DNA of 64,000 nucleotides from assembly GCA_030148665.1 (NCBI GenBank), contig JASBSZ010000006.1, positions 1-64,000 on the forward strand, given 5' to 3'. This DNA is from Alphaproteobacteria bacterium (GTDB lineage: Bacteria; Pseudomonadota; Alphaproteobacteria; Rhodobacterales; Rhodobacteraceae). The notes beneath the pieces are model-generated. The model had not been told where the DNA came from and did no database searches. It saw nothing but the letters and a program-made list of their open reading frames with translations. Both the position numbers and the translations under genes were made by a program. Below, in pieces: positions 1 through 64,000 of this stretch; position 1 is the first letter of the stretch; every line of letters starts with the position of its first letter.

Positions 1-47
1 GCGCCCTCATATAGCGAGTCCGTCTGGGGGCTTTGCTTGCGCGGCGT

Positions 48-779
48 TCAGGTTTTTATGCGCTGCTTGCTTTGAGCGAACCGGTAGGACGTGTTGCCGG
101 TTTCGATGATCACGCAGTGGTGTGTGACGCGATCCAGGAGCGCGGTTGTCATCTTGGCATCACCGAAGACCGAGACCCATTCGCCGAACTCAAGGTTGGT
201 GGTGATGATGACGCTGGTCTTCTCGTAGAGCTTGCTGATCAGATGGAAGAGGAGCGCGCCGCCGGATTTGGGGAACGGGATGTAGCCCAACTCGTCGATG
301 ATGACGCAGTCCAGAGCCGAGAGCTGCCGGATGATCTTCCCGGCGTTGCCGTCGGCCTGTTCCCTGATCAGGGCATTGATCAGATCGACGGCATTAAAGA
401 AGCGCGCCTTCTTGCCGTTGTTGATCAGCGTGGTTCCAAGTGCGATGGCGATATGGGTTTTGCCGGTGCCGGTTCCGCCCACCAGGATGAGGTTGTGGGC
501 CTCTTCGGTGAACTGGCCTGAGCAGAAGGGCTCGATCTGGGTCCGGGTGACGGCCGCCGCGCCGTAATCGAAGGTGGCGAAGTCTTTGTGGTGGGGGAAC
601 TTCGCGATGCGCATTTGATACTGGATGGAGCGCACCCGGCGTTCTACAGTCTCGGCGTCGATCAGTTGCTTTATCGCAGTGGTCAGGCTAGGCGGCTTGC
701 GCGCGGACAGCAAATCATGGGCGCAAGCTGCCATTCCATGCAGCCTCAGGGCGGTCAGTTGGTCGATCAAGGCATTCAT
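48..779 (-). CDS. istB: IS21-family transposition helper ATPase IstB
   Basis: The 243-residue AAA+ ATPase assists the IstA transposase in target selection and strand transfer. The N-terminal IstB helical region is followed by a Walker A motif [11 protein letters not shown] near residue 100 and a Walker B motif CVIIDELGY near residue 158. Length and layout match full-length IstB proteins. Its ATG overlaps the istA stop codon as ATGA, so the two are translationally coupled. No frameshift or early stop is visible, so the element may still be able to move, provided its unseen end is intact. Confidence 0.93.
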
Positions 780-2284
780 ACGGCAACCTCCTCAGCCGAG
801 CACAGGGTTTCATAGCGTTTGCAATCGGCTTTGGGCCGCAAGGTCAGCTGCGGATAAGCGCAGGCATCGCTGAGCGGTGTGATGACCGGTTCCACCAACT
901 GGTTGATCAGATTGATGATGGCGGGCAGCCGCAGGGTGTTTTGTGCCACCGCCAGATCGCAGGCCGTCTCGACCACCTCGATCCCGTGATCCTGTGCCAG
1001 CAGAAGCAGGTCGACGAACTCCCGATCCCCGCCTTTACCAGCCATGTAATGTTCCCTGATCCGATGCATGGCGTCAGGCAATTGCCAGCCGACGAAGGGC
1101 GCGCCGTCACGCAGGGCACCCGGCTTGCGATCCAGCAAGGGAACGTAATGCCAGGGCTCGAAATAGCTGATATTGCGGGTAAAATGGCGCCTGTGCTCGG
1201 CAATCACATCCTGACCGGAGACCACCACGATCCGGCCGGCATAGGCGCGTAGCGACACATGATGCCCGGCAAAGCGGGAGGGCACGCTGTAGCGGTTTCG
1301 GGCATATTGAACCAGGCAGGTGGAGCGGACACGAACGGTCTTCTCCACATAGCCATCAAATGCCCGGCCCAGAGGGCGCAGTTCGGCGCGCTCGTCTTCG
1401 AACACTTCGGTAATCGTGCGATCCTGCTGCTCGGGATGGGGCCGGTTTGCCAGTTCTTCACAGCGCAGGCGCAGCCACGCGTTCAGCGCCTCGAGATCAT
1501 CAAAGGCCGGTTTGGGAACGAACAACCGGCCCCGCAAGAACTGGACCTGGTTCTCGACCTGTCCCTTCTCCCAGCCCGCAGCGGGCGTGCAGGCCACCGG
1601 CTCCATCACATAGTGGTTCATCAAGGCCAGGAACCGGGGATGGAATATCCGCTCCTTCGAGCGCGAAACGTAGGTCACCATGGTCTTGGGGTTGTCGATG
1701 ATCACCCTGCGCGGAACGCCGCCATAAAAGGACAGCGCCTGTACAAAGGCGTCGAGCACCATCTCCTGGGCTTCACCGGGATAGGCAATCACGAAAGGCT
1801 TGCGGCTGTGACACAGGCGGAAATGAGCGACCTTCACCTTCTGCTCAACACCACCCAGTACGACCCGTTCTTCGCTCCAGTCAAATTGCAGCGCATCGCC
1901 CGCCGCAAAATGCAGCGGGATAAACGCATCTCCCGAACCGGCCCCGGCGCGCTTCAGCTCACGAACAAAACGCTGAACCGGCGAATAGGACCCGGTATAG
2001 CCCTCTGCCACAAGCTGCTCGTATAGCCTCAAGGCCGTCCGCCGCTCCCGGCGTGGTCGCCTCGAGTCCTGATCGAACAGTTCCTGCAGCCGAAGATCAA
2101 ACCCATTGCACAGTTTGTGCCGAACCGGCGGCGACTGACGCTGGTAGCTCGGCGGGCTGTCATCCCTCAGATACTTCTTGATCGTGTTCCGCGACAGCCC
2201 CGTCGCCCGCGCCACAGACCGGATGCTGCGCCCTTCAACCAGCACCCAGCGCCGGATCTTCGATACGCTTTCCATCAATATCAC
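776..2284 (-). CDS. istA: IS21-family transposase IstA
   Basis: About 500 residues. An N-terminal helix-turn-helix ([20 protein letters not shown]) is followed by a DDE integrase core. Likely catalytic acidic residues are the Asp in LQFDWSEE, the Asp in [10 protein letters not shown] and the Glu in KGQVENQV; a C-terminal Mu-type beta-barrel domain follows. The start is uncertain. I chose GTG at 2284 because GGAGG lies about nine bases upstream; an ATG at 2275 and a GTG at 2302 are in the same frame. The gene is coupled to istB. The family cuts and joins DNA at the element ends with IstB as partner. Confidence 0.92.
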
Positions 2285-2331
2285 CTGCTCTTTCCTCCGC
2301 ACAATTTTGCGCGGATGTTAACGAAACAGGT

Positions 2332-2391
2332 GGGTCAATTTTACTCGCTCATAACCCACCTAAGTGGGTCAGTTTTGCACGCCGATTCACA
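2332..2391. repeat. IS21 terminal repeats at the istA-side end
   Basis: Two direct repeats, GGGTCAATTTTAC (2332-2344) and GGGTCAGTTTTGC (2366-2378), lie inside the terminal region. A small palindrome ACCCAC-CTAA-GTGGGT sits between them at 2354-2369. The end itself is CCGATTCACA at 2382-2391 on the plus strand. These are likely IstA-binding sites. Confidence 0.75.
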
Positions 2392-2542
2392 TCCCTGGTC
2401 GCATTAGCCCCGGTCGGGCGCCGCAGGGCAAGGGCCAATGGCAACTGACGTGACGTGCGAATTTGCCACTGGCAAAGCGGGGCCGCCTGCTGTAAGGCCG
2501 CCCGGAACCTCTGACAGAGAAAAGATACAAAGGGCCGAAGGC

Positions 2543-4366
2543 ATGGAACTTCGCAATATCGCCATTATCGCCCATGTCGATCATGGCAAGACCACGCTTG
2601 TTGACGAGATGCTCAAGCAGTCGGGCATCTATCGCGACAACCAGACGGTTGTCGAGCGGGCCATGGACAGCAACGACCTGGAACGCGAGCGCGGCATTAC
2701 CATCCTCGCCAAGGCAACCAGCGTTGAATGGAACGGCATCCGCATCAATATCGTCGATACCCCCGGCCACGCCGATTTCGGCGGCGAGGTCGAGCGCATC
2801 CTTTCCATGGTCGATGGCGTGGTGCTGCTGGTCGATGCCGCCGAGGGCCCGATGCCCCAGACCAAATTCGTGACATCCAAGGCGCTGGCGCTGGGCCTGC
2901 GCCCGATCGTTGTGCTGAACAAGGTGGACAAGCCGGATGCCGAACCCGACCGCGCCCTTGACGAGGTGTTCGACATGTTTGCGGGCCTCGGTGCCGATGA
3001 CGACCAGCTGGATTTCCCGCATCTCTATGCATCCGGGCGCGCCGGCTGGGCCGATACCGAGCTTGACGGTCCGCGCAAGGATCTGTCGGCCATGTTCGAC
3101 CTGATCGTCAGGCACGTTCCAGCGCCTGCGCAGCTGTCGCGCCGGGGTGAGCCCTTTTCCATGCTGGCCACCACGCTGGGTGCCGATCCCTTTATCGGCC
3201 GCCTGCTGACCGGGCGCGTCGAAAGCGGCACGCTCAAGGTGGGCGAAACCGTCAAGGCGCTGTCGCGCGAAGGCGCGCGCGTCGAACAGTTCCGCGTGAC
3301 CAGGATCCTGGCCTTTCGCGGCCTCACCCAGCAGCCTATCGACCTGGCCGAGGCGGGCGATATCGTGTCGATTGCCGGCATGAGCAAGGCGACCGTTGCC
3401 GACACGCTGTGCGCGCTGGATGTCGATACCCCGATCCCGGCGCAGCCCATCGACCCGCCGACCATCACCGTGACCTTCGGCATCAATGACAGCCCGCTGG
3501 CCGGCAAAGATGGCAGCAAGGTACAAAGCCGCGTGATCCGCGACCGCCTGATGAAAGAGGCCGAAACCAATGTGGCCATCCGCGTGACCGACACCCCCGG
3601 CGGCGAAGCCTTCGAGGTCGCCGGGCGCGGTGAATTGCAGATGGGCGTCTTGATCGAGAACATGCGCCGCGAGGGGTTCGAGCTGTCGATCTCGCGTCCG
3701 CAGGTATTGTTCCGCGATATTGATGGCGAGCGTCACGAGCCCGTCGAAGAGGTCACCATCGACGTCGATGACGAATATACCGGCGCGGTGATCGAAAAGC
3801 TGACCGGCCCCCGCAAGGGCGAGCTGACCGAGATGAAGCCCGCCGGTGCCGGCAAGACGCGCATCATCGCGCTGGTGCCCTCGCGCGGGCTGATTGGCTA
3901 TCACGGCGAATTCCTGACCGATACCCGCGGCACGGGTGTTCTGAACCGGGTGTTTCATGGCTGGGCGCCCTACAAGGGCAATATTCCCGGCCGACGGGCG
4001 GGGGTGCTGATCTCGATGGAAAACGGGGTTTCGGTTGCCTACGCCCTGTTCAATCTCGAAGATCGCGGCCGCCTTTTCATCGGCCCGCAGGAGCCCGTCT
4101 ACAAGGGCATGATCATCGGCGAGCACAGCCGCGAGAACGATCTCGAGGTCAACCCCCTCAAGGGCAAGAAGCTGACCAATGTGCGCGCCTCCGGCACCGA
4201 CGAGGCCGTGCGCCTGACGCCCCCCGTGCGGATGAGCCTGGAACAGGCCATCGCCTATATCGACAATGACGAGCTGGTCGAGGTTACCCCAAAAGCGATT
4301 CGCCTGCGCAAGAGACTGCTCGACAGCCACGCGCGAAAGCGCGAGAGTCGCAAAATGGGAGATTAA
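2543..4366 (+). CDS. typA: Translational GTPase TypA/BipA
   Basis: A 607-residue ribosome-associated GTPase of the EF-G/LepA superfamily, involved in ribosome assembly and stress adaptation. G motifs are visible: G1 AHVDHGKT (residues 10-17), switch RGITI, G3 DTPGHADF and G4 NKVDKPDA. The elongation-factor-like domains and the TypA-specific C-terminal domain follow ([32 protein letters not shown]). I start at ATG 2543, where the family's usual [17 protein letters not shown] begins. An in-frame start at 2438 would add 35 residues that do not look like TypA. The gene lies only about 150 bp from the IS21 end, so its promoter may have been displaced by the insertion. Confidence 0.97.
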
Positions 4367-4552
4367 CCCTGTGGATGTTTTTCAATTTGCAATGCAATAT
4401 GCGAAACATCTCTAAATTGTCAGTGGCGATCGATGGGTAAACCTGCTATTGTGGGGTCACCCGAGGATCGAGCATGTGTTTTTCGTGTCAGAACCTGTGG
4501 TTATGGGTGCAATGCGCAAGGTATGCGTCTGTATTCAGAAAATCTTGGGAAC

Positions 4553-4569
4553 TTGGCACGAATATTGCT
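4553..4569 (+). promoter_or_regulatory. Predicted sigma-54 (RpoN) promoter
   Basis: The sequence TTGGCACGAATATTGCT matches the -24/-12 sigma-54 consensus TTGGCACG-N4-TTGCW with no visible mismatch and correct GG-to-GC spacing. Transcription would begin near 4580, about 25 bases before the XRE regulator's start codon at 4605. Sigma-54 promoters need a remote enhancer-binding activator. I see no certain activator site upstream. Confidence 0.75.
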
Positions 4570-4604
4570 TGATAAACGTATGAGGGAACCTAAGGAGTAA
4601 ACGG

Positions 4605-4976
4605 ATGAAACACCCTGTAGATGTACATGTCGGCAAGCGTATCCGCCATCGCCGCTGGATGGTCGGAATGACCCAGCAGCAGCTTGGCGAGGCCGTTGGA
4701 ATCAAGTTCCAGCAGATCCAGAAATATGAAACGGGAATGAACCGGGTCAGCGCATCCCGCCTGTGGGATATCGCGCATGCGATGGATGTCCCGGTCAGCT
4801 TCTTTTTCGAGGGGCTCGAAGGCGAGGGCGAGAATGCCACCACCGCATCGGGTGCCGCGGGGGATCTGCTCGCCGACAAGGAAGCACTGGAACTCGTCCG
4901 CTCCTACTACGCAATGCCGGAAAATCAACGCCGGCGTCTGTTCGATCTGGCCCGCGCCCTCAGCGACGCGGCCTGA
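4605..4976 (+). CDS. XRE-family helix-turn-helix transcriptional regulator
   Basis: A 123-residue DNA-binding protein with an N-terminal Cro/CI-type HTH (residues about 10-66: VGKRIRHRRWMVGMTQQQLG, then IKFQQIQKYETGMNRVSASR). A short acidic linker follows, and then a helical C-terminal tail ending NQRRRLFDLARALSDAA. This layout is common in Rhodobacterales and related alphaproteobacteria. A strong ribosome site AAGGAGT precedes the ATG. The near-consensus sigma-54 promoter 35 bases upstream suggests expression linked to nitrogen status or another RpoN-dependent signal. Its target genes cannot be read from the sequence. A terminator-like hairpin follows the stop codon. Confidence 0.92.
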   Translation: MKHPVDVHVGKRIRHRRWMVGMTQQQLGEAVGIKFQQIQKYETGMNRVSASRLWDIAHAMDVPVSFFFEGLEGEGENATTASGAAGDLLADKEALELVRSYYAMPENQRRRLFDLARALSDAA

Positions 4977-5038
4977 GTGACCTCGTTCCGTCTCTGGGGC
5001 GGCATTTCCGCCGGTTGACGGGACATTATCGTTGTGAC

Positions 5039-5078
5039 ACCCCGTTGGGACGGCACTCACCGTCTCAGCGGGGTTTTT
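5039..5078 (+). terminator. Terminator-like hairpin directly abutting the hisN start codon
   Basis: ACCCCG (5039-5044) pairs with CGGGGT (5069-5074) and GACGG (5049-5053) with CCGTC (5060-5064). The intervening bases largely pair too, giving a stem of about 15 bp around the loop CACTCA. Five T residues follow (5074-5078). It has the form of an intrinsic terminator for the XRE gene. Because it ends one base before the ATG at 5080, it may also act as an attenuator for hisN. Confidence 0.75.
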
Positions 5079-5079
5079 C

Positions 5080-5883
5080 ATGGATTTGTCCGATCAGGCC
5101 CTCAGGGCCGAACTGATGGCAACGGCGCACGCGCTGGCCGATGCCGCGCGTCCGGTGACGCTGGCGCATTTTCGCGACATGGCGCTGAGCGCCGACAGCA
5201 AGCTGACCGATGGCTTCGATCCCGTGACCGAGGCCGATCGGGCGGCGGAAACCGTGATGCGCGACCTTCTGGCCCGCTACCGCCCGTTTGATGCGATCCT
5301 GGGCGAGGAACAGGACTATCGCCCCGGCAGCAGCGGTCTGACATGGGTGCTCGATCCCATCGACGGCACCCGGGGCTATATCAGCGGAACACCCACCTGG
5401 GGCGTGCTGGTGGCCGTCAACGCCGGGGGCGCGCCGCTGTACGGTATCATCGACCAGCCCTATATCGGCGAGCGTTTCGCCGGCGGCCTTGGCGAGGCCT
5501 GGCTCAAGGGGCCGCGCGGCAGGCGGCCGTTAAAGGTGCGCAGGACGCGCAGTCTGGACATGGCCACGCTGTTCACGACCTTTCCCGAGGTCGGTTCCGA
5601 TGACGAGGGCGCTGCCTTTCGCCGTCTTGCCGGCCGCGCAAGGCTGACCCGCTATGGCATGGATTGTTATGCCTACGGTCTGCTGGCGGCCGGGCAGATC
5701 GACCTGGTGGTCGAGGCAGGGCTCAAGCCCTACGACATCCAGGCCCCCATCGCGGTGATCGAGGCCGCAGGCGGCATCGTGACCGACTGGCGTGGCGGCC
5801 CGGCTCATGACGGCGGTCGCGTGCTGGCCGCCGCAACGCCCGAACTGCACGCCCAGGCATGCGAGGTTCTTGCCGGTCACTGA
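5080..5883 (+). CDS. hisN: Histidinol-phosphatase, inositol-monophosphatase family (HisN type)
   Basis: A 267-residue Mg-dependent phosphatase. Metal-binding motifs are EEQD (about residue 76), DPIDGTRGY (about 93) and a C-terminal PYDIQAPI (about 221). The form with DPIDGTRGYISGTPTWG resembles the HisN branch that dephosphorylates histidinol phosphate in histidine synthesis; other IMPase-family substrates are not excluded. The start is awkward. ATG 5080 comes directly after a terminator hairpin and has no Shine-Dalgarno sequence, while an in-frame ATG at 5116 is an alternative. A paralogue lies at 45142 in the phosphorus-ester region. Confidence 0.85.
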   Translation: MDLSDQALRAELMATAHALADAARPVTLAHFRDMALSADSKLTDGFDPVTEADRAAETVMRDLLARYRPFDAILGEEQDYRPGSSGLTWVLDPIDGTRGYISGTPTWGVLVAVNAGGAPLYGIIDQPYIGERFAGGLGEAWLKGPRGRRPLKVRRTRSLDMATLFTTFPEVGSDDEGAAFRRLAGRARLTRYGMDCYAYGLLAAGQIDLVVEAGLKPYDIQAPIAVIEAAGGIVTDWRGGPAHDGGRVLAAATPELHAQACEVLAGH

Positions 5884-5932
5884 CGATTGCCGCCCTCTGC
5901 CGGCGGGGGTGCAGGGGCGACAGGCCGCATCC

Positions 5933-7255
5933 TCAGCGGTGCGCCGAATAGAGATCGAGGTCGATGAAAAATGTCGTGCCCTCGCCCAGCTTGCTGACAT
6001 AGTCGATGCTGCCGCCATGCCCTTCCAGGATCTGGCGGGTGATGTTCAGGCCCAACCCGGTTCCGCCCACCTTGCGCTGATCCGACGAATCGACCTGCGT
6101 GAACTTGCCAAAGACCCGCTCCTTGGATCCCTCGGGAATGCCGGTGCCGTAATCGGTCACCGAGATACGCGCCCGCGCGTTGGTCTTTTCCAGCCGGATA
6201 TCCACCGCGCCGCCCTTGTTCGAGAACTTGATCGCATTGGACAGCACATTGGCCATGACCTGCATCAGCCGGTCGTGGTCGCCCCGTACATGGACAGGCA
6301 TTTCGGTGCCATGGGTTCGCAGCGTGACATCCATCGTTCGCGCCATGCCTTCCAGCGCATCGACCGAATCGCGCACCAGCTGCGACAGGTCCACCTTGTC
6401 CATCTGGAACACCATCTTGCCGGCTTCCAGTTTCTGCAGGTCCAGCAGATCGTCGATCAGCATGGCCAGACGGTTGCTGTTCTTGTAGGCGATATCGGTG
6501 ATGCGCTGGGCCTTTTCCGGCAGCTTTCCCAGCGCCCCGTTGACCAGCAGCCCCAGCGCCCCCTTGATCGAGGTCAGCGGCGTGCGCAATTCATGGCTGA
6601 CCACCGAAACGAACTGGGACTGCACATGATAGGCCGCCTCGGCGCGGTCTCGTTCGGCGCGCAGGCTGTCGATCTGCATCAGGCCGTTGCGATAGAAACG
6701 CAGAAAGACGCGGGAACAGTCGATGATGAAATACAGAACGAACAGCACGGTCACGAACTGCATCCACAGATCCGATGTCAGCGGCGGCCGCGCCGCCAGC
6801 AGGTCGTGGATCGGAATGTACAGGAAGGCCGCGCCATAGATCACCAGCCGCACGAACAGCACGCCGGGCAGCTGGTGGTTGTTCATGGCCGCAAACAGCG
6901 CCGCCGAGAAGAGAAAGAACAGCGGAGCGAAATGCAGGGTCTGCCCCTCCTGATGGGCGACAAGCACGACATACAGGCTGACGGCGGATGCGCTGAAGAT
7001 CGAGCTCATGGTCAGCAGGCGCAGAAAACGCTCGGCCGCGGCCTCGTCCTGGCCGTCCCATCGCAAGACCTGTTTCGAGATGTGCAGATCGACGAATTCC
7101 GACAACAGGCACAGCAGATAGGAAAGCAGGGCCGTCCTGACATCCAGAAACTGTGCCACGACGACCGTTGCGCCCGCAAACATCAACTGGCGCTGCCAGA
7201 ACAGGCTCATCCCGCCGCGCACGAAATCCTTGATCTGTTGTTCCATCTGGTTCAT
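5933..7255 (-). CDS. Membrane-bound sensor histidine kinase
   Basis: A 440-residue kinase. The N-terminal half holds several hydrophobic segments (FAGATVVVAQFL, IFSASAVSLYVVLVA, PLFFLFSAALFAA, FVTVLFVLYFII), giving roughly five or six membrane passes and no large periplasmic domain. A HisKA domain with VVSHELRTPLTSIKG carries the phospho-accepting His. The HATPase_c domain has NVLSNAIKFSN, DYGTGIP and GGTGLGLNITR. No response regulator gene is adjacent, so its partner is unknown. The kinase core closely resembles that of the large hybrid kinase at 26646, which suggests paralogy or a shared relay. Confidence 0.9.
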   Translation of the reverse strand: MNQMEQQIKDFVRGGMSLFWQRQLMFAGATVVVAQFLDVRTALLSYLLCLLSEFVDLHISKQVLRWDGQDEAAAERFLRLLTMSSIFSASAVSLYVVLVAHQEGQTLHFAPLFFLFSAALFAAMNNHQLPGVLFVRLVIYGAAFLYIPIHDLLAARPPLTSDLWMQFVTVLFVLYFIIDCSRVFLRFYRNGLMQIDSLRAERDRAEAAYHVQSQFVSVVSHELRTPLTSIKGALGLLVNGALGKLPEKAQRITDIAYKNSNRLAMLIDDLLDLQKLEAGKMVFQMDKVDLSQLVRDSVDALEGMARTMDVTLRTHGTEMPVHVRGDHDRLMQVMANVLSNAIKFSNKGGAVDIRLEKTNARARISVTDYGTGIPEGSKERVFGKFTQVDSSDQRKVGGTGLGLNITRQILEGHGGSIDYVSKLGEGTTFFIDLDLYSAHR

Positions 7256-7661
7256 GGCGGTTGGCCCGGATCCTGTTCCATTTCCCGTCTCAGCGATCTG
7301 GGCCCGAGAAAAGCGTTTGCAAGGAAAGCAAGGTCAACCGAACATAACAGCACTTCTTCAGCCCAAGAGTGTGTGGCGTGACGATCCAGCCTGCTCCCGG
7401 TGCCGGGCATCAAGCTGGAGACTACCTGCCGCGGCACCGGGGTGAGCTGCTATGCATCACAGTCGCAGGTTTGCGTTGAATCGTGGCAAAAAAAAGGCAG
7501 GAGTTGGACTATTTCAGGAAAAGTTGCCAAATGTTTACTCAACCGGACATAGAGCGCGAATTGGCGCGATCGGGGAAACCGCCCATGCGCCGACCGACCC
7601 GCGAGGAATTGTCGGGCAGGATCGTCGGGCGGGCTGGTCGTGTCGGCCGGGGCGACAGCCG
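7256..7661. other. Intergenic stretch without a convincing gene
   Basis: These 406 bases lie upstream of the minus-strand histidine kinase and downstream of cobQ. A 9-bp inverted repeat, CCCGGTGCC at 7396-7404 and GGCACCGGG at 7433-7441, could form a stem with a 28-base loop. An open frame from GTG 7483 runs into cobQ antisense and is not convincing. Otherwise nothing is recognised. Confidence 0.5.
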
Positions 7662-9116
7662 CTATCCTGCCAGCATCAGCATCAGATCCAGATCGACATG
7701 TTCCTCGAGATGCCCGGCCAGCCTGTCCAGCGCCGTTTCGACCTCGTGCGAATAGTCCAGCCCCGATGCCTCGGCCCCGATACCGGCCAGCCATGCCGCG
7801 CGAAAGCGGTTCGAGGAAAACAGCCCGTGCAGATAGCATCCCTGCACGCGCCCGTCGGGAGATTGCGCGCCCTCGCGCCGTCTGCCGACCATCAGCCAGG
7901 CGCGGTCGTGGTCGGGGCCGGTCGTCCTGCCCATGTGGATCTCATAGGCCTTCAGCATGGTCCCGTCGGCCAGATACTCGGCCTCGACATTGGCCAGATG
8001 CTTGTGCGGCCCGATTTCGGTGACCACATCCAGGTGCCCCAGCCCTGCCACGCGTGCGGGGGCGCCCTCGATGCCTTCGCGGTCGATCACCTCGCGGCCC
8101 AGCATCTGATAGCCGCCGCAGATGCCCAGCACCCTTCCGCCGCGGCGCAGATGGGCGGCCAGGTCGATATCCCAGCCCTGAGCGCGGAAAAAGCGCAGCT
8201 CGGCAATGGTCGCTTTCGTTCCGGGGATCAGCACCACGTCGGCCCCGCAGGGCAGAGGCGTGCCGGGTTCGATGATCTCGACGCTGACACCCGGCTCCAG
8301 TCGCAGCGGGTCCAGATCGTCGAAATTGCTGATCCGGGAAAGCCGCGGCACGACGATGCGCAGATGCCGGTCCTCGCCCCCGTCCGAGGGGCGGATATCC
8401 ATCACGTCCTCGGCAGGCAGCTGCGCGGCCGCATCCAGCCACGGCACCACGCCCATGGCATGCCAGCCGGTGCGGGTGACGATTTCCTCAAGCCCGGCGT
8501 CGAACAGGCCCACATCGCCGCGGAACTTGTTGATCAGAAAGCCCTTGATGCGGTCGCGGTCGGCCGGCGGCAGAACCGCGTGGGTGCCGACGATCTGGGC
8601 GATCACCCCGCCGCGCTCGATATCGCCTGCCAGGATCACCGGAACGTCAGCCGCCTCGGCAAAGCCCATGTTGGCGATATCCCCGGCACGCAGGTTGATT
8701 TCGGCCGGCGATCCCGCACCTTCCACGATGACCAGATCGGCATGGCGGCCGAGGCGGCGATAGCTTTCGATGACGGCCGGCAGAAGGCGCGCCTTGATGT
8801 CGGTATATTCCCGCGCCCGGACCGAGCCCAGCCGCCGCCCCTGCAACACGACCTGCGCCCCGGTCTCGGTCTCGGGCTTCAGCAGGACGGGGTTCATGTC
8901 CGAATGCGGGTCGATATTGGCCGCGCGCGCCTGCAGGGCCTGAGCGCGGCCGATTTCACCGCCATCGATGGTGACGGCGGCATTGTTCGACATGTTCTGC
9001 GGCTTGAAGGGGCGAACGCTCAGCCCGCGTTTCCAGAAGGCGCGACAAAGCCCCGCCACCAGCAGCGACTTGCCGACATTCGAGCCGGCCCCCTGAATCA
9101 TGATCGTCCTGGCCAT
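7662..9116 (-). CDS. cobQ: Cobyric acid synthase CobQ
   Basis: This 484-residue enzyme amidates side chains b, d, e and g of adenosylcobyrinic acid diamide, using glutamine and ATP, in cobalamin synthesis. The N-terminal P-loop-like domain shows [20 protein letters not shown] and [10 protein letters not shown]. The C-terminal class I glutamine amidotransferase domain has the nucleophile in [11 protein letters not shown] and the catalytic His in GCYLHGLF. Length is normal. No other cobalamin gene is adjacent, and the 66-base gap upstream is too short for a cobalamin riboswitch. It may be co-transcribed with the DUF2235 gene upstream. Confidence 0.95.
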
Positions 9117-9182
9117 CGTTCCCTCTGCGGCAGCCCTATCGCATCCGGGCGCACGACAAAAGCGCCTTTTCCGACGCCCGCC

Positions 9183-10193
9183 TCACGATGCGTTGCCCGG
9201 CGTGACCGTCTGGCGGGTTCTGGGGAACCTGTGCCAGTGGCCCGATTCATATACGCTGGGATGGATGTATTCCGAGGGGTCCAGCAGCGGGGTGCGGCGG
9301 CGGCGCGACAGGAACATCTTGCCGATACCCCGGATCGTGCCGTGGGGCCGGGCGGTGGGGTCGGTGGGAAACGCGCTGCGCCATCTTGCCGGCAGGGGCA
9401 GGCCGCAGCCTTCGGCCCGTTCCAGCATCCACACGAGCGGGATGTTGGACAAAAGGCGCGCCGCATGAAACTGGCCGATCTGGCCACCCACATCCGGGTG
9501 CGCGCCGCGGAACCAGGCCTGTTCCAGATGCCCGTCCCATCCGGGCCGGCTGCGCCACATGACCGGGCGAAAGGCGGTGCGTGTTTCATCCAGCGCCAGC
9601 GCATGAAACCCGTTCCTGACCGATTTCCCCAGCGCGGCGTTGTGAAAATCGACCGGCTGCGGCGCCAGGCGCCACAATACCGGATACTGGATGCCCAGGG
9701 CCTTGACCGTATCCCATACGCCGATCATCTCGATCGGGGTGAATTCATGGCAATGGATGCTGGAAAACGCCCTGACATGGGGGCTTTCCGCGTGGTTCCT
9801 GTAGTGGCGGAAAACCCGTGTGACATAGCTCTCGGTCGCGTATTCCTGGCGCAGCAGGCCGATCCGGTCGATCACCCCGGCAAGCGAGCGCACCGCATAG
9901 GCCCCGCGCGAAAAACCGAACAGGTAGATCCGGTCGCCGGGGCGATAGCGCGCTGCAATATGGCCATAGGCCCTCTGGATCTGGGCCGTGATCCCGCGCC
10001 CGGCCGCGAGATCGACAAGGCTGTGCATGTTGCACCACTGGATGCCTTCTTCATAGAGCAGCGACACCCTGGCCACGGGGGCAACCTGGCACAGCAGCTT
10101 GTATGTCAGCCCGGCGTTGCTTTCCAGCTCGGGCTGAAGGGTGCTCAGCGTGCCGTCCATGACGACGACGTGGTTGATGGGCGTGCGTGTCAT
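9183..10193 (-). CDS. DUF2235 alpha/beta-hydrolase-like protein
   Basis: A 336-residue member of the DUF2235 family. It shows the N-terminal MDGTLSTL motif, a nucleophile-elbow-like IYLFGFSRGAYAVRSLAG, then GVWDTVKALG and WFRGAHPDVGGQ, so a Ser-Asp-His triad is plausible. Some family members are type VI secreted phospholipases of the Tle1 kind. No secretion genes and no signal peptide are visible here, so a cytoplasmic hydrolase of unknown substrate is the cautious reading. It sits 66 bases upstream of cobQ on the same strand and diverges from the dienelactone-hydrolase-like gene. Confidence 0.85.
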   Translation of the reverse strand: MTRTPINHVVVMDGTLSTLQPELESNAGLTYKLLCQVAPVARVSLLYEEGIQWCNMHSLVDLAAGRGITAQIQRAYGHIAARYRPGDRIYLFGFSRGAYAVRSLAGVIDRIGLLRQEYATESYVTRVFRHYRNHAESPHVRAFSSIHCHEFTPIEMIGVWDTVKALGIQYPVLWRLAPQPVDFHNAALGKSVRNGFHALALDETRTAFRPVMWRSRPGWDGHLEQAWFRGAHPDVGGQIGQFHAARLLSNIPLVWMLERAEGCGLPLPARWRSAFPTDPTARPHGTIRGIGKMFLSRRRRTPLLDPSEYIHPSVYESGHWHRFPRTRQTVTPGNAS

Positions 10194-10338
10194 GCAGTTC
10201 AGAATATGGGGTTCCCGCGGGGGGTGGCCAAATCAACTTGGCGGCACCGGCGGGCGCCCGGGTACATGTTCGGTTATTGCTTCAAGAGGTAAAATATCGT
10301 TTATGGACCCATGTCCGGCAACGAGGGGGGGCGTGGAC

Positions 10339-11064
10339 ATGCCGCTGGGAGATTTCGAAAGTTTCGATTTCACCGGCCCGCTGAGGGACGGGGACGAGGT
10401 CACGCATACGGTCTATCACCGGGGCGAGGGGCCGCCCATCATCATCATGCAGGAACTGCCCGGCATCGGCCCCCAGACCCTGCGCCTTGCGCTGGGGCTG
10501 ATCGACGAAGGCTACAGCCTGTACCTGCCGCATCTTTTCGGCCCGCTCGGCAGGATCAGCATGGCCGGCAATGTCGGCCGCCTGTTCTGTCTGCGCCGCG
10601 AATACCACCTGTTTGCCGCCAACCGTTCCAGTCCGATCGTCAACTGGATGCGGGCGCTGTGCCGCGAGGTGCGCGACCGCTCGGGTGCCAGGGGGGTGGG
10701 CACCATCGGCATGTGCCTGACCGGCGGTTTCGCGCTGACCCTGATGGGCGACGACGCGGTTCTGGGCGGTGTTGCCAGTCAGCCCAGCCTGCCCGTATTC
10801 AGGAACCGTGCGCTCCACATGTCACCCGGCGAGGTGGCCGAGGCCCGCCGCGGGATGGAGGAAAAGGGCCCCGCAATCGCCATGCGTTACAGCGATGACC
10901 CGATCTGCCGCGCCGCGAAATTCGAGGCTCTGAAAGAGGCGTTCGGCGACAATATCGTCACCCATACCTTTGCGGGGCGGGGCCATTCGCTGCTGACGCT
11001 CGACTGGAACGACGCGGCATTCGATACCGTCAAGGACTATTTCCGCGAACGCCTGCAGAACTGA
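10339..11064 (+). CDS. Dienelactone hydrolase family protein
   Basis: A 241-residue alpha/beta hydrolase. The Cys nucleophile is in GTIGMCLTGGFAL (Cys about 126), as in dienelactone hydrolases. An acidic candidate is in YSDDPICRA and the His in FAGRGHSLLT near the C terminus. The family hydrolyses dienelactones or related esters, but there is no aromatic-catabolism gene nearby, so the substrate is unknown. I chose ATG 10339 because homologous sequence begins there; upstream in-frame codons overlap the divergent DUF2235 gene. A GC inverted repeat follows the stop. Confidence 0.82.
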   Translation: MPLGDFESFDFTGPLRDGDEVTHTVYHRGEGPPIIIMQELPGIGPQTLRLALGLIDEGYSLYLPHLFGPLGRISMAGNVGRLFCLRREYHLFAANRSSPIVNWMRALCREVRDRSGARGVGTIGMCLTGGFALTLMGDDAVLGGVASQPSLPVFRNRALHMSPGEVAEARRGMEEKGPAIAMRYSDDPICRAAKFEALKEAFGDNIVTHTFAGRGHSLLTLDWNDAAFDTVKDYFRERLQN

Positions 11065-11071
11065 CCCTGCG

Positions 11072-11098
11072 CGCCCCGGTCCTGCCCGGCACGGGGCG
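11072..11098. terminator. Inverted repeat between convergent genes
   Basis: CGCCCCG (11072-11078) and CGGGGCG (11092-11098) form a 7-bp stem between the convergent hydrolase and decarboxylase genes. There is no T-run, so terminator activity is uncertain. Confidence 0.35.
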
Positions 11099-11112
11099 TC
11101 GGGAAGGGGCGC

Positions 11113-12258
11113 TCAGGTCTCGACCACCGAAACGACCTCGTTCAGCCCATAGCCGTTGAAGCCGGTCGAGGTCACCAGCGAATAAGCCCCCATCCCGCCA
11201 AACAGCAGATAGTCGCCCGCTTCCATGTCATCGGGCAGGCTGATCCCGTCGGGCAGCCGGTCAAGGCTGTCGCAGGTCGGCCCGAACACGGTGCGCGGCC
11301 GGGGTTTCCCACGCCGCGGCGTGCCGTCCGGCGCGATGACGCGCAGCCTGCTCGTAAGGCCGATGTCGCGCAGCTCGGCCAGCCCGCCATAGATACCGTC
11401 GTTCAGATAGACCGTGGCCCCGCCATCGCGCAGCTGCTTGACCCGTGTCGCCAGAACGCCGGCCTCGGCCACCATGGCGCGGCCCGGCTCGCATAACAGG
11501 CGCGGGGAATCCTTGCCAAAGGCGGTCGCGGTCATGGCGCGGATCCTGCGAAAGAATTCATCCAGCGGCGGGGGCGCATCCATCCGGCGCGCAGGAAACC
11601 CGCCGCCGACATTCAGCCGCGCGAGCCGAACCCCAGCCTTGCGTGCGATTTCGGCGGCGGTTGCGATATAGCTTTCCCAAGCCGAGGGGGCGCTGCACTG
11701 GGTGCCGGGGTGAAAACACAGCGCCGGGCGCCAGCCCCCGCGTGCAACCTGTTGCAGCAGAGCGACGGCCTCGGGCGGGGTTGCGCCGAACTTGTCGCCG
11801 AAATCATAGGCAGCCCCCCTGACCGGCAGCTTGAAGCGCACCGCGATTTCGCAGTGTCGTGGCACATCGGCCAACTGCGCCAGCCCCGCAGGGTGATCCA
11901 CCGACCAGCTGGAAACACCGGCCTTGATGCCGGCCTTGACCTCGGCGGCAGAGCGCACCGGGTTGTTGTAATGTAGCACCGCGCCACGATCGATACCGCG
12001 GACGCGCCGCATCTCGGCCGGTGAGGCCACGTCGAAATGCCTGATGCCCGCGGCCACCAGCGTTTCCAGTACCTCGGGCCGGTCATTGGCCTTGACCGCA
12101 TAGCTGACCAGCCCCGGAAAACCCCGCTGAAACCGTCGCGCGGCATCCTCCAGACAGGCAGGCGACAGATACAGCACCGGGTGGTCGGGGCGGGTTGTCA
12201 AGAGGTGGCTTTCAGGGTCCGGCCAGATTCGCGGCCAGCTGCGGGGCTGTTGTGTCAT
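11113..12258 (-). CDS. Ornithine/diaminopimelate-type PLP decarboxylase (probable ornithine decarboxylase)
   Basis: A 381-residue fold-type III PLP enzyme. The PLP lysine is Lys56 in VSYAVKAND. The phosphate-binding glycines are in LNVGGGFPA, followed by LLCEPGRAMV. The C-terminal active-site Cys in FGPTCDSLDRL fits ornithine/lysine decarboxylases better than diaminopimelate decarboxylase. The likely reaction is ornithine to putrescine, feeding polyamine synthesis. ATG 12258 has GGAGG a few bases upstream. It diverges from an Lrp/AsnC regulator, which may control it in response to an amino acid. Lysine decarboxylase or mixed specificity is possible. Confidence 0.85.
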   Translation of the reverse strand: MTQQPRSWPRIWPDPESHLLTTRPDHPVLYLSPACLEDAARRFQRGFPGLVSYAVKANDRPEVLETLVAAGIRHFDVASPAEMRRVRGIDRGAVLHYNNPVRSAAEVKAGIKAGVSSWSVDHPAGLAQLADVPRHCEIAVRFKLPVRGAAYDFGDKFGATPPEAVALLQQVARGGWRPALCFHPGTQCSAPSAWESYIATAAEIARKAGVRLARLNVGGGFPARRMDAPPPLDEFFRRIRAMTATAFGKDSPRLLCEPGRAMVAEAGVLATRVKQLRDGGATVYLNDGIYGGLAELRDIGLTSRLRVIAPDGTPRRGKPRPRTVFGPTCDSLDRLPDGISLPDDMEAGDYLLFGGMGAYSLVTSTGFNGYGLNEVVSVVET

Positions 12259-12368
12259 GGGGCCTCCTTGCCTGCGGGGTTTGTCCATTATTCGGCAAGG
12301 AACACTCGATTTCACGCGTTGGAATGTATATTATATATCACGATTGACGACATAATGACGTATATGCC

Positions 12369-12800
12369 ATGCAGATCGACGAAAAAGACTGGATGCTGTT
12401 GGCCCTGCTGGGCGAAAATGCCCGCATGCCGATTTCCGAACTGGCCCGCCGGCTGGGGCTGGCGCGCACCACGGTTCAGGCACGGATGGAGCGGCTTGAA
12501 CGCAGCGGGGCGATTGCGGGCTATACCATCCGGCGCGGCGCGGCGCTGCAACCGCCCCTGCGGGCGACGGTGCTGATTTCGGTCGAGCCGCGCGCAGGCC
12601 CCGCGGTGGTTGACCGGCTGCGGGTGCTGAGCGGCGTGGAAAAGGTCTACACCACCTCGGGGCGGTTCGATCTGCTGGCGCAGGTGGTGGCGGCCTCGAC
12701 AGCGGAACTCGATGCAACGCTGGACCGCATCGCCGAGGTTCCGGGGCTGCGCTCGTCCGAAAGCCTGATTCATCTGGCGACCAAGATCGACCGGGGGTGA
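12369..12800 (+). CDS. Lrp/AsnC-family transcriptional regulator
   Basis: A 143-residue regulator with the N-terminal winged helix (MPISELARRLGLARTTVQAR) and a C-terminal RAM ligand-binding domain (VLSGVEKVYTTSGRFDLLAQ). Proteins of this family assemble as dimers or octamers and respond to amino acids. The divergent orientation, with about 110 bp between starts, points to the decarboxylase gene as its target. That intergenic DNA is AT-rich (TATATTATATATCACG), as expected for promoters. Confidence 0.9.
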   Translation: MQIDEKDWMLLALLGENARMPISELARRLGLARTTVQARMERLERSGAIAGYTIRRGAALQPPLRATVLISVEPRAGPAVVDRLRVLSGVEKVYTTSGRFDLLAQVVAASTAELDATLDRIAEVPGLRSSESLIHLATKIDRG

Positions 12801-12820
12801 ACGCGGCGGGCCGGGTCAGG

Positions 12821-12842
12821 GCGTATTTGCGCAAAGAAGAAG
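12821..12842 (-). repeat. CTTCTTC-type dispersed repeat, copy a
   Basis: GTATTTGCGCAAAGAAGAAG on the plus strand. Unlike most copies it does not follow a gene on its own strand; it lies between the Lrp regulator and valS. Confidence 0.7.
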
Positions 12843-12920
12843 CCCCGCGCCCCCTTTCCCTTGGCCTTGGCGCGCGGTAAAGAGCGCGGCAAAGCGTGAA
12901 CCTGACATGGATTGATCCCG

Positions 12921-15884
<2,964 letters not shown>

Positions 15885-15936
15885 GGGCGCCGGGCTGAAT
15901 CGCCATTGTCGCGCCTGTGGCAAGGGCGGGACATGA

Positions 15937-15957
15937 GTATTTGGGCAAAGAAGAAGC
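15937..15957 (-). repeat. CTTCTTC-type dispersed repeat, copy b
   Basis: GTATTTGGGCAAAGAAGAAG on the plus strand, between valS and the aminotransferase. It has no minus-strand gene directly before it. Confidence 0.7.
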
Positions 15958-16074
15958 GGATTTCCCGGTCTGATTGTTCGGGATTCGCGAACAGTCGGCT
16001 GCGTTGTCGTGCGATTGTTCGCGCCTCTGTTTCGCCCCTTGCCCCCTGCCGTCAAATGCGGTTTTCTCCTGTCC

Positions 16075-17181
16075 ATGATCGGTCCCAGATATACCCCGCT
16101 TGTTGCCTTGCTTCCGGCCAGCGTGCCCTTTGTCGGGCCTGAAACCCAGGAACGTGCCAGGGGCGCGCCCTTTGCCGCGCGTCTGGGTGCCAACGAAAAC
16201 GTCTTTGGCCCGTCGCCGCGCGCGGTTGCCGCCATGAAGCGTGCCGCCAGCGAGGTCTGGCAATACGGGGATCCCGAAAATCACGATCTGAAAATGGCCC
16301 TCGCGGCCCATCACGGAATTCCGGCCGAAAATATTGTCGTTGGCGAGGGGATCGATGGTCTGCTGGGCTATCTGGTCCGCATGACGGTGGATGCCGGCGA
16401 CCGCGTGGTGACCTCGGAAGGGGCCTATCCGACCTTCAACTATCATGTCGCGGGTTATGGCGGGGTGCTGGTCAAGGTTCCCTACAGGGGCGATCACGAA
16501 GACCCGGTCGCCCTGATCGAGGCGGCTCTGGGGTGCGAGCCCAAGCTGATCTATCTGGCCAATCCCGACAACCCCATGGGCACCTATCACCCGGCTCCGG
16601 TGATCAGCGCGATGATCGAGGCGGTTCCCGAGGGCAGCCTGCTGGTGCTGGACGAGGCCTATCTGGAATTCGCCCCCGAAGATGCCGCGCCGCCGCTGGA
16701 TGTCGAGGATCCTCGGGTCATCCGCATGCGCACATTCTCCAAGGCTTACGGCATGGCAGGCGCGCGGGTTGGCTATGCCATCGGCGCGCGCGAGCTGATC
16801 CAGAGCTTTGACAAGATACGCAACCATTTCGGCATGTGTCGCATCAGCCAGGCGGGCGCGCTGGCGGCGCTGGCCGATCAGGATCACCTGAAACAGACGG
16901 TGGAAAACGTGGCGCAGGCACGAGACCGGATCAAGGCGATTGCGGCCGAAAACGGGCTTGGGGTGGTGCCGTCGGCGGCGAATTTCGTGGCCGTGGATTG
17001 CGGCCGCGACGGGGAATTTGCGCGCAAGGTTCTGGATGCGCTGGTCGCCCGTGGTATTTTCGTGCGCATGCCCTTTGTGGCACCACAAGACCGGTGCATC
17101 CGGGTCTCGGCGGGCACGCCCGAGCTGCTGGATCCGTTCGCACAGGCGCTGCCCGAAGCATTGAAAGAGGCAAGCGAATGA
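16075..17181 (+). CDS. PLP-dependent aminotransferase, histidinol-phosphate aminotransferase family
   Basis: A 368-residue fold-type I aminotransferase. Visible are LGANENVFGPSP at the N terminus, YLANPDNPMGT, VLDEAYLEF and the PLP lysine in RTFSKAYGMAGARVGYA (about Lys223). Sequence type is HisC-like. Its stop overlaps the start of the puuE-like gene (ATGA), so the two are coupled. Placement at the head of a ureide-degradation block suggests a role there rather than in histidine synthesis, for example transferring amino groups in glyoxylate/ureidoglycine metabolism, but this is inference. The start at ATG 16075 matches the family N terminus. Confidence 0.85.
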   Translation: MIGPRYTPLVALLPASVPFVGPETQERARGAPFAARLGANENVFGPSPRAVAAMKRAASEVWQYGDPENHDLKMALAAHHGIPAENIVVGEGIDGLLGYLVRMTVDAGDRVVTSEGAYPTFNYHVAGYGGVLVKVPYRGDHEDPVALIEAALGCEPKLIYLANPDNPMGTYHPAPVISAMIEAVPEGSLLVLDEAYLEFAPEDAAPPLDVEDPRVIRMRTFSKAYGMAGARVGYAIGARELIQSFDKIRNHFGMCRISQAGALAALADQDHLKQTVENVAQARDRIKAIAAENGLGVVPSAANFVAVDCGRDGEFARKVLDALVARGIFVRMPFVAPQDRCIRVSAGTPELLDPFAQALPEALKEASE

Positions 17182-18071
17182 CCGACTATCCCCGCGACAT
17201 GATCGGCTATGGCGCCACCCCGCCCGATCCCGCCTGGCCGGATGGCGCGCGCATCGCCGTCAATTTCGTCGTCAACTACGAGGAGGGCGGCGAGAACAAC
17301 ATCCTGCATGGCGACGCGGCGTCCGAGGCGTTCCTGTCTGAAATCATTGGCGCCGACCCCTGGCCCGGCCAGCGCCACATGAACATGGAATCGATCTATG
17401 AATTCGGCTCGCGCGTGGGGTTCTGGCGCCTGCACCGCCTGTTCACCGAACGGCACATGCCGGTAACCGTGTTTGGCGTGGCGCTGGCGCTGGCACGCAA
17501 CCCGCAGGCGGTTGCCGCGATGAAGGATGCCGGCTGGGAAATCGCCACCCACGGCTATAAATGGATCGACTACCGCAATGTCCCCGAGGATGAGGAGCGC
17601 CGCCATATCGCCGAGGCCCTGCGCATCCACGAACAGGTCACCGGAGAACGCCCCGCGGGGATGTATCAGGGCCGCACATCCGAAAATACCCTGCGGCTGA
17701 CCATGGAGGCGGGCTTTGAATATTCCGCCGATAGCTATGCCGACGAGCTGCCCTATTATGTGCAGGGCCCCGATGGCCCCTTTCTGATGGTGCCCTATAC
17801 GCTGGACGCCAACGACATGCGCTTTGCCTCGCCCCAGGGGTTCAACTCGGGCGACCAGTTCTTTACCTATCTCAAGGACAGTTTCGACACGCTTTACGCC
17901 GAAGGCGGGCGCATGATGTCGGTAGGGCTGCATTGCCGCCTTGGCGGCCGCCCCGGCCGCGCCGCCGCGCTGGCGCGTTTCCTTGATTACGTGCATGGCT
18001 ACACCGACGCCTGGGTCACGACCCGTCTGAACATCGCGCGCCACTGGAAGAAATATCACCCGCCGGCATAG
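17178..18071 (+). CDS. puuE: Putative allantoinase PuuE (polysaccharide-deacetylase fold)
   Basis: A 297-residue NodB-fold protein resembling the PuuE branch. PuuE is a cofactor-independent allantoinase that opens allantoin to allantoate in purine breakdown. Visible are the N-terminal YPRDMIGYGATPPDPAWPDG, VVNYEEGGENN, then GWEIATHGYKWIDYRN and a C-terminal RLNIARHWKKYHPP. Length fits the family. It overlaps the aminotransferase stop and is followed by ureidoglycine aminohydrolase and allA genes, which supports the purine assignment. A CTTCTTC element directly follows its stop codon. Confidence 0.88.
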   Translation: MTDYPRDMIGYGATPPDPAWPDGARIAVNFVVNYEEGGENNILHGDAASEAFLSEIIGADPWPGQRHMNMESIYEFGSRVGFWRLHRLFTERHMPVTVFGVALALARNPQAVAAMKDAGWEIATHGYKWIDYRNVPEDEERRHIAEALRIHEQVTGERPAGMYQGRTSENTLRLTMEAGFEYSADSYADELPYYVQGPDGPFLMVPYTLDANDMRFASPQGFNSGDQFFTYLKDSFDTLYAEGGRMMSVGLHCRLGGRPGRAAALARFLDYVHGYTDAWVTTRLNIARHWKKYHPPA

Positions 18072-18072
18072 G

Positions 18073-18130
18073 CTTCTTCTTTGCCCAAATACGTCCGGGG
18101 GAGTCGCTCCAGCGACGGGGGCAGCGCCCC
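18073..18130 (+). repeat. CTTCTTC-type 3' element, copy c, with GC palindrome
   Basis: CTTCTTCTTTGCCCAAATAC begins two bases after the puuE stop. It is followed by GGGGGAGTCGCTCCAGCGAC and a GGGGGCAGCGCCCCC palindrome. It is the best-preserved full form of the family and may act as a 3' processing or termination element. Confidence 0.75.
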
Positions 18131-18153
18131 CAATCCCCCAGCCATCAAGCCCA

Positions 18154-18319
18154 CCAGGGGAATCGCGTTTGAAAAAACCGCGTGCTGTTTTTGACTGTTC
18201 CGCCCGGCCGACAGGCCGGGCAGCGCCCGACCCCAGGCGGGCGCTGCCCTCGACGCCTTGATCCAGGCGGTGGAACCCGTCAACTCGGCCGGCATGATCG
18301 CCAAATGCGATAGCTCAGC
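18154..18319 (-). repeat. MITE-like GC-palindromic repeat, copy 1 (full length, minus orientation)
   Basis: The element is bounded by ATCGCGTTTG (18162-18171) and CAAATGCGAT (18302-18311) as inverted ends. On the left the inverted end extends to CCAGGGGA (18154). Inside is the strong palindrome GCCCGGCCTGTCGGCCGGGC (read on the minus strand). It is collinear over its length with the opposite-orientation copy at 22837-23033. A 14-bp direct repeat CAGCCATCAAGCCC flanks it at 18139-18152 and 18316-18329. No coding potential is seen. Together with copy c above it fills the gap between puuE and allE. Confidence 0.8.
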
Positions 18320-18396
18320 CATCAAGCCCCCGCCGGCCCTTGACCTGCACACCCGATCCCGCTTTAGCTGATGCGGCCTGTTCAAGGGATAGACCC

Positions 18397-19224
18397 ATGA
18401 CCGACCCGACCTATGCCACGCCCGCCGCCGGCCTGCCCGCGCAGGATAGCCTGATGACCGGCCGCGCGGTGTTCACCGAAAGCTATGCCGTCATCCCGCG
18501 CGGGGTCATGCGTGATATCGTGACCAGCAACCTGCCGCACTGGCAGGGCGCGCGGGCCTGGATACTGGCCCGCCCCATGACCGGCTTTGCCGAGACATTC
18601 GCGCAATATATCGTCGAGCTTGCCCCCGGCGGCGGCTCGGACCGGCCCGAGCCCGATCAGGGCGCCGAGGCGGTGCTGTTCGTGACCTCGGGCAAGTTGT
18701 CGCTGGCCCTGAACGGCACGCAGCACGTGCTGAAACCGGGGGGGTATGCCTATATCCCGCCGGGGGCTGACTGGGCGGTTGCCAACAGCAGCGGTGCCGA
18801 CGCAACATTCCACTGGATCCGCAAGGCCTATGAGCCGGTCGAGGGCATCCCCGCCCCCGACGCCCTTGTCACCAACGAGGCCGACATCACCCCCACCCCC
18901 ATGCCCGACACATACGGCGCCTGGGCCACCACGCGTTTTGTCGATCCCGATGACATGCGCCACGACATGCATGTGAACATCGTCACATTTCAGCCCGGCG
19001 GCACGATCCCCTTCGAGGAAACCCATGTCATGGAACACGGGCTGTATGTGTTGCAGGGCAAGGCGGTCTACAAGCTCAACCGCGACTGGGTCGAGGTCGA
19101 GGCCGGCGATTTCATGTGGCTGCGCGCCTTTTGCCCGCAGGCCTGCTATGCGGGCGGGCAGGGGCCGTTTCGCTATCTGCTCTACAAGGACGTAAACCGC
19201 CACCCGGCGCTGAGGCTGCCATGA
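18397..19224 (+). CDS. allE: Probable (S)-ureidoglycine aminohydrolase (bicupin)
   Basis: A 275-residue two-cupin protein. It resembles the YlbA/AllE/UGHY family, which converts (S)-ureidoglycine to (S)-ureidoglycolate and ammonia with Mn. The first cupin contains EAVLFVTSGKLSLALNG and LKPGGYAYIPPG. The second contains HVNIVTFQPGGTIPFEETHV, MEHGLYVLQGKAVYKL and EAGDFMWLRAFCPQACYAGG, with His and Glu metal ligands. It overlaps the allA start by four bases (ATGA). This step sits between allantoate breakdown and ureidoglycolate lyase, matching its neighbours. Confidence 0.87.
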   Translation: MTDPTYATPAAGLPAQDSLMTGRAVFTESYAVIPRGVMRDIVTSNLPHWQGARAWILARPMTGFAETFAQYIVELAPGGGSDRPEPDQGAEAVLFVTSGKLSLALNGTQHVLKPGGYAYIPPGADWAVANSSGADATFHWIRKAYEPVEGIPAPDALVTNEADITPTPMPDTYGAWATTRFVDPDDMRHDMHVNIVTFQPGGTIPFEETHVMEHGLYVLQGKAVYKLNRDWVEVEAGDFMWLRAFCPQACYAGGQGPFRYLLYKDVNRHPALRLP

Positions 19225-19685
19225 TCCTGCACCCCGAGCCGCTGAGCGCTGCGGCCTTTGCCCCGTTCGGCGAGGTGATCGAGGCCGACCCCGCCACGGC
19301 GATCGAGATCAATGACGGCCATACCACCCGCTTTCACGCGCTTGCACGGGCAACCAGTGACGCCGATGTGATCCTGTCGATCTTTCGCGGCAGGCCCCGG
19401 CCCTTGCGCCTGTCGATGCTGGAATGTCACCCGCTGGGCAGCCAGGCCTTCATGCCGCTTGGCGGGCGCGACTGGCTGGCGGTTGTGGCCGAGCGCCCCG
19501 AACCCTCTGCCTGCCGTGCCTTTCTGTGCCGTGGCGATCAGGGGCTCAACTACCGCGCGGGCACATGGCACCACCCGCTGCTGGTGCTTGGGGATGCGCA
19601 GGATTTTCTGGTCGTTGACCGCGCCGGCCCCGGCGACAATCTGCAAGAGGTGTTTTTCGACCAGACGGTGCAGATCGAGGTCTGA
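19221..19685 (+). CDS. allA: Ureidoglycolate lyase
   Basis: This 154-residue enzyme splits ureidoglycolate into glyoxylate and urea, the last ureide step. Visible motifs are PLSAAAFAPFGEVIE, MLECHPLGSQAFMPLGG and RAGTWHHPLLVL, all typical of AllA. Its ATG overlaps the preceding stop codon. Urea released here would need urease or urea carboxylase, neither of which is in the window. A DUF1989 gene of the urea-carboxylase-associated family lies 0.7 kb downstream. The gene is convergent with apt. Confidence 0.92.
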   Translation: MILHPEPLSAAAFAPFGEVIEADPATAIEINDGHTTRFHALARATSDADVILSIFRGRPRPLRLSMLECHPLGSQAFMPLGGRDWLAVVAERPEPSACRAFLCRGDQGLNYRAGTWHHPLLVLGDAQDFLVVDRAGPGDNLQEVFFDQTVQIEV

Positions 19686-19691
19686 GCGCCC

Positions 19692-20231
19692 CTATTCCCC
19701 CTCGAAGGCACACAGCGCATGCACCTTCATGCCCAGCTTTTTCAGCCGCGCGGCCCCGCCCAGATCGGGCAGGTCGATGATGAAGGCACAGCCCACGACC
19801 TCGGCACCCGCACGCTCGATCAGGCGGATGCCGGCCTCGGCCGTGCCGCCGGTGGCCAGCAGGTCATCGACCAGCAGGATGCGCTCGCCCGGCTGTAGCA
19901 CGTCGTCATGCATCTCCATGACCGCCTCGCCATATTCCAGCTTGTATTCCTGCTCGATGGTCGAGCCCGGCAGCTTGCCCTTCTTGCGGATCGGCACAAA
20001 GCCGACCGAAAGCTGGTGCGCAATCGCACCCCCCAGGATAAAGCCCCGCGCCTCCAGCCCGGCCACCTTGTCGATGCGCTCGCCGGCATAGGGAAACAGC
20101 AGCTGATCGATGGCGGTGCGAAAGCCGCGCGCATCGGCAAACAGCGTGGTCACGTCGCGAAACATGATCCCCTTGTGGGGGAAATCGGGGATGGTGCGGA
20201 TGTAATCCTTGATGTCGCGCGATGGGGACAT
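19692..20231 (-). CDS. apt: Adenine phosphoribosyltransferase
   Basis: This 179-residue enzyme makes AMP from adenine and PRPP. The N-terminal [20 protein letters not shown], the central [16 protein letters not shown] and the PRPP-binding [20 protein letters not shown] are typical and complete. Start ATG 20231 is supported by the family N terminus. It lies about 1.7 kb from the methylthioadenosine phosphorylase gene, whose product is adenine, so the two together make an adenine salvage route. Confidence 0.96.
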
Positions 20232-20392
20232 GGTGGAACCTTGCTGTTGACCCGAGTCTGTTTTCGCCCCTTGTTAGCGAATGTGCGAACAAACGAAAAC
20301 CGCATCTCGCGGGTTTTTCAGCCCCTGCGACACAGGCGCATTGCGCGGCGCGGTGATCCGGTACAGGATCATGTGCAAACCCGAGGAAGCCC

Positions 20393-21253
20393 ATGAAAAA
20401 CGCCCCCGAAAACCCCGCCCCACCTGACGCCGACGCCCGCCGCGCGGCCCCGCCGGTGATCGCCTATCCCACCGATACCCTGCCACAGCGCCCGATCGAG
20501 GTCTTTCGCAAGGCCCGCAAGACGCTGCGCCTGCTTGAAACCGTCACCGTGCCTGCGCGCGAGGCCCGTTGTTTCCACGTCCCGCAGGGCCATTTCTTTC
20601 GCATCACCGCGCCCGAGGGGCCGCAGGTCGGCGACCTCAACCTGTGGAATGCAAACGACCTGTCCGAACGCTTCTATTCCGGCAAGACCCGCGCCCTGCA
20701 CGGCACCCACCTGTCCACCGGCGACAGCCTGTGGTCGTCATTTCCCCATCTGCGGCCGCTGGCGACCATCACCCATGACACGCTCGACTGGTACGGGTTC
20801 GACGATGACGGCGCCTCGGTCCATGACGTGATCGGCACCCGCTGCGACCCCTATACCAACGCTCTGCTGGGCGGGGGCGAATATCACCACTGCTGCCATT
20901 CCAACCTGATCCGCGCGCTGGCCGCCGAAACAGGCATGACCGACGCACAGGCCGAGGGCCATGTCCATGACGTGCTGAATGTCTTCATGTGTACGGGATT
21001 TACCCGCGACACCCACCAGTATTTCATGAAGGCCAGCCCCGTGCGCCCCGGCGACCACCTGGAATTTTTTGCCGAGATCGACCTTCTGGGTGCGCTGTCG
21101 GCCTGCCCCGGCGGGGATTGCGCAACCACCCATTCCAGCGACGCCGCCACCTGCCACCCGCTGATGGTCGAGATCTACGCCCCCGATCCGGCGGCCCTCA
21201 AAGGCTGGTCGCCGCCCCCGCCCAACAGCTACTCCCGCCGCCACCGCGACTGA
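20393..21253 (+). CDS. DUF1989 / urea carboxylase-associated family protein
   Basis: A 286-residue protein of the family annotated as urea carboxylase-associated. The core shows VPAREARCFHVPQGHFFRIT, GDLNLWNANDLSERFYSGKT, then YHHCCHSNLIRAL and FMCTGFTRDTHQYFMKASPV, with clustered Cys and His that could bind metal. The molecular role is not settled to my knowledge. GAGGAAG precedes ATG 20393. No urea carboxylase or allophanate hydrolase gene is in view, but the ureide block next door makes a link to urea or carbamoyl nitrogen plausible. It is followed by a CTTCTTC element. Confidence 0.85.
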   Translation: MKNAPENPAPPDADARRAAPPVIAYPTDTLPQRPIEVFRKARKTLRLLETVTVPAREARCFHVPQGHFFRITAPEGPQVGDLNLWNANDLSERFYSGKTRALHGTHLSTGDSLWSSFPHLRPLATITHDTLDWYGFDDDGASVHDVIGTRCDPYTNALLGGGEYHHCCHSNLIRALAAETGMTDAQAEGHVHDVLNVFMCTGFTRDTHQYFMKASPVRPGDHLEFFAEIDLLGALSACPGGDCATTHSSDAATCHPLMVEIYAPDPAALKGWSPPPPNSYSRRHRD

Positions 21254-21261
21254 GGCCCCTT

Positions 21262-21304
21262 CTTCTTCTTTGCCAAAATACTCCGGGGGTGCGGGGGCTG
21301 GCCC
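21262..21304 (+). repeat. CTTCTTC-type 3' element, copy d
   Basis: CTTCTTCTTTGCCAAAATAC begins eight bases after the DUF1989 stop and is followed by a GC-rich region with the GGGGGCTGGCCCCC palindrome. Confidence 0.75.
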
Positions 21305-21398
21305 CCGCTGGGGGCTGCGTCGCGAAACCACATGCCCGCAAGGACGCGCCAGGTGATATCATTATGTGCCAATGGGCCAACAAACAGGGAAGCGACGG

Positions 21399-21854
21399 AT
21401 GACAAGCGAATTCGACCTGCAACGATTCATCGACGCCCAGGACCCCGTCTATGACACCGTGCTGCACGAGCTGAAAACCGGCCGCAAGCGCAGCCACTGG
21501 ATGTGGTTCATCTTTCCCCAGCTGGTGGGCCTGGGGCACAGCGCGAACGCCGCCTTTTACGGCATTTCAGGCAAGGCCGAGGCCAGCGCCTACATGGCGC
21601 ACCCGGTGCTGGGGCCGCGTCTGGTCGAATGTACCCGTCTGGTGATGAGGGCGGCCAGAACCTGGCACGAGGTCGAGGCGATCTTCGGCCGGCCCGACGA
21701 TCTCAAGTTCCAGTCATCCATCACCCTGTTTTCACGCGCCAGGCCGACCGATCCGGTCTTTGCCGAGGCGCTGGATCAGATCTATGGCGGCGTCGGCTGC
21801 ACGGTGACACTGGAAAAGCTGCGCATCGCCTTTATCGAGGGGCTTGACGAATAG
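21399..21854 (+). CDS. DUF1810 family protein
   Basis: A 151-residue protein matching the DUF1810 family (YfkK/calpastatin-like annotation in older records). It shows FDLQRFIDAQDPVYDTVLHE, KRSHWMWFIFPQLVGLGHS and a C-terminal LDQIYGGVGCTVTLEKLRI. Biochemical function is unknown. The start ATG 21399 is chosen from the family N terminus and a GGGAAG site upstream. It is convergent with the methylthioadenosine phosphorylase gene. Confidence 0.88.
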   Translation: MTSEFDLQRFIDAQDPVYDTVLHELKTGRKRSHWMWFIFPQLVGLGHSANAAFYGISGKAEASAYMAHPVLGPRLVECTRLVMRAARTWHEVEAIFGRPDDLKFQSSITLFSRARPTDPVFAEALDQIYGGVGCTVTLEKLRIAFIEGLDE

Positions 21855-21889
21855 CGCCCCCCGAATCCCGGACCGGATTCCACCCCCGG

Positions 21890-22762
21890 CTACAGCACCC
21901 GCCCCGCCACCGCATCAAGCCGTGCCAGGGCCGCGGGGTCGCGGGCGTCAGGTGCGGTGATGATGGCGTATTCCAGCGCCCGGTCACAGCCATGCGCGCA
22001 GGTTTCACGCGTCTTGCCCAGCAGATCGGACAGGCGACGGACAAGGCCGCGTGCCTTGCCGGCATTGCCCATCAGGGTTTCGATGATCTTTGTCACATCG
22101 ACCTCGCCATGATCGGGGTGCCAGCTGTCGTAATCGGTGATCATGGCAATGGTGGCATAGCAGATTTCCGCCTCGCGGGCGAGCTTGGCCTCGGGCATCC
22201 CCGTCATGCCGATCACATCGGCCCCCCAGACCTCGCGATACAGGCGGCTTTCGGCCAGGGTTGAAAATTGAGGCCCCTCCATCGCCAGATAGGTGCCGCC
22301 GCGATGCACGATGATGCCTTCCTCACGCGCCGCCTCATATGCCGCGTCGCGCAGGCGGGCGCAGGTCGGATGCGCGACCGAAACATGGGCCACGCAGCCG
22401 GGGCCGAAAAAGCTGCTTTCGCGCCCTTTGGTGTTGTCGATGAACTGGTCCACGATGACGAAATCGCCCGGCGCCATTTCATCGCGGAACGACCCGCAGG
22501 CGGAAACCGAAAACAGATCGGTCACGCCCAGCCGTTTCAGCGCGTCGATATTGGCGCGATAGTTGATGGACGAGGGGGTTTGCACGTGACCCCGCCCGTG
22601 CCGCGGCAGAAACGCCATCTTCACGCCATCCAGCCGCCCGGTCAGGATTTCGTCGGATGGCTTGCCCCACGGGGTTTCAACCGCCTGCCAGCGGGCGTCT
22701 TGCAGCCCCTCGATGTCGTAGATGCCCGAGCCGCCGATGATGCCGATGACTGTTTCGCCCAA
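21890..22762 (-). CDS. mtnP: S-methyl-5'-thioadenosine phosphorylase
   Basis: This 290-residue purine nucleoside phosphorylase splits methylthioadenosine, a by-product of polyamine synthesis, into adenine and methylthioribose-1-phosphate. Visible are IGIIGGSGIYDIEGL, SVSACGSFRDEMAPGDFVIV, MEGPQFSTLAESRLY and IGMTGMPEAKLAREAEICYA. The start is a TTG at 22762, supported by GGAGGG about eight bases upstream; I see no suitable ATG. Adenine would pass to Apt, encoded nearby. No other methionine-salvage genes are in the window. Confidence 0.94.
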   Translation of the reverse strand: MGETVIGIIGGSGIYDIEGLQDARWQAVETPWGKPSDEILTGRLDGVKMAFLPRHGRGHVQTPSSINYRANIDALKRLGVTDLFSVSACGSFRDEMAPGDFVIVDQFIDNTKGRESSFFGPGCVAHVSVAHPTCARLRDAAYEAAREEGIIVHRGGTYLAMEGPQFSTLAESRLYREVWGADVIGMTGMPEAKLAREAEICYATIAMITDYDSWHPDHGEVDVTKIIETLMGNAGKARGLVRRLSDLLGKTRETCAHGCDRALEYAIITAPDARDPAALARLDAVAGRVL

Positions 22763-22836
22763 TTTTCTGCCCTCCTGTGACTTGCACGCAGTCTGGCAAT
22801 TTCGCGCCCGGATGAAAAGCGCCGATCGCGCGTCGG

Positions 22837-23033
22837 CCAGGGCGATCGCATTTGATGGCCATGCCGGCCGAATTGCCGGGTTTTACCGCCTGAATCAAGG
22901 TGTCGAGGGCGGCGCCCGGCCCGAGGTGGGCGCAAAAGCGCCCGCCTGGGAGGCGGGGCGGGCGCTGCCCGGCCTGTCGGCCGGGCGGAACAGTCGAAAA
23001 CGGCACGCGGTTTTTCAAATGCGATTCCCCTGG
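22837..23033 (+). repeat. MITE-like GC-palindromic repeat, copy 2 (full length, plus orientation)
   Basis: The element begins CCAGGGCGATCGCATTTG (22837-22854) and ends CAAATGCGATTCCCCTGG (23016-23033), an 18-bp terminal inverted repeat with two mismatches. The interior contains GCCCGGCCTGTCGGCCGGGC and is homologous throughout to copy 1 at 18154-18319 in the other direction. It carries a small extra inverted segment (GGGCGCAAAAGCGCCC). It occupies most of the gap between mtnP and the SulP gene; the remainder holds nothing recognised. Confidence 0.82.
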
Positions 23034-23080
23034 CGCCCCGACGGCCCCGGCCATGACGTCAGGGAATACCGGCCCCGCAT

Positions 23081-24796
23081 TTGTCGCAGTATCTTTTTGC
23101 GCTCTTTCCTGCTACCGAGGCCCCTGAAAACACATATCAGAACACGAACCAGACGGATTTTACATTGGCAAGATCGATCCTGGCGTCCTTTGCGGGGCGC
23201 CTTTCCATTTCAGAAGGGGGTGCCTTCGAGGCCACTCTCAACCCCACCCGCATCAGAATCGAGATCCTCGCCGGCCTGACCGTCGCGCTGGCCCTTGTGC
23301 CCGAGGCGGTCGCCTTTGCCTTTGTCGCGGGCGTGCATCCGCTTGTGGGGCTGTATGCGGCCTTCATGGTCGGCCTGATTACTGCGGTAATCGGCGGGCG
23401 TCCTGGCATGATTTCGGGTGCAACTGGCGCGCTGGCCGTGGTCATGGTGTCGCTGGTTGCGCGTCACGGGGTGGAATATCTGTTTGCCACCGTCGTGCTG
23501 ATGGGGCTGTTGCAGATCACTGCCGGTGTGCTGCGGCTGGGCAAGTTCATCCGCCTTGTGCCGCATCCGGTGATGCTGGGCTTTGTCAACGGGCTGGCCA
23601 TCGTCATCTTTCTGGCCCAGCTTGGCCAGTTCCAGGTGCCCGGCAGCGCCGAGGCCGCAGGCCACGGGTTGGCAGGTGGCCAATGGCTGACCGGCTGGCC
23701 GCTGGCGCTGATGCTGGGGCTTGTCACGCTGACCATGGCGGTGATCTGGCTGATGCCGCGCGTGACCAGCGCCATCCCCGCGCCGCTGGCCGGTATCGCG
23801 CTGGTGGCGGTGGTGGTGTTGGTGATGGGGCTGGATGTGCCGCGCGTCGGCGATCTGGCCTCGATCAAGGGCGGCCTGCCTGAATTCCACATTCCGATGG
23901 TGCCGCTGAACCTTGCGACGCTGGAAATCATCTTTCCCTATGCCTTGATCCTTGCCGCCATCGGGCTGATCGAAAGCCTGCTGACCCTCAACCTTGTGGG
24001 TGAGATCACCGGCAAGCGTGGCGGTGCCAGTCAGGAATGCGTGGCCCAGGGCGTTGCCAATACCGTGACCGGCCTGTTTGGCGGCATGGGCGGCTGCGCC
24101 ATGATCGGCCAGTCCATGATCAACGTGAAATCCGGCGGCCGCACGCGGCTTTCAGGCATTGCGGCGGCGCTGTTCCTGCTGGTGTTCATCCTGTTCGGAT
24201 CCTCGCTGATCGAGCAGATCCCCTTGGCCGCGCTGGTTGGCGTGATGTTCATGGTGGTGATCGGCACATTTGCGTGGAACTCGCTGCGCATCCTCCGCCG
24301 CGTGCCCCTGACTGACGCTTTCGTGATCCTGCTGGTGACGGTCGTTACCGTGGCCAGCGATCTGGCGACCGCTGTCGTCGTGGGGGTGATCGTGTCGGCG
24401 CTGGCCTATGCCTGGCAGAACGCCCGGCGCATCCATGCCAATGTCAGGCTGACGCCCGAAGGCGCCAAGATCTATCAGATCCAGGGCCCGCTGTTCTTTG
24501 GCTCGGTCGAGGGGTTTACCGAGCTGTTTTCGCCTGAAAGCGACCCGGATATGGTGATCATCGACTTTGCCGACAGCCGGGTTGCCGACCAGTCGGCGCT
24601 GAACGCGATTGAAACCATCGCCGCGAAATACCGCGCGCTGGGCAAGAACATCCAGCTGCGCCATCTCAGCCGCGACTGTCACCAGCTGCTCAGCCGAGCA
24701 GGGCAGTTGATGGTCGATTCAGACGACGACCCGGATTATCAGATCGCGGTCGATTACGGCGTGCGTTCCGGCGCGCTGGCCGCAGGGCATGGCTGA
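23081..24796 (+). CDS. SulP-family anion transporter with STAS domain
   Basis: A 571-residue inner-membrane protein with about ten or more hydrophobic segments and the SulP signature LAGLTVALALVPEAVAFAFV, then GLYAAFMVGLITAVIGGRPG and ISGATGALAVVMVSLV. A cytoplasmic STAS domain ends the protein (YQIQGPLFFGSVEGFTELF). SulP members move sulfate, bicarbonate or dicarboxylates, and the substrate here cannot be told. The start is uncertain: TTG 23081 is the longest option, and TTG 23164 would give a more usual N terminus. No carbonic anhydrase or sulfur gene is adjacent. Confidence 0.9.
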   Translation: MSQYLFALFPATEAPENTYQNTNQTDFTLARSILASFAGRLSISEGGAFEATLNPTRIRIEILAGLTVALALVPEAVAFAFVAGVHPLVGLYAAFMVGLITAVIGGRPGMISGATGALAVVMVSLVARHGVEYLFATVVLMGLLQITAGVLRLGKFIRLVPHPVMLGFVNGLAIVIFLAQLGQFQVPGSAEAAGHGLAGGQWLTGWPLALMLGLVTLTMAVIWLMPRVTSAIPAPLAGIALVAVVVLVMGLDVPRVGDLASIKGGLPEFHIPMVPLNLATLEIIFPYALILAAIGLIESLLTLNLVGEITGKRGGASQECVAQGVANTVTGLFGGMGGCAMIGQSMINVKSGGRTRLSGIAAALFLLVFILFGSSLIEQIPLAALVGVMFMVVIGTFAWNSLRILRRVPLTDAFVILLVTVVTVASDLATAVVVGVIVSALAYAWQNARRIHANVRLTPEGAKIYQIQGPLFFGSVEGFTELFSPESDPDMVIIDFADSRVADQSALNAIETIAAKYRALGKNIQLRHLSRDCHQLLSRAGQLMVDSDDDPDYQIAVDYGVRSGALAAGHG

Positions 24797-24805
24797 GGGG
24801 GGCTG

Positions 24806-24935
24806 TTTGCCGGCGCGATTGCCACAAAAGCAGGTTTGCGCCCGCCCAGGGGGGCGGGTCGGGCGCTGCCCGGCCTGTCGGCCGGGCGTAAAGGGTGGAA
24901 AACTGCGGGACATGGCTGAAATGCGATTGCCCTGG
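24806..24935 (+). repeat. MITE-like GC-palindromic repeat, copy 3 (degenerate left end)
   Basis: The core GGGCGCTGCCCGGCCTGTCG and the right end AAATGCGATTGCCCTGG (24919-24935) match copies 1 and 2. The left part differs. It lies between the SulP gene and the flavin reductase-like gene. Confidence 0.7.
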
Positions 24936-24952
24936 TCTTTCCCCCGTCACCC

Positions 24953-25546
24953 TCACCCCTTGTCGTCATCCGGGCGTTTCAGCTCGAACACCTCGGTAAC
25001 GGTGGAATAGTCGCGATACCCCAGCCGTGACAGGGGCGTGAAGCGGCTGACATCGAAACGCCCGTCAACCACGCAGTCGTCGCGCAGATAGACGCCGGTG
25101 ACCTGCCCGAAGACAACGAAATTCGCCGCCCCCTCGATCTGCACGATCTGCGTCATCCGGCATTCCAGCGCCGCGGGCGAGGCCGCCACGCGGGCGCAGT
25201 CGATCGTCTGACATTCGGCCTTTTCCAGCCCGGCCTCGTCGAATTCGTCCACCGTTGCATGAAACCCGCCCGAGGTGACGTTCATCGCATCGGTCAGCGC
25301 CACCGGCACGACATTCACACAGAACACCCCGGTTTCGCGGATATTGGTCACGCTGTCCTTGGCGCCGGTCGAGGCGAACATCACCTGCGGGGGCTCATAT
25401 GCCACGCCGTTGAAAAAGGAATAGGGCGCCAGATTGTCATGCCCGTCCCTGCCGCGGGTCGAGATCCAGCCGATCGGGCGCGGGGTGATCACCGCGTTGA
25501 ACGGGTTGTGGGGCAGGCCGTGGCCGTCTTGGGGGCGGTAGAACAT
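24953..25546 (-). CDS. Flavin reductase-like (FMN-binding split barrel) protein
   Basis: A 197-residue protein of the flavoredoxin-like flavin reductase family. It shows NAVITPRPIGWISTRGRDGH, NLAPYSFFNGVAYEPPQVMF and ETGVFCVNVVP, which shape the FMN site. Likely function is NAD(P)H-dependent flavin reduction or another FMN-linked redox step; no oxygenase partner is adjacent. Length and start (ATG 25546) fit the family. Confidence 0.88.
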   Translation of the reverse strand: MFYRPQDGHGLPHNPFNAVITPRPIGWISTRGRDGHDNLAPYSFFNGVAYEPPQVMFASTGAKDSVTNIRETGVFCVNVVPVALTDAMNVTSGGFHATVDEFDEAGLEKAECQTIDCARVAASPAALECRMTQIVQIEGAANFVVFGQVTGVYLRDDCVVDGRFDVSRFTPLSRLGYRDYSTVTEVFELKRPDDDKG

Positions 25547-25664
25547 CGCGTCGCTTTCACCTTGGCATTTGCCCCCTGACTACCCGCGTGTTAGGGCGAT
25601 TTCCAGAGCTAACGACGGCCCCGCCACAAACGGGGCCGAATTGACGCGGAGCGCAGCCCGACAG

Positions 25665-26156
25665 ATGTTTCGCCTGTTTCCCGAAACGCCCGACGACCAT
25701 GACGAGGTCGAATATCTGTTCGACCTGGCCTTTGCGCCGGGGCGCGAGGCGCTGAGTTCATACCGCCTGCGCGACGGCATCGAGCCCCTGCGCGATCTGT
25801 CGCTGGTGGCGCGCGACCCCCTTGACGGCATCGCGGGCGCAATCCGCTACTGGCCGGTCAGGATCGGCAAGGCGGGCCACCGCGCCCTGCTGCTGGGCCC
25901 GGTCGCCGTGCATCCCACCCACCAGGGCGAGGGGCTGGGCGCGGCGCTGATCCTCGACAGCCTCGATCGCGCGCGTGACGCGGGCTGGGAAAGGGTGATC
26001 CTTGTGGGGGACGAACCCTATTACCGCCGCTTCGGCTTTCGCCGGGCCACGGCGCTGCAATTCCCGCCCCCCACCAACCCCGAACGCCTGCTGTGGCTGG
26101 CACTGCAACCGGGGGCGTTTGACGGGGTTTCCGGCATGGTCCGGCGGGACGGCTGA
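25665..26156 (+). CDS. GNAT-family N-acetyltransferase
   Basis: A 163-residue acetyltransferase. The acetyl-CoA binding motif is LLLGPVAVHPTHQGEGLGAA, followed by RVILVGDEPYYRRFGF, as in the YhbS-like group. The acceptor is unknown. The start at ATG 25665 is chosen from the family N terminus; an open frame continues upstream without similarity. It stands alone between the flavin reductase gene and the large sensor kinase. Confidence 0.86.
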   Translation: MFRLFPETPDDHDEVEYLFDLAFAPGREALSSYRLRDGIEPLRDLSLVARDPLDGIAGAIRYWPVRIGKAGHRALLLGPVAVHPTHQGEGLGAALILDSLDRARDAGWERVILVGDEPYYRRFGFRRATALQFPPPTNPERLLWLALQPGAFDGVSGMVRRDG

Positions 26157-26645
26157 GCATTTCCGATGCCGCTTTCGATGCGCCGCCCACGCCGGCAGAC
26201 CGCCTGAAACCCCGTTTTTTGCTGTTTCAAAACGCCCACACGGGCCGCAAATCGGGGGTTGTGTCCCATTTCCCGTTTGCAATGGCCCCGTTGCATTGTT
26301 AACCTTTTGTTCAAGGGGCTGACGGAAAACTCAAATGATCGTCCCAGGGTCACAAAGATCGAGCGGCAGTGATATGACAGGTATTTCATGTTTCGCATGA
26401 CAGGGGCAGCCGGGGATATCGGCGCATCGGCCGTGGCCAGCGCGTGCGGGCCTGGACGGGTCCGCCTCGGGGGTTGCGTTGACTGCCCGGCCGCAAATTC
26501 GGGCGCGCGCCCCTAGGCAGGTTCGGCCGCAGGCCTGACACGGCCCGCCGCCCGCCGCTCGCATGGCTCTGGAACGGTCGTTGACAAGGGCAGCGTACCG
26601 GGCCGGTGGCCTTTCCGGCCGGCGTTGCCACAGCGAGGGCAGGAC
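26157..26645. other. Intergenic stretch upstream of the hybrid kinase
   Basis: These 489 bases lack a convincing gene. The part around 26290-26330 is AT-richer (GTTAACCTTTTGTTCAAGG) and is a reasonable place for the kinase promoter, but no clear -35/-10 pair is asserted. Confidence 0.45.
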
Positions 26646-29600
26646 ATGAAACTGCGCAGAAGCACCGGGTTGAAAACGCAGATCGGGCTGATCCCCGTCA
26701 TTGCGCTTGTCGGATTTCTGGCCATTCTCCTGATGGGCTATTCCAGCCTTTCGCGAATGGCGCAATCGAACCGCACCAGCGTTCAGACCCTGGACGAGCT
26801 GACGCTGCTGCGCGAAATCCAGCGCGATGTCAGCGCCGCCCGCATCGCCGAAAAACAGTTCCTGGCCACCCGCGACGAGGCCGAGCTGGCCCGCCATGAC
26901 GCCGCCATCATGGCCGTGCGCACGCAGCTGGCCCGCCTGGCCGACAAGCGCCATGTCGTCACCGCCGAAAACATCCGGACAATCACCGGCCTGCTGCGCG
27001 AATGCGACACCGAATTTGCCGATATGGTGGCCGAGGCCAAGGCCATCGGCCTGAACGAAAACGACGGGCTGCGCAACGAGATGCGCATTGCCGCCCACGG
27101 CATCGAACGTCTGATCCGCCCGTATACCGAGGCACTGACCGTCTATCTGCTGCAGATGCGCCGCCATGAAAAGGATTTCCAGATCCGCAGAAAGCCCTCG
27201 TATCTCAAGGCGTGGCGGGTTGCGATAAACGCCTTCCGGCAGAAAATGGCCGAGACCTATCTGATCCCCGCAACCATCAGGGCTCAGGTGAATGACGAGC
27301 TCGATAAATATGTCGCGGCATTCGAAAAGGTCGCGCGCCACACCAACGACCTGATGATCGACCAGGGCAACGTCAACCGAAACTCGGGCGACATCCTGGC
27401 GATGGTCAACGATCTGTTCAAGAAGAGCGTTGCAAGCGTCAGGAAAGAGGCAGCCAGCGCGCTGGTCACCTCGATGTACAATGCCCGCTATCTGGGGCTG
27501 ATCACCATCATCGTGGGCGCGATCGTGTTCATCGTCGCGCGCATGGTGGGCAACGGCATCACGCGCCCGCTGGTCAACATGGCCCAGGCCATGCGCAGCC
27601 TCGCCCTGGGGGAACTGAACGTCCGCATTCCGGCCCAGGACGACAAGAACGAGATCGGCGACATGGGGCGCGCCCTGGGCGTGTTCCGCGACAACGAGAC
27701 CGCCCGTCGCGACGCGGTGCGCCAGCTGCGCCGTGCCCGCAACCACATGGAAAACCTGATCCTGTCGATGCGCGAGGCATTGATCGAGACCGACACCAGC
27801 GGCCACATCGTGCTGGCCAACAACGCGGCCGAGGAAATGCTGGCGGTCGCCCCCGGCGCGCTGGCCGGGCGCAAGCTGTGCGACATGTTCGTCGAACATT
27901 CGGCCCGCACGGGCACCGACGGGCGGCTCATCCTGCTGCAATCGGGCATCGAACATCTTTACCGCAACGACAGGGCTGGCCTTGCCCGCATCCTCGATGA
28001 CGCCCCCCTGCCGGTTCTGACGGTGGACGGCAGCGGCCTCATCACCCAGGTCAACCGAAAGGCGGCCGAGGCATTCGGCCATCGGGCCGAGGCCCTGATC
28101 GGCCAGGGCATGGACATGCTGCTGCCCGAGGAAAGCCGCGAAAGGCATCGCGCCCACATGGCATCGTTCCTGTCCGCGCCCCACCCCAGGGCGATGGGGC
28201 AGGAGCGCGAGCTGATGGTCCGCCGCGCCGACGGCTCGCAGTTCGGCGCAACCATCGGGCTGGTGCCGCTCAGGACGGGGGACGGCATCACCACCATCTG
28301 CGTCATGCAGCGCCCCGGCAAGGACCCCCGTTTCGAGGATATCGCCGACACCCCCTTTGGCCGGCTGTTCGCCGCCCTGAACACCGATGACGAGGTGATC
28401 CGCCTGTTGCAGGGGGGCTCCGATCGCGGGCCGGGGACACAGCATTACATGCGTCGCGAGGGCGGCGAGGTCTTTCCCGTCGAATACAGCGGCGATCTGC
28501 TGCGCGACGATGACGGGCAGGTCAGCGGCGCGATCTTTGTCATCCGCGACATTTCCGAACGCATCGCGGCCGAAAAGGAAATCAGGAAATTCAAGGCCAC
28601 GCTCGATGCGACCAACGATGCCATCTACATGTTCCGCACGGACACGCTGAAATTCATCTATCTCAACGAAGAGGCCTGCCGACAGACCGGCTGGGATGCC
28701 GCCGACTATCCGCAGAGGACGCCGGGCGACATCATGCCGATATTCGAAGAGGCGCGTTTCCGCAAACTGGTCGCCCCCCTTGTCAGCGGCGAACAGCAGG
28801 CCGTCAGCATCGACGCCTTCAGCCTGGCCGGAAACCCGATCGAGCTGAAGATCGAGCTGTTCGATCAGGGCCGCTCGGACGAGCGTTTCGTCGCCACCGT
28901 GCGCGACATCTCGGACCGGGTCGAGGCCCAGAACCGGATCGCCCAGTACAAGCAGGTGCTCGACCAGACCAAGGACATGATCTACATGTTCTGGCCCGAC
29001 AGCCTGAAATTCTTTTACGGCAATCAGGCCGCGCTGGCCTTTTCCGGTACCGACGAAAACGGCCTGTGCGCCATGCATGTCGCCGACATGACCGACGGTT
29101 TCGACGAGGCCGCCTTCCGCCGCCGGTACAAGCCGCTGATCTTTGGCACCACTGACGCGCTGATCTATGAAAGCACGCATATCAACGGCAATGGCGTAAA
29201 GGTGCCCGTCGAGGTCACCCTGCAGGTGATCGAACCCAATGGCGAGCCCCCGCGTTTCGTCGCCATCGTGCGCGACATATCCGAACGCAAGGCCGCCGAA
29301 AACCGTATCCGTCTGTTCAAGCAGGTGCTCGACCAGTCCAACGACATGATCTACATGATCGACCCCGAAAGCCTGCGATTCCTCTATGTCAACCACGCGG
29401 TGCGCAATTTCTGGGGCCGCTCGCGCGATGAAATCATCGATCACGGGATCCCCGACATCATCCCCGATTTCGACGAGGACGCCTTTCGCGAACGCGCCGC
29501 GCCGCTGTTTTCGGGCGAGGCCGAGGTCATCCTGTACGAAACCGTCCACAAACGCCCCGACGGCAGCATCGTGCCGGTCGAGGTGGCGTTGCAGCTGATC

Positions 29601-31214
29601 GCGCCGTCCGACGGCATCCTGCGCTATGTCGCCATCGTGCGCGACGTGACCGAACGCAAGGCCGCCGAGCAGGCGAAAAAGGAATTCATTTCGACCATCA
29701 GCCACGAGCTGCGCACGCCCCTGACCTCGATCAAGGGCTCGCTCGATCTGATCACCGCCGGCGCCGTCGGCAGTGTCGATCCCAAGGTCGGCAGCCTCGT
29801 GTCCATCGCCCGCAAGAACAGCGAGCGTCTGGTGCGCCTGATCAACGACATCCTCGACATGGAAAAGCTGGAAGCGGGCAAGATGGACATGCAGTTCGAC
29901 GAGGTCGAGCTGACCGCATTCCTGCACGAAGCGGTCGAGGCCAACCGCGCCTATGCCGACCGCCTGAACGTGGGCATCGAGTTTCACGATCCGGGCCAGC
30001 CGATTCCCGTGCGCGCTGACCGCGACCGTCTGATGCAGATCATGGCAAACCTGCTGTCCAACGCCGCCAAGTTTTCCAACCCCGGCGAAAAGGTGGAAAT
30101 CACCACCGAGGTGCTGGGCGGCAAGGTGCGCGTTTCGGTCCGCGACACCGGCGCCGGGATTCCCGAAAAGGCGCAGGCCACCATTTTCGACAAGTTCACC
30201 CAGGCCGATGCCTCGGATCAGCGTCAGAAGGGGGGCACCGGGCTGGGGCTGGGCATCACCAGGATGATGGTCGAGGCCCATGGCGGCAAGATCGATTTCG
30301 TCTCGAAGGTGGGCGAGGGGACGACGTTCTTTTTCGATCTCGACCTGCTGCAGGACGCCGCCGACGGGGCCAGCGAAGGTGCCGGTGATTGTGCCGATGA
30401 CGGCGCCGATCGCGCCAGCGGCACGCCCGAGGACGGCTTTGCCAACGACCTGAACCAGCCCCATATCCTGGTCTGCGAAGACGACGAGGACATCGCCCAG
30501 CTGTTGCGCATGATCCTGGAAAACGCCGGTTTCATGGTGTCCGTGGCCATCAATGCGGCCCAGGCCAAGACCATGATTTTGAGCGAGAAATTCGATGCAA
30601 TCACGCTGGATCTGGGCTTGCCCGACAAGAACGGCCTGACCCTGCTGAAAGAGCTGGGTCGGGACAGCTCGCTCGACCATCTGCCGGTGGTTGTCGTCTC
30701 GGCAACCGCATCGAAGGACAAGCGCCATCTTCACGGCGCAGGGGTGCAGGTCGTTGACTGGATCGAGAAACCGATCCGCGACCAGCAGCTGGTGCGCATC
30801 CTGCAGGATGCGGTGGGCAGACCCGGCGAGGAAACCGCCCATATCCTGCATGTCGAGGACGACCCCCATATCCGCCAGATCGTCGGCTCGATCATCGGCG
30901 ATCGCGCGCGTGTCTGCACCGCCGCCACGGTCGAAGAGGCGCGCTACAAGCTGGGCAAGAAGCGTTTCGACCTTGTCATCCTCGACATGTCGCTGCCCGA
31001 TGGCTCGGGGGCGGAACTATTGCCGCTGATGAACACGCCCCCTCAAAAAGCGACACCGGTCCTTGTATTTTCCGCGCAGGAGGTTACAGATGAGGTAGTG
31101 AGGCATGTGAACGGAGTCCTGGTCAAATCGCGTGCATCGAATGAAGACCTGCTGCACATGATAGACTCGGTGGTCATGCAGAACACCCGGTTGGTGCGGC
31201 GAGCCGCGGAATGA
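26646..31214 (+). CDS. Giant hybrid sensor histidine kinase (HBM-like sensor, HAMP, PAS repeats, HisKA, HATPase, two receivers)
   Basis: 1522 residues. A transmembrane helix (about 12-34) is followed by a helical periplasmic sensor with RRHEKDFQIRRKPSYLKAW, which looks like a helical bimodular (HBM) domain, and a second membrane helix (about 284-303). Then come HAMP, at least five PAS-like units (from about 370 to 1005), HisKA with His1020 in ISHELRTPLTSIKG, and HATPase_c (NLLSNAAKFSN, GGTGLGLGITR). Two receiver domains end the protein (from about 1272 with TLDLGLPDKNG, and about 1398 with ILDMSLPDGSG). Three PAS units share a repeated LDQTKDMIYMF-like start, evidence of tandem duplication. 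A CheY-like gene follows after three bases, suggesting a phosphorelay. The ligand is unknown. Confidence 0.92.
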   Translation: MKLRRSTGLKTQIGLIPVIALVGFLAILLMGYSSLSRMAQSNRTSVQTLDELTLLREIQRDVSAARIAEKQFLATRDEAELARHDAAIMAVRTQLARLADKRHVVTAENIRTITGLLRECDTEFADMVAEAKAIGLNENDGLRNEMRIAAHGIERLIRPYTEALTVYLLQMRRHEKDFQIRRKPSYLKAWRVAINAFRQKMAETYLIPATIRAQVNDELDKYVAAFEKVARHTNDLMIDQGNVNRNSGDILAMVNDLFKKSVASVRKEAASALVTSMYNARYLGLITIIVGAIVFIVARMVGNGITRPLVNMAQAMRSLALGELNVRIPAQDDKNEIGDMGRALGVFRDNETARRDAVRQLRRARNHMENLILSMREALIETDTSGHIVLANNAAEEMLAVAPGALAGRKLCDMFVEHSARTGTDGRLILLQSGIEHLYRNDRAGLARILDDAPLPVLTVDGSGLITQVNRKAAEAFGHRAEALIGQGMDMLLPEESRERHRAHMASFLSAPHPRAMGQERELMVRRADGSQFGATIGLVPLRTGDGITTICVMQRPGKDPRFEDIADTPFGRLFAALNTDDEVIRLLQGGSDRGPGTQHYMRREGGEVFPVEYSGDLLRDDDGQVSGAIFVIRDISERIAAEKEIRKFKATLDATNDAIYMFRTDTLKFIYLNEEACRQTGWDAADYPQRTPGDIMPIFEEARFRKLVAPLVSGEQQAVSIDAFSLAGNPIELKIELFDQGRSDERFVATVRDISDRVEAQNRIAQYKQVLDQTKDMIYMFWPDSLKFFYGNQAALAFSGTDENGLCAMHVADMTDGFDEAAFRRRYKPLIFGTTDALIYESTHINGNGVKVPVEVTLQVIEPNGEPPRFVAIVRDISERKAAENRIRLFKQVLDQSNDMIYMIDPESLRFLYVNHAVRNFWGRSRDEIIDHGIPDIIPDFDEDAFRERAAPLFSGEAEVILYETVHKRPDGSIVPVEVALQLIAPSDGILRYVAIVRDVTERKAAEQAKKEFISTISHELRTPLTSIKGSLDLITAGAVGSVDPKVGSLVSIARKNSERLVRLINDILDMEKLEAGKMDMQFDEVELTAFLHEAVEANRAYADRLNVGIEFHDPGQPIPVRADRDRLMQIMANLLSNAAKFSNPGEKVEITTEVLGGKVRVSVRDTGAGIPEKAQATIFDKFTQADASDQRQKGGTGLGLGITRMMVEAHGGKIDFVSKVGEGTTFFFDLDLLQDAADGASEGAGDCADDGADRASGTPEDGFANDLNQPHILVCEDDEDIAQLLRMILENAGFMVSVAINAAQAKTMILSEKFDAITLDLGLPDKNGLTLLKELGRDSSLDHLPVVVVSATASKDKRHLHGAGVQVVDWIEKPIRDQQLVRILQDAVGRPGEETAHILHVEDDPHIRQIVGSIIGDRARVCTAATVEEARYKLGKKRFDLVILDMSLPDGSGAELLPLMNTPPQKATPVLVFSAQEVTDEVVRHVNGVLVKSRASNEDLLHMIDSVVMQNTRLVRRAAE

Positions 31215-31217
31215 CAG

Positions 31218-31604
31218 ATGAAAGAATTGAAGAAGATATTGCATGTCGAGGACGATCTCGACATCCAGTCGATCGCGCAGATCGCCTTCGAAACCATTGG
31301 CGGTTTCGAGGTGCGCCAGTGCAGCTCGGGGCAGGAGGCGGTAACGGCCGCCCCCGAATTCGCGCCCGATCTTTTCCTGCTTGATGTGATGATGCCGGGG
31401 ATGAGCGGCCCCGAAACCCTGACCGCGCTGCGTGCGCTGGACGGCATGGCCGATGTGCCGGCGATCTTCATGACCGCCAAGGCCCAGAAAGAGGAAATAG
31501 ACGAGTTCAAGGGCTATGGCGCGATAGATGTCGTGGTCAAGCCCTTTGATCCGATGGAACTGGCGGGCCAGATCCGCGCCGCGTGGGAGCGTCAGCAGGG
31601 CTGA
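31218..31604 (+). CDS. Single-domain response regulator (CheY-like)
   Basis: A 128-residue receiver domain without an output domain. The acidic pair is in HVEDD (11-13), the phospho-acceptor Asp56 is in LFLLDVMMPGMSG, Thr86 and Lys108 (VVVKPF) complete the site. It starts three bases after the hybrid kinase stop, so the two are co-transcribed and very likely partners. With no DNA-binding domain it would act by protein contact or as a phosphate shuttle. It converges on the LysR gene through a CTTCTTC element. Confidence 0.93.
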   Translation: MKELKKILHVEDDLDIQSIAQIAFETIGGFEVRQCSSGQEAVTAAPEFAPDLFLLDVMMPGMSGPETLTALRALDGMADVPAIFMTAKAQKEEIDEFKGYGAIDVVVKPFDPMELAGQIRAAWERQQG

Positions 31605-31613
31605 ACGCGGCCA

Positions 31614-31671
31614 GCGCGGGCGGGGGCTGTCTGCCCCCGCACCCCCGAGCGTATTTTCACAAAGAAGAAGC
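31614..31671 (-). repeat. CTTCTTC-type 3' element, copy e
   Basis: GTATTTTCACAAAGAAGAAG at 31651-31670, with the GGGGGCTGTCTGCCCCC palindrome to its left. On the minus strand it overlaps the LysR gene's last codons; the CTTCTTCTTTG part encodes the C-terminal residues. Confidence 0.75.
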
Positions 31672-32559
31672 GGGCGGTTGCTGCCCGGCAGATCTGCGTG
31701 CCAGTGACATGAAGGCGCGGATCATGCGCACTTCGCTGCGGCTGGCCAGGCAGATGACGGTTTCTTCCATCGGAATGACAGGCCCGGCTATCGGGATTCT
31801 CACCAGGCGGTCGTCATGGCCGAATTCGGCCTCTGACACGAACCCGACCCCCGCCCCCGAGGCCACGATCTCGCGCACGGCCTCGCGGCCTTCGGCCTCG
31901 ATCGCGGGGCGCAGGGCAATTCCTTGTGCCCGCGCGGCATCTTCCAGCCTCTTGCGGGTTTTCGAGCCCTTTTCCCGCAGCACCAGCGGCAGCGCCGCCA
32001 GCTGTGTCAGAGGGGCAGGCGGGCGCGGCAGGCGGGCAAAGCCGCGCCGCGCAAAGGCGATGATCGGGGTTGCGCCCAGTTTGACGGCGCTAAATCCGGG
32101 GTCGGGCTCCATGTTGCCCAGCACCCCGATATCGGCCTGATAGGCGGTGAGCGCGTCGATCACGTCCTGCGAGTTTCCCGACCGCATGATGATCTGCACA
32201 GCCGGATGCCGGGCGCGGAAACGGTGCAGGACCTCGGTCAGGTGATAGGCGGAATCCGCGATGATCCGCAGCCGCCCGGTTGTCACGGCCCGGGATTCGG
32301 AAAGAAACTCGCGCGCCTGCAATTCGGCCTCGAACAGGCGCATGGTGATGGCGAACAGCTTGCGGCCCTTGTCCGTCAGGGTGATCTGCTTGTGGCTGCG
32401 GTCGAACAGCAGCAGGTCGTATTCCTGTTCCAGCTTGCGCACCTGGTCCGACAGCGCCGGCTGGCTGAGGCCGATGGCCTGGGCCGCGCGGGAAAAACCG
32501 CCATGCAGGGCGACGTTGTGAAAGGCTCGCAGCTGGACGTGGCGCATCGGGGGACTCAT
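31657..32559 (-). CDS. LysR-family regulator, likely of 2-aminoethylphosphonate genes
   Basis: A 300-residue LTTR. The N-terminal winged helix shows QLRAFHNVALHGGFSRAAQA and IGLSQPALSDQVRKLEQEY, and the remainder is a periplasmic-binding-protein-like effector domain. It diverges from phnW with about 100 bp between the starts, the classic layout for an LTTR that controls its neighbour. The effector may be 2-aminoethylphosphonate or phosphonoacetaldehyde, which is inference. Its 3' end runs into a CTTCTTC element, which seems to supply the last codons. Confidence 0.88.
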   Translation of the reverse strand: MSPPMRHVQLRAFHNVALHGGFSRAAQAIGLSQPALSDQVRKLEQEYDLLLFDRSHKQITLTDKGRKLFAITMRLFEAELQAREFLSESRAVTTGRLRIIADSAYHLTEVLHRFRARHPAVQIIMRSGNSQDVIDALTAYQADIGVLGNMEPDPGFSAVKLGATPIIAFARRGFARLPRPPAPLTQLAALPLVLREKGSKTRKRLEDAARAQGIALRPAIEAEGREAVREIVASGAGVGFVSEAEFGHDDRLVRIPIAGPVIPMEETVICLASRSEVRMIRAFMSLARRSAGQQPPASSL

Positions 32560-32660
32560 CTATTGGTGTTACTTATGCTACAATATCAAATAACGATTTT
32601 ACAGATAGGAATATTCGGGGCACACAGCCAGCAGGAAAACACCGCATCAAAGGCATTGCC
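32560..32660. promoter_or_regulatory. Divergent LysR-phnW control region
   Basis: An AT-rich 101-base gap in an otherwise GC-rich region. An imperfect inverted repeat GTTACTT (32568-32574) and AAATAAC (32588-32594) is a candidate LysR operator. Precise -35 and -10 elements are not assigned. Confidence 0.5.
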
Positions 32661-33839
32661 ATGACCCGGCCCAAGATCGACCCCCCGCATATGGGCGAGC
32701 CCTATCTGCTGACCCCCGGCCCGCTGACCACCGCCTATAGCGTGAAACAGGCCATGCTGCGCGACTGGGGCAGCTGGGACAGCGATTTCCGCGCCATGAC
32801 GGCCGAGTTGCGCAAGCGCCTGCTGGAAATGTGCGGCGACAGTGGCGGCGCGCTGGATTGCGTGCCCATGCAGGGCAGCGGCACATTTGCGGTCGAGGCC
32901 ATGCTGGGGATGATCCCGCGCGACGCCAGGGTGCTGGTGCTGGCCAATGGCGCCTATGGGCAGCGCATCGCGCAGACGCTGCGCTATCTGGGGCGCGACA
33001 TGCAGGTGATCGACAAGGGCGACTACATGCCCCCGCGTGGCGACGAGGTGGCCGCAGCACTTGCCGCGGATCCGGCGCTGAGCGATGTCGTCGTGGTGCA
33101 TTGCGAGACCAGCTCGGGCATCCTCAACCCGATCGAGGAAATTGCCGAGGCGGTGAGGGCCGCCGGCTGCCGCCTGTGGATCGATTCGATGAGCGCATTC
33201 GGCGCATTGCCGCTGGAGTTCGACCGCATCGAATACGAAGGGTTTGTTTCCTCGGCCAACAAATGCATCGAGGGCGTGCCCGGTTTCGGCTTTGTCATCG
33301 CCCGCAAGAGCGCGCTCGAACGCGCCCGTGGCAACAGCCACTCGCTGGCGCTGGATGTGCATGCGCAGTGGGAATACATGAACCGCACCGGGCAGTGGCG
33401 CTTTACCCCGCCGACCCATGTCGTTGCCGCCTTCCTGAGGGCGCTGGAGCTGCACGCGGCCGAGGGCGGGGTGGCCGGGCGCGGCGCGCGGTATGCGCGC
33501 AATCGCGATGTGATGGTGGCGGGCATGCGCGAACTGGGTTTCGAAACCCTGCTGGATGCGCGCTGGCTGTCGCCGATCATCGTGACATTCTTCAACCCCG
33601 CGCATCCCGCGTTCGATTTCACCCGGTTTTACGATCTGATGAAGGCGCGGGGTTTCATCATCTATCCCGGCAAGCTGACCGTGGTTGACAGTTTCCGCAT
33701 CGGCTGCATCGGCCAGATGGACGAGGATGTCATGCGCAAGGTGGTCAAGGCCGCCGCTGCCGCGCTGGCCGAAATGGGGGTTGATGATGCCGCCCCGCCC
33801 GAGGCCGCGCTGAAGGAACGCGCGCGCCTTGCCGCCTGA
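32661..33839 (+). CDS. phnW: 2-aminoethylphosphonate--pyruvate transaminase
   Basis: This 392-residue fold-type I aminotransferase converts 2-aminoethylphosphonate and pyruvate to phosphonoacetaldehyde and alanine. The N-terminal YLLTPGPLTTAYSVKQAMLR is characteristic, as is VPMQGSGTFAVEAML. The PLP lysine is about Lys201 in VSSANKCIEGVPGFGFV, and LWIDSMSAFGA precedes it. It is followed 39 bases later by phnX, the next enzyme in the pathway. Full length and intact. Confidence 0.95.
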   Translation: MTRPKIDPPHMGEPYLLTPGPLTTAYSVKQAMLRDWGSWDSDFRAMTAELRKRLLEMCGDSGGALDCVPMQGSGTFAVEAMLGMIPRDARVLVLANGAYGQRIAQTLRYLGRDMQVIDKGDYMPPRGDEVAAALAADPALSDVVVVHCETSSGILNPIEEIAEAVRAAGCRLWIDSMSAFGALPLEFDRIEYEGFVSSANKCIEGVPGFGFVIARKSALERARGNSHSLALDVHAQWEYMNRTGQWRFTPPTHVVAAFLRALELHAAEGGVAGRGARYARNRDVMVAGMRELGFETLLDARWLSPIIVTFFNPAHPAFDFTRFYDLMKARGFIIYPGKLTVVDSFRIGCIGQMDEDVMRKVVKAAAAALAEMGVDDAAPPEAALKERARLAA

Positions 33840-33878
33840 ATACCTGCCATAATCAACGTTACGACAAAGGAACCCGAC

Positions 33879-34727
33879 ATGACCGTCTTTTCCGAATACA
33901 CCTATGAGCGCCAGTATCGCGGCCGCATCAAGGCCGTGATCCTCGACTGGAGCGGCACCCTGGCGGATGCCTATGTCATCGCGCCTGCCAAGGTTTTCGT
34001 CGAGGTGTTTGCATCGCAGGGCGTGACGATCACCATGGAAGAGGCCCGCGGCCCCATGGGCCTGCGCAAGGATCTGCACATCAAGGCGCTGACCGAAGAC
34101 CCGGTGATCCGCGAGCGCTGGAAAGAGGTCAAGGGCAGCTATCCGACCCAGGCCGATGTGGATGCCATGTTCGCCGAATTCGTGCCTGCCCAGCTGGCCT
34201 GCCTGCGCGAACACACGGCGCTGCTGCCCGGCGTCAAGGATGTGATGCTGGACCTTCAGAAACAGGGGATCAAGCTGGGCGCCTCGACCGGCTTTACCCG
34301 CCCGATGGTCGATATTCTAGAGGCCGACTGCCGCAAGCAGGGGCTGACGCTGGACGCGACCGTTGCCGGCGACGAGGTGATCCACGGCGCACGGCCCAAG
34401 CCGCATATGGTGTTCCGCAACATGGATCTGCTGGATGTGGATGACGTGAAATCGGTGGTGAAATGCGACGACACGGTTTCGGGCATTGGTGAGGCGCAGA
34501 ATGCAGGCTGCTGGGGCGTCGGGCTGGTGCGCTATTCCAACTACATGAACATCAACTCGCTGTCCGAGGAGGCCAGCCTTTCGGACGAGGAAATCGCGCG
34601 GCGCATGAATCATACCCGCAAGCTGCTGGAACAGGCGGGGGCGCATTACGTCATCGACAGCCTGGTGCAGCTGCCGGCAGTGATCGACGACATCAACGCG
34701 CGCCTTGCACGGGGCGAAAAGCCCTGA
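33879..34727 (+). CDS. phnX: Phosphonoacetaldehyde hydrolase (phosphonatase)
   Basis: This 282-residue HAD-superfamily enzyme cleaves the C-P bond of phosphonoacetaldehyde to acetaldehyde and phosphate. The nucleophile Asp23 is in VILDWSGTLAD. The Schiff-base Lys64 lies in the cap motif RGPMGLRKDLHIKAL, which is diagnostic for PhnX. VVKCDDTVSGIGEAQNAG near the C terminus supplies the metal ligands. It forms an operon with phnW, completing a two-step route that gives phosphorus and carbon from 2-aminoethylphosphonate. Confidence 0.96.
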   Translation: MTVFSEYTYERQYRGRIKAVILDWSGTLADAYVIAPAKVFVEVFASQGVTITMEEARGPMGLRKDLHIKALTEDPVIRERWKEVKGSYPTQADVDAMFAEFVPAQLACLREHTALLPGVKDVMLDLQKQGIKLGASTGFTRPMVDILEADCRKQGLTLDATVAGDEVIHGARPKPHMVFRNMDLLDVDDVKSVVKCDDTVSGIGEAQNAGCWGVGLVRYSNYMNINSLSEEASLSDEEIARRMNHTRKLLEQAGAHYVIDSLVQLPAVIDDINARLARGEKP

Positions 34728-34769
34728 GCGGGCGCTACTTCGCGGTTGCTGGCATGTCTTGTGCGCAAG

Positions 34770-34890
34770 GCATTTGCGGGTGTCGCCCGGCGGAAACGCC
34801 GGGCAGTGCCCGCACCGCCCCCCACCGGGGCGGGCACTTCGGCCCACCCCGTGCGGCGCGGGCGCTGCCCTCAACTCGCGACGGAAATCG
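34770..34890. repeat. MITE-like GC-palindromic repeat, partial copy 4
   Basis: The gap between phnX and the EamA gene contains GCCCGGCGGAAACGCCGGGC and CGGGCGCTGCCCTCAACTCG. These resemble the palindromic core and flank of copies 1, 2 and 5. The terminal ATCGCATTTG motifs are not clear here. Confidence 0.5.
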
Positions 34891-34899
34891 GGCCGCCCC

Positions 34900-35757
34900 A
34901 TGAGCGGGGGCGTCTTTGCCCTGGTCATGCTGGCGGCGTTGCTGCACGCCTTGTGGAACGCACTGGTCAAGACGGCGGCCGATCGCACGGCGACGCTGGG
35001 CCTGATCGCGGCGGGCCATGTGGCGATGGGGCTGATGCTGGTGCCCTTCGTGCCGCTGCCGGCGCTGGCGGCCTGGCCGTGGATCCTGGCCTCGACGGTG
35101 ATCCATTTCGCCTATTACTATCTGTTGAACCGATCCTATCTGCTGGGGGATCTGTCGCTGGTCTATCCGGTCGCCCGGGGGATCACGCCGGTTCTGGTGA
35201 CGTTGGGCGCGTTTCTGGCCGCTGGCGAAACCCCGCGCCCGGTGGCGCTGGCCGGCGTTGCGGCGGTATCGGGCGGCATCCTGCTGCTGGGGCTGCAAAG
35301 GGCCCTGCCGCGGGTTGGCATGTCCGCCGCCCCCGACCACCGGCGCGCGCTGGGGGTTGCGCTGATGACCGGGGTGACGATCGCCGCCTATTCCCTGGTC
35401 GACGGGCTGGGGGTGCGGGCATCGGGCGCGCCGATGGGCTATGTCGCCTGGCTGTTTCTGGGCGAGATCTTTGTCGCCGCCTTTGTTCTGGCCCTCAGGG
35501 GCGCGCGCGTGCGCGCGCTGTCACCGCGTGCGCGCCGGCTGGCGCTGGCGGGGGGGCTGATCTCGGCCGGGGCCTATGGGCTGGTGATGATCGCGCAGAA
35601 TTTCGCCCCTCTCGGAATCGTGTCCAGCCTGCGCGAAACCTCGGTCCTGTTTGCCGCTCTGATCGGCGTCATCGCCCTGGGCGAGCGCCCCTGGCGCGGC
35701 CGCCTGCTGGCCGCCATCGTGGTGATGAGCGGCGTCGCGATGATCGCTCTGGCCTGA
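34900..35757 (+). CDS. EamA/DMT-superfamily membrane transporter
   Basis: A 285-residue protein with about ten hydrophobic helices arranged as two EamA repeats (FALVMLAALLHALWNALVKT at the start, then GGLISAGAYGLVMIAQNFAP). Such permeases often export small metabolites. It follows phnWX on the same strand after a repeat-bearing gap, so a role with phosphonate metabolism, for example efflux of an amino acid or aldehyde product, is possible but unproven. The start at ATG 34900 matches the first helix. Confidence 0.86.
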   Translation: MSGGVFALVMLAALLHALWNALVKTAADRTATLGLIAAGHVAMGLMLVPFVPLPALAAWPWILASTVIHFAYYYLLNRSYLLGDLSLVYPVARGITPVLVTLGAFLAAGETPRPVALAGVAAVSGGILLLGLQRALPRVGMSAAPDHRRALGVALMTGVTIAAYSLVDGLGVRASGAPMGYVAWLFLGEIFVAAFVLALRGARVRALSPRARRLALAGGLISAGAYGLVMIAQNFAPLGIVSSLRETSVLFAALIGVIALGERPWRGRLLAAIVVMSGVAMIALA

Positions 35758-36164
35758 TTCCGTTGACTGATTTTCGTGCCCGCCGCCGATGCCCGGACCA
35801 GGGCGCGATGTCTGCCCTGCCCGTGCCTGTCGCAGCGTCAGCATGGCCGAGAGGGGGTTGGCCGACGGGTTGGTCGGTGGAAAAAAGTTGACAGTCGGAC
35901 CGACAGTGTACAGGATTTTTCAGGCATGGACGGTATGTCCGATTTGACAGAATCGGGTTCAATGGGACAGTGTTTTCCCATGGGGGGTCGGAGATTACGA
36001 AAAAACAGCAGGAAACCAATGCCGAACAACGGTCTTGCCGGGCCCGCGCAGGAATTCGTCCCGACCGCGCGGGCTGTCACGAAACTGTCGGATAACAGTG
36101 CGATAGCCGGGCGCAGGCGCCCGCGAGTCGCCTTCGGGATGATCAACAACAGAGAGGATCTGAA
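35758..36164. other. Intergenic stretch upstream of the ABC transporter operon
   Basis: These 407 bases have no convincing gene. They probably hold the promoter and regulatory sites of the importer operon. A promoter-like TTGACA and a perfect GTCGG-A-CCGAC palindrome lie at 35888-35904. Confidence 0.5.
35888..35915 (+). promoter_or_regulatory. Possible promoter/operator of the ABC importer operon
   Basis: TTGACA (35888-35893) is followed by GTCGGACCGAC (35894-35904), a palindrome that could be an operator, and by CAGGAT at a 17-base spacing as a weak -10 candidate. The distance to the start codon is about 250 bases, so this is tentative. Confidence 0.3.
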
Positions 36165-38210
36165 ATGAAACACATGTTCATAGCAGGAATCGCGCTGGTC
36201 GCGCTGTCGGGGGGGCCGGCTCTTGCCGGCGGTTGCCCGACGGTGACGGTGGCCGATCCACAGGGCGTGGCTGCCGGGGCGTTCCCCGAACAGTACGACC
36301 TGACCGAGTTCCAGAAACTTGCCAATTGCAAGCTGTCATTTTCGGAAAACCCCGAGATTTCCAGACTCAATTCGATGATCCGCGGAAACCCGGACCTGCC
36401 GCCGCTGTCCCAGCGCCTGCCGGAAGAGCCCCTGGTGATCGCGCCCTATGACTCGATCGGCAAGTACGGCGGTGTATTCCACGCCCTGTCCAACGCCTCC
36501 GAGGCGGGCACGTCCGATTTCCTTTCGGTTCGCCACGTCAACCTGGTGCGCTATTCCGACGACCTTCAGACGATCGTGCCCTATGTGGCCAAGTCATGGA
36601 AATGGAACAAGGATTTCACCCAGCTGACGGTCAAGCTGCGCAAGGGGCACAAATGGTCGGACGGCGCACCGTTCACCTCGGCTGACGTCAAGTTCTATTA
36701 TGACAACCTGATGTACGACAAGAACGTCTTTGCCAAGCCCAAGGACTATGCCCTTGTCGCCGGCAAGAAGATGACGATCGAGACGCCGGATCCGCAGACG
36801 GTGATCTTCAAGCTGCCCGCGCCCAAGCCGGGCCTGCTGGCAACATTTGCCACGATCTATGCCCAGCCCTTCCAGCCCAAGCATTTCCTGGGCCAGTTCC
36901 ACCCGGCCATCAACCCGGATGCGGACAAGCTGGCACAAAGCTATGGCTTTGAAAACGGCTATGCGCTGATCAAGGCCTATTACGGCAACTCGGACTGGAC
37001 GGACACCGGCACGCCGATGCTCAACAGCCCCGACAAGGTGGCCAAGCTGCCCAAGGACACGCTGCCGACGCTGGAAAGCCACATCATGACCAAGCAGACG
37101 ACCGAAGGCCGTCACCTGGTCGCCAACCCCTATTTCTTTGCCGTGGACACGGCCGACAACCAGCTGCCCTATATCAGCGAGCAGGACGAGACATTCGCCA
37201 ACGAGAACGAGGTTCGTCTGCTGAAGCTGGTCAACGGCGAAGTCACCTACAAGGCCCAGTCGCTGAGCCTGCCGGATTCCCCGCTGCTGCTGGAAAAACA
37301 GGCCAAGGGCGACTACACGATCGACCTGGCGCCGACCATCGCAATGCCGACATTCTCGTTCAACGTGACCGACGAGGATCTGGCCAAGCGCAAGGTCTTT
37401 GGCGATCTGCGTTTCCGCAAGGCCATGTCGCTGGCCATCAACCGCGAGGAAATGAACCAGACCGCGTTCTTCGGTCAGGGTGTGGTCAAACAGTATATCG
37501 GCTTTTCGCCGACGCCCGATTTCGTCGATCCGAAATGGCTGAAATTCGCCGCCAATTACGACCCGGCACAGGCCAAGAAGCTGCTTGACGAGGTCGGCCT
37601 CAAGGATGTCGATGGCGACGGGTTCCGCGAACTGCCCGGCGGCAAGAAGCTGGTCATCAACCTGCAATTCGCAACCCAGGGCGTTTCCAGCCAGGTTGCC
37701 GAACTGGTTGCGCAATACTGGTCGGATGTCGGCGTCAAGACCCAGGTCAAGGAGGTCACGCCCGACGAATACCGTTCGGCCCAGTCGGCCAACAAGCTGG
37801 ACATCGGCACCTGGCGCAAGGGCCAGCCGATCGCCATCATCATGGGCACCGCCGAGCTGTGGAAGCCGCCGTTCGAGAACTATTTCGGTCACCGCACCGG
37901 CGTTCTGTGGGCTGAATACATCGACAGCAACGGCAAGAAGGGCGTGAAGCCGCCGCAGTGGGTCTATGACCTGTCCGATACCGTCGATGCCTTCCAGTCG
38001 GCCTCGCCCGGTTCGGACGAGCAGCGCAAGCTGGGCGCCAAGATGGTCAGCCTGATGACCGGCAACCTGCTGTTCATCGGCACCGTGCAGGCCCCGGCGC
38101 CCATCTACCACCTGAACAAGCTCAAGAACTTTACCAAGTTCAGGACCGCGTCCTACGAGTACTATCGCACCTATCCCTATCGTCCGGTGCAGTGGTATCT
38201 CGACCAGTAG
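36165..38210 (+). CDS. ABC transporter substrate-binding protein, family 5 (peptide/opine/nickel class)
   Basis: A 681-residue periplasmic binding protein. An N-terminal signal peptide (MKHMFIAGIALVALSGGPALAG) has a probable cleavage after ALA. The body is SBP family 5: GKYGGVFHALSNA, VPYVAKSWKWNKDFTQLTVKL, RKGHKWSDGAPFTSADVKFY. It is longer than typical DppA-type proteins. AGAGAGG precedes the ATG. It heads a five-gene importer operon and is followed by a strong intercistronic stem-loop. The ligand is unknown. Neighbouring phosphonate and phosphoester genes suggest an organophosphorus compound, while peptides or oligosaccharides are the family's usual ligands. Confidence 0.93.
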   Translation: MKHMFIAGIALVALSGGPALAGGCPTVTVADPQGVAAGAFPEQYDLTEFQKLANCKLSFSENPEISRLNSMIRGNPDLPPLSQRLPEEPLVIAPYDSIGKYGGVFHALSNASEAGTSDFLSVRHVNLVRYSDDLQTIVPYVAKSWKWNKDFTQLTVKLRKGHKWSDGAPFTSADVKFYYDNLMYDKNVFAKPKDYALVAGKKMTIETPDPQTVIFKLPAPKPGLLATFATIYAQPFQPKHFLGQFHPAINPDADKLAQSYGFENGYALIKAYYGNSDWTDTGTPMLNSPDKVAKLPKDTLPTLESHIMTKQTTEGRHLVANPYFFAVDTADNQLPYISEQDETFANENEVRLLKLVNGEVTYKAQSLSLPDSPLLLEKQAKGDYTIDLAPTIAMPTFSFNVTDEDLAKRKVFGDLRFRKAMSLAINREEMNQTAFFGQGVVKQYIGFSPTPDFVDPKWLKFAANYDPAQAKKLLDEVGLKDVDGDGFRELPGGKKLVINLQFATQGVSSQVAELVAQYWSDVGVKTQVKEVTPDEYRSAQSANKLDIGTWRKGQPIAIIMGTAELWKPPFENYFGHRTGVLWAEYIDSNGKKGVKPPQWVYDLSDTVDAFQSASPGSDEQRKLGAKMVSLMTGNLLFIGTVQAPAPIYHLNKLKNFTKFRTASYEYYRTYPYRPVQWYLDQ

Positions 38211-38233
38211 GAACACGGTTCCGCAAATGACAG

Positions 38234-38263
38234 GGCCGCGGGCAGGACAGTTTGCCCGCGGCC
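38234..38263 (+). promoter_or_regulatory. Intercistronic stem-loop after the binding-protein gene
   Basis: GGCCGCGGGCA (38234-38244) and TGCCCGCGGCC (38253-38263) form a perfect 11-bp stem with an 8-base loop. No T-run follows. Such hairpins after binding-protein genes commonly stabilise the upstream message and reduce expression of the permease genes. Confidence 0.8.
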
Positions 38264-38323
38264 ACGGCAGCAACAACGCCAGCCGGACAAACCGGCGACA
38301 GGTTTACAACAGGGTGGGAGCGG

Positions 38324-39328
38324 ATGCTTCAGTTTGCGCAATTCGTCGTGGTGCGGGCAGCCATGGCAGTGGTCACGCTGGTGATCGTTTCCTTTATCGT
38401 GTTCTCCCTGATGGAGCTGGTGCCAGGGGATTGCGCCGAACGCTATCTGGCCTTCAAGAATACCCAGGGATCGCAGATCTCGGTCGCCGATATCGAGGCC
38501 GAGCGTGTGCGTCTGGGGCTGGACAAGCCCTTTCTCACCCGCTGGGTGACATGGGTCGGCAACGCCTTTCAGGGCGATTTCGGCGAATCCTGCATCCTGC
38601 GCCTGAACATCAGCCGTCTGCTGGGCGAGAAATTCTGGATCTCTCTGGGCATCAGCATGACGGCCCTGGCAATGGCCTACATGATAGCCCTGCCGGTAGG
38701 GATCATATCGGCCACATCCAACAACAAGATCCTGAACAACACGCTGCGCCTGGTCAGCTATCTGGGCCTCGCGCTGCCAAACTTCCTGCTGGCGCTGATG
38801 GTCATGCTGTTTTCCACCATCATGTTCGGCAATTCCCTTACGGGGCTGTTCTCGCCGGAATATCGCGATGCCGCCTGGTCATGGCCACGGGTGGTCGATT
38901 TCCTGTCGCACGCCTGGCTGCCCATCTTCATCCTGGGATGGTCGGCGACCGCCTTTGCCATCCAGACGGTGCGCGCGCTGATGTCCGATGAAATCGGCAA
39001 GCTGTACGTCACCGCGGCGCGTGCGCGCGGGGTTTCGGGGCGGCGCCTGCTGTGGCGCTATCCGGCCCGCCACGCGCTGGGGCCGATCATCAACAGCCTT
39101 GGCTTTGACCTGAACCGCATCTTCAACGAACTGCCGGTGGTGGCCCTGATCCTGACCCTGACCGAGGCGGGCAGCCTGCTGATCGAGGCGCTTGCGCGTT
39201 CCAACGACCAGCAGCTGGCCGGGGCCATCATCTTTCTGCTCACGGCCAGTATCGTGACCCTCAATTTCTTTACCGACGTCCTGCTCGCGTTGACCGATCC
39301 CCGCGTGCGCCACAGCATCATGGGATGA
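38324..39328 (+). CDS. ABC transporter permease (DppB-like)
   Basis: A 334-residue inner-membrane permease with about six helices. The cytoplasmic EAA-type loop shows LYVTAARARGVSGRRLLWRY. The start at ATG 38324 is preceded by GGGTGGGAG. Its stop overlaps the start of the second permease (ATGA). It forms the heterodimeric channel with the next gene product. Confidence 0.93.
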   Translation: MLQFAQFVVVRAAMAVVTLVIVSFIVFSLMELVPGDCAERYLAFKNTQGSQISVADIEAERVRLGLDKPFLTRWVTWVGNAFQGDFGESCILRLNISRLLGEKFWISLGISMTALAMAYMIALPVGIISATSNNKILNNTLRLVSYLGLALPNFLLALMVMLFSTIMFGNSLTGLFSPEYRDAAWSWPRVVDFLSHAWLPIFILGWSATAFAIQTVRALMSDEIGKLYVTAARARGVSGRRLLWRYPARHALGPIINSLGFDLNRIFNELPVVALILTLTEAGSLLIEALARSNDQQLAGAIIFLLTASIVTLNFFTDVLLALTDPRVRHSIMG

Positions 39329-40473
39329 CCGACATGACCGATATCACAACCGACGAAAACGTCGACCAAAAACGCAAGGAGGCCTATTTTACCGCCTCGC
39401 AGGGTCAGCTGATCTGGACCCGGTTCAAGCGCAACAAGTCGGCCATGGTCGGGGCGGTCGTCCTGCTGGCCCTGATCCTGTCAGGACTGTTCGCACCCTT
39501 CCTGACACCCTATGACCCGACGATTGCCGGACGCGACAAGGGCTATGAAAACGGCGCACCGCAGATCCCGAAATTCTGGGATGAAAACGGGTTTTCCATC
39601 GTTCCCTTTGTCTATACCTACGAGCGCACGCGCTCGATCAAGACCAACTTTCGCTGGGTGACCACGGTCAACCGCGAAAAGCGGCGTTACCTGACTTTCC
39701 TGCCCGAGGGCGACCCCTACACCCTGTTCGGGATGCAGTTCAAAACCCATCTGTTCGGCGTGGACAAGGGGCAGGTGCATCTGTTCGGCACTGATTTCAA
39801 CGGCAAGGACATATTCTCGCGCACCTTCCACGCCATCAACACGTCGATGGCCGTGGGCACGATCGGCGTGCTGATCGCCTTTGTCATGGCCCTGATCATA
39901 GGAGGGGTGTCCGGCTATTACGGCGGCTGGATCGACTCGGTCCTCCAGATGATTACCGACGCCATCCGAACGGTGCCGGCCATTCCGCTCTTCATGGCGC
40001 TGGCCGCCTTCATCCCCGATACATGGAGTTCCGAGCAGAGGTTCTTTTTCATCTCGACGATCCTCGGGCTGATCGGCTGGCCGACGCTGGCGCGACGGGT
40101 GCGCACGCATCTGCTGTCGGAACGAAACCAGGAATACGTGCTGGCCGCACGCCTTTGCGGGGCCTCGGCCAGTCACATCATCCGGCGCCACCTGTTGCCC
40201 AGCTTTACCAGCTACATCATCGTCGATCTGGTGATTTCCTTTCCCTACATGGTGCTGTCGGAAACCGCCCTGTCCTTCATCGGGCTGGGGCTGAAAGACC
40301 CCGTCAACAGCCTGGGGGTGATGTTGCAGAACGTGACCAAGGCCGACGTGCTGCTGAACTATCAGTGGTATTTCATCCCCGTCATCTTTTTCATCACGCT
40401 GGTGCTGGCCTTCGTCTTTGTCGGCGACGGTTTGCGCGATGCGGCTGACCCTTATTCGGACAATCAGAAATGA
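39325..40473 (+). CDS. ABC transporter permease (DppC-like)
   Basis: A 382-residue permease. The N terminus RFKRNKSAMVGAVVLLALIL is typical of DppC/OppC. It is longer than most because of an extra-cytoplasmic insert (about residues 60-150). The transport domain follows, with YVLAARLCGASASHIIRRHL and FPYMVLSETALSFIGLG. It overlaps both neighbours by four bases, so translation of the operon is coupled. Confidence 0.93.
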   Translation: MTDMTDITTDENVDQKRKEAYFTASQGQLIWTRFKRNKSAMVGAVVLLALILSGLFAPFLTPYDPTIAGRDKGYENGAPQIPKFWDENGFSIVPFVYTYERTRSIKTNFRWVTTVNREKRRYLTFLPEGDPYTLFGMQFKTHLFGVDKGQVHLFGTDFNGKDIFSRTFHAINTSMAVGTIGVLIAFVMALIIGGVSGYYGGWIDSVLQMITDAIRTVPAIPLFMALAAFIPDTWSSEQRFFFISTILGLIGWPTLARRVRTHLLSERNQEYVLAARLCGASASHIIRRHLLPSFTSYIIVDLVISFPYMVLSETALSFIGLGLKDPVNSLGVMLQNVTKADVLLNYQWYFIPVIFFITLVLAFVFVGDGLRDAADPYSDNQK

Positions 40474-41471
40474 CGCGCCTGATCGAGGTTCAGAACCTCA
40501 CCCTGCAATTCGACACCGACGAGGGCCGGATCACGGCCGTGGACGACGTTTCCTTTTCGCTGGACGCCGGCAAGGTCATGGGCCTGGTCGGCGAGAGCGG
40601 CTCGGGCAAGTCGGTCACCGCCAAGTCGCTGATGAAGCTGAACCCCGGAAATGCCGTCTACGGCCCGGATTCGCGCATCACGCTGCATCTCGACAGCGGC
40701 CCGGTCGAGGTGATGTCCCTGAAAACCGCCACCGAAATGCAGATCGTGCGCGGCGGGGCGATCTCGATGATCTTTCAGGAACCCATGGCCAGCTTTGCCC
40801 CCGCGATCACCATCGGCAAGCAGATGGTCGAGCAATTGCTGATCCACACCGACATGAGCCCGAAACAGGCGCGCGAATTGTCGATCGAGATGCTCAACCG
40901 TGTCGGCATTTCGGATGCCTCGAAACGATTCAGGCAATATGCGTTCGAACTGTCGGGTGGCATGCGCCAGCGCGCCATGATTGCCATGGCGTTGTCCACC
41001 AAACCGAAACTGCTGATCGCGGATGAACCCACCACCGCGCTGGACGTGACCATCCAGGCGCAGGTGATCGACCTGATGAAGGATCTGGTTGCCGATTTCG
41101 GCATGGGGATCATCTTTATCACCCACGACCTTGGCGTGATCGCCCAGACGGCCGACCATGTGGCGGTGATGTATCTGGGGCGCCTTGTCGAACAGGGCCC
41201 CGTGCGCGAGGTGATCCGCACCCCCGCGCACCCCTATACCCAGGGCCTGCTGGCCGCATTGCCGCATCTCGACGATCTGGATGCGCCGCTGGTGCCGGTG
41301 CCCGGCGATATCCCCTCGCCGCTGGAACGGCCCGCGGGCTGCGTGTTCAACACCCGCTGCAGCAAGGCGATCGAGGGGCCTTGCCAGCGCGAGGTTCCGC
41401 AATTCACCAAGGTCAACGAAGGGCACAAGGTGGCCTGCCACCTGTACACGCATGAAAAGGTTTCGGCATGA
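40470..41471 (+). CDS. ABC transporter ATP-binding protein (DppD-like)
   Basis: A 333-residue ATPase. Walker [19 protein letters not shown], signature ELSGGMRQRAMIAMAL, Walker B LLIADEPTTALDVTIQ and the switch HDLGVI are complete. A C-terminal oligopeptide-type extension ends in FNTRCSKAIEGPCQREVP, with Cys residues typical of Dpp/Opp ATPases. It overlaps the genes on both sides by four bases. Confidence 0.95.
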   Translation: MTRLIEVQNLTLQFDTDEGRITAVDDVSFSLDAGKVMGLVGESGSGKSVTAKSLMKLNPGNAVYGPDSRITLHLDSGPVEVMSLKTATEMQIVRGGAISMIFQEPMASFAPAITIGKQMVEQLLIHTDMSPKQARELSIEMLNRVGISDASKRFRQYAFELSGGMRQRAMIAMALSTKPKLLIADEPTTALDVTIQAQVIDLMKDLVADFGMGIIFITHDLGVIAQTADHVAVMYLGRLVEQGPVREVIRTPAHPYTQGLLAALPHLDDLDAPLVPVPGDIPSPLERPAGCVFNTRCSKAIEGPCQREVPQFTKVNEGHKVACHLYTHEKVSA

Positions 41472-42487
41472 GCGACGGCAAGCCCCTCATCACCACGCGC
41501 AACCTGTCGGTCCACTACCCGCTGCGCGGCACCCTTTTTGGCCCCAAGCCGGTCGTGCGCGCGGTCGAGAATGTCAGCATAGACATCATCAAGGGCAGCT
41601 TTTTCGGCCTCGTGGGCGAGAGCGGCTCGGGCAAGACGACGCTCGGCCGTGCCCTGCTGCGCGCCGCGCCGATCACCAGGGGCAAGGTCGTCTATGACGA
41701 TGGCGAGGTGCGCTATGACCTGCCCGAGATCGAGGGGCGCGAGCTCAAGGATTACCGCTCGCGCGCGCAGCTGATCTTTCAGGATCCCTATGCGGCGCTG
41801 TCCCCGCGCATGACGGTGCGTGACATCATTGCCGAGCCGCTCGAAGTCATGGGACTGACGCAGAGCCGCGCCGAAACAGACGAGCGCGTGCGCGAGATCG
41901 CCGCCAAGTGCCGCCTGAACCTGGAACATCTGCGCCGTTTCCCGCATGCTTTCTCGGGGGGGCAACGGCAGCGTATTTCCATTGCGCGCGCGCTGGTTTC
42001 CAGCCCGCGTTTCGTGGTCGCCGACGAAAGCGTGGCCGCGCTGGACGTGTCGATCCAGGCCGATGTTCTGAACCTGCTCAAGGCCATCCAGCAGGAAATG
42101 GGCCTGACCTTCCTGTTCATCAGCCATGACCTGTCGGTGGTCGCCCATATCTGCGACTACGTTGCGGTGATGTATCTGGGCCGCCTGGTGGAAACCGCGC
42201 CCACCCGCACCCTGTTCCGCACCCCGCGCCACCCCTATACCAGGGCGTTGCTGTCGGCGATTCCGTCGCTTGACCCCGACGACCGGGGCAAGGCGCAAAA
42301 GCTGGAGGGCGAAATCCCGTCGCCCACCAACCCGCCGCCGGGCTGCAAGTTCCAGACCCGCTGCCCCTTTGCCGTGGACATCTGCCGCAAGCAGGAGCCC
42401 GAGCTGGAGCGCGCCGGCAAGGATCACGAGGTATCCTGCCACCGCTGGAAGGAACTGATGGAAACCGAACCCCAGATGGCCGGCTGA
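41468..42487 (+). CDS. ABC transporter ATP-binding protein (DppF-like)
   Basis: A 339-residue ATPase, the partner of the preceding one. Walker [19 protein letters not shown], signature [16 protein letters not shown], Walker [17 protein letters not shown] (a Ser replaces the usual Pro after DE), and the switch HDLSVV. The C-terminal [19 protein letters not shown] is typical of the OppF/DppF class. It closes the importer operon and converges on the phosphonate-monoester-hydrolase-like gene. Confidence 0.94.
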
Positions 42488-42556
42488 CCGGCCCGGCCGC
42501 GTTCGGGCAGGCCGCGCGCCTGAACCGGGGCGACCTGCGCCGCCCGCCGCGGCCCT

Positions 42557-44113
42557 TCAGTCGCCGGGATAGCCGAACACCCCGCCGGGCATGACCTTCA
42601 TCCCCGAAAGCGTGCGGTCGGCATGTTTCATGCGGTGGCTCAGCAGCTTGCGCGTCAGCCGCAGCAACTGGCCGGCATGGGCGGGATCATCGGCAAGGTT
42701 GCGCATCTCGTCGGGGTCGTCACGCAGGTCGAACAGCAGCGGCGGCAGGTCGCCGTTGAAATGGACCAGTTTCCAGCGCTCCTCGCGCAGGATGGCCAGA
42801 TTGGCGCTCTCCAGCGGAATCCGCCCCTGGGTCTGCATGGCGGTCGGCATGTCGGGCTCGCCGAAATCCAGTTCCAGCATCACGCAGTCGCGCCAGTCAT
42901 CCGGCGGGCTGGCCCGCAGGAACGGTGTCAGCGATCGTCCGTCCAGCATGTGCGGCAGGTTGCGGCCCACATGATCCAGGATGGTCGGCATCAGGTCGGT
43001 CGATTCCGTCAGCGCATCGACGCTCGTGCCGAATTGCGCCGGCTGGTCCGGGTCGCGGATAATCAGCGGCACCCGCCAGGCCGGGTCATAGACATGCTGC
43101 TTGCCCCACATGTGGTGATCGCCCAGCATCTCGCCGTGATCGGCGGTCAGCACGATCAGCGTGTCGTCATACTGACCGCTGTCCTTCAGGAACTGCACGA
43201 CCCTGCCCACATGGTGATCGACCTCGCTGACCAGCCCCAGATAGATCGCCCGCAGCATCTGCACGTCGCTGTCGCGCCGGCTGTCGATCTGCCCCTCGCA
43301 GCCCTTGACGCAGCTTTCCATCGGCGGGCGGTTGCGGTGGGCGGCGATCAGGGGGTGCACGGCCTCTTCCCGGGCGGCCGAGGGCAGGCGCACGGGCAGC
43401 GGCAGATCCTCGGCCCGGTACATGCGGTTATAGGGCGCCGGCGCCACCAGCGGCGGGTGGGGGCGGATATAGGTCAGCAGGGCGAACCAGTCCTGATCGG
43501 TGCGCACGGCCATTTCCTCGATGAAACGGGTGGTCAGAAAGGCGGTATCGCTGTGCTCGGCCTTGTAGAACGGCGGATCGTCGGGGCGTGCATCAACGCC
43601 GGGTTCGGGCGAGACGGGATCATAGAAATGCCGATAGTCGGGCAGGGCATAGCCCTTTGCCCTGAGCCAGGCGCGCCAGGGATAGCTCTGGTCCAGGCAC
43701 ATCTCGACCACCTCGTGAAATCCCGGAAGCACCCCCTCATAGGACAACAGGCGCGGGTCGTTCGGGTGGCCGGTGCGCGGATCGTGGCTGGTGTCGGTGT
43801 AGCCGAACAAGAGCGGGTCATAGCCCGATTTGCGCATTTCCAGCGCCAGGTTCGTGATGCCGGCTGACAGAGGCGTGCCGTTGCGGACCGAGCGGTGGTT
43901 CATGGCATACAGCCCGGTCAGGATGCTGGCGCGCGCCGGCCCGCACGGGTTGGTGACCGAGAAATGGTTGGTGAATGTCACCGCCTCGGCCCTCAGCGCG
44001 TCGATGTTGGGGGTTGCGACGTGATCGGCCAGCGCCCCATCGCCCCCTGTCCCGGTCAGGCAGTCCGCCCTGAGCTGGTCGATCACGATGAACAGGATTT
44101 TGCGGCCACGCAT
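42557..44113 (-). CDS. Sulfatase-fold hydrolase resembling phosphonate monoester hydrolase/phosphodiesterase
   Basis: A 518-residue alkaline-phosphatase-superfamily enzyme. Asp12 (VIDQLRAD) is a metal ligand. Cys57 in NPCGPARASILTGLY lies in a CxPxR motif and would be matured to formylglycine, and LTADHGEMLGDHHMWGK gives further metal ligands. From memory, the sequence around the Cys (GPARASxLTGLYxMNHR), the following NDPR region and the C-terminal MKHADRTL are much closer to rhizobial/Burkholderia phosphonate monoester hydrolases than to arylsulfatases. These enzymes hydrolyse phosphonate monoesters and phosphate diesters. ATG 44113 has a GAAAGGG site. It diverges from a DeoR regulator. Confidence 0.85.
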   Translation of the reverse strand: MRGRKILFIVIDQLRADCLTGTGGDGALADHVATPNIDALRAEAVTFTNHFSVTNPCGPARASILTGLYAMNHRSVRNGTPLSAGITNLALEMRKSGYDPLLFGYTDTSHDPRTGHPNDPRLLSYEGVLPGFHEVVEMCLDQSYPWRAWLRAKGYALPDYRHFYDPVSPEPGVDARPDDPPFYKAEHSDTAFLTTRFIEEMAVRTDQDWFALLTYIRPHPPLVAPAPYNRMYRAEDLPLPVRLPSAAREEAVHPLIAAHRNRPPMESCVKGCEGQIDSRRDSDVQMLRAIYLGLVSEVDHHVGRVVQFLKDSGQYDDTLIVLTADHGEMLGDHHMWGKQHVYDPAWRVPLIIRDPDQPAQFGTSVDALTESTDLMPTILDHVGRNLPHMLDGRSLTPFLRASPPDDWRDCVMLELDFGEPDMPTAMQTQGRIPLESANLAILREERWKLVHFNGDLPPLLFDLRDDPDEMRNLADDPAHAGQLLRLTRKLLSHRMKHADRTLSGMKVMPGGVFGYPGD

Positions 44114-44248
44114 GTCTTGCCCTTTCTGCGATTCGCATGTCACGCCCGAATACACACATAAACACACGATCTTGAGGTTTTATGTCGTTATTCCGGTGGA
44201 CTGTTGCCCGAATTTGTGGTTTCAGATCCATATTGAGGATTGCAGCCC
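44114..44248. promoter_or_regulatory. Divergent control region between the hydrolase and DeoR genes
   Basis: This 135-base gap holds the AT-richer stretch ACACACATAAACACACGATC near 44152-44171. Read on the other strand it gives repeated TGTGTTTATG/TGTGTATTC units. Short repeats of this kind could be DeoR-type operators. Confidence 0.45.
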
Positions 44249-45145
44249 ATGATGCCAGCGGAAAAAGCAAGCAAGACGCACCGCGCGATGGAAATTCTTG
44301 ACACCCTGCGCCGACTGGGCGGCTCGGCGCGGACCAGCCACCTGGCCGACAGCCTGGGCGTGTCCGAGGAAACCATCCGCCGCACCGTCAAGAAACTGTC
44401 CAGGGAGGGGCTGGTGAATCGCGTCCACGGTGGCGTGTTCCTGGCCGATGGGGTTTCGCCGCTTTCCCTGCATCGGCGCATCGGCACCCAGGGCGACGAG
44501 AAACGCCGCATGGCAAGGCTGGTCGCCGCCCTTGTGCCCGACGGGGCGTCGCTGTTCATGGATGTGGGTTCCAGCACGACCTATGTGGCCGAGGCGCTGC
44601 GCGCGCGTGCGTCTCTGATGGTGGTCACCAATTCGCTGATCGTTGCCCAGACATTGACGGGACATGCGGGCAACCGGGTGTTCATCGCCCCCGGCGAGGT
44701 CGCCCCTCATGTCGGGGGGGCCTTTGGTGCCAGCGCGCAGGAATTCGTCTGTCGTTTCCAGATGGACATGGCCATCCTCAGCGCCGATGCCGTCGATCCC
44801 GAGCAGGGTTTCCTGCTGGCCGATTTCGACGAGGCCCAGCTGGCGCGCTGTTTCGTACGCCAGTCGCGCCGCGTGGTGATGGTGGCGGATCACACGAAAT
44901 TCGCCGCCGCGGCCCCGGTGCAGGTCTGCCCGCCATCGGATATCTCGTTGCTGGTGACCGATCGTTCCCCGCCGCCCGATCTGGGCGATGCCCTTGCCCG
45001 GTGGCAGGTCGATCTCAGGATCGCACCGGCAACCAAGGGCGGAAAGAAGGACGACAAGGCCAGCGAAACGGACCACGGCAACGACACGGCCGATACCGCC
45101 ATCACCGCCGGAAAGGGCCGGCAGCAAGAGGAAATGCAGCCATGA
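44249..45145 (+). CDS. DeoR/GlpR-family transcriptional regulator
   Basis: About 298 residues. The N-terminal DeoR helix-turn-helix shows TSHLADSLGVSEETIRRTVK and EGLVNRVHGGVFLA. The sensor domain has the sugar-phosphate isomerase-like fold (LFMDVGSSTTYVAEAL, VVTNSLIVAQTL, VVMVADHTKFAAAAP). A low-complexity hydrophilic tail of about 35 residues follows the usual end. DeoR proteins usually sense phosphorylated sugars or polyols, so the effector here may be a phosphorylated intermediate. ATG 44249 has GAGGA upstream; 44252 is also possible. Its stop overlaps the phosphatase start (ATGA). Confidence 0.9.
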   Translation: MMPAEKASKTHRAMEILDTLRRLGGSARTSHLADSLGVSEETIRRTVKKLSREGLVNRVHGGVFLADGVSPLSLHRRIGTQGDEKRRMARLVAALVPDGASLFMDVGSSTTYVAEALRARASLMVVTNSLIVAQTLTGHAGNRVFIAPGEVAPHVGGAFGASAQEFVCRFQMDMAILSADAVDPEQGFLLADFDEAQLARCFVRQSRRVVMVADHTKFAAAAPVQVCPPSDISLLVTDRSPPPDLGDALARWQVDLRIAPATKGGKKDDKASETDHGNDTADTAITAGKGRQQEEMQP

Positions 45146-45933
45146 CCCCCCCTCTCGATACCGATCCGCTGATCCGGCGCGTGCTGGCCATCGTGGACGA
45201 GGCCAGCGCCCATGCGCGCAGCTTTTTCCGCGCGCCTCTGGGGGTCGATTTCAAGGCCGATGAAAGCCCGGTGACCATCGCCGACCGTACCGTCGAATCG
45301 GTCATCCGCGACGCGCTGGTCGAACATTTCCCCGATGACGCCATCCTGGGCGAGGAACAGGGAACCACCAGCGGCAACAGCGGCGCGATGTGGATCATCG
45401 ACCCGATCGACGGCACGCGTTCGTTCATCTCGGGCCATCCCCTGTTCGGCATGCTGCTGGCGCGCCTGGAGGCCGGGCAGATCACGCTGGGCGTCGTGGC
45501 CATGCCCGCGCTCGACGAGGTCTTTGTCGGCGTGCCGGGCCGCGGCGCGGTGATGAATGCCGTGCCCTGCCGGGTGTCCGGTCAGCAGCGGCTGGATCGC
45601 GCCATCCTGTTCGTCAACGAAGGGGACAAGATATATTCCGACCACCGGGGGATCTTTGATCGTCTCATGGGCGCGGGCCAGACCCGCCGCCTGGGCCATG
45701 ACTGCTATCCCCATGCCCTGCTGGCGGCGGGCCATGTGGATGCGGTGGTCGATTACGACCTGCAACCCTATGACTATCTGCCCGTGGCCGGCCTCGTGCA
45801 GGGCGCCGGCGGCATCATGACCGACTGGCAGGGCCGCCCGCTGGGCCTGGAATCCGACGGAAGGGTGGTTTCGGCCGCCACGCCCGAGCTGCATGCCCGG
45901 ATGCTGGAACTGTTGCAGGATAGCCCGGCATGA
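45142..45933 (+). CDS. Inositol-monophosphatase-family phosphatase
   Basis: A 263-residue Mg-dependent phosphomonoesterase. Metal-site motifs are EEQG (about 70), DPIDGTRSF (about 88-96) and DYDLQPYDYLP (about 205-215). It is a paralogue of the HisN-type protein at 5080. Here it sits between the DeoR and Na/Pi genes with four-base overlaps on both sides, so it is part of a phosphorus-linked operon rather than histidine synthesis. A plausible role is to release phosphate from the monoester made by the upstream diesterase; inositol, glycerol or sugar phosphates are candidates. Confidence 0.88.
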   Translation: MTPPLDTDPLIRRVLAIVDEASAHARSFFRAPLGVDFKADESPVTIADRTVESVIRDALVEHFPDDAILGEEQGTTSGNSGAMWIIDPIDGTRSFISGHPLFGMLLARLEAGQITLGVVAMPALDEVFVGVPGRGAVMNAVPCRVSGQQRLDRAILFVNEGDKIYSDHRGIFDRLMGAGQTRRLGHDCYPHALLAAGHVDAVVDYDLQPYDYLPVAGLVQGAGGIMTDWQGRPLGLESDGRVVSAATPELHARMLELLQDSPA

Positions 45934-47624
45934 GCATCGTCACCTTCATCATCTCGCTGACCGGCGCGACCATGCTGCTGCTTTATGCGGTGCGCATGGT
46001 CGGCACCGGGATCGAGCGGGCCATGGGGCCCAGCTTCAAGCGCCTGATTACCAGCCACAAGGACCGCCGCATCAACATGGCGCTGGTCGGTGTCCTGCTG
46101 GCCGTCATCCTGCAGAGCGCAACCGCCGCCGCCCTGCTGGCGACCGGCTTTGCCTCAAGCGGCATGATCTCGCTGGTCGGCGGGCTGTCGCTGGTGCTGG
46201 GGGCCGATCTGGGCTCGGCGCTGGTCATCCAGATCCTGACGTTCAAGCTGGCCTGGCTGATCCCGATATTGCTGAGCGTGGGCGGCTATCTGTTCCTCAA
46301 GGTCGAAAAGCGCACCCCGCGCCAGCTGGGCCGGATCCTGCTGGGGGTGGCCTTCATCCTTCTGTCGTTGCGCCTGATCGGCGAGGCCGTGCACCCGATC
46401 CGTGAAGCCGCCTTCATGCCCGCCATCGCCGGCTATCTGGCCAGCGACTTTGTCACGGCCTTCATCGTGGGGGCGGTGATCACCTTTGTCATGCACTCGT
46501 CGGTCGCCGCGATCCTGATGTTCGTGACCTTCGTCTCGATCGGTGTGCTGCCGCCCGAGGCCGGTGCCGCGGTCGTCCTGGGGGCGAATTTCGGGTCGGC
46601 CACCCTGCCGATCTGGCTGTCGCGCGGCATGAGCCCGACCGCAAGGCGCATTCCCTACGGCAATCTCTGGCTGCGCGGGGTCGGGTCGCTGCTGGCTCTG
46701 CTGGTCATCACATATACCCCGGCCCTGGAAACCCTGTCGGTGTTTCCCCCTGCACAGGTGCTGGTGTCGGTCCACCTGACATTCAACCTGGTGCTGCTGC
46801 TGGTCTCGTTGCCCCTGGTCGGCATGCTTGAGCGGCCGCTGGCGGCGATGTTCCCCGAAAGCGGGGCCAATGGCGGCGACGAGGCCCTGCGGCCCCGCTC
46901 GGCACTGGATCCCAATGTGGCACATCAGCCGCGCCTTGCCATTGCCGCGCTCAAGCGCGAGGTCCTGCGCATGAGCGAGATGATCGAGGCCATGGCCCGG
47001 CCCGTAATGGAGGTCTATGAAAGCGGTGACAGCGACATGATCAACCGTATCCGCGACATGGACCACGAGGTCAACGCGATGCTCTCGGCCATCCGGCGCT
47101 ATGCCGCATCGATTCCGCGCACCGAGATGACCAAGGAACAGAACCGCCGCGTGCGCGAGCTGACCGAATATTCGATCAACCTCGAAACGGCGGGCGACAT
47201 CATTTCGAAACGCCTGATGAGCCTGGCCGAGGAAAAGGCGGCAAAGAGGCTGCAGTTCACGCGCGAAGGCTGGTCCGAGCTGCGCGGCCTGCACGAGAGG
47301 GTGATGTCCAACATGGCGCTGGCCTTCAACGTGCTGGTCAGCGAAGACATCGAAAGCGCGCGCCTGCTGGTAAAGGAAAAGACCGAAATGTCGGCCCAGG
47401 AGCGCAAGAGCCGCAAGAAGCACCTGAAACGTCTGCGCGAGGGGCTGGAGCAGAGTTTCGAGACGTCGGACGTGCATCTGGAAACGGTGCGTTCGCTCAA
47501 GGATCTGAATTCGCAGATCGCGGCGGTGGCCTATCCGATCCTGTATCGCCACGGGCAGCTGCTGGAAACCCGCCTGGTCCACACGATGGACGAAGCCCCG
47601 GCCGAGAGCGGCGGCAAGGGTTGA
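45930..47624 (+). CDS. Na/Pi-cotransporter family protein with PhoU-like domain
   Basis: A 564-residue membrane protein. The N-terminal half has two Na/Pi-cotransporter repeats with the motifs LQSATAAALLATGFASSG and MHSSVAAILMFVTFVSIG, diverged from the usual QSSSATT, over about eight to ten helices. The C-terminal half (from about 330) is a cytoplasmic PhoU-like helical domain (AALKREVLRMSEMIEAM). Members move phosphate with sodium; in bacteria some are thought to export excess phosphate, as YjbB does. Coupling to a phosphatase gene supports control of phosphate released in the cytoplasm. The start overlaps the phosphatase stop. Confidence 0.9.
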   Translation: MSIVTFIISLTGATMLLLYAVRMVGTGIERAMGPSFKRLITSHKDRRINMALVGVLLAVILQSATAAALLATGFASSGMISLVGGLSLVLGADLGSALVIQILTFKLAWLIPILLSVGGYLFLKVEKRTPRQLGRILLGVAFILLSLRLIGEAVHPIREAAFMPAIAGYLASDFVTAFIVGAVITFVMHSSVAAILMFVTFVSIGVLPPEAGAAVVLGANFGSATLPIWLSRGMSPTARRIPYGNLWLRGVGSLLALLVITYTPALETLSVFPPAQVLVSVHLTFNLVLLLVSLPLVGMLERPLAAMFPESGANGGDEALRPRSALDPNVAHQPRLAIAALKREVLRMSEMIEAMARPVMEVYESGDSDMINRIRDMDHEVNAMLSAIRRYAASIPRTEMTKEQNRRVRELTEYSINLETAGDIISKRLMSLAEEKAAKRLQFTREGWSELRGLHERVMSNMALAFNVLVSEDIESARLLVKEKTEMSAQERKSRKKHLKRLREGLEQSFETSDVHLETVRSLKDLNSQIAAVAYPILYRHGQLLETRLVHTMDEAPAESGGKG

Positions 47625-47662
47625 TCCGGCGGATTTCCGGTGTCGGATTTCCGGCGTCGGTT

Positions 47663-47712
47663 CTCCGGGGGCCAGCCCCCGGACCCCCGGCGTATTTGGG
47701 CAAAGAAGAAGG
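47663..47712 (-). repeat. CTTCTTC-type 3' element, copy f
   Basis: GTATTTGGGCAAAGAAGAAG at 47692-47711 with the CCGGGGGCCAGCCCCCGG palindrome to its left. On the minus strand it begins a few bases after the DUF1244 stop codon. Confidence 0.75.
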
Positions 47713-47717
47713 GCCTG

Positions 47718-48032
47718 TCAGTCGGCCTTGCCGACGTTTTCGGCATAGGCCTTTTCAAAGGCTGCCTGTTTTTCCGCGTCGGCCTCGGTCTGGTAGTTCA
47801 GCTTCCAGTCGGAATAGGGCATGCCGTAGAACAGTTCGCGTGCCTCTTCCTTGCTCATATTGACCCCCCGCGCGTTGGCGGCCTCCTGGTACCAGCGGCT
47901 GAGGCAGTTGCGGCAGAAGCCCGCCAGATTCATCAGGTCGATGTTCTGCACGTCGGGGCGTTCGTTCATCAGGTGATTGCGAAGGGCGCGAAAGGCCGCG
48001 GCCTCGATCTCGATTCTGGTTTGTTCGTCCAT
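47718..48032 (-). CDS. DUF1244 family protein
   Basis: A 104-residue protein of the DUF1244 family, which forms a small helical bundle. Visible is VQNIDLMNLAGFCRNCLSRW with a CxxC pair, then ARELFYGMPYSDWKLNYQTE. Its function is unknown to me. ATG 48032 has a good GGGGAAG site. It directly follows the N-formylglutamate amidohydrolase gene on the same strand, an arrangement that recurs in alphaproteobacteria. Confidence 0.92.
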   Translation of the reverse strand: MDEQTRIEIEAAAFRALRNHLMNERPDVQNIDLMNLAGFCRNCLSRWYQEAANARGVNMSKEEARELFYGMPYSDWKLNYQTEADAEKQAAFEKAYAENVGKAD

Positions 48033-48048
48033 GTCTTCCCCTCTGGTG

Positions 48049-48792
48049 TTACAGAGCCTTTTCCATGACCTCGTGCAGGATGGGCGCGAGGCGGGCGGCC
48101 CAGTGTCGTTGCTGTTCGGGCGTGCGGATCAGGTCGTTGCGCAGCTCGATCAGCACATTGGGACGATCATGCCGGATCGCGTGCCTGTCAATGCTGTCGC
48201 CGTCCAGATGGCCGCCATATGGTTCGTTTTCGCCGGCGCACAGATCGGGTTCCGCCCGCAGCCGCGCCAGCAGGGGCAGGGCCAGGCGCTGGTCCTTTTC
48301 ATGCAGGATGCCGATGTGCCAGGGACGCATCGCGTGCCCGTTCAGGCGGGGGGTAAAGCTGTGGATGGCGATCATGATCGGGCGGGTGCGGCTGTCCAGC
48401 AGGCCGGCCAGCGCCGCGTGATAGGGGCGATAGCAGTTTTCCAGCCGCCATCGCAGGTAGGCCGCGGGCAGGTTGCGGTTGGCCGGGATGATGGTGCCGT
48501 CATAGATCTGCATGATCAGCGTCGGGTCGTCCTCGCCCCGGTTCGGGTCGATCACGAGGCGCGAGAAATTCGCGCCGATCACCGGCGCATCCATCAGCGC
48601 GCCCAGATGTCCGGCTACCCCGGCCGCGCCCACGTCATAGGCGATGTGGCGTTCCATTTCCGCCGGCGGAAGGCCGAGCGAGCCGCTGTTGACCTGCGGC
48701 GGCACGCGGTTGCTGGCGTGGTCGCAGGTGATGACGATGTTCGACGGCCGGTCAACTCCGTCAATCTGATAGGCCATTTCGCGGGATGTCAT
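48049..48792 (-). CDS. N-formylglutamate amidohydrolase family protein
   Basis: A 247-residue hydrolase of the HutG-like N-formylglutamate deformylase family. It shows NIVITCDHASNRVPPQ, ERHIAYDVGAAGVAGHLGAL and IMIAIHSFTPRLNG, with His and Asp metal ligands. The classic reaction gives formate and glutamate at the end of one histidine-degradation route. No other hut gene is in the window, and stand-alone members of this family may have other amide substrates. It is co-oriented with the DUF1244 gene 16 bases away. Confidence 0.88.
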   Translation of the reverse strand: MTSREMAYQIDGVDRPSNIVITCDHASNRVPPQVNSGSLGLPPAEMERHIAYDVGAAGVAGHLGALMDAPVIGANFSRLVIDPNRGEDDPTLIMQIYDGTIIPANRNLPAAYLRWRLENCYRPYHAALAGLLDSRTRPIMIAIHSFTPRLNGHAMRPWHIGILHEKDQRLALPLLARLRAEPDLCAGENEPYGGHLDGDSIDRHAIRHDRPNVLIELRNDLIRTPEQQRHWAARLAPILHEVMEKAL

Positions 48793-48951
48793 GAATCTCT
48801 CGGAATTTTTGCGCTATAAACACCCAAATACGGCTGGGCGACAAGACGCGCATTGCGTAAAATCGCAAATTGGATCAGACATCACCGAAACCCGTGCCCC
48901 GCAACCCCGGCCGCGCGCGGGAAATGATGAACAGGAAAGGACAGGGCAGGC

Positions 48952-50397
48952 ATGAGACGTCTTCGCAACGTCAGGATCGTGGCAACACTGGGGCCGGCGT
49001 CGAGCAACCGGGAAATGATCCGTGCCCTGTTCGACGCGGGCGCCGACGTGTTCCGCCTGAACATGAGTCACGGCAGCCAGGAGGAACAGCGCGCGCGCCA
49101 TGACATCATCCGCGAGATCGAATCCGAAACCGGCCGCCCGATCGCGATTCTGGCCGACCTTCAGGGGCCGAAACTGCGCTGCGGCGTCTTTGCCGACGGG
49201 CCGGTGATGCTGAAGGAGGGGCAGGATTTTCGCCTGGACCTCGACCCCGCCCCCGGCGACGCACGGCGCGTGAACCTGCCGCACCCCGAGATCTTTGCCG
49301 CCATCGCGCCGGGTGAAACCCTGCTGATCAATGACGGCAAGATCCGTCTCAGGGTCGAAAGCTGCGGCGACGATCATGCCGAATGCCGGGTCGAGGTGGG
49401 CGGCGAGATTTCCGACCGCAAGGGCGTGAACGTGCCGGATGTGATCCTGCCGCTTGCGGCGCTGTCGGACAAGGATCGCTCGGATCTGGAATTTGCCTGC
49501 GAGATGGGCGTTGACTGGCTGGCGCTTTCCTTTGTCCAGCGCGCCCAGGACGTGATCGAGGCCCGCGAACTGGCCGCCGGCCGTGCCGCTATCCTGTCGA
49601 AGATCGAGAAACCCGCCGCCGTGCGGTCGTTTGACGAAATCCTCGACGCGTCCGACGGCATCATGGTGGCGCGTGGCGATCTGGGGGTCGAACTGCCGGT
49701 GCAGGCCGTGCCGCCGATCCAGAAACGCCTTGTGCGGGCCTGTCGCCATGCGGGCAAGCCGGTGATCGTGGCAACCCAGATGATGGAAAGCATGATCTCG
49801 TCGCCCGTGCCGACGCGGGCCGAGGTTTCCGATGTTGCCACCGCCATCTACGAGGGTGCCGATGCGGTGATGCTGTCGGCCGAATCCGCCGCCGGCGATT
49901 ATCCGGTCGAGGCCGTCAGCACCATGAACGCGGTGGCCATCGAGGTCGAATCCGACCCGACCTATCGCGACGTGATCGAGGCCTCGCGCACCGCCGAGCG
50001 CAAGACCGTGGCCGAGGCCATCACCGTCGCCGCCCGCGAGATCGCCGAAACGACCGAGGTCAAGGCGATCTGCTGTTTCACCCATTCCGGCACGACCGCG
50101 CTCAAGGTCGCGCGCGAACGGCCCCGCGTGCCGATCATCGCGCTGACCCCGCTTGTGGATACGGCGCGCCGGTTGTGCCTGTCCTGGGGCATGCATTGCG
50201 TGATGACATCGGCCGTCGCACGGTTCAAGATGGCCGTGGTCGGGGCCGCGCGCGCCGCCCATGATTATGGCTTCGGCGAGGATGGCGAATCGATTGTCGT
50301 CACCGCCGGGATACCCTTCAACATGCCGGGCACGACCAACATCCTGCGCGTCTCGCCCATCGAGATGCGCCATATCGAGGATTTCGAGGCGGATTGA
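48952..50397 (+). CDS. pyk: Pyruvate kinase
   Basis: This 481-residue glycolytic enzyme transfers phosphate from phosphoenolpyruvate to ADP. Visible are IVATLGPASSNREMI, VFRLNMSHGSQEEQ, ILADLQGPKLRCG, the catalytic ILSKIEKPAAV, MVARGDLGVELPVQAVPPIQ and ATQMMESMISSPVPTRAEV. The C-terminal regulatory domain ends RVSPIEMRHIEDFEAD. AGGAAAGGACAGGGCAGG lies before the ATG. It diverges from the N-formylglutamate amidohydrolase gene. Confidence 0.97.
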   Translation: MRRLRNVRIVATLGPASSNREMIRALFDAGADVFRLNMSHGSQEEQRARHDIIREIESETGRPIAILADLQGPKLRCGVFADGPVMLKEGQDFRLDLDPAPGDARRVNLPHPEIFAAIAPGETLLINDGKIRLRVESCGDDHAECRVEVGGEISDRKGVNVPDVILPLAALSDKDRSDLEFACEMGVDWLALSFVQRAQDVIEARELAAGRAAILSKIEKPAAVRSFDEILDASDGIMVARGDLGVELPVQAVPPIQKRLVRACRHAGKPVIVATQMMESMISSPVPTRAEVSDVATAIYEGADAVMLSAESAAGDYPVEAVSTMNAVAIEVESDPTYRDVIEASRTAERKTVAEAITVAAREIAETTEVKAICCFTHSGTTALKVARERPRVPIIALTPLVDTARRLCLSWGMHCVMTSAVARFKMAVVGAARAAHDYGFGEDGESIVVTAGIPFNMPGTTNILRVSPIEMRHIEDFEAD

Positions 50398-50489
50398 GGC
50401 CCCTGTCGCCCCATGCACGAACCCGGTCGCACGCGGGAGGCACGAGGATGGGGCCGCAATCGCCACCACCATGACCAAGGGGGGCGAAG

Positions 50490-50714
50490 ATGACGGCAGA
50501 CTATCTATTGGTGATCGGGACGATCCTGACCGTCCTGTCGGGGGTCTCGGTCCTGTCGGCCTGGATCGACGGGCACAGCCCGCGTGTCGCCAGCATCGTT
50601 GCCGTGATCGGCCTGGGCATGCTGCTGTGGGGCACGACGATCACACCCGGAGGCCTGCGCTGGGATCGTATTCCGCGGGCCTTTGTCGCGGTGATCGGAA
50701 GGATGCTGAACTGA
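50490..50714 (+). CDS. Small two-helix membrane protein, hypothetical
   Basis: 74 residues with two hydrophobic helices (YLLVIGTILTVLSGVSVLSA and VASIVAVIGLGMLLWGTTIT) and a short C-terminal basic tail. A strong GGGGGGCGAAG site precedes ATG 50490. No family is recognised. It lies between pyk and the ribosomal protein genes and may share the pyk transcript. Confidence 0.75.
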   Translation: MTADYLLVIGTILTVLSGVSVLSAWIDGHSPRVASIVAVIGLGMLLWGTTITPGGLRWDRIPRAFVAVIGRMLN

Positions 50715-50759
50715 AACGGCAGACACGCCTGGCGCCGGGTGCATCATGCCACAGATTCA

Positions 50760-50874
50760 ATAGACAGGCGGGCGCTTCGGCGCCCACCCCGGGCCGGGCA
50801 CTGCCCTCAACTCCAGAAGGCGGCCGGTAAAAGGCGACATGGGTCGAAACAAGGATCCAAATGCGATTACCCTG
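50760..50874 (+). repeat. MITE-like GC-palindromic repeat, copy 5
   Basis: Contains GGGCGCTTCGGCGCCC, then CCGGGCACTGCCCTCAACTC, and ends CAAATGCGATTACCCTG (50858-50874). That end matches the right ends of copies 2 and 3. The left end is not clear. It lies upstream of rpmI. Confidence 0.65.
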
Positions 50875-50999
50875 TGACGGCCATCGCGGGGGCTTGCCAT
50901 TCCGCTCGCGTGCGCCTATAGAAACGCGCCTGTGCGGGACGGCCGGCAATGGGCTGCCGAGTCGCCCCAACGACCACACCCTTGTGAAAGGAGACGGAA

Positions 51000-51200
51000 A
51001 TGCCCAAGATGAAGACGAAATCAGGCGCGAAAAAGCGCTTCAAGATGACGGCCAGCGGCCGCGTCAGGGCCGCCCAGGCGGGTAAACGCCACGGCATGAT
51101 CAAACGCACCAAGAAATTCATCCGCAACGCCCGCGGCACCACGACGCTCAGCGCGCCGGATGAAAAGATCGTCAAGAAATACATGCCCTACGCGCGCTGA
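51000..51200 (+). CDS. rpmI: Large ribosomal subunit protein bL35
   Basis: A 66-residue, highly basic protein of the 50S subunit, starting [20 protein letters not shown] and ending with the usual VKKYMPYAR-like tail. AAAGGAGACGG precedes the ATG. It forms an operon with rplT 13 bases downstream. infC, often its upstream partner, is not present here. Confidence 0.97.
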
Positions 51201-51213
51201 GGAGGCCTGAGAA

Positions 51214-51576
51214 ATGTCACGAGTCAAAGGAGGCGCTGCCTCGCACGCCCGCCATCGCAAGGTCGTCAAGGCCGCCAAGGGCTATTATGGCCGTCGCAAG
51301 AACACCTTCCGCACCGCCAAGCAGGCGGTCGACAAGGCCAACCAGTACGCGACCCGCGACCGCAAGCAGCGCAAGCGCAATTTCCGCGCCCTGTGGATCC
51401 AGCGGATCAACGCCGCCGTGCGCGCCCATGACGACCAGCTGACCTACAGCCGGTTCATCAACGGGCTCGGCAAGGCCGGGATCGAGGTTGACCGCAAGGT
51501 TCTGGCCGATCTGGCCGTCAACGAACCCCAGGCTTTTGCCGCCATCGTTGATCGCGCCAAGGCCGCGCTGGGCTGA
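51214..51576 (+). CDS. rplT: Large ribosomal subunit protein bL20
   Basis: A 120-residue 50S assembly protein that binds 23S rRNA. It starts [20 protein letters not shown] and contains [20 protein letters not shown] and [20 protein letters not shown], all standard. A GAGGAGGC-like site precedes the ATG. A clear intrinsic terminator follows at 51602. Confidence 0.97.
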
Positions 51577-51601
51577 ACAATGCCCGCATGATGATTACCC
51601 G

Positions 51602-51630
51602 AACCCGCGTCTGCAAGGGCGCGGGTTTTT
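51602..51630 (+). terminator. Intrinsic terminator after rplT
   Basis: AACCCGCG (51602-51609) pairs with CGCGGGTT (51620-51627) around a 10-base loop and is followed by TTTTT. This is a canonical rho-independent terminator for the rpmI-rplT operon. Confidence 0.88.
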
Positions 51631-51652
51631 CCTGTCTGCAAGGATGTGCAAC

Positions 51653-52096
51653 ATGACCGTTTTCCAACCTCGCAACCCCGATTTCCAGGACCATGTTCGT
51701 CAGGCATTCGCAGATCAGGGCCTGATGCGCAGCTTTGGCGCCGAACTGACCGAGGTTGCCCCGGGGCGCATCACCGTCGAACAGGATTTCGGCGACCACC
51801 TGCTGCAACAGCATGGCGGCCTGCATGGCGGCGCCATCGCGGCGCTGCTCGATACCGCCTGCGGATTTGCCGCCGTCACGCTGCTGCCCGCCGGCAAGGG
51901 GATCACCACCATCGAATTCAAGACAAACTTCCTGTCCGCCGGCCTGGGGACGCGCTTTCGCGCCAGCGCCGAGGTGCTGAAACCGGGCCGCAGCATCATC
52001 GTCGCCGAGGGCCGCCTCTGGTCCCTGCGCGAGGGGGGTGAAAAACTGGTCGCCAGCATGACCGCGACAATGATGGTGATCGATCTGCAGGGGTAG
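51653..52096 (+). CDS. PaaI-like hotdog-fold thioesterase
   Basis: A 147-residue hotdog protein. The PaaI/YbgC-type motif is LLQQHGGLHGGAIAALLDTA, followed by TTIEFKTNFLSAGLGTRFRA, as in acyl-CoA thioesterases. The substrate is unknown. AAGGA at 51640 favours ATG 51653; an in-frame ATG at 51644 overlaps that site. The gene follows the rplT terminator and precedes pheS, so it interrupts what is often an rplT-pheS operon. Confidence 0.87.
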   Translation: MTVFQPRNPDFQDHVRQAFADQGLMRSFGAELTEVAPGRITVEQDFGDHLLQQHGGLHGGAIAALLDTACGFAAVTLLPAGKGITTIEFKTNFLSAGLGTRFRASAEVLKPGRSIIVAEGRLWSLREGGEKLVASMTATMMVIDLQG

Positions 52097-52170
52097 CATC
52101 CTTCACCGGCCGCACCCCTTGCATTCCCCGCCCTCAATGGCTAGCACCAAGCCCAACGCGAAACTCGTGA

Positions 52171-53265
52171 ATGGATGACGACATGGACGGCTTAGAGGCG
52201 CTCAGGAACAGGTATCTCCAGGAAATTTCGGCTGCCTCCGACGAGGCCGCGCTGGAAGCCGTGCGCGTCGCCGCGCTGGGCAAGAAGGGCGAGATCAGCC
52301 TGAAAATGCGCGAACTGGGCAAGATGACCCCGGACGAGCGCAAGATCGCCGGCCCCGCCCTGAACGCGCTCAAGGCCGAAATCAACACGGCGCTTGTCGC
52401 CCGCAAGGCCGCACTGGCCGACGCCGCGCTGGAAGAGCGCCTGAAAAACGAATGGCTCGACGTCACCCTGCCGGGCCGGCCGCGCCGACAGGGCACCATC
52501 CACCCTGTCAGCCAGGTGACCGAGGAAATCACCGCCATCTTTGCCGATCTCGGCTTTTCCGTCGCCGAAGGCCCCCAGATCGAGGCCGACTGGTACAATT
52601 TCGACGCCCTCAACATCCCGCCCGAGCATCCGACCCGTACGGAAATGGATACCTTCTACATGCACAAGGCGGATGACGACGATCGCCCGCCCCATGTGCT
52701 GCGCACCCATACCAGCCCGGTCCAGATCCGCCACATGCAAAAGGCGGGCGCGCCCACCCGCATCATCGCGCCGGGCCGTGTCTATCGCGCCGATTACGAC
52801 CAGACCCACACGCCCATGTTCCACCAGGTCGAGGGGCTGGCCATCGACCGCGACATTTCCATGGCCAATCTCAAATGGGTGCTCGAGGAATTCTGCCGCG
52901 CCTTCTTCGAGGTCGATAACGTCGAGCTGCGCTTTCGTGCCTCCCACTTCCCCTTTACCGAACCCAGTGCCGAGGTCGATCTGCGCTGCTCGTGGGAGGG
53001 CGGCCAGCTCAAGGTCGGCGAGGGCGATGACTGGATGGAAATCCTCGGCTCCGGCATGGTGCACCCCAAGGTGCTGCGCGCCGGCGGCATCGACCCCGAC
53101 GAATGGCAGGGCTTTGCCTTCGGCATCGGCATCGACCGGCTTGCCATGCTGAAATACGGCATCCCCGACCTGCGCGCCTTTTTCGACAGCGACCTGCGCT
53201 GGCTGCGCCACTACGGTTTCGCGGCACTGGCCCAGCCCAACCTGCATGGCGGCCTCAGCGGCTGA
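52171..53265 (+). CDS. pheS: Phenylalanyl-tRNA synthetase alpha subunit
   Basis: This 364-residue class II synthetase subunit carries the catalytic core. The N-terminal coiled coil ([20 protein letters not shown]) binds tRNA. Motif 2 is ITPGR-like ([20 protein letters not shown]), followed by [15 protein letters not shown]; motif 3 is [20 protein letters not shown]. Start at ATG 52171 or 52183. The beta-subunit gene pheT does not follow; rimO converges instead, so the subunits are encoded apart. Confidence 0.96.
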
Positions 53266-53296
53266 CGTGACAGGGGGCTGACGCGCACGCCCCCGC

Positions 53297-53354
53297 CTTC
53301 TTCTTTGCCCAAATACGCCGGGGGGGTCGCGCAGCGACGGGGGCAGCGCCCCCT
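53297..53354 (+). repeat. CTTCTTC-type 3' element, copy g, with GC palindrome
   Basis: CTTCTTCTTTGCCCAAATAC at 53297-53316, about 30 bases after the pheS stop. It is followed by GGGGGTCGCGCAGCGACGGG and GGGGCAGCGCCCC. It is almost identical to copy c after puuE. Confidence 0.78.
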
Positions 53355-54752
53355 CTATGCCTGAACCAGCCGCCCCCACAGATCATATTCGCCGGCCTCG
53401 TCCACCTCGACCGAAACGATATCGCCAGGCTTCAGCCCTTCGAACCCCTCGTCGATGAACAGGTTGCCGTCGATCTCGGGCGCATCCGCCCATGTGCGGC
53501 AGGTGGCGCCCTGATCGTCCACCTCGTCCACGATCACCTGCAGGCGCTGGCCAAGCTTCTGCGCCAGCTTGCGCGCCGAAATGGCCTGCGCGCGCTCCAT
53601 GAAGCGTTCCCAGCGCGCCTGCTTGACCTCTTCGGCCACATGATCCGGCAGATCATTCGACCGCGCCCCGGCCACGTTTTCGTATTTGAAGCACCCCACA
53701 CGATCCAGCTGCGCCTCGTCCAGCCAGTCCAGCAGGAATTCGAACTCGGCCTCGGTCTCGCCCGGATAGCCCACGATAAAGGTCGAGCGCAGCACGATAT
53801 CGGGGCAGATCTCGCGCCAGCGCACAATCTCGTCCAGCACCTTAGCGCTGGCCGCCGGCCGCGCCATGCGCCGCAACACATCCGGGTGCGCATGCTGGAA
53901 CGGTATATCCAGATAGGGCAGCACCATCCCGCCGGCCTCGGATATCTGCCCCATCAGCGGGATCAACTCGCGCACATGCGGGTATGGATAGATATAATGC
54001 AGCCGCACCCAGGCCCCCAGCTTGCCCAGGTCGCGCGCCAGATCGGTGATATGGGCGCGATGGCCCCGTTCCTCGGCATGGCGGATATCCACCCCATAGG
54101 CCGAGCTGTCCTGGCTGATCACCAGCAATTCGCGCACGCCGCTTTCCACCAGCCTTTCCGCCTCGCGAACCACCGCATGCGCCGGCCGGCTGACCAGACG
54201 CCCGCGCATGTCAGGAATGATGCAGAATCGGCATTTGTGGTTGCAGCCTTCGGAAATCTTCAGATAGGCGTAATGGCGTGGCGTCAGGCGCACCCCGCTT
54301 TCCGGCAGCAGATCGACAAAAGGGTCGGGGCTGGGCGGCACCGCCTCATGCACCGCGTCGATCACCTGTTCATATTGATGCGCGCCGGTCACGGCCAGCA
54401 CCTGCGGATGCGCGCCCGTGATGAATTCGGGCTCGGCCCCCAGACAGCCGGTCACGATCACCCGCCCGTTTTCCGCCAGCGCCTCGCCGATGGCCGCCAG
54501 GCTTTCGGCCTTGGCGCTGTCCAGAAAGCCGCAGGTATTCACGATCACCGCATCGGCACCGGCATAATCGGGGCTGATGGCATAGCCCTCGGCCCGCAGG
54601 CGCGTCAGTATCCGCTCGCTGTCCACCAATGCCTTGGGGCAGCCCAGGCTGACCATGCCGATTGCCGGCTGGCCCGCGCGGCGGGTTTCGGGAATGTGGG
54701 CGCGCGCGATATCGGGGCGCAGGTCGGGCGGATTATCTGTCATGGCGCGCAT
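53355..54752 (-). CDS. rimO: Ribosomal protein uS12 methylthiotransferase RimO
   Basis: This 465-residue radical-SAM enzyme methylthiolates an Asp of ribosomal protein S12. The N-terminal UPF0004 domain holds Cys residues for one cluster ([38 protein letters not shown]). The radical SAM motif is [20 protein letters not shown], and a C-terminal TRAM domain ends the protein. ATG 54752 and 54743 are both possible starts. It is convergent with pheS. Confidence 0.95.
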
Positions 54753-54789
54753 CTATAGGCCAGGCCAGACAATCATGAAAGACACCGCG

Positions 54790-54812
54790 TTCTTCTTTGC
54801 AACAAATACTCC
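54790..54812 (+). repeat. CTTCTTC-type repeat, copy h (degenerate)
   Basis: TTCTTCTTTGCAACAAATAC. It faces copy i about 70 bases away in the opposite direction, so the gap between rimO and the universal stress protein gene holds an inverted pair. Confidence 0.6.
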
Positions 54813-54844
54813 CGCCGGAGGCTCCCGCGATTTCCGGCAGCACA

Positions 54845-54898
54845 GGCGGGGGCTGTCTGCCCCCGCACCCCCGAGCGTATTTTCGCAAAGAAGAAGCC
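54845..54898 (-). repeat. CTTCTTC-type 3' element, copy i
   Basis: GTATTTTCGCAAAGAAGAAG at 54877-54896 with GGGGGCTGTCTGCCCCC to its left. On the minus strand it directly follows the universal stress protein gene. It is nearly identical to copy e at 31614. Confidence 0.76.
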
Positions 54899-54918
54899 TC
54901 GCGAACGCAGGAGGGGCT

Positions 54919-55326
54919 TCAGCGCACCACGTGAACCGAGCAGTTGGCGTGGCGCACCACGCGCGCGGCGGTCGAGCCGAGGAAGTAATCCTGCAGCCCC
55001 GGCCGGTGCGAGGCAATCACGATCAGATCCACCCCCTTGTTTTGCGCATATTCGGTGATCGAAATCCCCGGATGGCCGATGACGACGTCGGCATGCACCC
55101 CGGCAACGCCGCCAATCTCGGCCAGCAGCTGTGCGCGCGCCTCCTCGAGGTTCTTTTCCATCTGCCCCTCGGGAATATACTGCGAGATATAGGGGGGCAC
55201 CTCCTCGATCACGGTCAGGGCGGTGATTCGACCGCCCTCCTTTTTCAGGCGCAGGGCAATCTCGATTGCGCGCGCGGTATTTGCCCCGTGATCGAGAGCG
55301 ATCGGAACAAGGATATGGTCGAACAT
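54919..55326 (-). CDS. Universal stress protein, UspA family
   Basis: A 135-residue protein with the Usp alpha/beta fold. The N terminus is MFDHILVPIALDHG, and the ATP-binding G-rich motif lies near the end (ASHRPGLQDYFLGSTAARVV), so nucleotide binding is likely. A GGAGACC site supports ATG 55326. It stands alone and its stress signal cannot be inferred. Confidence 0.92.
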   Translation of the reverse strand: MFDHILVPIALDHGANTARAIEIALRLKKEGGRITALTVIEEVPPYISQYIPEGQMEKNLEEARAQLLAEIGGVAGVHADVVIGHPGISITEYAQNKGVDLIVIASHRPGLQDYFLGSTAARVVRHANCSVHVVR

Positions 55327-55451
55327 TGCAGGTCTCCTCTGATCTCTTGCCTGACATGTAGGAGGCTGCACTGAGGATTGCCATGATGCAAGTCAAAACC
55401 CTTTCGCCAGGGCCTGTTGACAATCACCAGACCGCACCGGCCGCGGCATCT

Positions 55452-57743
55452 TCAGATCAGATTGTCGCCCCGCACCGTGACATAGGCCGAACCCGAGACC
55501 GCCTCGGACCAGTGCAACCTGATTTCGGTGCCTTGCGGTCCCAGACGTGCAACCGAATATGGCTGGGTATAGACGCCGCCTCCGGTGCCGTTCTTGACCA
55601 GGTTGTGGGTTGCCACGCCGATCACGTGGCGCGCCTGGGCGCCAAAGGGCAGCTGACCGGCAAGGTCGGCCGACCAGGTTGCGCTGGCACCTGTCTGCCT
55701 GAGCTCGATCGTGACCGGATTGTAGATGCGCGCGGTCACGCTGTTGAAGGTGTTTCCCGCGACCCTCAGATTCTGATAGCGCGTGGCATCCAGTGGCGCG
55801 ATCGAGCTGTCCACCTCTTCCACGCGATCGATGGCGCCACCCGTGTGCTTGAAGGTGTTGCCCTCGATGTTCAGCCCGTTGATGTAATGGCCGGCGCCAT
55901 AGGGCTTGATGCGGACAAAGCGGAACCAGGCCGGCGCCTGACCGGCAAAAAAGATGTTCCCGTGAATCGTCAGCCCCCCGAACGAGAACCCGCCCCCATT
56001 TGCCGGACTGGCGTCATGTTCATTGCCCCATTCGATCCAGCAATTATCGATATAGTTCCCCTGGATGATGGTCATCGGGTTGGTCTGGGTCAGCACGATA
56101 CCGGCAGTGCGACTGGGGGTCTTGGCGTTGTCGCCCTGAAAGAAATGGTTATGGGTGATGATATGGCCGGTGCCGTGGATCACCGCGAAATGCCTGAACC
56201 GGACGGCGCGGTTGTTGCGGATCTTGGCGTCATTGCCGTTGATGTTGAAGGCAATGGTCCTGCGGTCGATCACGTTCAGTTTCTGTTCGTTTGACAGAAA
56301 CTCGTTGCGGTCCAGCTGCAGCCCCTTGCAGCCCAGCCCCTTGGATGTGATCGCCCGATCCAGCGGCGCGGTGAAAAAGCAGTCGCGCACATGAAATGCC
56401 TGCCCGTCATCGGCCAGCATCAGGCCGGAACATTTGCCCTGGCACAGAAATTCCACATCCGCGATGTTGAAACGCTGCAGAAAGGTGAACCCGCTGAAAT
56501 CCAGCAGATATTTGAACCGGCGGAAGGTATAGCTCTGCTGGGCGGGTGCCGCGTGCAGCGGCAGGCTCAGCGTCAGTGTGCCGGCGGCCACGTTCCTGGC
56601 CCGCACATAGACCTCGCGGCCCACGCCCACGCCTTCGACCAGGGCGCCCACGGGGATCTGGCTGATACCGGCGACATTGGTCAGCACCAACGGGTTGGCC
56701 GGGTCATAGCTGGCCTGCGCGGTTACCACATCGGTCGTCCAGGCGGGGCCTCCGTCGGATTCCAGCTGGCCGTTGCGCAGCACCCGGCGGTTGGCGAAGG
56801 TGTCCTGATTGCCGACCACCGCATGCACGTCGATCGGGGCGCTGAGGGTGACGCGCAGCCCGCACATGTCCAGCGATTCATGGTCGGTGAAATTGAACAA
56901 CGCCTGCAATGCCTTTTTCAGCCCCAGCTCTTCGTTGCCAAAGGCGGCGACATAGCTGGGCAGGTCGAAATTTTCCGTCAGCTGCAGGCGCGCCGCGTCG
57001 GGCATGGTGACCGTGCCCTCGAAACGTACATGCGCGTTCATGGTGACATTGCCGGCCAGCAGATAGGTGCCCTTGGAAACCAGCACCTGCCGCCCCTGCG
57101 CATCGGCGTCCGCCGCCAGAAAGGCGGCGCTGTCATCGGTCACGCCATCGCCCACCGCGCCATAGTCGCGCACATCGACCCAATCCATCAGCTTGCGGTG
57201 AAAGATGGCCGTGGCGTCGGTGATGCGGATATCCTCGATTCTGATGATGCCGCCGGTGGCGCCGGTCAGGTCCAGCCCGAAATGGCCAAAGCTCGCCGCT
57301 GGCCCCCAGACCATGTCGACCCCGCGCCGATTGCCGACACCGACGATTGCCGTGACTTCGACCACATCTCCATAGGCGCTCAGCGCGGTGGACGGGCCGA
57401 CCTCGACGGCCCCGGCGACATGGTTGCCCGCGCTGTCCCCGGCCCAGCCGGCGATGCGCACCGAGGGCAGGTTGCCGCTGACCGCCTTGACGCGTACCGA
57501 AACGCGCAGATACATACCCGGCAGGATCGGTGTCTGCCCGGTATGGCGGATTTTCTGCACGGCTTGAGTCTTTTGCAGTTCCAGACAGGTGCCGAAATCC
57601 TGGTCGGCGGGCACAAGGGCCGCGCCGGCAATGGTGTCGTAGGTGGGCGCACCGCCGGTGCCGTCGCCGCTGGACCATACGGCCAGACCCTGCGCAAATT
57701 TCGGGGGCATCAGCACCAGCCCGTCGGTAATCGCCTTGTTCAT
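55452..57743 (-). CDS. Large right-handed beta-helix protein (pectate-lyase-3 / GH28-related)
   Basis: About 763 residues. The N-terminal 170 residues look like a beta-rich carbohydrate-binding or attachment domain (LRVSVRVKAVSGNLPSVRIA). Then comes the marker of pectate-lyase-3 domains, VDVRDYGAVGDGVTDDSAAF (about residue 183), and a long series of beta-helix rungs (KIRNNRAVRFRHFAVIHGTG, IIQGNYIDNCWIEWG). No signal peptide is seen. AAGGA precedes ATG 57743. Such proteins are polysaccharide-active enzymes or phage and gene-transfer-agent spikes. No phage or exopolysaccharide gene is adjacent, so the role is open. Confidence 0.82.
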   Translation of the reverse strand: MNKAITDGLVLMPPKFAQGLAVWSSGDGTGGAPTYDTIAGAALVPADQDFGTCLELQKTQAVQKIRHTGQTPILPGMYLRVSVRVKAVSGNLPSVRIAGWAGDSAGNHVAGAVEVGPSTALSAYGDVVEVTAIVGVGNRRGVDMVWGPAASFGHFGLDLTGATGGIIRIEDIRITDATAIFHRKLMDWVDVRDYGAVGDGVTDDSAAFLAADADAQGRQVLVSKGTYLLAGNVTMNAHVRFEGTVTMPDAARLQLTENFDLPSYVAAFGNEELGLKKALQALFNFTDHESLDMCGLRVTLSAPIDVHAVVGNQDTFANRRVLRNGQLESDGGPAWTTDVVTAQASYDPANPLVLTNVAGISQIPVGALVEGVGVGREVYVRARNVAAGTLTLSLPLHAAPAQQSYTFRRFKYLLDFSGFTFLQRFNIADVEFLCQGKCSGLMLADDGQAFHVRDCFFTAPLDRAITSKGLGCKGLQLDRNEFLSNEQKLNVIDRRTIAFNINGNDAKIRNNRAVRFRHFAVIHGTGHIITHNHFFQGDNAKTPSRTAGIVLTQTNPMTIIQGNYIDNCWIEWGNEHDASPANGGGFSFGGLTIHGNIFFAGQAPAWFRFVRIKPYGAGHYINGLNIEGNTFKHTGGAIDRVEEVDSSIAPLDATRYQNLRVAGNTFNSVTARIYNPVTIELRQTGASATWSADLAGQLPFGAQARHVIGVATHNLVKNGTGGGVYTQPYSVARLGPQGTEIRLHWSEAVSGSAYVTVRGDNLI

Positions 57744-58008
57744 CTGAGAAATCCTTTCCGCTGGAAATACCTGCCTGCTGCGGAGGGGCGCGCAGCGGGG
57801 GCCGTGCCGCCCGCCCTGGTCCGCGTGAATGAATGCTCGTGCTGGGGAATACGGCGCATGATCCGCCGCGAGGGACATGGCTAGCACAGGAAAGTTAATG
57901 CGCGGTTAAGTGCGACGAGAAAACACGGATGCCACCCTTCCCGAGGGTTTGATTGCCGACCCGATCCCGGCCATACTGGCCGAAAGATTGCCAGAAGGGG
58001 CAGATGAA

Positions 58009-58428
58009 ATGGAAATTCTGTTGAAAATCATCCACTTCCTGAGCCTTGCCGTGGGTATAGGCATCGGGGTGTCGAACATGGTCATCGGTGTGCGATTGCG
58101 CAGGGTCCAGGGCGAGACGGCGCAATTCGTGCGCGCAACCCAGGGCGTGCTGGGGCAGGTTGCGCTGGGGGCGATCATCCTGCTGTGGCTGACCGGCATC
58201 GCCATGTGGGTGGGATGGTATCAGATGCGCGCCGATTCGGCCTTTCTGATCAAGATCGTTGCGGTAATCATTCTGACCGCGGTTTCGGTCGATCTGAACA
58301 TCCGCGGCGCCCGCGCCCGACGCGGGCAGGCCACGCCGCCCAGCCCGGCATTCGTGCGCCGCGCGGGGATGATTTCGGGTCTGATGTCGGTGATCGCGGT
58401 GATCTTTGCCGTCATTGCCTTTGGTTGA
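58009..58428 (+). CDS. Four-helix membrane protein, hypothetical
   Basis: 139 residues with about four hydrophobic helices (ILLKIIHFLSLAVGIGIGVS, LGQVALGAIILLWLTGIAMW, IKIVAVIILTAVSVDL, ISGLMSVIAVIFAVIAFG). It resembles small membrane proteins of the DUF2269/CopD-like type, but I do not claim a family. A GAAGGGG site supports ATG 58009. It stands between the beta-helix gene and convergent lysS. Confidence 0.75.
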   Translation: MEILLKIIHFLSLAVGIGIGVSNMVIGVRLRRVQGETAQFVRATQGVLGQVALGAIILLWLTGIAMWVGWYQMRADSAFLIKIVAVIILTAVSVDLNIRGARARRGQATPPSPAFVRRAGMISGLMSVIAVIFAVIAFG

Positions 58429-58433
58429 GTGCG

Positions 58434-58511
58434 CAGGGGGTGTTGCAGGGGGGCGTTGCCCCCCGTCGCGCGGGCGCGACTCCCCCCAGAGTATTGCTGC
58501 AAAGAAGAAGC
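58434..58511 (-). repeat. CTTCTTC-type 3' element, copy j
   Basis: GTATTGCTGCAAAGAAGAAG at 58491-58510 with GGGGGGCGTTGCCCCCC and GTCGCGCGGGCGCGAC palindromes to its left. On the minus strand it begins within two bases of the lysS stop codon. Confidence 0.76.
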
Positions 58512-60107
58512 TCAGCCCTGTTCGGCCTTGTCGGCCAGCTCTCCGGCAAGGGCGCGTTCGATCAGGGCGATGGTTTCCTGCACCCCGTAAAGCGCGATGA
58601 ATCCGCCAAAGCGCGGGCCTTGGGAGGCACCGAACAGCACCTCGTAGATGGCCTTGAACCAGTTGCGCAGCGGCTCGAATCCGTGTTCCTTGCCGACCGA
58701 AAAGACCAGCGATTGCAGGGTTTCGGCATCCTCTACGCCGTCATGTGTGCGCAGCCGCCGGGCGAGATCCTCAAGTGCCGCGCGTTCCTTTTCATCCGGC
58801 AGGCGGAACTGGCGGGTGGGGGCCACGAAATCGTTGAAATAGCGCACCGCAAAGCCGGCCGCCTGATCCAGGTCGGGGTGGGTTTCGGGGCTGGCCTCGG
58901 GGGCATAGCGGCGGATGAACCCCCACAGCCCCTCTTTATCCTTGGCCCCGGCGACGGATGCCAGATTCAGCAGCATGGCGAAGGACACCACCATATGCGA
59001 TTTCGGCGGGTTGCCGCCGTGGATATGCCAGACCGGGTTGTTGAGGCGGGCCTTCAGATCCTGTGTTTCATAGGCGCGCAGCTGCTGGTGATATTCGTCC
59101 ACCGCCTTGGGAATCACGTCGAAATACAGGCGCTTGGCCGTTTTCGGCTTGAGATACATGAAATAGCTGAGCGATTCCGGCGCGGCATAGGTCAGCCATT
59201 CTTCCATGCTCAGCCCGTTGCCCTTGGACTTGGAGATCTTCTGCCCGTTTTCGTCGTTGAACAGCTCGTAGGTCAGGGTTTCGGGCTGCGGCTTGCCCAG
59301 CGCGCGGCAGATCCTGGTGGCCTGCGTCACGCTGTCGATCAGGTCCTTGCCCGACATTTCGTAATCTACCCCCAGAGCCGCCCAGCGCATGGCCCAGTCG
59401 GGCTTCCACTGCATCTTGACATTGCCGCCGGTGACCGGGATTTCCACCTTTTCGCCGTCGGGTTCCTGATAGACGATCGTGCCCTTGGCGACATTGCGTT
59501 CCAATGTGGGCACCTGCAGCACATGGCCGGTTTTCGGGCTGATCGGCAGAAAGGGCGAATAGGTTGCGCGGCGTTCCTCGCCCAGCGTGGGCAGCATGAT
59601 TTCAAGGATCTTGTCGAACCGTTCCAGCGCCGTCAGCAGCATTTCGTCAAAGCGGCCGGATTTGTAATATTCGGTGCTTGACGCGAATTCATATTCGAAA
59701 CCGAACTGGTCGAGAAACGCCCTGAGCTGCGCGTTGTTATGGGCGCCGAAACTGTCGTGACAGCCGAACGGGTCGCGCACGCGGGTCAGCGGCAGGTTGA
59801 GGTCAAGCGCCAGCTCGTCCCGGTTGGGCACGTTTCCCGGCACCTTGCGCATGCCGTCCATGTCGTCGGAAAAACAGATCAGCCGGGTTGGAATATCCGA
59901 AAGCGTCTCGAAGGCGCGGCGCACCATGGTGGTGCGCGCAACCTCGCCGAATGTGCCGATATGGGGCAGGCCCGAGGGGCCATAGCCGGTCTCGAACAGT
60001 ACATAGCCCTTTTCGGGCGGCGCCTTTGAATAGCGTTTTACCAGCTTGCGCGCCTCTTCAAAGGGCCAGGCCCTGGATTTCATCGCCATTTCGCGCAGTT
60101 CGGACAT
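58512..60107 (-). CDS. lysS: Lysyl-tRNA synthetase, class I
   Basis: A 531-residue class I LysRS, the archaeal-type enzyme found in many alphaproteobacteria in place of the common class II form. The HIGH-like motif is [16 protein letters not shown] (about residue 42). The KMSKS-like motif is [19 protein letters not shown] (about 290). The C-terminal helical bundle is complete. It is useful as a taxonomic marker. The start at ATG 60107 matches the family; the gene is followed at once by a CTTCTTC element. Confidence 0.96.
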
Positions 60108-60230
60108 CGGTTTTCCATTCTTCGGGTCGGGGTGGGGCGGAACACATTGCCGCCATCTGCGCGAGCTTCCTATTGCCCCGCGCCTCCAGCGTCAATAATC
60201 TGGCGGCGAATGGCAACCCGGAGTCTTTGC

Positions 60231-60662
60231 ATGAGCATCACCGACACACCCCCCCCATCGCTGACGCCTCAGGACGCGCTGGTTGCGATCATGATCGCCG
60301 TTTCCGCGTCAGACGCAACGATACGGACCTCGGAACTGGTCACGATCGAACGCATCGTCAATCACCTGCCGGTTTTCGGCGGCTTTGATGTGGATCGGAT
60401 CAAGACGGTTTCGCAGACTGTGTTTGACCTGTTCGAGGATGAGGACGGCATTGCCGCCCTGCTGGGCCTTGTGCGCGAGGCCCTGCCCGAGCGCCTGTAT
60501 GAAACCGCCTATGCCCTGGCCTGCGACGTGGCCGCCGCCGACGGCAAGCTGGGCGAGGCCGAGCTGCGTTTTCTCGAAGAAATCCGCTATGAGCTGAACA
60601 TCGACCGCCTGCATGGCGCCGCCATCGAGCGTGGCGCGCGGGCGCGGCATCTGACGATCTAG
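60231..60662 (+). CDS. TerB-like tellurite-resistance family protein
   Basis: A 143-residue helical protein. It has the TerB-like acidic repeats ALVAIMIAVSASDATIRTSE and YALACDVAAADGKLGEAELR, each with Asp/Glu clusters that could bind metal. No other ter genes are present, so this is one of the many stand-alone TerB-domain proteins and tellurite resistance is not implied. The start at ATG 60231 follows CGGAG. It is convergent with dacB. Confidence 0.85.
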   Translation: MSITDTPPPSLTPQDALVAIMIAVSASDATIRTSELVTIERIVNHLPVFGGFDVDRIKTVSQTVFDLFEDEDGIAALLGLVREALPERLYETAYALACDVAAADGKLGEAELRFLEEIRYELNIDRLHGAAIERGARARHLTI

Positions 60663-60743
60663 GCCGGGGAATGGCGTATTCAGGGTGAACAGGGGGCGGC
60701 TTGTCCGCTCTGGCCGGACCGCCCGCCCTGCCCGGACCGCACG

Positions 60744-62270
60744 TCACGCCCGAAACTGCGCGATCCAGCTTTCGATCAGCTTCTGTTGCATCTTCTTGGC
60801 CTGCCGGTTCCACTGGCGGGCGCCGCGCGGGCGCTCGCGCTCGGCCCTGGGGATGCTGGCGCGCCGGTTCATGTCGGCCGAAAACACCGCAAATGCCAGC
60901 TTGCGCGAACCCGGCCCGGCGCTGTAGCCCGCCAGCGCGCTGACGAAATTCAGCGTTCCCGTCTTGGCGTTCACCTTGACGGGGTAGTCCCTTATCGGCC
61001 GTCCTCTTGCGTCGTGAAAGGGGATGTCCTTCATCAGGCGATGCAACTGCCCGTCCCAGCCCTGTTTCAGCAGCACCTGCACCATGTCATGGGCCGACAG
61101 GCGGTTGTTTTCCTCGAGGCCCGAGTGATCGACAAACCGCGCCCGCCCGGCGCCGGTGGTACGATGCAGCCACAACGTCATCACGCGGGCGGATTGGCGC
61201 AGTGTTCGCGGGTTTTCTCCGCGTTTCCTGGTGGCCGTCAGGCCCACGCATTCGGCGGTCAGGTTGGTCGAATATTTCAGCATGTAGCGCAGCATTTCGT
61301 CCAGGGGTTCGCTTTCCCAGCTGGCTATGGGCCGGGCATCGCGGGGCAGGGTGGTTGCGTGACGAAAGGCGGGCAACTGGATCCCGAAGGATCGTGCCAG
61401 CGTACGAAAGACCTCGGCAGCATAGAATTCGGGCCGGCGCACGGGCAGCCAGCGCCCCCCCTTGCGGCCCAGCGCGCGGCGGGCAACCGTCCAACGGTCG
61501 GACCGCTCGAGCGTGGTCAGCGTGAATATCGGACTACGGCGGTCGACTACCGTCATCGCGGCGGTGCTGACGCGGGGACGATATTTCAGCGCCCGCGCGT
61601 CCATGGTGATGTCATAGCGGCCCTTGCGCCGTTTCCATTCGAAAAACACCCGGTTGAAGTTCAGGTTCAGCCCCGAAAGCGCCGGGTTGTAGCCCAGATA
61701 CTCCGGCTGGCCGGGGTCGATGGCGCGCTGATAGGGCAGGGCGGCCGCGTGGACATGGGCATTGCCGGCAATCTCGCGCAGGCCGGCCTGTTTCAGCTGG
61801 CGCACCAGATCGCCCAGCGCATCGCTGTCCAGCGTGGGGTCGCCCCCGCCGACGAGATACAGATCACCCATCAGGCGACCGCCGATGATGGGGCCGGTCG
61901 CCATGACACGGGTTCGGAACCGGAAGCCGTTTCCCAGGGTCTCGAGGCCGTAGAGCGTGGTGATCGTCTTGGTCACGCTCGCGGGCGGGTAGAGGCGCGT
62001 TTCGCCATGGCCATCCAGGATTTCGCCGCTTTCGGCATCGGCAACCAGAAATCCGGTCGTGCCGCTCAGCCCGGCTGCCCTGACGATCTCGCGCGCCGTG
62101 CTGCCTGTTCCGGCTGCCTTGGGCGGGACGGTGTCGCCCAGGCGGGGCCGGGGCCGGATCGAGCGTCGCGGTGCTCCACCATCGGCCCATGCTGCGCTTG
62201 CCGTGGCGCTCAGCAAGGCACCCAGAACGAAACGACGTGTCGGATATCCATTATCGAAATCCCGTGTCAT
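60744..62270 (-). CDS. dacB: D-alanyl-D-alanine carboxypeptidase/endopeptidase (PBP4, DacB class)
   Basis: A 508-residue low-molecular-weight penicillin-binding protein of the S13 family. The N-terminal signal TRRFVLGALLSATASAAWA carries a twin-arginine pair, so Tat export is possible. Active-site motifs are SVTK (Ser98-Lys101), SxN in KYSTNLTAE and KTG in NAKTGTLNFVSA. It cuts peptidoglycan peptides in the periplasm. nadD lies 37 bases upstream on the same strand. The C terminus is unusually basic (NRRASIPRAERERPRGARQW). Confidence 0.92.
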   Translation of the reverse strand: MTRDFDNGYPTRRFVLGALLSATASAAWADGGAPRRSIRPRPRLGDTVPPKAAGTGSTAREIVRAAGLSGTTGFLVADAESGEILDGHGETRLYPPASVTKTITTLYGLETLGNGFRFRTRVMATGPIIGGRLMGDLYLVGGGDPTLDSDALGDLVRQLKQAGLREIAGNAHVHAAALPYQRAIDPGQPEYLGYNPALSGLNLNFNRVFFEWKRRKGRYDITMDARALKYRPRVSTAAMTVVDRRSPIFTLTTLERSDRWTVARRALGRKGGRWLPVRRPEFYAAEVFRTLARSFGIQLPAFRHATTLPRDARPIASWESEPLDEMLRYMLKYSTNLTAECVGLTATRKRGENPRTLRQSARVMTLWLHRTTGAGRARFVDHSGLEENNRLSAHDMVQVLLKQGWDGQLHRLMKDIPFHDARGRPIRDYPVKVNAKTGTLNFVSALAGYSAGPGSRKLAFAVFSADMNRRASIPRAERERPRGARQWNRQAKKMQQKLIESWIAQFRA

Positions 62271-62307
62271 GCCGAATATTTCAACGTCAGGCGCCCCAGA
62301 GCAAGGG

Positions 62308-62910
62308 CTAACCGGTCCAGCCGCCGCTTTTTCGTATCCCCGACGACGAGATATCGACCATCGGCCCACCGACCAGACACCATGCGGGCAGTGCATGCTG
62401 GGCCAGCGCGGCTGCATCATGCTCGGCCAGGCGCGCGCGGGCATAGCTTCTTGCCGCAGGCGACAGCCCGGCGTGGAGCATGTTGTCGGGCCGGCCCAGC
62501 ACGCCTATGGGCAGCATGTGCATGATCGCGTGCCAGTTGCGCCACAGGTGAAACTGCGCCAGGTTGTCGGCCCCCATCAGCCATACGAAGCGCACCCCCG
62601 GATGGCGCGGCAGCAGGCGCGCCAGCGTGGCCGCCGTGTGGCGCGTGCCAAGGCGCGCCTCGATATCGGTGACATGGATGCGCCGGTCATCCGCCAGCGC
62701 CCGGCAGGCCTGCAGCCTGCGTTCCAGGCTGGCCGGGCCGTGATCCTTGAGCGGGTTGCCGGGGCTGACCAGCCACCAGACCCGATCCAGCCGGAAACGG
62801 CGCAGCGCCTCGCGCGTGATATGCAGATGCCCCGCATGGGGCGGGTCGAACGACCCACCCAGCAGGCCAACCCGCATCCCGGCAGGCGTATATGGAAGCG
62901 CATCCCGCAT
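62308..62910 (-). CDS. nadD: Nicotinate-nucleotide adenylyltransferase
   Basis: About 200 residues. The enzyme makes deamido-NAD from nicotinate mononucleotide and ATP. Visible are the nucleotidyltransferase motif VGLLGGSFDPPHAGHLHI and the C-terminal ISSSGIRKS. The start at ATG 62910 has AAGGCGGGG directly upstream; a TTG at 62946 and an ATG at 62877 are also in frame. Usual partners rsfS and proA are absent; it pairs instead with dacB. Confidence 0.94.
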   Translation of the reverse strand: MRDALPYTPAGMRVGLLGGSFDPPHAGHLHITREALRRFRLDRVWWLVSPGNPLKDHGPASLERRLQACRALADDRRIHVTDIEARLGTRHTAATLARLLPRHPGVRFVWLMGADNLAQFHLWRNWHAIMHMLPIGVLGRPDNMLHAGLSPAARSYARARLAEHDAAALAQHALPAWCLVGGPMVDISSSGIRKSGGWTG

Positions 62911-62959
62911 CCCCGCCTTTTCGGTGTTCGGGCCGGCCGCTGTCAAGCGTGCAGCGATC

Positions 62960-63424
62960 TCAGCCCCGTCCGCGATAGGTGGGAACCCCCTGATCGGGCA
63001 GCCACAGCCCCTCGGGTGGGGTGCCGGTTTGCCAGAACACGTCGATCGGAATCCCGCCCCGCGGATACCAGTAGCCCCCGATGCGCAGCCAGCGCGGCGC
63101 CAGCTCGTCTACCAGACGGCGGCCGATGGCAACGGTGCAGTCCTCGTGAAAGGCGCCGTGATTGCGAAACGAGGTCAGATACAGTTTCAGCGACTTGGAT
63201 TCCACCAGCCATTTGTCGGGCACGTAATCCAGCACCAGATGGGCGAAATCCGGCTGCCCCGTCACCGGACAGATCGAGGTAAACTCGGGAATGGTGAAAC
63301 GCACCAGATAGTTGGTGTCGCCATGCGGGCTTGGCACGCGCTCCAGCACCGCCTCGTCGGGCGATTTCGGCGCTTCGGTTGCCTTGCCCAGCTGCGACAG
63401 GCCAAGATTTTCGTCCTGTGTCAT
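62960..63424 (-). CDS. queF: NADPH-dependent 7-cyano-7-deazaguanine reductase
   Basis: A 154-residue single-domain (YkvM-type) QueF, a tunnelling-fold enzyme that reduces preQ0 to preQ1 in queuosine synthesis. The thioimide-forming Cys is in [17 protein letters not shown], followed by the QueF motif [20 protein letters not shown] with its substrate-binding Glu. Start ATG 63424. It lies eight bases after a queuosine-precursor transporter gene and is probably co-transcribed with it. Confidence 0.96.
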
Positions 63425-63431
63425 GATCCCC

Positions 63432-63971
63432 TCACACCGCGCTCAGGCCGAGGCGTTCGTCACGCCGGCGCAGCCAGCCTATCACGGGGATGGTCAGCAG
63501 CACCATCCAGCCCTTGCCGATTACCTGGCCGGTCAGAAAATCGAGACTGCCAAAGGCCATCTGCAAAAAGACCAGGCTGTCGAACACAAGCCCGACCACG
63601 CTGGACGCCACAACCGCCAGCACCAGCCCGCGCCGTTGCAGCGGGGTATAGACGGCAAGGTCGGCGAATTCGGAAATCAGGAATGCGGTGACCGAGGCAA
63701 TGACCAGCGCCGGGGGCGCGATCAGCCAGCTAAGCGCGCCGCCGATCAGAATGGCGACAACGGCCCAGACCAGCCCCAGACGCCGCTGCACCAGATCGCG
63801 CAGCACCAGCGCCAGCCCCACCATCAGCACGCCGCTGGGGGCCATGATGCCGGGTGCCACCGGAATCAGACAGGGCCCGTCAGGCGGGCAGACGCTGCCG
63901 AAATGGCCCAGCATCCAGTTTGCAGCGGGGATCGAGGCCACATATCCGGCCAGAAAAAGCGCGCCCTCCAT
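63432..63971 (-). CDS. yhhQ: Queuosine precursor transporter (VUT/YhhQ family)
   Basis: A 179-residue membrane protein with about six helices of the VUT family, which takes up queuosine precursors such as preQ0 or preQ1. Visible are [20 protein letters not shown] and [17 protein letters not shown], with the conserved acidic residues in the membrane. Its position just before queF supports precursor salvage. ATG 63971 is the likely start; 29 bases of upstream DNA remain in the window. Confidence 0.9.
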
Positions 63972-64000
63972 ACGGCGGCGCGTGTCAAGTGAAGTGGTCA

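Follow-up and report, generated by a model that had tools for sequence, protein, structure and literature searches.

Opposed MITE copies with ISAs1-type ends in a Rhodobacteraceae genome, and an IS110-family element found at the apex of their palindromic core

The window analysed here (the whole stretch of 64,000 nucleotides, from contig JASBSZ010000006.1 of a Rhodobacteraceae genome) contains a 4.7-kb segment with purine/allantoin genes, apt among them, that is bounded by two repeats in opposite orientation, copies A and B (Table 1). Both are members of a dispersed repeat family with the ends CAGGGnnATCGCATTT (CAGGG...CCCTG), and both lie where the initial annotation had placed two nearly full-length copies, one on the minus and one on the plus strand; the common inverted ends and GC palindrome that it described are likewise present, with the GC core lying within the MITE. 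Aligned with short flanks, A and B have a mean column identity of 81%, with a 32-column gap in A at the apex of the core; by BLAST they are 75% identical, and their longest identical stretch is 37 bp. Copy B is 97% identical to a copy at another locus (L039) in a genome of the same genus (G008). The open reading frames across the copies are mechanical only and the 195-bp MITE contains no transposase, in agreement with the earlier view that the repeats have no coding capacity. A promoter and terminator scan of positions 18050-23150 returned five terminator-like sites and no promoter-like site, both about the level of shuffled sequence.

Table 1. Coordinates of MITE copies, flanking repeats, palindromic core and IS110 remnant in the window
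Feature	Position	Strand	Remarks
14-bp direct repeat flanking A, left copy, CAGCCATCAAGCCC	18139-18152	plus	occurs once in G008, where the site is empty
MITE copy A (subtype 1)	18155 to about 18315	minus	lacks the core apex, and its far end is degraded; from alignment and empty sites
14-bp direct repeat flanking A, right copy, CAGCCATCAAGCCC	18316-18329	plus	from sequence
Target duplication of B, left, GCGCGTCGGC	22828-22837	plus	same ten bases as at the empty site in G008
MITE copy B (subtype 1)	22838-23032	plus	full length, 195 bp; CAGGGCGATCGCATTTG...CAAATGCGATTCCCCTG
Palindromic core inside B	22904-22989	plus	its apex, GCGCCCGCCT/GGGAGGCGGGG, is equivalent to the IS110 site
Target duplication of B, right, GCGCCCCGAC	23033-23042	plus	7/10 against the left copy
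Right half of a subtype-2 MITE	24838-24935	plus	complete at the same insertion in G008 (L161)
Core-only copy lacking MITE ends	34784-34877	minus	from match and sequence
IS110 left-end remnant, 34 bp (97%)	50733-50766	minus	joined to the half MITE at 50767-50874
Left half of a subtype-2 MITE	50767-50874	minus	cut at the core apex

A genome-wide search with the MITE ends, proposed at the outset as a check, found 11 exact occurrences of CAGGGnnATCGCATTT in the organism's own genome and none of a backwards control. BLAST with copy B gave 60 matches at E≤10, a figure that includes core-only matches and those that the palindrome makes with its own complementary strand. Copy numbers were taken from fetched loci: among 64 overlapping loci searched in the own genome, at least one MITE end is present at 22 distinct loci and both ends at 8. 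The partial copies first noticed at 24.8, 34.8 and 50.8 kb are real, and comprise a right half, a core alone and a left half, respectively; a further, diverged copy, its core matched at contig position 64157-64240, lies just beyond the window.

Comparison with two genomes of the same genus provides a record of insertion. The site of copy A is empty in G008 (L231) and G001 (L228), and that of copy B is empty in both as well. At B the alignments on the two sides share exactly 10 bases in G001 and G008 alike; at A they share 17 bases in G008, and the flanking repeat is 14 bp, not 10. The right duplication of B (GCGCCCCGAC) matches the empty G001 site (GCGCCCCGGC) at nine of ten positions. Target duplications agree at 10/10 (the MITEs at L161 and L005 and the IS at L190), 9/10 (L011) and 7/10 (copy B), to be read against a control in which 42 mismatched pairings reached at most 7/10. 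No target duplication was found at L200 (4/10), none is evident at L181, and L039 scores 3/10 in the 10-bp frame, reaching 9/9 only after a one-base shift made by eye. The terminal inverted repeats, the 10-bp duplications, the empty sites in two relatives and the existence of matching ISAs1 elements (described below) together identify the family as a genuine MITE, and copies A and B are recent insertions of this short, gene-less transposon.

The ends of ISAs1 elements begin with CAGGG, and their target duplications are 8-10 bp long. It had been anticipated that the family, if mobile, would depend on a transposase supplied elsewhere, and a search for one with matching ends was successful: three ISAs1-family elements of 1.22-1.23 kb with MITE ends are present in relatives, two with exactly the ends of the MITE (G271, 1232 bp; G164, 1234 bp) and one with a single mismatch at one end (G213, 1221 bp). 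Their open reading frames score 292 (G271), 386 (G164) and 293 bits (G213) on the ISAs1-family model NF033564 (cut-off 70), and the G271 element is flanked by a perfect 10-bp duplication (10/10). A related element in G001 lies in two contig-end pieces and has a 10/10 duplication, and two of the three terminal-repeat loci fetched from G353 run, at contig ends, into the ends of ISAs1 coding sequence. It was only a scan for the terminal repeats in 394 genomes of the bacterial family that gave elements with exact ends; a search of the own genome and 40 others for PF13808 gave loci (L151-L159) that contain no CAGGG-type inverted pair. The own assembly, which is 94% complete and from which multi-copy IS may be missing, yielded no PF13808 or ISAs1 protein match and no ISAs1 element with such ends, so the present mobility of the MITE is putative. 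The MITE and the autonomous elements have 16-bp ends in common, as well as the 10-bp duplication seen at the exact-ended G271 element; the MITE differs in lacking a transposase and in having no similarity to them beyond the terminal 14-19 bp. We infer that the transposase that moved A and B was of the ISAs1 family.

The GC core inside the MITE (84 bp) occurs across the bacterial family in copies that lack MITE ends, and is older than the MITE that carries it. Paired changes indicate that its helix has been kept: 9 of 16 base pairs have changes on both sides, a result obtained in none of 500 shuffles (four partial cores, four near-duplicates and L017, in which the second hairpin is disrupted, were left out of the alignment). 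When 12 core-only loci of the own genome were compared with eight loci of relatives, one was found to be orthologous in G005 (94% identity over 3 kb), and at a second the flanks show 67-69% identity with a G001 locus. A core that folds and covaries, with one or two of 12 loci appearing orthologous, is what would be expected if the repeats were maintained at fixed loci as a conserved structured RNA or as REP sequences that a RAYT transposase had dispersed. For copies A and B this is very unlikely: their sites are empty in relatives, no Rfam family matches the window at gathering thresholds, and no Y1 (RAYT) transposase was found in the own genome or in G012, G019 and G021, despite 7, 10 and 8 core matches in these three. 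Y1 transposases occur in 10 of 41 genomes, four of which (G005, G007, G009 and G024) are core-bearing members of the family; as a source of the core a RAYT was rejected, there being none in the own genome. The suggestion of a structured RNA at fixed loci does not hold for A and B; the inner core is an old structured repeat.

The opposed arrangement had also raised the idea that homologous recombination between A and B flips the genes between them, and the copies are indeed inverted, with the 75% identity and 37-bp identical stretch given above. Against this, each copy arrived by a separate insertion, and the segment stands in the window's orientation, relative to both flanks, in G001 (where contigs C90 and C63 carry it, their junction falling within apt) and in the part of it that G008 covers; neither genome has A or B. 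With gene order colinear in relatives that lack both copies and no identity longer than 37 bp, an inversion switch is unsupported and very improbable; a single orientation was seen in G000 and G001 and wherever G008 has coverage, all of them assemblies, in which low-frequency isomers would escape notice. The presence of similar elements on either side of a gene block could suggest that A and B are the ends of a composite transposon by which the purine/allantoin genes arrived. That reading is refuted by the empty sites: A and B each have a flanking duplication and an empty site of their own, and G001, which lacks the MITEs, has the genes at the same position.

The open reading frame of the resident IS110 element scores 187.7 bits on NF033542 (cut-off 140) and also matches PF02371 and PF01548, as expected for a DEDD/Transposase_20 recombinase. 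All 15 IS110 junctions seen (two of them from L150) lie at the core apex; they were read in loci fetched for their MITE or core content, a sampling that could have passed over copies elsewhere. Four segments of the 159-nt IS110 leader match both halves of the apex and both ends of the element. In order, the four words, which were picked after looking, occurred in none of 20,000 shuffles; as single words they turn up by chance in between 42 and 756 of the 20,000. The left guide core GCGCCCGCC is present at all eight left junctions. At the seven right junctions a 13-nt leader segment matches at 13/13 in one, at 12/13 in two and with three mismatches in four, and for two of six right-target strings another part of the leader gives the longest unbroken pairing. 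The donor words ACAGTTGC and GACAGG match the IS110 ends, and the predicted fold of the leader RNA has a z-score of -2.65. Bridge RNAs have their target loop ahead of the donor loop. From sequence, the leader appears to carry target and donor guides matching the core apex and the IS110 ends, and the element probably recognises the apex via a bridge RNA encoded in that leader; such a leader RNA would be made and would guide insertion. Ten contig ends of the own assembly lie in the IS110 element.

MITEPye1 of Paracoccus yeei is described as a prokaryotic MITE of IS1182 type (PMC11578231). Like the family of A and B, the prokaryotic MITEs described are short, intergenic and transposase-less, with inverted repeats, target duplications, an ability to fold and an inferred mobilisation in trans by a compatible IS (PMC11578231; PMC10969869); the latter, a review, also notes truncated MITE copies resembling REPs. 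The MITE described here differs from MITEPye1 and the others compared in that its ends and 10-bp duplication match the ISAs1 family, and in carrying a widespread palindrome targeted by a second transposon. Several IS110-family elements are reported to target REP or BIME sequences (IS621, ISPpu9, ISPpu10, ISPa11 and ISRm19; PMC1525189; PMC11208160). They and the resident IS110 element alike insert at a single constant point of a dispersed palindrome, apparently under the guidance of a leader RNA; in contrast to those REP/BIME targets, the own genome here has no RAYT match and the palindrome also rides on a transposing MITE. Among the results listed by the searches of open-access literature, there was no description of an ISAs1-type MITE, of the present core or of a MITE as an IS110 target.

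The ends, the duplications, the empty sites, the autonomous elements in relatives and the IS110 junctions at the apex, all observed directly, fit a layered mechanism. A non-autonomous MITE of about 195 bp would have its 16-bp ends recognised in trans by an ISAs1-family transposase, giving 10-bp target duplications; it would carry inside it an older, family-wide hairpin repeat, whose apex would be the target of the resident IS110-family element, and IS110 insertion followed by deletion would produce the half-MITEs. We consider it very probable, taken as a whole, that A and B arose as independent, lineage-specific insertions, each with its own duplication and empty site, of an ISAs1-mobilised MITE carrying an IS110-target hairpin.

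Because the MITE carries this hairpin, its transposition would spread IS110 landing sites, and the association may benefit the MITE or the IS110 element. More tentatively, and with the balance of probability somewhat against it, we suggest a three-layer partnership in which the ISAs1-dependent MITE keeps seeding IS110 landing sites, coupling two unrelated transposition systems through one palindrome. If so, IS110 would gain fresh intergenic targets, while its insertion would halve the MITE. The IS110 and MITE repeats help explain assembly breaks at these places, and inversion need not be invoked for the opposed repeats around the gene block. A single 195-bp sequence links three kinds of mobile or repeated DNA in order (an old palindrome, recent MITE jumps and IS110 landings), and the core apex provides a natural target on which a new predicted bridge RNA can be tested.

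Alignment bears out the initial annotation in its claim of two real repeat copies in opposite orientations. Read from the sequence, their termini are CAGGG...CCCTG.

Positions of the two MITE copies in the window
Copy	Positions	Strand	Remarks	Basis
A	18155 to about 18315	minus	core apex missing; far end not clean	sequence reading
B	22838-23032	plus		sequence reading

They belong to a dispersed family. An own-genome search with the end sequence, proposed as a check, found the exact terminal inverted repeat (TIR), CAGGGnnATCGCATTT, at 11 places; it also occurs three times each in G004 and G008 (same genus) and once in G060 (another family of the class), and was not found in the remaining 57 of 61 genomes. 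BLAST of copy B against the own assembly (2.77 Mb, 48 contigs) gave 60 matches at E ≤ 10, some being the palindrome against its own complement. A profile built from five own and two G008 copies, all of them full length or nearly so, and searched over 64 overlapping fetched own loci rather than the whole genome, placed at least one MITE end at 22 distinct loci (two weaker partial matches excluded) and both ends at 8. At one locus (L010:1461-1738) the inverted repeat runs past the MITE ends, with GGATATTGCCCGGGG on one side and its complement on the other, and a second weak partial copy lies immediately upstream. A G060 locus, L162, carries the exact TIR and several TIR-like words within about 300 bp, which suggests that related MITEs may exist outside the bacterial family. 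Another repeat, terminator-like (TTCTTCTTTGCCCAAATACGTCCGGGGG...), lies at window positions 18072-18131 and recurs at a minimum of 28 other own-genome places, and many times in G008 and G001 (same genus), among 32 candidates scored per genome.

The MITE has moved. Both A and B are absent from G008 and G001; in each of these genomes the sequences on either side of B align to neighbouring segments that have exactly 10 bases in common. The empty site is GCGCGTCGGC in G008, identical to B's left duplication, and GCGCCCCGGC in G001, matching the right duplication, GCGCCCCGAC, at 9/10. CAGCCATCAAGCCC, single in G008, stands on both sides of A. Target duplications score 10/10 at L161 and L005, 9/10 at L011 and 7/10 at B, with a maximum of 7 among 42 mismatched control flank pairings; at L039 the score is 3/10 in frame and 9/9 only after a one-base shift. 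L161 is the G008 counterpart of the window's half copy at 24.8 kb; because it is a complete MITE with a 10/10 duplication, the lineage of the window most likely lost its other half by deletion. Where the window has 84 bases at this site, G001 has 18.

The suggestion that the opposed copies could flip the allE-to-mtnP segment found no support: the longest A-B identity is 37 bp, and G001 is colinear without either MITE. Its contigs C90 (window 15.7-20.0 kb) and C63 (20.0-29.7 kb), unjoined in the assembly, meet inside apt. Since both share the window's orientation without the MITEs, the window gene order is most likely, from this comparison, the ancestral one.

Any mobility had been expected to need a transposase supplied elsewhere, and relatives do carry ISAs1-family elements with MITE ends; a search of the own 94%-complete assembly for an ISAs1 transposase gave no match. 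The exact TIR is present in 23 of 394 genomes of the bacterial family (a reversed control in at least one) and forms an inverted pair around one gene in two: G271, where the element is 1232 bp long and its 10-bp duplication is perfect, and G164, where it is 1234 bp long and has none. A third element, in G213 (1221 bp), departs from the TIR by a single mismatch at one of its ends and shows no evident duplication. Their ORFs are ISAs1-family transposases (NF033564, 292.3, 385.7 and 292.9 bits, respectively; cut-off 70), and MITE similarity to the three is limited to the terminal 14-19 bp. G353 has 32 TIR hits; of three TIR loci fetched from it, two run, at the end of a contig, into sequence coding for the N or C terminus of an ISAs1 transposase. 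In G004, three exact TIRs (L160, L163 and L166) are each found at a contig end or next to a run of N, the pattern that an unassembled multi-copy longer element with these ends would give. Two contig-end pieces in G001, treated as one ISAs1 element, have ends that resemble the TIR without being identical to it (CACGGnAATCGCTTGAA), and their duplication scores 10/10. By eye, this element (C111, C92; L151, L288) lies within 3 bp of the window's half-MITE insertion at about 50870. That both entered one intergenic gap so close together hints that they may share a target preference.

Copy B has matches in 27 of the 37 genomes that belong to the bacterial family and in 1 of the 24 that do not; outside the own genome and G008, the matches listed are confined to its core region (query 63-160). 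The inner 84 bp, a GC-rich palindrome, is present without MITE ends across the bacterial family. Across 31 cores, taken from several genera, pairing in the long helix reaches 96.2%, against no more than 46.6% in slid controls, and 9 of 16 pairs have changed on both sides; none of 500 shuffles did as well. When 12 own loci with the core only were set against 8 loci of relatives, one proved orthologous to a G005 locus (94% over 3 kb), and the flanks of another were 67-69% identical to a locus in G001. Some cores, at least, therefore predate the insertions of A and B.

Contig ends fall repeatedly inside MITEs and cores. L150 holds a complete IS110 element (1106 bp, two junctions), the only one of four own-genome places in a separate PF02371 search to be this element; the sequence next to it, L150:1890-2007, resembles a third subtype of the MITE, and G008 has four longer matches to it. 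With 13 further junctions (8 left and 7 right in all), 15 of 15 lie at the core apex, in loci picked for MITE or core content and hence not an unbiased census; 10 are near contig ends. That IS110 elements insert into REP palindromes has been known for a long time (PMC1525189).

The leader of the element contains AGCGCCCGCC, absent from the fetched loci of the other three IS110 places. GCGCCCGCC is present at all eight left junctions, and leader segment CCCCGTCCCTTGG pairs with the right junctions at 13/13 (L003, three wobbles), 12/13 (L021, L265) or 10/13 (L024, L026, L261, L150); ACAGTTGC and GACAGG match the two element ends. The words GCGCCCGCC, CCCTTGG, ACAGTTGC and GACAGG occurred in order in none of 20,000 mononucleotide shuffles of the leader, and singly in 101, 441, 42 and 756, figures that serve as a guide, not a test, because the words were picked after looking. 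The strand logic of the pairing, here read from sequence, is that described for IS621 (PMC11208160).

This is a new MITE family of the ISAs1 type, a kind of element already known; what it carries is unusual, namely the site at which a second transposon lands.
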